A DNA stretch of 22,689 nucleotides from a virus, in IMG/VR virus record IMGVR_UViG_3300044530_000576, positions 1-22,689 of that record; one strand, given 5' to 3'. This document shows positions 1 to 22,689 of the stretch, one piece after another (position 1 is the stretch's first letter; the number at the start of each line of letters is the position of its first letter). The position numbers and the translations under genes were made by a program. A model generated the notes under the pieces. That model ran no database searches and was not told the origin of the DNA. It saw nothing but the letters and a program-made list of their open reading frames with translations.

Positions 1-122
1 GTGCAATAACCGTCAAGGCGCAGCCAGCAATAGGGATAGCTTTTGAAAACCTTGCGCCGCAGCTTTTCGGGCATCCGCTCATTGTTACGGGGCTTCTTGT
101 TTTCTTTAGTGGGCCACGCCAT
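1..122 (-). CDS. HNH endonuclease, N-terminal fragment (runs off left edge)
   Basis: An open frame starts with ATG at 122, directly after the TGA (125-123) of the upstream gene, and stays open to the window edge, giving about 40 residues. It has a basic stretch (KKPRNNERMPEKLRRKVF) followed by YPYCWLRLDGYC. That resembles the start of small phage HNH nucleases, where a basic helix precedes a Cys-containing zinc knuckle with a CxLRLxGxC pattern. The His-Asn-His catalytic residues would lie outside the window, so activity cannot be judged. HNH genes of this type often sit near the end of siphovirus genomes beside the packaging genes. Other small zinc-binding proteins remain possible. Confidence 0.6.
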   Translation of the reverse strand, partial: MAWPTKENKKPRNNERMPEKLRRKVFKSYPYCWLRLDGYC

Positions 123-560
123 TCAGTTGACCGTGACATGAATGTGATTGAAGTGATTGGCTACGCGCCACAGAATGTAGCTGACCGAAAATCGGTCTGA
201 CTGATTCTGAATGTCTGCGGCAATGGTATCGCCAAGCGCCATGTCATTGACCATAATGTCAATGGCCCTACCGCTGGGATGATCCGGCAAAGGGTCCGCG
301 CGCACCCCGCCAATGGATTGAACACCGGGGTAGTTGGAGGCAACGTACTGGGCCAGGGCTGACGCATTGGGTGTGAGGCCACTACCTCCTACCAGCGGAA
401 CAGTATGGGCCTGCGGCGACAGTGCGCTGGCAATGATGATCAGTGCCCCGACAAGAGAGCTAACGATTCCAGTTCGCGTACTTCTTGTGGCACTCGTCGC
501 AACGGGGTCGTCCAGCAGAATAAGGTCTGCTGCCGCAGTCGATACATAGGTTGTTGACAT
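123..560 (-). CDS. Secreted or membrane-anchored M15/VanY-like peptidase-domain protein
   Basis: This 145-residue protein has a hydrophobic segment at about residues 32-50 (IVSSLVGALIIIASALS) that looks like a signal anchor. A compact domain follows with HPSGRAID (His94, Asp101) and HFNHIHV (His136, His139, His141). This is the metal-ligand pattern of M15/VanY-like and ARB-07466-type peptidase domains that act on peptidoglycan stem peptides. The same module occurs in the tape-measure protein of this window at about 21660-22030. The ATG at 560 is the only in-frame start before the hydrophobic segment; AGGAG lies 13 nt and GAGAG 3 nt upstream. The first 34 codons overlap the Zn-ribbon gene 460-597 in another frame. 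A cell-wall role outside the membrane is inferred. Confidence 0.72.
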   Translation of the reverse strand: MSTTYVSTAAADLILLDDPVATSATRSTRTGIVSSLVGALIIIASALSPQAHTVPLVGGSGLTPNASALAQYVASNYPGVQSIGGVRADPLPDHPSGRAIDIMVNDMALGDTIAADIQNQSDRFSVSYILWRVANHFNHIHVTVN

Positions 561-597
561 ATCTCTCGTTTTGCTCCTGGGTTGACTTACGACTCAC
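460..597 (-). CDS. Zn-ribbon microprotein
   Basis: This is a 45-residue frame from GTG 597, or 52 residues from ATG 618. It contains CIDCGSRPYSAG, then RPRCDECHKKYANWNR, so two CxxC knuckles 15 residues apart form an apparent complete zinc ribbon ending in an aromatic/basic tail. The GTG overlaps the end of the upstream gene (GTGAGTCGTAA), which suggests translational coupling, and a GGAGG lies 14 nt upstream. The last 101 nt overlap the beginning of the peptidase-like gene (123-560) in a different frame. The regular CxxC spacing argues that this is coding and not a shadow. Nucleic-acid or protein binding is the usual role of such domains; the actual target is unknown. Confidence 0.6.
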   Translation of the reverse strand: MSRKSTQEQNERYVNNLCIDCGSRPYSAGRPRCDECHKKYANWNR

Positions 598-820
598 GGC
601 GGTCTGAGCGGCCTCCATTTCGCGGCCCGTTAGTGAGGTATTTGCGACTACCTGCAACGATGCTGTTGAAGCCATAGTTGGCGCGCTTACGGTGGTCGTC
701 GCAAACCGCGTGCCCATTGACGATGGTGATAGCCAATTCAGGCTGCTTGAGGTCTTGGCACTCCATGCAGATAGCACAGTAAAGGTACTGGATATGCTCG
801 GGAGTGATGCTGTTACTCAT
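587..820 (-). CDS. Small Zn-binding protein (CxxCxxC...CxxH type)
   Basis: A 77-residue protein from ATG 820, preceded by AGGACGGCA. A TTG at 856 would add 12 residues but has a poorer context. The sequence carries YCAICMEC, a central strand-forming stretch (ELAITIVNG) and VCDDHRKRA, that is CxxCxxC followed about 25 residues later by CxxH, as in treble-clef-like zinc knuckles. The C-terminal third is basic and polar. It follows the glycosyltransferase gene with about 40 nt between them and overlaps the next Zn-ribbon gene. The layout resembles the proteins at 2985, 3574 and 5947, which suggests a diverged paralogous family. No enzymatic motif is visible; function unknown. Confidence 0.65.
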   Translation of the reverse strand: MSNSITPEHIQYLYCAICMECQDLKQPELAITIVNGHAVCDDHRKRANYGFNSIVAGSRKYLTNGPRNGGRSDRRES

Positions 821-859
821 TGCCGTCCTGTCTTGTGCGCCTGTCTTTTCTACCAAACA

Positions 860-1531
860 TCATGGCACTTCGACAGTCGTGTAAGTCCCATCCCAATTCA
901 GCTTGGGTCCAAAGCGGTGGGCTTTGCGCGCTAATGGCTTGGCCGTTACAGGCTCGCCCAGGTGTGTTCGATTTTTTATTACGCTGGGTGAATCCTGGTG
1001 ATCAACCAATGAGGGATTTGTGTAAGACACAAGGTGTTTTGTGGCTTTGGCATACTCCGACATGGCATCGTCTGGTGCCCAATTCTTCTCCACGAATTCG
1101 CTCATGGTTTCCCGCAGCGACGGGACATATTTGATGCCTATTGCGTATCCCACGGCGTGCCTCATATTGGGATGGATGATCCAGCTTGTCTGTTCTTTTA
1201 CTGCTTTAGAAAAGTTGTACTGATACTGCAACGGATGGTTGATGCCCAGGTAAAAGCTCACCATTTGAGTAGGGGCGTGCTGAAGTGCAGCTTCAACCTG
1301 GGCGCGGAAGTCTGGCACAGGTATTGCATCATCTTCTAAAATTACGATCCATTTTTTGTAGTGTTCTACAGCATGTCCGTATGCCTGGGCTATCGCCTTC
1401 AAATGATTTCGCCCGCAACCCATAGCCGTGTTGTCCAGGCTTACAGCGTCGGCCCTTACGGACTTGACCAGTTGGTCTAGCATCTCCTGCCTATCGGGAT
1501 GCCCAACTACTGCCAATGAGATACTGCTCAT
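860..1531 (-). CDS. Putative glycosyltransferase (GT25-like, GT-A fold)
   Basis: A 223-residue protein from ATG 1531, which overlaps the stop of the upstream glycosyltransferase as ATGA (1531-1528); an in-frame ATG at 1546 is less likely. Residues 1-30 form a beta-alpha unit (SISLAVVGHPDR), and WIVILEDDAIP at about 61-71 gives an acidic EDD that serves as the DxD-type metal/nucleotide-sugar site. The pattern is closest to GT25/LPS-type transferases. Coupling to the two-domain glycosyltransferase upstream suggests one pathway. Several mycobacteriophages are known to glycosylate virion proteins with their own transferases, so capsid or tail proteins are plausible acceptors here. Modification of host surface glycans is the alternative. 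Donor sugar unknown. Confidence 0.7.
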   Translation of the reverse strand: MSSISLAVVGHPDRQEMLDQLVKSVRADAVSLDNTAMGCGRNHLKAIAQAYGHAVEHYKKWIVILEDDAIPVPDFRAQVEAALQHAPTQMVSFYLGINHPLQYQYNFSKAVKEQTSWIIHPNMRHAVGYAIGIKYVPSLRETMSEFVEKNWAPDDAMSEYAKATKHLVSYTNPSLVDHQDSPSVIKNRTHLGEPVTAKPLARKAHRFGPKLNWDGTYTTVEVP

Positions 1532-3030
1532 TTGTGCTGGAACCATGACCAGTTATTGCTTTCTTTTTGTTTAAACAAAGTCGTTACTTTAGGTCCGGTC
1601 ACCAGCCGGTGATTCCACTTATCGGAATAGGCGATCTTGTTAAAACTTCCCATGTCAAACACGCTTTGCTTAGCAAGATTTTCTGCTGCCATGTCGTGAC
1701 AAAAATCCAACACCGTCGCATGGTCACCACCCACCACGCCCGCGTTCAGCAGCATCCGGCCACTGTTGGATATCAGCCAGTCCCGGTGTTCTGGATGCCG
1801 GTCAATCATCCAGGGAATTCCGATGATGGTGGGTTCGTAGCCGACGTACAGCTTTCCTTGCTCAAGTTCTTCCCACGGGGGATGAAGCATGATTACGTCA
1901 CTGCCGTCTGTGCAGAACACCCAGCGGGCGGGATGGTCCCGCAAGTATTGGTAGTACGCGCACCAACGCTGGACGTAGGCAATGTGTCCTGACGGCATTT
2001 TGACAAAGCCTGGTGCTTCAGGCAGTTCATCGTGCAGAACCACCGACTCCGCTCCGACGATAGATTTTCTCCACGGTTCGATTAGGGCGGGATCAGCAGC
2101 CCATTTCTTGTTTCTTTGGGGGTCAATGATGGTGGTGAACAGGCTGGTCAGCATCAAGTTAGGCAGCGAGTGAAACTCTACGAAATCATCGGAGTCAATG
2201 AACTTGGCAAGGGTCACGTCATTGCGGGCAAGTTCAGCTAGTCGTACCTTTTCTGGTACGGAACGCTTGAATCCATCGTGACCAGAAGGTTCAGCATCCA
2301 GCGAGTACACGAACTCGCTTGATCCGCATATATCCTGAAATGGTTGAAGGGTTAGACCGGCGTTAAAAATTCGCCGGGAATACTCCACATGCTCGTTGCC
2401 CCAGATGCCGAATTCTGGACGGTAACCGCCCACTTTCTCAACCACGCTGCGGTGAAGGTAAAGCAGGCAGCCGCGCGGGTGGTCCTGCGCCCACATGGTG
2501 CCGTCGTCATAGGTGGTGCGCGGCGTGTCGAGAACGTGACCACGGTTGTTTCTGTCCTTGAAAAGAAAGCACAGATGGGGTTCAGGATGATCGGCGTACT
2601 TCGACAGCCATGACGGGTTAGTAGGCCAACAGTCGTCGTCCAGTAAGAACATATGTTCGACACCGGCATCGAACAGAAGTTCGATGCACTTGTTCTTGGC
2701 TCTGGCAATACCCTGCTGCTGATCAAACCGGTAAAGCTGTGCGCCGCCGACCGGCAGAAAAGGCTCAGTGCTGGCATCGTCAACTACCACCACATATGCG
2801 CCTGGACTGTTAAGCAGAACAGCCTCAACACAACGCGCGGCTACTTCCGCGCGATTATGGGTTGTGATAGCTACACCCATCTTTGGCGAACTGGGCAGCC
2901 CACTGGATCGGCGGGCGTAGGCAACCCCGTCGATAGTTATTTCGTCAGGCAGTGTTTGAGATGCTGCCACGGCGGGTACACGACTCAAAGCTTGGTCCAG
3001 TTGATGAGAGTGTCCCAATGTTTCTTGCAC
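1528..3030 (-). CDS. Two-domain glycosyltransferase (GT2 N-terminal, second GT-A-like C-terminal)
   Basis: About 500 residues. Residues 50-240 look like a GT2 domain: GVAITTHNR, VVVVDDAS, then FLLDDDCWP (DDD at 131-133) as the DxD motif, and GYRPEFGIWGNEHVEYSRR as the acceptor-side acidic region. Residues about 325-490 look like a second GT-A domain, with VFCTDGSDVIML (DGSD at 375-378) and LLNAGVVGG (428-435), the pair of signatures seen in GT8-like and galactosyltransferase-type enzymes. The protein may therefore add two sugars in sequence. The start is uncertain: GTG 3030 overlaps the upstream gene by 46 nt, while TTG 2988 forms a TTGA stop/start overlap and loses only 14 residues. Acceptor unknown; virion proteins are suspected. 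Confidence 0.75.
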   Translation of the reverse strand: MQETLGHSHQLDQALSRVPAVAASQTLPDEITIDGVAYARRSSGLPSSPKMGVAITTHNRAEVAARCVEAVLLNSPGAYVVVVDDASTEPFLPVGGAQLYRFDQQQGIARAKNKCIELLFDAGVEHMFLLDDDCWPTNPSWLSKYADHPEPHLCFLFKDRNNRGHVLDTPRTTYDDGTMWAQDHPRGCLLYLHRSVVEKVGGYRPEFGIWGNEHVEYSRRIFNAGLTLQPFQDICGSSEFVYSLDAEPSGHDGFKRSVPEKVRLAELARNDVTLAKFIDSDDFVEFHSLPNLMLTSLFTTIIDPQRNKKWAADPALIEPWRKSIVGAESVVLHDELPEAPGFVKMPSGHIAYVQRWCAYYQYLRDHPARWVFCTDGSDVIMLHPPWEELEQGKLYVGYEPTIIGIPWMIDRHPEHRDWLISNSGRMLLNAGVVGGDHATVLDFCHDMAAENLAKQSVFDMGSFNKIAYSDKWNHRLVTGPKVTTLFKQKESNNWSWFQHK

Positions 3031-3248
3031 TTAGAGCAGTAAAACGGGTTCCGGTCCTCCCGGTGCATGTCGCACACAAAGGTCAGCTTTCCGCAACAGC
3101 TATAGAAACCTGCCCACCGCGCCGGTTCCTCGCACTGGAACGCCGGGGTGCTGAAGCCAGAGAAAACCATAGCCACTTGGAGGTCGCAACAAATATCGAA
3201 CTCATCCAGTTGGGAATCAGGCTGGTTGAGCTTTTCGATTTTGCTCAT
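2985..3248 (-). CDS. Small Zn-binding protein (multi-Cys treble-clef-like)
   Basis: An 87-residue protein starting at ATG 3248 with GAAAGG 7 nt upstream. Cys/His clusters occur in order: ICCDL, FQCEEPARWAGF, YSCCG, FVCDMH and FYCSKCKKHW. The series CxxPAxW...CCG...CxxH...CxxC is a recurrent layout in actinophage zinc-finger proteins and is shared with the proteins at 3574 and 5947. It overlaps its upstream neighbour by 32 nt and the downstream glycosyltransferase frame by up to 46 nt, so translation is probably coupled. The likely role is binding a nucleic acid or a host protein; nothing in the sequence identifies which. Confidence 0.7.
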   Translation of the reverse strand: MSKIEKLNQPDSQLDEFDICCDLQVAMVFSGFSTPAFQCEEPARWAGFYSCCGKLTFVCDMHREDRNPFYCSKCKKHWDTLINWTKL

Positions 3249-3453
3249 CGAAAGCCTTTCGTAACTCCGCTGCGGCGAATGTCAGGGCTTCCCATAAGGG
3301 ATCATCACCGCCCTCAAAGATGTTCTCGTAGCTTCTGCCTGGTTCCAATGCTAAAACGCGGTCGGGGGAAAGTTGCTTGATTCGCCAGTTTGTGTCGATC
3401 CGCGCTTTGCGCAGGGCGCACGCCGCGACTTTCCGGTTAGCGGGTTCACGCAT
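3217..3453 (-). CDS. Small acidic protein of unknown function, start uncertain
   Basis: The frame ends at 3217 and its C-terminal half looks genuine: SYENIFEGGDDPLWEALT followed by FAAAELRKAFDEQN, an amphipathic helix. From ATG 3453 (GGGGGAG just upstream, spacing short) it is 78 residues and overlaps the zinc-finger gene 3351-3551 by 103 nt in another frame. A TTG at 3348, just after that gene's TAG, would remove the overlap and leave 43 residues, but has no clear ribosome site. The residues between, RIDTNWRIKQLSPDRVLALE, look protein-like, which favours the longer form. The family is not recognised. Confidence 0.45.
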   Translation of the reverse strand: MREPANRKVAACALRKARIDTNWRIKQLSPDRVLALEPGRSYENIFEGGDDPLWEALTFAAAELRKAFDEQNRKAQPA

Positions 3454-3551
3454 AGCTCCCCCATCGACGCACCACATTTCTTGCAAGCGCTGCCGATGAC
3501 TTCGGAGTACGCGGCAGTCACGCCCAGCCCGCCCAACTCGGCGTATGTCAC
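3351..3551 (-). CDS. Actinophage-type zinc finger protein
   Basis: A 66-residue protein from GTG 3551, with AAGGA 5 nt upstream (AAGGATTTCGGTG). The core is ACKKCGASMGELCVNP, then TGKSRRAPCAKR: CxxCGAxxGxxCxNPxTGxxRxxPCxxR. This is a zinc-finger pattern I associate with many actinobacterial phage microproteins, in which the last Cys replaces the usual His. The C-terminus (residues 52-66) is low-complexity. The gene overlaps the following frame by 103 nt. DNA binding is the usual assumption for this pattern but is not demonstrated by anything here. Confidence 0.68.
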   Translation of the reverse strand: MTYAELGGLGVTAAYSEVIGSACKKCGASMGELCVNPLTGKSRRAPCAKRGSTQTGESSNFPPTAF

Positions 3552-3573
3552 CGAAATCCTTCATAGTTCATCG

Positions 3574-3855
3574 CTACCTCTTGTCGATGTGACAAATCCT
3601 GACAACGATATCACCCAGGCTGACAAAATCCAAGCCGCAGGTCGAGCAAGACTCGGAACCGGAATCCGCAATGGCCTGTGCCACATGCAAATACGTCAAG
3701 AGGCACAGGGAGCAGAAGAACTGGCTCGCCGTTTCGCTTTCCTCACACCGATCAGCAGCATGAATCTGAAGAAATGCCTGGGCAGGCTCGCCGCACATGC
3801 AAACGATGGTGGGTTCAACCACCGCAGTTTCAGAGCCGTGGATGAGCCTGCCCAC
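3574..3855 (-). CDS. Small Zn-binding protein (CxC...CxxC...CxxC)
   Basis: A 93-residue protein starting at GTG 3855, one base after the TAG of the NrdH-type gene. Candidate ligands are IVCMCGEPA, DRCEES, FFCSLCLLTYLH and ESCSTCGLDF, arranged as CxC, C, CxxC, CxxC. The CGEPA element followed by paired knuckles resembles the zinc proteins at 2985 and 5947. The second knuckle is followed by a hydrophobic helix and the third by a hydrophobic strand (FVSLGDIVVRI), consistent with a folded domain. Adjacency to the redoxin gene raises the possibility of redox-sensitive Cys pairs, but that is inference. Function unknown. Confidence 0.65.
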   Translation of the reverse strand: MGRLIHGSETAVVEPTIVCMCGEPAQAFLQIHAADRCEESETASQFFCSLCLLTYLHVAQAIADSGSESCSTCGLDFVSLGDIVVRICHIDKR

Positions 3856-3856
3856 A

Positions 3857-4090
3857 CTAAGCCGCCGTCAGCTTCTTCAGCAGGTCATACCGAAATCCAG
3901 ACCAAGACTGCTCCCCGGCCACCACCACCGGAAGCTCCGAAAACCCCATGGCCTTGCACTGGTCCAGGGCACCGGAATCCTTGGTCACATCGACTTCGGT
4001 GTATCCGACCTGAGCCTTACGCAAGACCATCTTGGTGCTGTCGCAAGCTATGCATTGGGGCGCGGAAAAAATCTTGATCTGCACTTTCAC
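3857..4090 (-). CDS. nrdH: NrdH-type glutaredoxin-like protein
   Basis: A 77-residue thioredoxin-fold protein starting at GTG 4090, which overlaps the upstream stop as GTGA. It has KIFSAPQCIACDSTK, with redox pair Cys13-x-x-Cys16 at the start of helix 1, then YTEVDVTKD, SELPVVVAG (the cis-Pro position) and WSGFRYDLLKKL near the C-terminus. The WSGFRxD element is characteristic of NrdH redoxins, which reduce class Ib ribonucleotide reductase to supply dNTPs and in turn take electrons from thioredoxin reductase. No NrdE or NrdF gene is in the window, so it would serve the host enzyme. The CIAC active site departs from the common CVQC/CMQC; a general glutaredoxin role is the alternative. Confidence 0.85.
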   Translation of the reverse strand: MKVQIKIFSAPQCIACDSTKMVLRKAQVGYTEVDVTKDSGALDQCKAMGFSELPVVVAGEQSWSGFRYDLLKKLTAA

Positions 4091-4467
4091 TCCCTTGGGA
4101 TCGTTTTACCAAAAGCGGGAAACTGCATGTCGGGATGCCTTTTCTGGAACTCCTGCAAGGTAATCCGTTCAGGCTCTTGCAGTTCCGCTTGCTTGGCATC
4201 GGCAGCAGTTTCGCGCTCTAACCGTAGCTTGCGGCACTCGCGGGCGGTCTGAACCAAGACTTTCGGCGTGGGTCGCCAACCTGGGTCACCATGCACCCGG
4301 TACATGACCCGTACTGCCATGAGAACGTCCTCTAGAGAGTCGATCCCTGCCGACTCTAGGGATTCTGCCCAGGCGCACACCATCGCCTCTGTCTGTGGCA
4401 GATAGGGGTCATAACCGATGCACTTGCTGATCGCGTCTATTGCGAGGTTCTTGTAACTGGTTCTCAT
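4087..4467 (-). CDS. Helicase-loader-like replication partner
   Basis: A 126-residue protein from ATG 4467, which overlaps the TGA of the initiator gene (ATGA). A longer frame up to 4605 is a shadow of that gene. Residues 1-75 are helical, with YLPQTEAMVCAWAESLE and LEDVLMAVRVMYRVHGDPGW followed by RPTPKVLVQTARECR. Small all-helical proteins directly downstream of a phage replisome organizer are commonly helicase loaders or loader inhibitors of the G39P type, and the conserved-looking region fits that general form. The C-terminal 45 residues are charged and then Pro/Phe-containing. The assignment depends mainly on position and coupling; no ATPase motif is present, so it is not a DnaC-type loader. 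Confidence 0.5.
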   Translation of the reverse strand: MRTSYKNLAIDAISKCIGYDPYLPQTEAMVCAWAESLESAGIDSLEDVLMAVRVMYRVHGDPGWRPTPKVLVQTARECRKLRLERETAADAKQAELQEPERITLQEFQKRHPDMQFPAFGKTIPRE

Positions 4468-5312
4468 TCCGGCTCTTTCATTGCCTGAAGGTTGACGATC
4501 TTCTGATCGACTGTGGATAGCCGCTGACCGGTGTTGGTGACGCGGCGTTCGTACTGCGGCTTGCGGAACTCCCGGCGCATCCAGCCCCGCCAGGTGGCAT
4601 CCCAATCAAGTTTGGTTCCCTTGGCTCCCGGCTGGGAGTGCCAGTAGTCGCAGAACTGTCGATGCTCAGACTCCCACTCACTGCGAGTGATGTTGGGGAA
4701 CTCTTTGCGCATCACTTCAATGGTCTGGTCGCTTGGCATGTAGGAATCAGGGATACGGCCACCGCGTGTTCGGGCTACCGCTTTAGCGGGAGCCGTTTCG
4801 GTTGTCGGGATAGCGGGTACATCTCCCCCCATACCCCCCTCTACAACAGTTACTTCCGTACTTACTTGAGTAGTTATATTTCCCTTTCCTTTTCCCTTTC
4901 CCGACTTGTAGTTTCCTTGCTCATGTTCGGAAATTCCTAGCTTATTGGGTATGCGCAGGTCAGAGATTGATTCTGGGTCGTCGTATGTGGGGAACCTGAG
5001 AGAAGCCCGTCTTTGGGTGGTTTGGTGGTCATCCCACGTTGGGATGCAGAAGTAGTGCCGTTCCCGCACGGTGTAGAACACCACTGAGTATGCGTCCCGC
5101 ACTTCTGCCAGCATGAGCAGAAGCTCATCCTTGGTGATGCCGTCTGAGTCTGGGAAGGCCATGCCCAGCAAGCCGTTGATGTTGGTTTCTCCGATGCCCC
5201 AGTCATTAGCCCAGCACCACATGGCGACGTACAGCAGCCGCGCTCTAGGTGAAGCTCTTGCCGTGTCAGGGGAGTGGAAAAACTGCGGCTTGATGGTGCG
5301 GATGCGCGGCAC
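4464..5312 (-). CDS. Phage replication initiator / replisome organizer
   Basis: A 282-residue protein starting at GTG 5312, with GGGGAG 10 nt upstream. The N-terminus MPRIRTIKPQFF, followed by ARASPRARLLYVAMWCWAND, is the typical opening of phage replisome-organizer proteins with a winged-helix DNA-binding domain (to about residue 115). Residues 125-185 are a low-complexity linker (GKGKGKGN, then Thr/Val/Gly-rich). The C-terminal part carries W-x-FxxYW...GxKxxWxxxWxxW (about 213-245), the DnaD-like motif that contacts helicase machinery. It would bind an origin and recruit the host or phage helicase with the help of the downstream loader-like protein. A promoter (5397-5425) and inverted repeats lie just upstream. 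Confidence 0.75.
   Translation of the reverse strand: MPRIRTIKPQFFHSPDTARASPRARLLYVAMWCWANDWGIGETNINGLLGMAFPDSDGITKDELLLMLAEVRDAYSVVFYTVRERHYFCIPTWDDHQTTQRRASLRFPTYDDPESISDLRIPNKLGISEHEQGNYKSGKGKGKGNITTQVSTEVTVVEGGMGGDVPAIPTTETAPAKAVARTRGGRIPDSYMPSDQTIEVMRKEFPNITRSEWESEHRQFCDYWHSQPGAKGTKLDWDATWRGWMRREFRKPQYERRVTNTGQRLSTVDQKIVNLQAMKEPE
4879..4940. other. Candidate replication origin segment inside the initiator gene
   Basis: Within the linker-coding part of the initiator gene lies a tandem 11-mer TTTCCCTTTCC (4879-4889 and 4891-4901, 12-bp period), next to an AT-richer run, and then GGAAATTCCTAG at 4929-4940. The same 12-mer is present in inverted orientation at 5338-5349, upstream of the gene. 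Phage origins are often located inside initiator genes, as in lambda O, at a linker where repeats are tolerated. This makes the segment an origin candidate. The repeats could instead be simple by-products of the Gly-Lys codons. This is inference from position and repeats only. Confidence 0.35.
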
Positions 5313-5337
5313 TTGCTGGTTACTCCCCGGTGAGTAG

Positions 5338-5369
5338 CTAGGAATTTCCTAGTCGACGCAAGGAAATTC
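5338..5369. repeat. Inverted repeat with nested palindrome upstream of the replication initiator
   Basis: GAATTTCCT at 5342-5350 and AGGAAATTC at 5361-5369 are perfect 9-bp inverted arms around a 10-nt spacer. The left arm is also part of a separate near-perfect palindrome, CTAGGAATTTCCTAG (5338-5352). The structure lies in the 5' leader between the promoter at 5397-5425 and the GTG at 5312. It has no downstream U-run, so a terminator is unlikely. An operator for autoregulation or an initiator binding site is more plausible. Confidence 0.6.
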
Positions 5370-5396
5370 ATTGACTGGTGTGTGGTTCCGACAGGG

Positions 5397-5425
5397 ACCG
5401 TAGTGTCACACAATGTCAGAGTCAA
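5397..5425 (-). promoter_or_regulatory. Sigma70/SigA-like promoter for the replication initiator
   Basis: Read on the minus strand, TTGACT (5425-5420) is followed by a 17-bp spacer and TACGGT (5402-5397), which fits the mycobacterial TAnnnT -10. The -35 contains the TGA stop codon of the upstream Zn-ribbon gene (5424-5422). Transcription would begin near 5390, leaving a leader of roughly 75-80 nt that includes the inverted repeat at 5338-5369. The spacer holds CTGACATTGTGTGACAC, two TGACA half-sites that might be an operator. Confidence 0.55.
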
Positions 5426-5610
5426 GCAGGCTGGTCAGCGTTTTCCTCAATCGGCTTTCCGGCTTGCTGGATCAGCGGTGTGCGAGCCACAGGAAACTTC
5501 TCTATGCACAACGGGCAAAACTTGGTGATGTAACGAAACCGTTCCTCTGGCCCGGTGTCACCAGCCCACGCCATTCCACAGCGGATGCACCTATGCCCCG
5601 TCATAGACAT
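5422..5610 (-). CDS. Zn-ribbon microprotein
   Basis: A 62-residue protein from ATG 5610, preceded by GGTGGGCGC. A GTG at 5658 is possible but would overlap the upstream gene by 38 nt. The core is HRCIRCGMAWAG, then KFCPLCIEKFP: two CxxC knuckles 24 residues apart, a zinc-ribbon layout. The C-terminal 20 residues are polar and acidic and probably disordered. It is the last gene of the operon that starts at the 6266-6294 promoter, and its stop codon forms part of the next promoter. Role unknown. Confidence 0.65.
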   Translation of the reverse strand: MSMTGHRCIRCGMAWAGDTGPEERFRYITKFCPLCIEKFPVARTPLIQQAGKPIEENADQPA

Positions 5611-5620
5611 GCGCCCACCA

Positions 5621-6013
5621 TTAGATTGTCTCGCTACCGGGCCGTGACTTGAACTCACCGGGATTCAGCGCTTGCACGCAGATGCTTTCCGACCCAAACT
5701 CGTTGACGATCTGCCGCACGAACTTGGGGTAGCTGTCAGCCTTGGCGTTCTGGTCTAGTGAGTGTTTCTTCATCCATGGGTACTGCTTGTTGAGGCTTTT
5801 CCGGCAAATTTTCATGGCGACAGGAATGTCCCAGATGTAGACCCGCTCCCCTGCCATGTAATCCATGAAGTCGCGGGTTTCGTCAAAGCTGCACATGAGC
5901 TTGTTGTGGTAGACCGACAGCACTGCCGCGAGCCGGAACCTGCGCCCTATGGAAGTTTCTTGATTTCCAGGTGGGTTTCCAGTGTCAAGATCGGACGGTG
6001 GCAATCTCCGCAT
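5621..6013 (-). CDS. DUF7736-like phage protein
   Basis: A 130-residue protein from ATG 6013, chosen because AAGAAGG sits 7 nt upstream; ATG 6043 would extend it by 10 residues. After a polar N-terminus, the domain runs RRFRLAAVLSVYHNKLMC, DFMDYMAGERVYIWDIP and CRKSLNKQYPWMK. From memory this matches DUF7736-type actinophage proteins: a hydrophobic opening helix, a YMxG turn, a Trp-x-x-Pro element and a terminal Cys/Pro helix. Their function is unknown. The start overlaps the upstream Zn-protein gene by 67 nt. The C-terminal third carries a conserved-looking FGSESICVQALNPGEF strand region. Confidence 0.6.
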   Translation of the reverse strand: MRRLPPSDLDTGNPPGNQETSIGRRFRLAAVLSVYHNKLMCSFDETRDFMDYMAGERVYIWDIPVAMKICRKSLNKQYPWMKKHSLDQNAKADSYPKFVRQIVNEFGSESICVQALNPGEFKSRPGSETI

Positions 6014-6222
6014 ATCGTTACCTTCTTGTTGAATTGTCGCCACAATTTCAGGTAGGTATTCAATGCTTCAAGCCCGCGTTGTAGATGCTGCTCGCAGAGC
6101 AGTACGGGCTGTTTGTCATTGCATCCTTGTGCGATTACCACGGCGGGCGATTCGCACATATCGCATTGCGGCGCATATTGGTGGACCGATAGGTCTACGG
6201 AATCTAGCTGGGAGTTAGCCAC
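5947..6222 (-). CDS. Small Zn-binding protein (CxxC...CxxH...CxxC)
   Basis: A 91-residue protein starting at GTG 6222. Ligand candidates are QCDMCESPAVV, LLCEQHLQRGL and VTICGDCHRPI, giving CxxC-xxPA, CxxH and CxxCxR in the same order as the protein at 2985. A helix (LEALNTYLKLWRQF) separates the second and third knuckles. It is the first gene after the promoter at 6266-6294 and overlaps the DUF7736-like gene. The tidy Cys/His spacing makes a folded treble-clef-like zinc domain likely. Binding partner unknown; a host-takeover or DNA-binding role is only a guess. Confidence 0.68.
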   Translation of the reverse strand: MANSQLDSVDLSVHQYAPQCDMCESPAVVIAQGCNDKQPVLLCEQHLQRGLEALNTYLKLWRQFNKKVTICGDCHRPILTLETHLEIKKLP

Positions 6223-6265
6223 CCGTGCAGGATACCGCGTAACGTGTCAGTCTTTGGCCTACGCC

Positions 6266-6294
6266 ATTTAACCTGTCGTGTCAGGCATTGTCAA
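6266..6294 (-). promoter_or_regulatory. Promoter for the Zn-protein / DUF7736-like operon
   Basis: On the minus strand TTGACA (6294-6289) is followed by 17 bp and TTAAAT (6271-6266). The -35 is a consensus hexamer and includes the TGA stop of the HNH gene (6293-6291). The spacer contains CCTGACACGACAGG, with CCTG/CAGG arms, and a further CTGACACG occurs downstream at about 6248-6241; either could be an operator. The start site would be near 6259, giving a leader of about 37 nt to the GTG at 6222. Confidence 0.5.
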
Positions 6295-6647
6295 GACGCA
6301 GTGCGATATCCACCGTGCAGATCAAGAAACACCACTTGCTCGTTGTACCAGACTGCCACCGGAACCTCACCGGGTTCATCGGAGCCAGCCACCGACAGGC
6401 CAAGTTTGTACGCCCATTGTGGGTACAAAGTCGCTTGCTTGTGACATTGCCAGCACAGCCCGATGATGTTGCTGGGGCACCATGCTCCACCCTGACTGCG
6501 GTACTTACGGTGGTGCATCTCATCCAGCGAGCGCTTACCGCAAAACTCGCACACCGGATTCACCGTGTCTATCCAGGTGGGCATCATCATTTCGTAGATC
6601 AGGGTCGAGCGCTTTCGCACTAGTTCGCGGGTGCGCTTTTCACTCAT
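6291..6647 (-). CDS. HNH endonuclease
   Basis: A 118-residue protein whose ATG 6647 overlaps the upstream stop as ATGA. The nuclease core is complete: VCEFCGKRS (Cys33, Cys36), EMHHRKYRSQGG (His45, His46), an Asn in PSNIIGLC, and LCWQCHKQA (Cys65, Cys68, His69). This gives the beta-beta-alpha-metal fold with a structural zinc. The N-terminal 25 residues are basic and helical. The gene ends the exonuclease/annealing operon, so it may nick or process DNA in recombination or replication. Phage HNH proteins also assist terminase, but the distance from virion genes makes that less likely here. A free-standing homing nuclease is another option. Confidence 0.85.
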   Translation of the reverse strand: MSEKRTRELVRKRSTLIYEMMMPTWIDTVNPVCEFCGKRSLDEMHHRKYRSQGGAWCPSNIIGLCWQCHKQATLYPQWAYKLGLSVAGSDEPGEVPVAVWYNEQVVFLDLHGGYRTAS

Positions 6648-7000
6648 CGACCTACGCGCAACAACTCCGACTCCGCTCGTACAAGAGCGGCGGCGCTGCG
6701 TCCTACGTCAATTCTGACTCGGAGTGTGTCAATCTTACGCTTATGCGCTTTAACAAGAGTCTCTGCAAGCTCCGTAGCAAGACGCTTTTCGGACGTGTCA
6801 AGAAGCGTCTGCTGCTTGCGAACCTCCACCGCGCCGCTATTAGAGAGGAACGCCGTCGCGTAGGCGAGGGTGTACTCCTCTTTGGCCTCCACAGCATTCT
6901 TCTCAAGATCATCAAGCTCATCCGATAACTGCTGCATGGACCTTGATAGGGCTAGCAGGTTCAGCATGACCTGATTGGGGTCTAGTTCATTGCGAGGCAT
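6644..7000 (-). CDS. Conserved actinophage coiled-coil protein
   Basis: A 118-residue protein with ATG 7000 overlapping the upstream TGA by one base (TGATG). It is almost entirely helical with heptad-like spacing (LNLLALSRSMQQLSDELDDL, then AVEAKEEYTLAYATAFL). A basic closing region, VKAHKRKIDTLRVRIDVG, is followed by RSAAALVRAESELL. I recall this type as common in mycobacteriophages next to recombination genes, always without an assigned function. The position between the annealing protein and the HNH nuclease suggests a structural or adaptor role in DNA processing. No catalytic motif is visible. Confidence 0.72.
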   Translation of the reverse strand: MPRNELDPNQVMLNLLALSRSMQQLSDELDDLEKNAVEAKEEYTLAYATAFLSNSGAVEVRKQQTLLDTSEKRLATELAETLVKAHKRKIDTLRVRIDVGRSAAALVRAESELLRVGR

Positions 7001-7680
7001 CAGAACAGTTCATCTTTGTTAGGTGAGCTAACGGATTCAGCTAGCGGGTCGGCATCTTGAGCAGCTTCCAGCACAAGCTGCTGGGAAAACTCTAGTATGT
7101 CCTCCGCTGAAGCTTTGGTAAGAACTGCGTTGTCATGCTCATCTGCATACCTCTTAGCCACTTCAGCAGTTTTCAGTTTGTGCTTTACGCAGATGCTTTG
7201 AAGTGAATCCAGTGCATCCTGGTTTGCTGCGCGCGTGGGTTCAGCAGGCTTTTCCCGGCGAGGCTGTTGCTTTCTTTCGTAGCCTCCATGAGTGTCGGCT
7301 TTAGCCCACAGTTCTAGTGCCGCGCCGAATCGCATGGCGGCATTTCGGAGGGCATCTCCAATTGCCTCCTTTTTGGCATTACCACCAGTTTTGCCACCAG
7401 CGTCCCCGACTCCAATTCGGGTCACTCCGCATACCGTCAGACGAATCCACAGGCAGCCGTCTTTGTCGAACTTGGGCAGCCCGTCGTCATCTAAAGCGAA
7501 CGGCTCCCAGGACCACAGGGGGTCTATGTCCAGCAGCCTGCCAGTTAAATGCGCGTGGCCTACAAAGTCGAGAGTCACCCCACCCTTGGGGAGCTTCCCT
7601 ATCTGTTCAGGCGGGAACGGCTCTCTCAGCAACTCAAGACGCTCATAGAGGTCTTGCATGTCGTGTTCTGTGGTGGTCAC
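7000..7680 (-). CDS. Putative single-strand DNA annealing protein (Rad52/Erf-like)
   Basis: A 226-residue protein from GTG 7680, directly after the exonuclease stop (TAAGTG). Residues 18-130 form the conserved part: LREPFPPEQIGKLPKGG, LTGRLLDIDPLWSWEP, LWIRLTVCGVTRIGVGD and KKEAIGDALRNAAMRFGAA. The opening PFPPEQI, the central beta strands and the KxxxGDALRNAAMRFG helix are the arrangement of Rad52/Erf-type annealing proteins. Residues 130-226 are charged with helical pieces and probably carry oligomer or partner contacts. Paired with the upstream RecB-type exonuclease it would make a two-component (Red/RecET-like) recombination system. The exact superfamily is uncertain without a profile search. 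Confidence 0.65.
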   Translation of the reverse strand: MTTTEHDMQDLYERLELLREPFPPEQIGKLPKGGVTLDFVGHAHLTGRLLDIDPLWSWEPFALDDDGLPKFDKDGCLWIRLTVCGVTRIGVGDAGGKTGGNAKKEAIGDALRNAAMRFGAALELWAKADTHGGYERKQQPRREKPAEPTRAANQDALDSLQSICVKHKLKTAEVAKRYADEHDNAVLTKASAEDILEFSQQLVLEAAQDADPLAESVSSPNKDELF

Positions 7681-8607
7681 TTACTTTCCCTTTGCTCTGG
7701 AAATGACGTTCCTCTTGGACAGCCGCATCTTGCGTGACTGCGTGATCCCGGCGCTAAGCTGGGCAAGCCGCCAGCCCTCATCCAAGTCCATTGGATACAG
7801 GGCGCACTCTGGATCACCGCCACCGTTAAACGGCAGATGAATCAGCACACCCTTGCTGACGTTCAGGTCAGGGTGAATTGGTTCACGCGCACCGGTTTCC
7901 TGGTCGTATTTGACCGACCGGGCATAGATAGCTACCTGGATGGTGGGCTTCATGGCAAAGTCTGGATCGGACTTACCGGATTTGATATCGGCAACTACAA
8001 CCTCCCCGGTTTTCTTGTCCCGCAGTAGCCGGTCAAAGTTACCGGCGCACCGCAGATCGGCTGGACTGCCAGGATTTTCTAGGTCATCGCAGACTACGAA
8101 ATACTCATCGCCCAGTATCTCGTAGCGGGAATGCACGGCTTCTGCGTAGCAGTCGAGCCAGGGTTCCAACTGATCAACCGGATAGATTATCTCAGCGCCG
8201 ATATCTTTCAGGTGGCACAACCGGTGAATAGCTGTCCCGATTCCAGCCTTGTGCTGATCCCCACCGATTTTTTCTGCAAGCGAAAGCAAAGACTTGACCT
8301 CTTGCTTTGCTTTGGCCCACGGGTCATCGAACTCGCTGACCAGTGCGCGGAACTGCCAAGCCAAACTCTTGTCACGAACCACCCCGAATACAGCCTGGGC
8401 CTGCTGGTAGTTCTTCAGGTTGTCTTTGGTGTCGAGGTTGCCCGCGATTGAGGATGGTCGGTCATAGAGAAATCCGTTGACCGGCTTGTCGACACCCGGC
8501 TCCCAGGTGAGCGGTCCACCGTCACGGGTGATCCACGGCTTGCCATACGGTCCTCGCTGAATCGCGTAATCGGTCACGGTCGAAAGGCTAGTGCCACAGT
8601 CCGACAA
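7681..8607 (-). CDS. PD-(D/E)xK exonuclease (RecB/Cas4-like)
   Basis: A 308-residue protein from TTG 8607, supported by GGAGTG 7 nt upstream; a GTG at 8577 lacks a ribosome site. RecB-family nuclease motifs appear in order: GTAIHRL (His128), AGNFDRLL (Asp192), VVVADIKSGK (Asp207, Lys209 as the D-x-K pair) and IQVAIYARS (Gln224-xxx-Tyr228). This is the lambda-exo/RecE/Cas4-type fold that degrades one strand of duplex DNA. The first 115 residues are a helical lead-in. It heads a co-directional operon with the annealing protein and would generate the single strands that protein pairs. The C-terminal 40 residues are basic. Confidence 0.82.
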   Translation of the reverse strand: MSDCGTSLSTVTDYAIQRGPYGKPWITRDGGPLTWEPGVDKPVNGFLYDRPSSIAGNLDTKDNLKNYQQAQAVFGVVRDKSLAWQFRALVSEFDDPWAKAKQEVKSLLSLAEKIGGDQHKAGIGTAIHRLCHLKDIGAEIIYPVDQLEPWLDCYAEAVHSRYEILGDEYFVVCDDLENPGSPADLRCAGNFDRLLRDKKTGEVVVADIKSGKSDPDFAMKPTIQVAIYARSVKYDQETGAREPIHPDLNVSKGVLIHLPFNGGGDPECALYPMDLDEGWRLAQLSAGITQSRKMRLSKRNVISRAKGK

Positions 8608-8662
8608 GTTGACACTCCGACGCGGCTAAAATTGACAATGTGAGTCATGTCAGGTCAACAAG
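8608..8662. promoter_or_regulatory. Divergent control region with repeated TTGAC/GTCAA boxes
   Basis: The 55 bp between the divergently transcribed exonuclease gene (minus) and kinase-like gene (plus) contain TTGACA at 8609-8614 and 8632-8637 (23 bp apart) and GTCAA at 8654-8658 in the opposite orientation. On the minus strand TTGACC (8658-8653) has TCAATT (8635-8630) at 17 bp, a weak -10. No good plus-strand -10 at a normal distance is apparent. The spacing suggests operator sites for a regulator as much as promoters. Confidence 0.35.
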
Positions 8663-9070
8663 GTGACTCTTTACATCGTCGTCGGGCCACCCGCAGCAGG
8701 TAAGTCAACCTGGGTATGTCAGCACGCTAAGCCAGGTGATATCACCATCGACTTTGACAAGCTGGCAAACACGCTCAGCTTTGCAAACAGCAGCACCCAT
8801 GAACACCCGCCGCATATCCACCACGTCACGCGCATAGCCAGGAAAGCCGCTATCGACGCTGCGGTAAGGTTCCGCAATCTCATCGACGTTTACGTCATCC
8901 ACTCTCACCCCAGCGACAAGATGATGCGCCAGTACAAGATGCTGGACGCTCAGGTAGTAACCATCGACCCAGGTGAAAAGATAGTTATGGAACGGATACG
9001 CAAAGAGCGCCCAGCTATAAATCCGGTGGAGATAGCTGAGCGTTGGTATCAGAAACAGGAATCACAATAG
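8663..9070 (+). CDS. P-loop kinase-like protein (polynucleotide kinase / zeta-type)
   Basis: A 135-residue protein from GTG 8663 with AAGG touching the start. The N-terminus is LYIVVGPPAAGKST, a Walker A at residues 8-16 following the first beta strand. ITIDFDKLAN gives an acidic pair where PNK-type kinases hold the substrate, and the C-terminal part VTIDPGEKIVMERIRKERP has arginines in the lid position. The overall order fits the small kinase family that includes T4 polynucleotide kinase and zeta toxins. A Walker B strand may be DVYVIHSHPSD. It leads a plus-strand operon that also holds a metallophosphoesterase, so nucleic-acid end processing is possible but unproven. Confidence 0.65.
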   Translation: MTLYIVVGPPAAGKSTWVCQHAKPGDITIDFDKLANTLSFANSSTHEHPPHIHHVTRIARKAAIDAAVRFRNLIDVYVIHSHPSDKMMRQYKMLDAQVVTIDPGEKIVMERIRKERPAINPVEIAERWYQKQESQ

Positions 9071-9096
9071 TTACTCGGTTTTAGGCAGACGCACTG

Positions 9097-9102
9097 TATT
9101 CT
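9097..9102 (+). promoter_or_regulatory. Candidate -10 element of a leaderless promoter
   Basis: TATTCT (9097-9102) matches the mycobacterial TAnnnT -10 and ends 6 nt before the GTG at 9109, so transcription could begin at the start codon itself. No convincing -35 is visible upstream (ctcggt at the 17-bp distance), which is common for mycobacterial -10-driven promoters. The same geometry is present at 12101 and 12434 before other genes. Confidence 0.35.
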
Positions 9103-9108
9103 GGCGAC

Positions 9109-9522
9109 GTGGGGCACGAATCGTTCTGGGCGCTAGCCCTAGTTTCCTGCTTCATCTTTGGCTGGATGAACTGGCAGTTAAATACTGTGCAGCAAAAAAT
9201 GCAGGAGGATCACATGGCAATTGCAGACGAACTGAAGTCCATCAAGGATCAGTTGGAAAAGGCCAAGTCCGAAATCGTGGTGAAGATCAGCGATCTGGAA
9301 GCCGCTGTTGCCGCCGCCGGGGAACCCAGCGCGGAGGTTATGAACGCTCTCGCTGACGTGAAAGCTCTCGCCAAGGGACTTGACGATCTGGTGGTCGACG
9401 CACCGGTCGAGGATGCTGCGGTCGCGGTCGAGGCTCCCGCTGAAGTTCCGGCTGAAGTTCCGGCTGAAGAACTGCCCGCTGAAGTTGAAGGCGAAGAAGC
9501 AGAAGAAGAAGCCAGCGAGTAG
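9109..9522 (+). CDS. Membrane-anchored coiled-coil protein with acidic tail; alternative internal start
   Basis: From GTG 9109 the protein has 137 residues: one hydrophobic segment (FWALALVSCFIFGWMNW, about 6-22), then a continuous heptad-like coiled coil from about 25 to 68 (VQQKMQEDHMAIADELK and on), then an Ala/Pro/Glu tail with PAEVPAEVPAEELPAEVE. An in-frame ATG at 9214 has the strongest ribosome site in the window (AGGAGG, 5 nt spacing) and would give a soluble 102-residue form without the membrane segment. The heptads run through the 9214 start, which supports the long form being real. Function is not recognised; scaffold, decoration or membrane adaptor roles are all possible. Confidence 0.6.
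   Translation: MGHESFWALALVSCFIFGWMNWQLNTVQQKMQEDHMAIADELKSIKDQLEKAKSEIVVKISDLEAAVAAAGEPSAEVMNALADVKALAKGLDDLVVDAPVEDAAVAVEAPAEVPAEVPAEELPAEVEGEEAEEEASE
9439..9474 (+). repeat. Tandem 12-bp coding repeat
   Basis: GCTGAAGTTCCG occurs at 9439-9450 and 9451-9462, followed by a diverged third unit GCTGAAGAACTG (9463-9474). The repeat encodes Ala-Glu-Val-Pro units in the acidic tail of the coiled-coil protein, a likely site of slippage and length variation. Confidence 0.8.
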
Positions 9523-9527
9523 GCAAA

Positions 9528-9563
9528 CCCCTTCAGGAAGTCGGGGCAAAGTCCTTTAAGGGG
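9528..9563 (+). promoter_or_regulatory. Possible RNA hairpin covering the ribosome site of the next gene
   Basis: CCCCTT (9528-9533) can pair with AAGGGG (9558-9563), extended by AGGA (9535-9538) with TCCT (9552-9555) across small bulges. AAGGGG is the ribosome site of the TTG at 9571 (7 nt spacing). The same CCCC could instead pair with GGGG (9543-9546), which would free the ribosome site. No U-run follows, so it is not a terminator. Whether it controls translation is inference. Confidence 0.4.
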
Positions 9564-9570
9564 AACAGCC

Positions 9571-9810
9571 TTGTCTTTATCAGAGCGCCTAAATTCGGCT
9601 GAACCGCGTCGTCCAAACAGGGGATGCGAAACATGCCACTGGTTCTCTGGGCTGCCCAAAACTGATCAGGAATCATTCAAAAACTGGGTAGACGCTGGAT
9701 GGTCAATTAGGCAGCTACACCACATTTGTTCTAACTATTCCGATCACCCGCTGCACATCAGTGTTTCTGCCCTGAAGAATCATTTGCGTGAATGTTTGGG
9801 TTCACAATGA
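9571..9810 (+). CDS. Small Cys/His protein of unknown function
   Basis: A 79-residue protein from TTG 9571, chosen for AAGGGG 7 nt upstream. It opens MSLSERLNSAEPRRPNRG, then GCETCHWFSGLP (CxxCH), WVDAGWSIRQLHHIC, and ends SALKNHLRECLGSQ. The CxxC plus late His and Cys could bind one zinc. The stretch WVDAGWSIRQLHHIC..HISVSALKNHL resembles a helix-turn-helix in which the second helix recognises DNA. The start peptide MSLSERL is nearly repeated as MSLSDKL in the next protein. The stop overlaps the next ATG (ATGA), so the two are translationally coupled and may act together. Confidence 0.6.
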   Translation: MSLSERLNSAEPRRPNRGCETCHWFSGLPKTDQESFKNWVDAGWSIRQLHHICSNYSDHPLHISVSALKNHLRECLGSQ

Positions 9811-10970
9811 GTCTTTCTGACAAGCTTGATGAGCAGCAGCCGATGGATGAGCCGCCGGTCACCCCCCGCACCGAATTCGATGGGTCTAACGGATACATTC
9901 AGACCGGTGTTTGCAAGCAGGAACCTAACAATCACGAAGAACTTCTAGTTGAGTTTGGGTATGACCCTGAACAGGTTCAGATTGTTGGTCATCCACGCAT
10001 CTCTAAGTGGGAGCAGCGCAGCAGGGTTAGGGGCACCAACACCTATGAGACCGTGTGGCTCTCTGCCTACAAATTCGCCATAAGCTCACGCGGGTTCAAT
10101 GTTGATCTTCCGGCTCTGTACGCAGAAGTCCAAAAGTCAAAGAAGATCAAGCCGCTGAACCGGCAGACAGAAGAAGCCAGCGTAGTGGTCTGCTGGGCAG
10201 ATATTCAGGTCGGAAAAGTAGACCATCTAGGTGGTCTAAAAGAATTACTTGAACGGCTTGATGAGAAGCGATCAGAGTTAGACCGCTATTTGAAGTCGAC
10301 CAAGTTCAATAACATCATCTGCGCTGACGTGGGCGACATTATTGAGGGCTTCAGCAATTTTGCTGCTCAGCATCGGACTAACAGCCTGAGCCTCATGGAT
10401 CAAGTAGACGTTGCGGCCACAGAATTGTGGAAAACAATACGGCTGTGCGCCCGATACGCCCCGGTTGACGTTCTCTCCATACCTTCCAATCACTGCGCGT
10501 GGCGACGTGAAGGAAAGATGCTGGCCGGTAAGCCGACCGATGACTGGGGCTTGCATATCTCAAAAAGACTTGAGCGCATGAATGAAGAAGTTGGACTTCC
10601 TATCTCTTTCCACAGGGCTAGCGAGTGGGACGAAATTCTTCAGTTCGACGTGCGCGGCACCCGCCTAGGTCTGGCGCATGGGCACCAAGTTAGCAACCCA
10701 GATGCGATCAAAGCTTGGTGGGCAAAGATGACCCACGCCGGGGTTTTGAACGTAGACATTCTTTTAACCGGACATTTTCACTTTGCTTCACTGCGCCCAT
10801 CGGGACGCGATCACATGACCAACAAGAGTCGCTGGCATATTCAGGCACCCACTCTCGACAACGGATCAGCCTGGGTGAGAAACAAATACGGTGAGGACGG
10901 CGACCCAGCCCTAGCCGTTTTCCGCATTACGGAAACAGGGTTCGACGTATCTTCATTCGCCTTGCTTTAA
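9807..10970 (+). CDS. Calcineurin-like metallophosphoesterase
   Basis: A 387-residue protein from ATG 9807 (ATGA overlap with the upstream stop); an ATG at 9792 is unlikely. Metallophosphoesterase motifs appear in order: WADIQVGK (Asp132, with Gln134 where many families have His), ADVGDIIEG (Gly-Asp at 176-177), IPSNHCAWR (Asn228, His229), LAHGHQ (His291, His293) and LTGHFHFAS (His323, His325). The two-metal site is therefore essentially complete. It hydrolyses phosphomono- or diesters; the substrate could be DNA/RNA ends or a nucleotide. The N-terminal 125 residues hold a helical domain with WEQRSRVRG, perhaps for nucleic acid. Co-transcription with a kinase-like gene hints at end processing. 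Confidence 0.85.
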   Translation: MSLSDKLDEQQPMDEPPVTPRTEFDGSNGYIQTGVCKQEPNNHEELLVEFGYDPEQVQIVGHPRISKWEQRSRVRGTNTYETVWLSAYKFAISSRGFNVDLPALYAEVQKSKKIKPLNRQTEEASVVVCWADIQVGKVDHLGGLKELLERLDEKRSELDRYLKSTKFNNIICADVGDIIEGFSNFAAQHRTNSLSLMDQVDVAATELWKTIRLCARYAPVDVLSIPSNHCAWRREGKMLAGKPTDDWGLHISKRLERMNEEVGLPISFHRASEWDEILQFDVRGTRLGLAHGHQVSNPDAIKAWWAKMTHAGVLNVDILLTGHFHFASLRPSGRDHMTNKSRWHIQAPTLDNGSAWVRNKYGEDGDPALAVFRITETGFDVSSFALL

Positions 10971-10983
10971 GGGGCATCCAAAT

Positions 10984-11208
10984 ATGGACGAGCAACTGCG
11001 CGCGGCTATCCAGAAGCTTTTGGATGAAATAGGCGACGGCTGGACCGCTACTCAATTCGTAGTAGTCATGGGACTGGAAAGACTAACTAGCGATTGCCGG
11101 GTGGAATCTACAGCATGGCTCTGGGCACCAGGGGAGCAACCAGAATGGCAGACTTTTGGGCTTCTTGATAGTGCCAGGGAAATCTACGAAGATGCAGAGC
11201 CGGAATAG
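10984..11208 (+). CDS. DUF7213-like small phage protein
   Basis: A 74-residue protein from ATG 10984, with AAGGGG about 12 nt upstream. It shows LLDEIGDGWTATQFVVVMGL, ESTAWLWAPGEQPEW and GLLDSAREIYED. From memory this matches a small actinophage family (DUF7213-like), marked by GDGW-x-x-QFVVVM-x-LER and a Trp-rich W-x-W-APxxQ segment. No function is known. It closes the plus-strand island, and its last 25 nt overlap the 3' end of the convergent HTH gene at 11184, so no terminator separates them. Confidence 0.65.
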   Translation: MDEQLRAAIQKLLDEIGDGWTATQFVVVMGLERLTSDCRVESTAWLWAPGEQPEWQTFGLLDSAREIYEDAEPE

Positions 11209-11444
11209 TTTTCCTGGGTACACAGATTGTTTCCAACCCTGGACCAGCGCCGCCAGTAAGCCTGCACGTCCTTTACGCTACAGCGCATCCGGTCGGCTAT
11301 TTCCGTTGCCTGGATTCCTAAGTCTCTCATCTGAACTGAGGCCACGACTCTCTCATGGCTATTCAAGTTCATCTTCACACCTTCATGGACCACCAGCTTT
11401 ACGGCCCATTCATCAACTTGGTTCAGATCAAGCGGTTCTGGCAC
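11184..11444 (-). CDS. Helix-turn-helix protein
   Basis: An 86-residue protein from GTG 11444, with GGGAG 9 nt upstream. After an acidic lead-in (LDLNQVDEWAVKLVVHEG), residues 29-68 read SHERVVASVQMRDLGIQ, then ATEIADRMRCSVKDVQAYWR. This is a helix-turn-helix of the type found in sigma-region-4-like or resolvase-like domains, with DLGIQATEIADRMRCSVKDVQ as the two core helices. It probably binds DNA and may regulate nearby phage promoters. It is the last gene of the small minus-strand set that starts at 12426 and overlaps the convergent DUF7213-like gene by 25 nt. Confidence 0.62.
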   Translation of the reverse strand: MPEPLDLNQVDEWAVKLVVHEGVKMNLNSHERVVASVQMRDLGIQATEIADRMRCSVKDVQAYWRRWSRVGNNLCTQENYSGSASS

Positions 11445-11457
11445 AGCAGATAGCTCC

Positions 11458-11772
11458 CTAGGCTACTTCAGAAGATGACGGGGGACAGTAAACGCTAATA
11501 GCGGCAGCGACAAAGATTTCAGCACTGTGGTAAGTGACACCGTTGTCTTGATAAATTTTCTCAACCGCATCCCACACACTAGCTCCACCGTTCCAGACCC
11601 AGGAACAAATACGGTGCGCGTTTCGTATTGCCTGCGGGCCAGGGATTATGTCATTGGCAGTCAGAATGTCCCAGAATCGCTCATCCTGAGCAGGGCTTGC
11701 AGCAGACAGTGCTGGGTTAAAGAGTCCCACTGCTGCTGTCGCCGCCAATGCGAGTGCAAGCTTTTTCTTCAC
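11458..11772 (-). CDS. Secreted DUF732-family protein
   Basis: A 104-residue protein from GTG 11772 with GGAG 4 nt upstream. It has a classical signal peptide: KKK, hydrophobic LALALAATAAVGLF, and a likely cleavage near ALSAA at residue 25. The mature part matches the DUF732 layout: DERFWDILTANDI, an Ala/His helix ending at Cys56, and a final helix FVAAAISVYCP with Cys96; the two Cys probably form a disulfide. DUF732 proteins are abundant in mycobacteria and secreted; their role is unknown. The gene overlaps its upstream neighbour by 56 nt. In a phage it may be a host-derived accessory gene expressed at the cell surface. Confidence 0.75.
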   Translation of the reverse strand: MKKKLALALAATAAVGLFNPALSAASPAQDERFWDILTANDIIPGPQAIRNAHRICSWVWNGGASVWDAVEKIYQDNGVTYHSAEIFVAAAISVYCPPSSSEVA

Positions 11773-12094
11773 GGGACTCCAATCGTTTGATTACCTTGTC
11801 CAACATTTCCATGACCTCATGCTCTTGGCGCATTCTGGGCCTGCTGGCATGAGTTCCGAATTCCCAGCTTTGGATGCCGTCTTTCAGGAAAAGAACAAGT
11901 GTCGCTACAGAACTGCGGTACGCCACATACCAGTCACCCGCATTCGGTGCTAGTTCATGGCAGGACGCAGAGATTGCAGACCTGATGTTCAGGCTGCTGT
12001 TTTTCCCCGACGAGAAGCGGTAAGTCCAGCCTCTCTCCTGAAGTATTTCACGGCTGCGCTTCAGTACCGACAGGGTGATATCGGTTTCGGACAT
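11717..12094 (-). CDS. DUF6197-like phage protein
   Basis: A 125-residue protein from ATG 12094. Its pattern is LSVLKRSREILQERGW, an Ala/Ser-rich middle (RSAISASCHELAP), then IQSWEFGTHASRPRMRQEHE followed by VMEMLDKVIKRLE. From memory this is DUF6197: an opening helix with a GW, a central small-residue helix, a WxxxxxRxR turn and a final VxxxLDxxI helix. Function unknown. The promoter at 12101-12130 ends 6 nt before its ATG, so the mRNA may be leaderless. The C-terminal 56 nt overlap the DUF732 gene. Confidence 0.62.
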   Translation of the reverse strand: MSETDITLSVLKRSREILQERGWTYRFSSGKNSSLNIRSAISASCHELAPNAGDWYVAYRSSVATLVLFLKDGIQSWEFGTHASRPRMRQEHEVMEMLDKVIKRLESREEKACTRIGGDSSSGTL

Positions 12095-12100
12095 GACCCC

Positions 12101-12130
12101 ACGTTAGCACCCCGTGTCAATAGCTGTCAA
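12101..12130 (-). promoter_or_regulatory. Leaderless-type promoter for the DUF6197-like gene
   Basis: On the minus strand TTGACA (12130-12125) is followed by 18 bp and TAACGT (12106-12101), a TAnnnT -10. Only 6 nt separate the -10 from the ATG at 12094, placing the start site at or next to the A of ATG. The -35 contains the TGA stop of the upstream Xis-like gene (12129-12127). A second TTGACA lies inside the spacer and may be part of an operator. Confidence 0.55.
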
Positions 12131-12426
12131 CCAAAGGGATTGTAAACGGGTGCTGCGGCAGCAACCGGCTGAGCCTTCTGAACCGGCTGCGGAGCGCGCT
12201 GTGAATCACCAGGCTTGGGCACATAGCAAGTTCCTGTACCCGTAGTTACCTTGATGTTCTCCGCAAGGAACGCTTCTATATCTTCAGCGCGGATGCGTAC
12301 TACTTGTGGTGATAGCCTCAAAACACCCAGCTTCCCATCGCGGATATAACGCCGCAGTGTGCGTGGGTGAACGCCTAGTTGTTCTGCTGCCTCAGAAATT
12401 GACAACCATGTCTCTCCATTAGCCAT
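12127..12426 (-). CDS. MerR/excisionase-type HTH DNA-binding protein
   Basis: A 99-residue protein from ATG 12426. Residues 6-60 are a winged-helix of the MerR/Xis class: TWLSISEAAEQLGVHPRTL, RRYIRDGKLGVLRL, VRIRAEDIEAFLAEN. The SxxEAAExLGVxxxTLRRYIRDGxL string is diagnostic for this class (excisionase, AlpA-like). The C-terminal 35 residues are Pro/Gln/Ala-rich and disordered, ending NPFG. It may be an excisionase or a transcription regulator; no integrase is present in the window, so excision is not shown. A TACACT element 7 nt before the start suggests a leaderless transcript. Confidence 0.78.
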   Translation of the reverse strand: MANGETWLSISEAAEQLGVHPRTLRRYIRDGKLGVLRLSPQVVRIRAEDIEAFLAENIKVTTGTGTCYVPKPGDSQRAPQPVQKAQPVAAAAPVYNPFG

Positions 12427-12433
12427 AACTGTC

Positions 12434-12460
12434 AGTGTAACAAGGCATGAATAACCTCAA
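12434..12460 (-). promoter_or_regulatory. Candidate leaderless promoter for the Xis-like gene
   Basis: On the minus strand TACACT (12439-12434) fits TAnnnT and ends 7 nt before the ATG at 12426. A weak TTGAGG (12460-12455) lies 15 bp further up, a short spacing, so -35 contact would be poor. The region follows the stop of the tail protein gene and is the only non-coding stretch available to start this gene group. Confidence 0.35.
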
Positions 12461-12462
12461 TG

Positions 12463-13479
12463 TCACACAGAGTCCTGCGCCTTGATGTAGGCGACCTGCA
12501 CTCCACCGTTGAGCGCCCCGGCCCTGCCGCCGATACCAAAGTACCGGTAGCCCTTGCCGTGAGGAATCAGGTTGCCGGTGTCGGTCCAACTCAAATACTG
12601 GGTACTCATGGTGGAGTTGTGCAGAGACAGGGTTTGAGTCTGATCGTTGTACCGCAGCCTAAAACCAGTCAGCGCGGTAGCGGATATGGTCACAGAAACC
12701 GGAGTTACCTGCGGGAACAGGTTGGACGGTGAGATTATGGAACCGATATCAGGGTTGGTTCCGTAGCCAATCTCCACCGTGTTGGCCCTAGGCTGACCTA
12801 AGTTTATCAGGGTCGACTTGAAGCCCACATACAGGTACGAGGACGCATCCGCTGAACAGTTGATCGCCACGATGTTCATGCCCTCGCCCTTGTCGAACAC
12901 CGACAGGCTCAGTTCGATGCCGTCACTGTTGAACGGCATGTAGTAGCGCATGAAATATCGGGCAAACAGCGCCCAGTCCGGTCCAACCGTGTTGGGGAAG
13001 TCCACCCCAAACAGGCCCGTGTTGTCAAAGATGACGGGGCTGCCAGTGAGAATCTTCCAGCGTCCACCCACCGGGCCAGCAGGACGCTGAAAAGTGTCCT
13101 CAAACTGGCGCACGATGGTGTCAGCGCTGATAGCCGGTGAATGGGGAAAGCTCAATTGCCTACGGAAAGTGACACCGTAACGAATCATGTGTTCGTCGCT
13201 GGGGTCATCCTCTGGCAACTGCATGTAGCAGTAGAAACCAGCCCCATTGGGTATATCAGCTACGTCGGCGTAAGGAACCTTGAAGTCGATGTACTGCCCA
13301 CTGACCTCGCCGGGTATCTCAGCGATCAGCGCCCCGGCAGAATCACGCCATTCCTGGCGCGCAGTAGTTCCGGCTGGGGGTGTAGCGGCAAGGGTGTAAC
13401 GCTCCTTGTAAACCGATCCCTCTTGAATGGTGGTGATGGACTTACGCGCCACCATGGGAACTGAAGCGGGAATTGTCAT
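12463..13479 (-). CDS. Minor tail protein, receptor-binding type (LtfC-like plus DUF7257-like)
   Basis: A 338-residue protein from ATG 13479. Residues 12-110 form a beta-sandwich of the LtfC/DUF7264 kind (ITTIQEGSVYKERYTLAA, then FYCYMQLPED and RYGVTFRRQ). Residues 125-338 open with FEDTFQRPAGPVGGRWKILT and continue as a beta-rich, Asn/Ser-rich fold like DUF7257/concanavalin-type minor tail domains. Such proteins sit at the tail tip and are thought to contact the host surface. The gene lies downstream of the lysis cassette and apart from the other tail genes, an unusual position. It is a candidate host-range determinant. Confidence 0.7.
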   Translation of the reverse strand: MTIPASVPMVARKSITTIQEGSVYKERYTLAATPPAGTTARQEWRDSAGALIAEIPGEVSGQYIDFKVPYADVADIPNGAGFYCYMQLPEDDPSDEHMIRYGVTFRRQLSFPHSPAISADTIVRQFEDTFQRPAGPVGGRWKILTGSPVIFDNTGLFGVDFPNTVGPDWALFARYFMRYYMPFNSDGIELSLSVFDKGEGMNIVAINCSADASSYLYVGFKSTLINLGQPRANTVEIGYGTNPDIGSIISPSNLFPQVTPVSVTISATALTGFRLRYNDQTQTLSLHNSTMSTQYLSWTDTGNLIPHGKGYRYFGIGGRAGALNGGVQVAYIKAQDSV

Positions 13480-13488
13480 GCTGAGAGT

Positions 13489-13833
13489 TTACTTCCCATC
13501 CTCTGTAGAAAGATTTATTCTGCTGGATTCCAGGTCGCGGTGCTTTGGTGACGGTATAGGGTCCAGCCCAGCCAGATGCTCAGGAAGAACATCTTTGTCC
13601 ACTAGGCCAAGCAGCATCATAAAACGTGACCGGGCAGAGTAGGACCAGTCCATTATCGCCCAGTAATCCTCCCTCAGTGCCCCGACCAGCTTCAAAATGT
13701 ATTCCTGGTCGTGCATATTTGCCTGGGTTAACTTGGCAGCCCTATCGGTTCTTTTAACAAACCAGGCAATAAGCACCGTTGCCACCGCAGTAAAACCTGT
13801 TGCGGCGGCAGTAATGAACGCGCCCATATCCAT
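13489..13833 (-). CDS. Single-pass membrane protein of the lysis region
   Basis: A 114-residue protein from ATG 13833. TTG 13845, which directly follows the upstream TGA, would add four residues. One transmembrane helix lies at residues 5-26 (AFITAAATGFTAVATVLIAWF), followed by a basic stop (KRTDR) and a soluble, mostly helical C-terminal domain (DYWAIMDWSYSARSRFMMLL). It is not a classical holin. It follows two other membrane-protein genes, so it could modulate holin timing, act as a spanin-like link or help in tail function. No homologue is recognised. Confidence 0.6.
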   Translation of the reverse strand: MDMGAFITAAATGFTAVATVLIAWFVKRTDRAAKLTQANMHDQEYILKLVGALREDYWAIMDWSYSARSRFMMLLGLVDKDVLPEHLAGLDPIPSPKHRDLESSRINLSTEDGK

Positions 13834-13845
13834 TAGATTGGGCAA

Positions 13846-14361
13846 TCATTTGTCAACAATGTACGGCTCCAACACCAGCAATGCCCAGCGCATTACGCAG
13901 CTAAAGGAGCATATAAGCAGGAGCCATGCGTCAATGTCACCATGATCAAATTGGGGCGTGTATAGCTGTAATCCAATTGCAGTTACAAGGCACCAGCCAG
14001 CGCAGGAAAGCGCAGCTATCCTGTTGAGTCTTGCATTGCACATGCCCAAGAAGCTAATGATGCCGCATAGAAGTAAAGCGGAACCCACCACCATGTAGCC
14101 GTTCGCCAATTTGTTACTAAAGGCAAGCCAATGGCTGTCGCGCGTTATGGTTCTGCTAGCCATGATGAAGTAGAGGCCACCGGCAAAAGACCAAAACGCC
14201 CACCCAATGCCGATCCACGAAATGATTTTTTTGACGTTGGCGGCACCGCTGTAAACCTCTTGCTTGACCTCAATGGGCCGTGCGTGTGAGGGCAACCAGG
14301 GGATTGGACCTGTCCAGTATTTTTCCGCGCGCTCTTGACCTGCCCGCGACAAGGTACTCAC
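13846..14361 (-). CDS. Four-TM membrane protein, lysis-associated
   Basis: A 171-residue protein from GTG 14361, overlapping the holin stop as GTGA. Four hydrophobic helices are visible at about 46-68, 88-109, 113-134 and 144-165. They are preceded by a 45-residue polar, Pro-containing N-terminus (YWTGPIPWLPSHARP). Helices 2-4 carry several Cys residues. Translational coupling to the holin suggests a joint role, such as a second holin or antiholin. Small multi-pass proteins of unknown function are common in actinophage lysis cassettes. A superinfection-exclusion protein is another possibility. Confidence 0.62.
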   Translation of the reverse strand: MSTLSRAGQERAEKYWTGPIPWLPSHARPIEVKQEVYSGAANVKKIISWIGIGWAFWSFAGGLYFIMASRTITRDSHWLAFSNKLANGYMVVGSALLLCGIISFLGMCNARLNRIAALSCAGWCLVTAIGLQLYTPQFDHGDIDAWLLLICSFSCVMRWALLVLEPYIVDK

Positions 14362-14768
14362 CGAACCGTTGGCTCTGACGTGATCTTGTCAATGGCCTGC
14401 TGAGCCAAAGGTCCAAGAGTGGAGCCGATCACCGGAACCTGATTGACAGCAGTGATCACAGCGCCCTTCACACGCTCGACTTCAGCCTGAGCGTTTTCAG
14501 CCTGACTGATCACAGCGTTGATTCCGTTAACCACCTGATCCGCTGGGGAGGGAGCGGCATCAAAAGCACCGTTGTGCTGCTGCCGTGTCACCGCCAAGGC
14601 AGCAGTTCCCGACACCGTGACTCCGAACAAGCCAAGAACAGCAGTAAGTGCTGCACTGACAGAGGCGGCGGTCTGGTGGTCGATAACTCGGGTGGCAGAA
14701 AGCAAGGTCAGCACTGCAAATGCGACCACCCCGACCATGTAAAGAATCTGACGTGCTTTAGGAGACAT
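14358..14768 (-). CDS. Holin
   Basis: A 136-residue protein from ATG 14768 with AAAGG 8 nt upstream, placed four bases after the lysin stop; an ATG at 14789 would overlap the lysin gene. MSPKARQILYMVGVVAFAV starts transmembrane helix 1 (8-26). Helix 2 covers about 37-60 (SVSAALTAVLGLFGVTVSG). A long polar, helical C-terminus follows. The opening and two-helix layout match r1t-like mycobacteriophage holins. It would form membrane lesions that let the C39-type endolysin reach the cell wall. Position straight after the endolysin supports the call. Confidence 0.75.
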   Translation of the reverse strand: MSPKARQILYMVGVVAFAVLTLLSATRVIDHQTAASVSAALTAVLGLFGVTVSGTAALAVTRQQHNGAFDAAPSPADQVVNGINAVISQAENAQAEVERVKGAVITAVNQVPVIGSTLGPLAQQAIDKITSEPTVR

Positions 14769-14772
14769 TTGT

Positions 14773-15624
14773 TTAACCTTTCGTCGCAAGAAATGCCTGG
14801 ATAGCGGTTGGATTTACCTGTTCCAGCCTAGATAACGCAGCCAGGGAAAGTGGATCGCCCGCGCTCGCGGCGGTAGCGATTTCCCTGATTGAACCCAGGT
14901 CACTGTGGAAAAATGCGCGCCACTCCAAGTGGCTGCGCCACACTTGTACCCATTGATCCTGGGAGATTTTCGCGTCATTCTGCACCGGGGAAGGTGGAAT
15001 AACTATCGGCGGTGACGGTCGAGCAGGTACTACCGCATCTGAATAGCAGTAGCCTTTAGGGGGGATGAGGCTGCACACCGAACCGGGACCATCAAAAGGT
15101 GCCCACCATCCTGTGATGCCACCGAAAGATGCACTGTCAGCTATCCAAACAGCCCTATTTGATGGGTTGTCGTCATAACCCATTAGGGCAATGTAGTGAT
15201 ATGTGGTTAAAAACCTGGGGTACGGAGGCGGGGTAGAACCCTTAGTTGCAGCAGGAGGATTACTGGGGGGAGCAACAATGTTTGCAACCACGCCCCAGCC
15301 AGCGTCGATTGATTTTTTCAAGTCCCGCCATAGCTGCTCTTTCTGAGCATTAGTGGGGGGATCATTCGGCATGAATACCGACGTAAATTTTGCTTCAGGA
15401 ACTTTCCGGTCAAGAAACTTTTCGATATAGCCCACATAATCGGTGCCGTCCCGGTCGTCGCCACGTCCAGGGTTTTCAATCTGTTCTATCTCACCGGCTA
15501 TTTGCGATTCGGGGATTTTGATTCCGCGCGCATTCAGTACGACCTGAGTGGCTGCTGGGCCACACCACCAACCAGTTTCCTGGGGCACGACACGGCGGTC
15601 GTAATCCAGACGCTTTTCAGCCAT
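14773..15624 (-). CDS. Endolysin (lysin A), C39-like cysteine peptidase domain
   Basis: A 283-residue protein from ATG 15624. Residues 13-185 look like a C39-type peptidase: QETGWWCGPAATQVVLNARG with Cys21, TYHYIALMGYDD with His143, and WIADSAS with Asp163 as the likely third residue. A Pro-rich linker (ARPSPPIVIPPSPV, 201-214) leads to a C-terminal helical part (about 220-283) that may bind the cell wall. No glycosidase or amidase motif is present, whereas mycobacteriophage LysA proteins usually combine a peptidase with one. It cuts peptide cross-bridges in the peptidoglycan; a second hydrolase may be encoded elsewhere. The holin follows directly. Confidence 0.8.
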   Translation of the reverse strand: MAEKRLDYDRRVVPQETGWWCGPAATQVVLNARGIKIPESQIAGEIEQIENPGRGDDRDGTDYVGYIEKFLDRKVPEAKFTSVFMPNDPPTNAQKEQLWRDLKKSIDAGWGVVANIVAPPSNPPAATKGSTPPPYPRFLTTYHYIALMGYDDNPSNRAVWIADSASFGGITGWWAPFDGPGSVCSLIPPKGYCYSDAVVPARPSPPIVIPPSPVQNDAKISQDQWVQVWRSHLEWRAFFHSDLGSIREIATAASAGDPLSLAALSRLEQVNPTAIQAFLATKG

Positions 15625-15638
15625 ATAAGCAGTATGGC

Positions 15639-16226
15639 CTATGTCTGCTCAGGACTGTCCTGAAGGGAGGAAAGTTTTTCCAAAGCAATTCGCTGATCGA
15701 CAGGAAGCTTTGCCGCCAAGAGCAGCATGGCCTTTTTCTTTTCTTCCGGCGTTTTAGCATTTTCCACCAACGAGGCAAGCTCGGGATTGTGCGATTTTGC
15801 CACTTCCCACATATCGTCGGGAGTTATCTGCTTTAGTTTCATCGCCGTGTGATTAGCCATTGCGCCACCCGTTTCGGGAGTAACAAGCTCATGTGTTGCC
15901 AGTTCAGGGATGCAAAAGATGCCTAGCTTCCTGAGATGGTGCGCCCATGGTCCCCGAACCATGCGGGGAATGTTCACAGGCATACTTCCATCGTGCTGGC
16001 TGGGCATACTGGCAAGCCTTTGCGCCAGCATTACCTCCTGGGCCAGAGGGTCCAGCTTGGACAGGGCGACCAACACCGCGCCATAGCTGGCAGGCTCAGG
16101 AAGCCCATCCAGGTCATACCGCTCGTCCTCTTTTATCTCCTGGGCCACCGGAGACTTCTTGGCCGTCTGCCTAGTGCGATTTTGTTGGGGTGAAGGATTT
16201 GCTTTCCGTGGATCAGGCAATGTCAT
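15639..16226 (-). CDS. DUF2744-like tail-associated protein
   Basis: A 195-residue protein from ATG 16226. The central part reads GPWAHHLRKLGIFCIPELA, then THELVTPETGGAMANHTAMK and ITPDDMWEVAKSHNPELASL. From memory this matches DUF2744-type actinophage proteins, which lie just downstream of the Gp37-like minor tail gene, as here. The N-terminal 40 residues are charged and Gln-rich, and the C-terminus is helical. The family has no known activity, but its position makes a virion or tail-tip role likely. It is followed after 14 nt by the endolysin gene. Confidence 0.6.
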   Translation of the reverse strand: MTLPDPRKANPSPQQNRTRQTAKKSPVAQEIKEDERYDLDGLPEPASYGAVLVALSKLDPLAQEVMLAQRLASMPSQHDGSMPVNIPRMVRGPWAHHLRKLGIFCIPELATHELVTPETGGAMANHTAMKLKQITPDDMWEVAKSHNPELASLVENAKTPEEKKKAMLLLAAKLPVDQRIALEKLSSLQDSPEQT

Positions 16227-16243
16227 ACCGTGTGTCTACCACG

Positions 16244-18010
16244 TCAGCTAATCAGGTGTACGCCGACATTCTGAATTTGATCCAAAGCCTTGCGCATAAG
16301 GTTTGCAAGACGCTCACCCATGCTCATCCCTGCCTTGTCCTTGCCGCAGCGCACAAGAAACTCCCGGTCTACCCCACTACCGGAAAGAGTCATTTCCTCC
16401 ACCTGATTCACAAAGATCAGATCAACGCCAAGCCTTTGCATTGCCCCTGCGGTGGAACCGATACGGTCACCGATATTGAAATGCAAGCCGGGTATGGGCC
16501 AATGATCATCGCCAATGACCATAGTGTGCGAGGTTGTTGATGAAGTAGCTTTGAAGCCACCGCGAATAGCGGCGAGAGCGGCCAGCGACCAGGCATTGTT
16601 TTCACCACCCTGCTGGTAAATCTCATGCAAATGAACCCATCCCAAGGAATCAGCGCGGGCAGTATTTTTCAATTCATCCCACGCCAAAATTGTGCCAGTT
16701 AGGAAAGGCATAATAATGTCGGCAGCCATATCCCCCAAAGCATCAAAACCAGCCAGCAGGAAATACCCAAGCAGATTTCCCACCGATTCAATAATCAACT
16801 GTGCGATTGCATCTGCTGTCGGGTTGTTGCCACCGACAATCACTGAAACTGCTGTAGCAGGGCTATAACTGACCTTGCTTTGCATGTCCAGATATCTGCT
16901 GTCTCGCACCACAATGCCAGGTGCAGCCGACAGGGTACTCATCCAAGAACCCTGGTAATACTCGTCGGGATAAAACTCAGAACTATCTTCCGAAACCTTG
17001 ATGCTGTCCTCAACGAAACCGCTGCCGTAGTCAATAACTGACCGGACAAGACCCGAAATGACAGTGCCGTCAAAGAACGTGCCACCGGGCAGAGTCCACC
17101 CTGATCGGTCCACAACCTCAAGAACAAGAGCGCCGTTTTTCACGTCATAACCCAGACCGTCAGCGCGCTCACCATCGACAGTCATCACCCGCCGATACAC
17201 AATGCTCAACTGAGCGTCGTCCAAAGCGTCGGCAACCACGGTGGATACCGGGTCCATTCGGCTAGCCAGCAGAGTCCACAGTGAATCATCCTGTAGGAAA
17301 TTCACTCCCTTGACATGAACTTGCCAGGAGCCAACATTGAAAAGATCAAGCCACTGTTCGCCGTCAAAAGGATCATCCGGCATGGTCCACGGGTGACCCT
17401 CTAGGCGAATTATCTGCTCCAAAATCAAGGTGCTAACGCACCAGCGGGCAGGCCCAAATAGGAAATGCACCCGTGGAAATTGAAAAATGGGAAGCGGTAG
17501 CGCAGGGTTGGGTGGAGCGAGCATGAAGTCGAGGAATTGCAGATCGTCATTAAAGGTGGCTGTGATGTAGTCGCTACCCTCGCGGGTTTCCACGTCCCAG
17601 TGGTGCATAAGTCCTGACCACCGCAAAGCGCCGCCATACATATCCACGGTGACAATTACGTTCTTGCAAGATGCGGGATCATTGGGAATGCTGGCTATCT
17701 TTTTAGCAAGATAATGACCAGCGCGAACAGAAATTACACCCGAACTGCTTCTATTGTTTTTCCAGGGAAACTCGTAATTGTCTGAGTCGGTCAGGTCGAT
17801 CTGACCCAGATAAATGAGGCCGTCGTCTGTTTCACCGTTTGGGGGGTTTATCCACAGCCTCACCTTGGGCATCGCCTTCTTCAGCGACCTCTTTCGGTGA
17901 AGATGTTCTTGTATCCGTGGCCGTGCAGCGTCAAGCTGCTTAAGCTTCAGACCATCTTCCTCCCCTTCCAGGCCAACTGGAAGGGTAAATGGAAACGTCG
18001 AGGTTGTCAT
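16244..18010 (-). CDS. Minor tail protein (Gp37-like / Tal type)
   Basis: A 588-residue protein whose ATG overlaps the upstream TAA by one base (TAATG). Its first part is beta-rich (VRLWINPPNGE, then GLIYLGQIDLTD). The size, the position after the small tail proteins and segments such as VEDSIKVSEDSSEFYPDEYY, QGGENNAWSLAALAAIRG and MVIGDDHWPIPGLHFNIGDR match the Siphovirus ReqiPepy6 Gp37-like family. These large minor tail proteins are the tail-associated component in many actinophages, forming part of the tip or baseplate. A hydrophobic stretch at about 405-435 may help in membrane contact. No catalytic residues are evident. Confidence 0.75.
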   Translation of the reverse strand: MTTSTFPFTLPVGLEGEEDGLKLKQLDAARPRIQEHLHRKRSLKKAMPKVRLWINPPNGETDDGLIYLGQIDLTDSDNYEFPWKNNRSSSGVISVRAGHYLAKKIASIPNDPASCKNVIVTVDMYGGALRWSGLMHHWDVETREGSDYITATFNDDLQFLDFMLAPPNPALPLPIFQFPRVHFLFGPARWCVSTLILEQIIRLEGHPWTMPDDPFDGEQWLDLFNVGSWQVHVKGVNFLQDDSLWTLLASRMDPVSTVVADALDDAQLSIVYRRVMTVDGERADGLGYDVKNGALVLEVVDRSGWTLPGGTFFDGTVISGLVRSVIDYGSGFVEDSIKVSEDSSEFYPDEYYQGSWMSTLSAAPGIVVRDSRYLDMQSKVSYSPATAVSVIVGGNNPTADAIAQLIIESVGNLLGYFLLAGFDALGDMAADIIMPFLTGTILAWDELKNTARADSLGWVHLHEIYQQGGENNAWSLAALAAIRGGFKATSSTTSHTMVIGDDHWPIPGLHFNIGDRIGSTAGAMQRLGVDLIFVNQVEEMTLSGSGVDREFLVRCGKDKAGMSMGERLANLMRKALDQIQNVGVHLIS

Positions 18011-18756
18011 TACAGGAAACTGGCCGTGACCTGCACGCCAGCAACAGAGTTAGTGGTATCAGTTGCGGCCCAGGCACCTGTCAGGGCAGAACCAATTCCC
18101 GCACTGAATCTGATACCCACAGCCCCGAATTCAAAGTTCTGAGTTGAGTTGGCCGGAACAGCAATGGTCATTAGTGGCACGTCGGTGCCTACGGTGGGTG
18201 CAGTGGTTGCTTTGTTGTAGAGCTTCCAATACAGCGGGGTCGCAGTCGGATTGCTCGCCACCACTGAGTACAGAGTTCCAGCGGTAGTTTTTACTGCCGC
18301 CGCGTTGGTGCTTGCAGTTGTTACTAAGGCATAGTTGGAAACGGTAACCGGCGTGGTAGTAGCGACAACAGTTGGAACACCGTCGATGGAGACATTTGCA
18401 TCAGTCTGCGTCAGACTGGCACTACCGGTGATAGGCCCAGAGGTATATGCGGTGGTAATGATTCTGACTGCGGAGCATCCCGTCACGTCGACCTGATAAA
18501 TGCCGTTAGCGGTCACGTTGCCACCGGAGATGTAAGCGCCAGTGGCGGCGTTCACGATCATGTTTGAACCGGTGATGTTCACCCAGTTGGTGCCGTCGCG
18601 GGTGATCTGAACCTGAACCGTTCCGACCCAGGTTCCGGTCAACTGATACATGTAGGTTGAGCCGCCACCCAAGCTGGTGCATAGACCAGAGGAAGTGGAG
18701 TTAGCAGCAATGGAAATTGCTGCCGTTACATCGGTATATCCAGGGTTGTATGCCAT
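18010..18756 (-). CDS. Ser/Thr/Ala-rich tail protein (beta-sandwich)
   Basis: A 248-residue protein from ATG 18756, with GGAGAG about 10 nt upstream. It is rich in Thr, Ser, Ala and Val with few charges. Two beta-domain-like halves are seen: ISIAANSTSSGLCTSL through VQVQITRDGTNWVNITG, and TTAGTLYSVVASNPTATP through PLMTIAVPANSTQNFEFG, ending GVQVTASFL. The second half resembles a domain found in many unrelated phage tail and fibre proteins. It may decorate the tail tip or act as a fibre. The high Ser/Thr content makes it a plausible acceptor for the phage glycosyltransferases at 860-3030, which is inference. Confidence 0.6.
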   Translation of the reverse strand: MAYNPGYTDVTAAISIAANSTSSGLCTSLGGGSTYMYQLTGTWVGTVQVQITRDGTNWVNITGSNMIVNAATGAYISGGNVTANGIYQVDVTGCSAVRIITTAYTSGPITGSASLTQTDANVSIDGVPTVVATTTPVTVSNYALVTTASTNAAAVKTTAGTLYSVVASNPTATPLYWKLYNKATTAPTVGTDVPLMTIAVPANSTQNFEFGAVGIRFSAGIGSALTGAWAATDTTNSVAGVQVTASFL

Positions 18757-18757
18757 G

Positions 18758-19117
18758 TCAGATAACTCTCCAATTGGAATTGTCCGAAACCAGATCGACC
18801 GATGTATCAGGAATCAGGCTGATGGATGAACTTCCATCAATTGTTTGACCACCGACTATGCAACTTAAAGTGCGGGGCACGTTAGCAATGTTTTTGATGC
18901 TGTAACGGTTTGTGTTTCCGACTGCCGTAGGCATAGAAGGGGCACCACCTGCGCCTACAAAGACCACATAGTCAGTTCCCGCCGCTGCCCCAATTGTGAC
19001 CGCAGAGGTTACGGTTGAGATGCTTCTGGCGTAATGAGAATTCACTGCATTCGCTACAGCATTTGCGTCTGAAGCGCGAAACACATCACCAGAAGCCCAG
19101 CTATTTTTTACCGGCAT
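18758..19117 (-). CDS. Small tail fibre-like protein
   Basis: A 119-residue protein from ATG 19117 with GGGG 5 nt upstream. The N-terminus NSWASGDVFRASDANAVANA is a recurring attachment segment in phage tail proteins (W-x-x-Gd-x-x-x-A-x-D-x-N). Residues 40-119 form beta repeats: GTDYVVFVGAGGAPSMPTAV, GNTNRYSIKNIANV, LVSDNSNWRVI. This is the pattern of phage tip domains that stack as trimers. The protein lies between the distal-tail-like gene and the Ser/Thr-rich tail gene, so it probably assembles on the tail tip and may contact the host. Confidence 0.65.
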   Translation of the reverse strand: MPVKNSWASGDVFRASDANAVANAVNSHYARSISTVTSAVTIGAAAGTDYVVFVGAGGAPSMPTAVGNTNRYSIKNIANVPRTLSCIVGGQTIDGSSSISLIPDTSVDLVSDNSNWRVI

Positions 19118-19119
19118 AT

Positions 19120-20076
19120 CTACCCCACTCTAAACAGTCGTGGACGGGAATACGGTGAGCTATACCAGCGAGGGAAATAAGCTTTCAGCGCACCGCCGCT
19201 AACAACTTCAGAGGCACGAAAAACAGCGCCCTCGTCTGGATCGTTGTCCCCGATTCCCTCTCCCGGTGGGATCGGATACTCAAAGTCCCTGCCCTGTGCG
19301 CGCAGCCCTACCGGAGCGTCATTCTCTGACTGGAAAGTCTCTTGGTCAGGCCGGGTCTGAATGAGACAGTTCTCGCCTTCTTCCAGATACGGAGTGCGAA
19401 CAACTTTGTCATAGTCAGTGACTCCCCGACCGTACATCTCATTTCCCCAAGAGAAGTCTGGGATATGCCAGCGGGCCTTGTCGGTCACTTCGTACCACGG
19501 GAAGATTGGCACATCTGACGGGTTGTAAAACGGCATCTTCGTCCAGATGGTGCCGGTCCCCTCAAACTCCCACTCATAGGTTTCGGTAGGACCGACGTAA
19601 AAGGGGAACTCGCAAGCCATGGTCATCACCACAGAGCCGAAACTCCACAGCTTAGGGTCACGACCCTCAAACTGAAGCGTCGAGAAAGGCTTGGGCTTTT
19701 CCAGCATTCGCGCATACAGAACACGCTCATCGGTGCCTGTGCCGTAAATGATTTTGGTGTCCTCCGAATAGGAGAACATATCCCTGAAGTCGGCATAAAG
19801 TTGATGCCACTCATCTGGGTCACGTTCAGGGTCGATGCAATCCTCGTAGCCGATGTTGCATGTCCAGACCAGTTCGCGGCGCTCCCATTCCATGCCGGAA
19901 AAGGATTGACCGAACATCGACTTGTGCCAGATCGTCTTGACCGGAGCGTCATCCAGCAGACCTTGGCTACTGGGAGCCATGAAGTAGCCTTGCTCGCCCT
20001 GGCCTGGACCGGAGATACGGATTCGCCGCCCGCTCCTGTCCTCAATGTCGATTGTGTCGGTTTGCCAATGCCCCAT
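19120..20076 (-). CDS. Minor tail protein, distal-tail (Dit)-like
   Basis: A 318-residue protein whose ATG overlaps the tape-measure stop by one base (TGATG). It starts beta-rich (DTIDIEDRSGRRIRISGP) and has HKSMFGQSFSGMEWERRELV, then DEWHQLYADFRDMFSYSED, followed by a beta domain with ACEFPFYVGPTETYEWEFEG. Being the first gene after the tape measure and having an N-terminal strand-rich domain with an internal insertion fits the distal tail protein of siphoviruses, the ring that joins tail tube and tip. The many Trp/Tyr/Pro residues are typical of this position in actinophages. Confidence 0.72.
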   Translation of the reverse strand: MGHWQTDTIDIEDRSGRRIRISGPGQGEQGYFMAPSSQGLLDDAPVKTIWHKSMFGQSFSGMEWERRELVWTCNIGYEDCIDPERDPDEWHQLYADFRDMFSYSEDTKIIYGTGTDERVLYARMLEKPKPFSTLQFEGRDPKLWSFGSVVMTMACEFPFYVGPTETYEWEFEGTGTIWTKMPFYNPSDVPIFPWYEVTDKARWHIPDFSWGNEMYGRGVTDYDKVVRTPYLEEGENCLIQTRPDQETFQSENDAPVGLRAQGRDFEYPIPPGEGIGDNDPDEGAVFRASEVVSGGALKAYFPRWYSSPYSRPRLFRVG

Positions 20077-22689
20077 CAGCGACTACCCCAATGTCCTAGT
20101 CCAGACTGGGCGCGCTGCGCCTGCCGCCGGTTTTCCATCCGGTAATACTCATTCAAGTCAGCGGTATGCAACGAGCCGATGCTGGTAGAAGCGTCGTAAA
20201 TTTTAGTTCCTCCACTCGGCTGGTTGGCTACCTGCCTAACACCATAAGCGTTAGACGTGGTTCCACCTGTCAGGTTGCCCACCAGGAAGTTCGCTCCGAC
20301 ATTAGCGACACCTTCCAGAATCTTGCCGCCTTGCTGGAAGGCACCACCGATCAGTGAGCTAGCCAAGCTCCCGGCAGCACCGCCACCCGCCGCGCCAATG
20401 CCCATAGTTCCACCGGCTGCCGCCGCCGTAGCAGCAGTGGAGACTGCCGTACTGACAATGTTGCCCAATGCTGCCGCACCAGAGGAAATGCCAGTCGACA
20501 AAGCCGGGTGAAGTTTGTCCAGGTTAGGTGCGCCAGGGCCGGTGCCCTGTAGCATCTCAGCCGCTTTGTTGGTGGTTTCGTCACCCTGCGGCCCTAGCTG
20601 GTCAGCGGTCGGCTGAGTGCCTTCCGGTGCCGGAACCGCATTGGGGTCCGGTGCGGTAGCCGGGGACAGCATCGGACCCGGCGGGGTAGTGGCCGGGACG
20701 GTGGCATCCGACTGCGGTTCTTGCGGAGGCTGCTGCTCAATCGGGCTGGGCTGGGCTACAGCAGGTTTAGGCTCCACTGCCGGTGGCTGAGCAACAGGCG
20801 GCGGCGGCGCTGGTTTCGGCGGCGGGGGTGGCCTGGGAACAAGAGCCTGCACCGCACCGCCCCACGCGAAACCGCCGATTTGCCCGCTTTGCACCGCATC
20901 GCGGAAACGGTAGACAGACTCCTGACCGCCCATTTGTTCGACTTCTTGGGCTGTCAGAACATGCTCGCCGTTCGACAGCATCGCGGGAATAAGGTCTGCG
21001 GTTGGCCCTCCTTGACCAAAGACAGCACCGCCGCTGCGGAAGGTGTTCTGCGATCTGAACTGATTCAGAGCCTTGACCGGTGAATTCTGGTACATCTTCT
21101 TGATGTGCGCGATTGTTGAGGCAATCGCTTCGGAAGATACGCCCCGCTTGAAGCCGTAAAGCTTCTGCATCTGGTCCATGGCTCTGGTGCTTTGCCTGAT
21201 TTCCCAGAACGCAGACCATTCACTTTCAGGCAATCCAGCCGCAAGGTAAAGCTGCTTGGCCTGTTCTTTCGGGCTTGAAGCTGCCCCACCCTGCGATTTG
21301 TTGCTGCTGGCATTTGAAGCGGTGCCTGATTTGGCAGCAGGCCCAAGCCCAGCCAAGCCACCCTCACCAGGCTTGGGCGCACCCGGCTTGACCGGGTAGC
21401 CGTATGGGTTGAACTTAGGCCCAAGCCCAGACAGGCCACCCTCACCCGGCTTAGGGGCACCCGCAGGAACCGGATACATAACCGGCTTCTTAGGCGTGCG
21501 GCCAGGACCGGATGCCGCCCCGTTACCGGGTGTGTAAGTTGTCCCATTCGGCGGCGATCCAAGAGTCCCAGGCTCACCCAGTGAGGCCACCGGGAAACCC
21601 TGCTCATTCTGCGCGTACTGGATGATCCCACTGGACGGTGCGTAATACTTCGTATTAGCGTCTGGAAAACCAGCTTCTTTGAACTGAATATGAACGTGGT
21701 CGATGTGCCTCTGGGTGGGCGAGTTGTCAAAGCCTTTGTACGGGCTGGCAACCCACTGGCCGTCCCTGCCAAGGCTGTAGCTCTGGTCATTCCAGATGAC
21801 ATTCTCGACACCCATTTCCGCGCCGTTTTGCATCACATAGGAGGCAATAGCATCACCAATGGCAGTGCCTTGCGGGGTGCCGACCAAAGCACTAGGAATC
21901 ATCGGATCAAGCGCACGACCTGACGGGTGCCACGGGTAGGGATCGCTCTCCCGGTGTCCACCGATTTCAGGCAGGAACGGGAACGCCGCCGACAGGATGC
22001 GGCGACCGGCAATCGTGGCACGCTGCAAATTAGCTTCGCCGCCACGAATGTTGCCAGCACCAAGCTCTGTGCCGCCAGGAATGTAGCCTGCCTGACCGCC
22101 GGGAAGGAGGCTATTCAGACCAGGAAGCGGAGCAGCGCCGGGGAACTGAACACCGTAGCCGGGGAACATGGCCTGCATCTCCGGTGTCATCATTGAGGGG
22201 ACACCGGGGTACGCCGGGTTGATCGGCATTTGCGCATAGTTCTGCAAATACTCGTTCGCCAGGGCATTCATCTGATCAGCGCCAGGAGCCTGAACGCTGG
22301 GCTGCTCCTGATCCCCGGTTGCCGAGCCAAAGAAATGAGAACCTAATCCCAGCGCCGACGTGACGTAGGGGTTGCTCATAATTCCGCTCAGACCGAAAAT
22401 GTCCAGAGCGCCGCCCAGCAGTGCCGACCCAAGATTGGTCACTGTCCCACCAATGAAGTCGGTGGTCCACTTCATCCAGTCGGCAGGCCCAGAACCGGCA
22501 GGGCCGGGACCGATACCAAAACGACGAATATCAAAGCCGTCAGGACCGCCACCCAAACCAACGGGCGGCTTACCATCCGCTGTCGGCCAGCCAGTAGGCA
22601 GAGAGGTACTGAGCGGAACCTCCAACCCGCCCAAGCTCATGGTCAGCGGATCGGCTTTTGGTGACGGGCCAGGAGTTACTGGCGGCAGG
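20076..22689 (-). CDS. Tape-measure protein, C-terminal part with M15-like peptidase domain (cut by right edge)
   Basis: The frame is open through the right edge. ATG 22640 lies inside a Pro-rich run (PPVTPGPSPKADPLT) that continues upstream, so the true start is outside the window. Within 854 residues counted from that ATG: a Gly/Pro linker, a hydrophobic stretch (about 62-105), a peptidase-like domain at about 204-326 with PWHPSGRALD (His238, Asp245) and RHIDHVHIQF (His312, His315, His317), a repeated Pro/Gly segment, and the actinophage tape-measure C-terminus with MLSNGEHVLTAQEVEQMGG and RFRDAVQSG. A Pro-rich tail and an Ala/Gly-rich hydrophobic stretch (about 720-780) follow. It sets tail length, and the domain may open the cell wall during DNA entry. 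Confidence 0.85.
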   Translation of the reverse strand, partial: LPPVTPGPSPKADPLTMSLGGLEVPLSTSLPTGWPTADGKPPVGLGGGPDGFDIRRFGIGPGPAGSGPADWMKWTTDFIGGTVTNLGSALLGGALDIFGLSGIMSNPYVTSALGLGSHFFGSATGDQEQPSVQAPGADQMNALANEYLQNYAQMPINPAYPGVPSMMTPEMQAMFPGYGVQFPGAAPLPGLNSLLPGGQAGYIPGGTELGAGNIRGGEANLQRATIAGRRILSAAFPFLPEIGGHRESDPYPWHPSGRALDPMIPSALVGTPQGTAIGDAIASYVMQNGAEMGVENVIWNDQSYSLGRDGQWVASPYKGFDNSPTQRHIDHVHIQFKEAGFPDANTKYYAPSSGIIQYAQNEQGFPVASLGEPGTLGSPPNGTTYTPGNGAASGPGRTPKKPVMYPVPAGAPKPGEGGLSGLGPKFNPYGYPVKPGAPKPGEGGLAGLGPAAKSGTASNASSNKSQGGAASSPKEQAKQLYLAAGLPESEWSAFWEIRQSTRAMDQMQKLYGFKRGVSSEAIASTIAHIKKMYQNSPVKALNQFRSQNTFRSGGAVFGQGGPTADLIPAMLSNGEHVLTAQEVEQMGGQESVYRFRDAVQSGQIGGFAWGGAVQALVPRPPPPPKPAPPPPVAQPPAVEPKPAVAQPSPIEQQPPQEPQSDATVPATTPPGPMLSPATAPDPNAVPAPEGTQPTADQLGPQGDETTNKAAEMLQGTGPGAPNLDKLHPALSTGISSGAAALGNIVSTAVSTAATAAAAGGTMGIGAAGGGAAGSLASSLIGGAFQQGGKILEGVANVGANFLVGNLTGGTTSNAYGVRQVANQPSGGTKIYDASTSIGSLHTADLNEYYRMENRRQAQRAQSGLGHWGSR
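21339..21461 (-). repeat. Duplicated 15-residue Pro/Gly segment in the tape-measure gene
   Basis: GAPKPGEGGLSGLGP (encoded 21461-21417) and GAPKPGEGGLAGLGP (21383-21339) are 45-bp near-identical direct repeats set 78 bp apart. They lie in the flexible region between the peptidase-like domain and the C-terminal part, a likely linker that has grown by duplication. Confidence 0.85.

What the first reader, a model, noticed from the sequence alone, without database searches (positions are those of the whole stretch)
4879..5369. Repeated 12-mer palindromic element around the replication initiator: possible origin or autoregulatory site
GGAAATTCCTAG occurs at 4929-4940 inside the initiator gene and again, inverted, at 5338-5349 in its leader, where it is part of CTAGGAATTTCCTAG and of a 9-bp-arm inverted repeat (5342-5369). 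The internal copy sits next to a tandem 11-mer and AT-richer sequence in a linker region. This resembles the placement of origins within initiator genes of other phages and could bind the initiator itself.
Basis: partly seen in the sequence, partly recalled or inferred. Interest (0 to 1): 0.55.

Follow-up and report, generated by a model that had tools for sequence, protein, structure and literature searches.

The report
Replication origin inside phage initiator gene
The repeated palindrome marks what looks like a phage DNA-replication start site hidden inside the gene for the protein that starts replication, and a similar two-part DNA layout recurs in the same gene of many other phages.

Summary
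GGAAATTCCTAG occurs exactly twice in 22.7 kb: inside the initiator gene and, inverted, in its leader.

The 12-mer is one part of a larger element. Reading along the gene, its linker holds the palindrome, a second site (GCAAGGAAACT), the longest purine run in the window (4879-4902) and an AT-rich stretch; 4845-4944 is the least stable 100 bp of the window.

Relatives show the same plan. Of 81 relatives (clustered at 70% identity), 70 have a GGAA-repeat tract in the linker beyond what synonymous codons would give. Of 78 testable, 53 have excess repeats just before it. The tract is a DNA signal: the commonest actinophage form, (GGGGAACA)n, has period 8, so it runs through all three frames. In a capped IMG/VR scan, 117 of 120 stretches with that array hold it inside this gene; a reversed control pattern found 2 stretches, neither in such a gene.

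Best explanation: an origin embedded in the initiator gene (the plan of plasmid pSK41 and phage lambda). The winged-helix N-terminus binds the palindromes and the purine/AT tract opens. The leader sites probably act as an autorepression operator; that part is particular to this phage and less certain. No replication experiment was possible.

Novelty: new variant of a known kind.

The parts
4464..5312 (-). Replication initiator gene (282 aa): winged-helix N-domain, disordered linker, DnaT-like C-domain
   Evidence: PHROG 2149 E 8.5e-39 and PHROG 1408 7.4e-34 'replication initiation protein'; model
4952..5312 (-). N-terminal winged-helix DNA-binding domain (aa 1-120), inferred binder of the palindromes
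   Evidence: pLDDT block means 76-97; Foldseek top rows include Rep-DNA complex 5kbj and initiator 4pt7 at E about 0.4; 65% identical to Rhodococcus phage ReT1v
4821..4934 (-). Disordered linker (aa 127-164) encoded by the proposed origin DNA
   Evidence: pLDDT < 50 for 127-164; coordinates
4926..4943 (.). Internal palindromic site, core GGAANTTCC at 4929-4937
   Evidence: same core in linkers of eight other clusters
4910..4920 (-). Second, asymmetric site GCAAGGAAACT
   Evidence: same word in linkers of ReT1v-like IMG/VR contigs L011, L012
4879..4902 (-). 24-nt purine tract GGGAAAGGGAAAAGGAAAGGGAAA, longest purine run in the window
   Evidence: linker 6 GGAA per 60 nt vs at most 3 elsewhere; 0 of 200 synonymous shuffles reach it
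4841..4880 (.). AT-rich stretch (67.5% AT), proposed unwinding element; 4845-4944 is the least stable 100 bp of the window
4822..4846 (-). G-rich block TTGTAGAGGGGGGTATGGGGGGAGA, nearly the same DNA in Panchino, Ksquared and Brujita
4563..4760 (-). C-terminal helical domain, DnaT-like by sequence profile
   Evidence: profile A6 hits DnaT/PriI chains E 0.0015; Pfam DnaT in 9 of 28 members, not in the window's own; not supported by Foldseek
5338..5352 (.). Leader palindrome CTAGGAATTTCCTAG, proposed operator
5356..5370 (+). Leader site ACGCAAGGAAATTCA, same 15-mer as in the linkers of ReT1v and of contigs L011-L013
   Evidence: 12-mer core search
5397..5425 (-). Promoter-like TTGACT-N17-TACGGT upstream of the leader sites
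   Evidence: only match to TTGACW-N17-TANNNT in the window, 0.16 expected, 16 of 100 shuffles have one; pattern recalled and applied after seeing the sequence

Best explanation
The element is the replication origin of an actinobacterial-type phage, embedded in the linker-coding part of its own initiator gene. Steps shown by sequence: palindromic sites, then a strand-asymmetric GGAA-rich purine tract, then an AT-rich stretch of low duplex stability, all in or overlapping the DNA that codes for a disordered linker, with a similar plan kept in relatives at DNA level. Steps inferred: the winged-helix N-domain binds GGAANTTCC / GCAAGGAAATTC sites as an oligomer; this opens the tract; the C-domain (DnaT-like) or a partner holds single-stranded DNA and helps load the host helicase. 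Also inferred, less surely: the two leader sites just downstream of a promoter-like sequence are an operator, so the initiator represses its own gene when it is abundant.
For: Window: 12-mer and palindrome exact. Longest purine run and least stable 100 bp both at the linker. GGAA density 6 vs at most 3 elsewhere; 0 of 200 synonymous shuffles reach it. Relatives: the tract beats the synonymous null (10 or fewer of 200) in 70 of 81 clusters; repeats before it do so in 53 of 78. All three frames are used within one tract in 59 of 71 clusters; other ORFs of 150+ aa (any frame) in the same loci have at least 5 GGAA per 60 nt in 13 of 1361. (GGGGAACA)n scan: 185 of 191 (overlapping) matches, in 117 of 120 loci, lie inside the homologous ORF on its coding strand. 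Control pattern: 2 stretches, no N-domain profile hit in either. Site sharing: GGAANTTCC 10 in the 150-nt linkers of 81 loci vs 18 in the rest of them (0.82 vs 0.021 per kb); 1.3 expected in the linkers given their GGAA content. The window's leader 15-mer is in the linker of ReT1v. Whole genomes: in Panchino 10 of 14 strand hits of CTCGCGAG lie in the initiator gene (2% of the genome); in Charlie the array is only there. A circular plasmid record, Streptomonospora phiM2, carries GGAACTTCC sites plus the array in this gene.
Against: No binding, unwinding or replication data. In the window's own linker upstream of the tract the repeat count is not above the synonymous null (0 pairs vs 0.6): there is one palindrome and one asymmetric site, fewer than four iterons. 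The window's tract is a variant, not the 8-mer. 10 of 81 clusters lack a GGAA tract by type, and 25 of 78 show no excess repeats. Some lineage words are common genome-wide (in Charlie, CGGCGCG 3 in the gene of 82, 1.7 expected). Cumulative GC skew does not turn at the gene in the window fragment, nor at it in Charlie or Panchino; in ReT1v-2 the maximum lies 369 bp past the gene. Leader sites are not enriched in relatives.
Confidence: 0.8

Rival explanations
1. The palindromes are only an operator system: the initiator (or another phage repressor) binds them to control transcription, and the linker copy is a second operator; the origin lies elsewhere.
For: Two of the sites lie in the leader next to the only TTGACW-N17-TANNNT match in the window. 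An excisionase/MerR-like HTH gene exists in the window (12127-12426).
Against: Does not account for the purine tract, the low duplex stability or the conserved place inside the linker. In relatives the repeat words are enriched inside the gene, not in the leader.
Confidence: 0.1
2. The linker is low-complexity protein; G/E/K/Q codons make purine repeats by chance or slippage, without a DNA role.
For: The linker is disordered and rich in G, K, E, N, so some purine bias is expected: the synonymous null mean is 2.0 GGAA per 60 nt.
Against: 70 of 81 clusters exceed that null. The 8-mer array runs through three frames, and the peptides differ (GKGKGK, GTGEQGNR, EGKEGK, NGNGNG) while GGAA stays. Other ORFs rarely show it (13 of 1361).
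Confidence: 0.06
3. The array is a recombination seam at which phages swap N- and C-terminal domains, kept by homologous exchange rather than by an origin function.
For: The proteins are modular: the window's N-domain is close to ReT1v and Charlie (59-65% identity), its C-domain to L194 and L124 (49-50%), whose N-domains are of another type (Ksquared and Brujita). The array occurs with both DnaT-like and other C-domains.
Against: Different GGAA arrays (spacing 4-8) in distant phages point to convergence on a property. Exchange does not explain the lineage-specific repeats before it. The window's own tract is not the 8-mer.
Confidence: 0.07

Closest known systems
RepA_N plasmids such as pSK41 (staphylococci)
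   Same: N-terminal ~120-residue winged helix binds four Rep boxes centrally within rep; the linker is encoded by the ori; the C-domain is thought host-specific (PMC5703833, section 14 and passages). Foldseek top rows for the window's model include Rep-DNA complex 5kbj and initiator 4pt7, at weak E about 0.4.
   Different: No Pfam match at all; C-domain profile resembles DnaT, while the paper likens pSK41's domains to DnaD; GGAA arrays are not mentioned in the section read; phage, not plasmid.
Phage lambda ori within the O gene
   Same: Origin in the middle of the initiator gene: four inverted repeats that bind O, then a 40-bp AT-rich tract with almost all purines in one strand (PMC5043065 and PMC7466680, passages).
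   Different: No Pfam match; sites are 9-bp palindromes or lineage-specific words; the common actinophage tract is a G-rich 8-bp tandem array rather than AT-rich; the window also has sites in the leader.
RepA of extrachromosomal mycobacterial prophages (Miko, Rachaly, Jeeves)
   Same: Authors infer that cis-acting ori sequences lie within or beside repA (PMC7157519, section 7 and passages).
   Different: That RepA is related to plasmid RepA proteins; no sequence link to the window's protein was tested here; the authors did not identify repeated motifs in the region they examined.
DnaA-trio element of bacterial oriC (seen here only as a reference title in PMC5043065; content recalled)
   Same: Short strand-specific repeats next to double-stranded initiator sites.
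   Different: Different repeat (GGAA-based) and an unrelated initiator; single-strand binding not shown here.

Membership tests
Origin embedded in the initiator gene (lambda/pSK41 kind) | Repeated or palindromic initiator-type sites inside the initiator gene | tested here: met
   One palindrome and one asymmetric site in the window linker, but no excess repeats there by the codon null; excess repeats in 53 of 78 clusters
Origin embedded in the initiator gene (lambda/pSK41 kind) | Adjacent easily melted or strand-asymmetric tract | tested here: met
   Least stable 100 bp and longest purine run of the window (nearest-neighbour values recalled)
Origin embedded in the initiator gene (lambda/pSK41 kind) | Initiator binds the sites | not testable with these tools
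   Only indirect: sites shared among phages with similar N-domains
Origin embedded in the initiator gene (lambda/pSK41 kind) | Segment supports autonomous replication | not testable with these tools
   Needs an experiment; phiM2, pCGR1 and pA are circular records with related genes but their replicons were not dissected
RepA_N family (PF06970) | Sequence match to the family model | tested here: not met
   No Pfam family up to E 0.1
RepA_N family (PF06970) | Winged-helix N-domain fold as in 4pt7/5kbj | tested here: inconclusive
   Foldseek E 0.38-0.54; VIA-align Z 6.0-6.5 for 4pt7, 5kbj and 4pta among many other winged helices
Lambda O family | Sequence match to a Pfam family | tested here: not met
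   No Pfam family up to E 0.1; that Pfam holds an O-protein model is recalled
PHROG 2149/1408 phage replication initiation proteins | Profile match over N-domain and linker | tested here: met
   E 8.5e-39 (aa 2-222) and 7.4e-34 (aa 1-251)
DnaT DNA-binding domain (PF17948) as C-domain | Sequence match | tested here: inconclusive
   9 of 28 aligned members match, best 3.9e-5, the window's own does not; profile vs PDB DnaT E 0.0015
DnaT DNA-binding domain (PF17948) as C-domain | Fold match | tested here: inconclusive
   Foldseek lists no DnaT among 3 matches with E <= 10

The most novel reading that the evidence does not exclude
Many phages of Actinobacteria and other phyla share one two-part origin code inside the initiator gene: lineage-specific palindromic sites that follow the N-domain, and a common strand-specific GGAA-repeat array (spacing 4-8) that works on single-stranded DNA as a phage counterpart of the DnaA-trio, recognised by the initiator or a host factor independently of the C-domain.
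Probability: 0.4. Interest if true: 0.8.

Novelty: new variant of a known kind. Interest (0 to 1): 0.6.

Why it matters
[quoted passage not shown] A sequence signature that points to a segment of about 150 bp in many phages makes origin mapping, plasmid building from phage origins and tests of strand opening in GC-rich genomes direct. It also shows a coding sequence shaped by a DNA signal with a period that is not a multiple of three.

Tried and rejected
GC skew as an origin marker: no change point at the gene in the 22.7-kb fragment; in whole genomes extremes lie elsewhere for Charlie and Panchino, and 369 bp past the gene for ReT1v-2.

Leader sites as a general rule: 8-mers of the linker repeat region occur at background in the 150 nt upstream of relatives (2.5-4.5 vs 3.9 per 1000 positions), but are enriched inside the gene (20.6 at +50 to +100; about 41 at +150 to +250) (71 clusters). 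So the leader copies look particular to this phage.

G-quadruplex as the common property: a G3+ motif occurs in 23 of 71 tracts and none in the window, so it is not general.

Close relatives of the window: none by megablast in phages (the tool may leave out records very near the window's own); only two loci by single-protein scan, both weak; CTAGGAAATTCC occurs in no fetched locus except the window's own pieces.

Fold search of the C-domain gave nothing useful. NCBIfam: no match for 6 proteins. PDB by sequence with the whole-protein profile: only two weak unrelated rows.

Array type tied to the C-domain: no, it occurs with both classes.

Literature: ten searches. Four papers print GGGGAACAGGGG, all on unrelated subjects by title; none prints the longer array or its peptide. 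I judged the other searches from their listings and the papers named in the report, and saw none describing this plan in these phages. Only open-licence papers are held. Weigel and Seitz 2006 was seen only as a reference.

Full report
What is there. The 12-mer GGAAATTCCTAG is exact at 4929-4940 (+) and 5338-5349 (-) and nowhere else in the window; the exact inverted match is 14 nt long. The leader copy belongs to the perfect palindrome CTAGGAATTTCCTAG. GGAANTTCC occurs at these two places only; of 300 shuffles 9 had two or more such sites and none had two within 500 bp, though the pattern was chosen after seeing the sequence. The leader also has ACGCAAGGAAATTCA (5356-5370).

The gene. ORF 4464-5312 (-) matches PHROG 2149 (8.5e-39) and 1408, replication initiation proteins, but no Pfam family. 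The predicted structure has a winged-helix N-domain (about 1-120), a linker with pLDDT below 50 at 127-164, and a helical C-domain. The linker maps to 4821-4934, which overlaps the palindrome and covers the purine tract and the AT-rich stretch. Foldseek puts Rep-DNA complex 5kbj and initiator 4pt7 among its first rows, but at E about 0.4, and VIA-align gives them Z 6.0-6.5, shared with many winged helices, so this is a lead, not a test. The C-domain profile hits DnaT chains at 0.0015 and Pfam DnaT in 9 of 28 members; the fold search did not confirm it.

The purine tract. The minus strand at 4879-4902 reads GGGAAAGGGAAAAGGAAAGGGAAA, the longest purine run of the window (next 17). 4845-4944 is the least stable of all 100-bp segments; at 30 and 50 bp the region ranks second (nearest-neighbour values recalled).

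Relatives. Single phages read side by side showed repeats plus a G/A tandem tract in the same linker. Scans with the N-domain alignment gave 80 IMG/VR loci (the best 80 of 304) and 28 loci of cellular genomes. From these and five phage records, 113 ORFs (the window included) with at least 60 aa after the N-domain gave 81 clusters at 70% identity; pattern-selected loci were left out of this set. With the protein held fixed and codons drawn from each locus, the GGAA tract exceeded the null (10 or fewer of 200 shuffles) in 70 of 81 (0 of 200 in 57, the window among them). The DNA before the tract had excess repeats in 53 of 78; the window did not (0 pairs, null 0.6). P-values are not corrected for the number of tests. 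71 of 81 have a tract of at least 4 GGAA, and 59 of those use all three frames. In the wider set of 140 clusters (which includes pattern-selected loci, so partly circular), 127 have their highest GGAA density in the linker and 6 tie.

The 8-mer array. 185 of 191 overlapping matches, in 117 of 120 stretches, lie inside the homologous ORF on the coding strand. In two of the other three the match lies within 170 nt of the locus end, so the gene's start may be cut off; the third is something else. The 116 such ORFs with at least 60 aa after the N-domain form 69 clusters, so the 120 are not independent. The reversed pattern gave 2 stretches with the same flanks and no N-domain profile hit. Spacing of GGAA varies (mostly 4, 5 and 8), and array type does not follow the C-domain.

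The sites. GGAANTTCC occurs 10 times in the 150-nt linkers of 81 loci and 18 times elsewhere in them (0.82 vs 0.021 per kb); 1.3 would be expected in the linkers from their GGAA content and the TTCC frequency of each locus. The ten lie in 9 clusters, among them a Dermatophilaceae bacterium, Corynebacterium and Nocardiopsis. The window's leader 15-mer is exact in the linker of ReT1v and of contigs L011-L013. Other lineages use other words, read by eye (GCGCGAAAC, TCGCGAG, CACGCGT, CTCACGGA). In Panchino 10 of 14 strand hits of CTCGCGAG lie in the initiator gene; in Charlie some words are concentrated there (TTTGCGCC 2 of 3) and others are not (CGGCGCG 3 of 82). In relatives the same words are enriched inside the gene at +50 to +100 and +150 to +250, not in the leader; 46 of 71 clusters have two or more such hits before the linker. 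In the window the second group lies in the leader. Phages and plasmids with a similar C-domain but another N-domain have other repeats in the linker, by eye (L004, L005; pCGR1, pA), as expected if the N-domain reads the repeats.

How it most likely works. The N-domain binds the sites (inferred); the adjacent tract opens (inferred from stability); the C-domain or a partner holds single strand and helps helicase loading (inferred, weak). The leader sites begin about 27 bp downstream of a promoter-like sequence (5397-5425) and may serve as an operator.

Known counterparts. In pSK41 the N-terminal 120 residues bind four boxes centrally within rep, and the linker is the ori-encoded part (PMC5703833, section 14). 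In lambda the origin lies in O, with four inverted repeats and an AT-rich tract that is purine-asymmetric (PMC5043065, PMC7466680, passages). Mycobacterial prophage RepA, treated here as another family without a test, is thought to have its origin in or near repA (PMC7157519, section 7). The window's element works like these but is not a sequence member of RepA_N or of the lambda O family by Pfam. What I did not find in print (ten searches, open-licence papers only) is the shared GGAA array and its use as a locator.

Limits. All evidence is sequence and prediction. The window is a 22.7-kb fragment, the whole of the record held, without close relatives in the collections searched. Its own iteron count is low. 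Skew gives no support.

Noticed in passing
4822-4846 (-): G-rich block TTGTAGAGGGGGGTATGGGGGGAGA, nearly the same DNA in Panchino, Ksquared and Brujita, whose C-domains are similar; Charlie has C-rich runs at that place instead.
   Followed up: partly
L004, L005: Phage contigs with a similar C-domain but a different N-domain have other inverted repeats and, by eye, a different tandem tract in the linker (AGATACAGAAGC; AACCATTA), so the two-part plan may reach beyond GGAA.
   Followed up: partly
L102, L114, L050: Relatives without enough GGAA still have short tandem repeats at the same place (GGACCAA, CCTACGA, GGAGAGAAAC).
   Followed up: no
L139, L148, L173: Some phage contigs have two non-overlapping matches to the GGGGAACA array pattern, i.e. 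a longer or double array.
   Followed up: no
L019, L020, L021: Some phage contigs have two adjacent ORFs matching the initiator N-domain profile.
   Followed up: no
7000-8607 (-): Single-strand annealing protein and exonuclease (PD-(D/E)XK) genes on the same strand upstream of the initiator, a recombination module.
   Followed up: no
L198: The one (GGGGAACA)n stretch that is neither in an initiator ORF nor near a locus end; surrounded by other GGGGAAACAAGG repeats.
   Followed up: no
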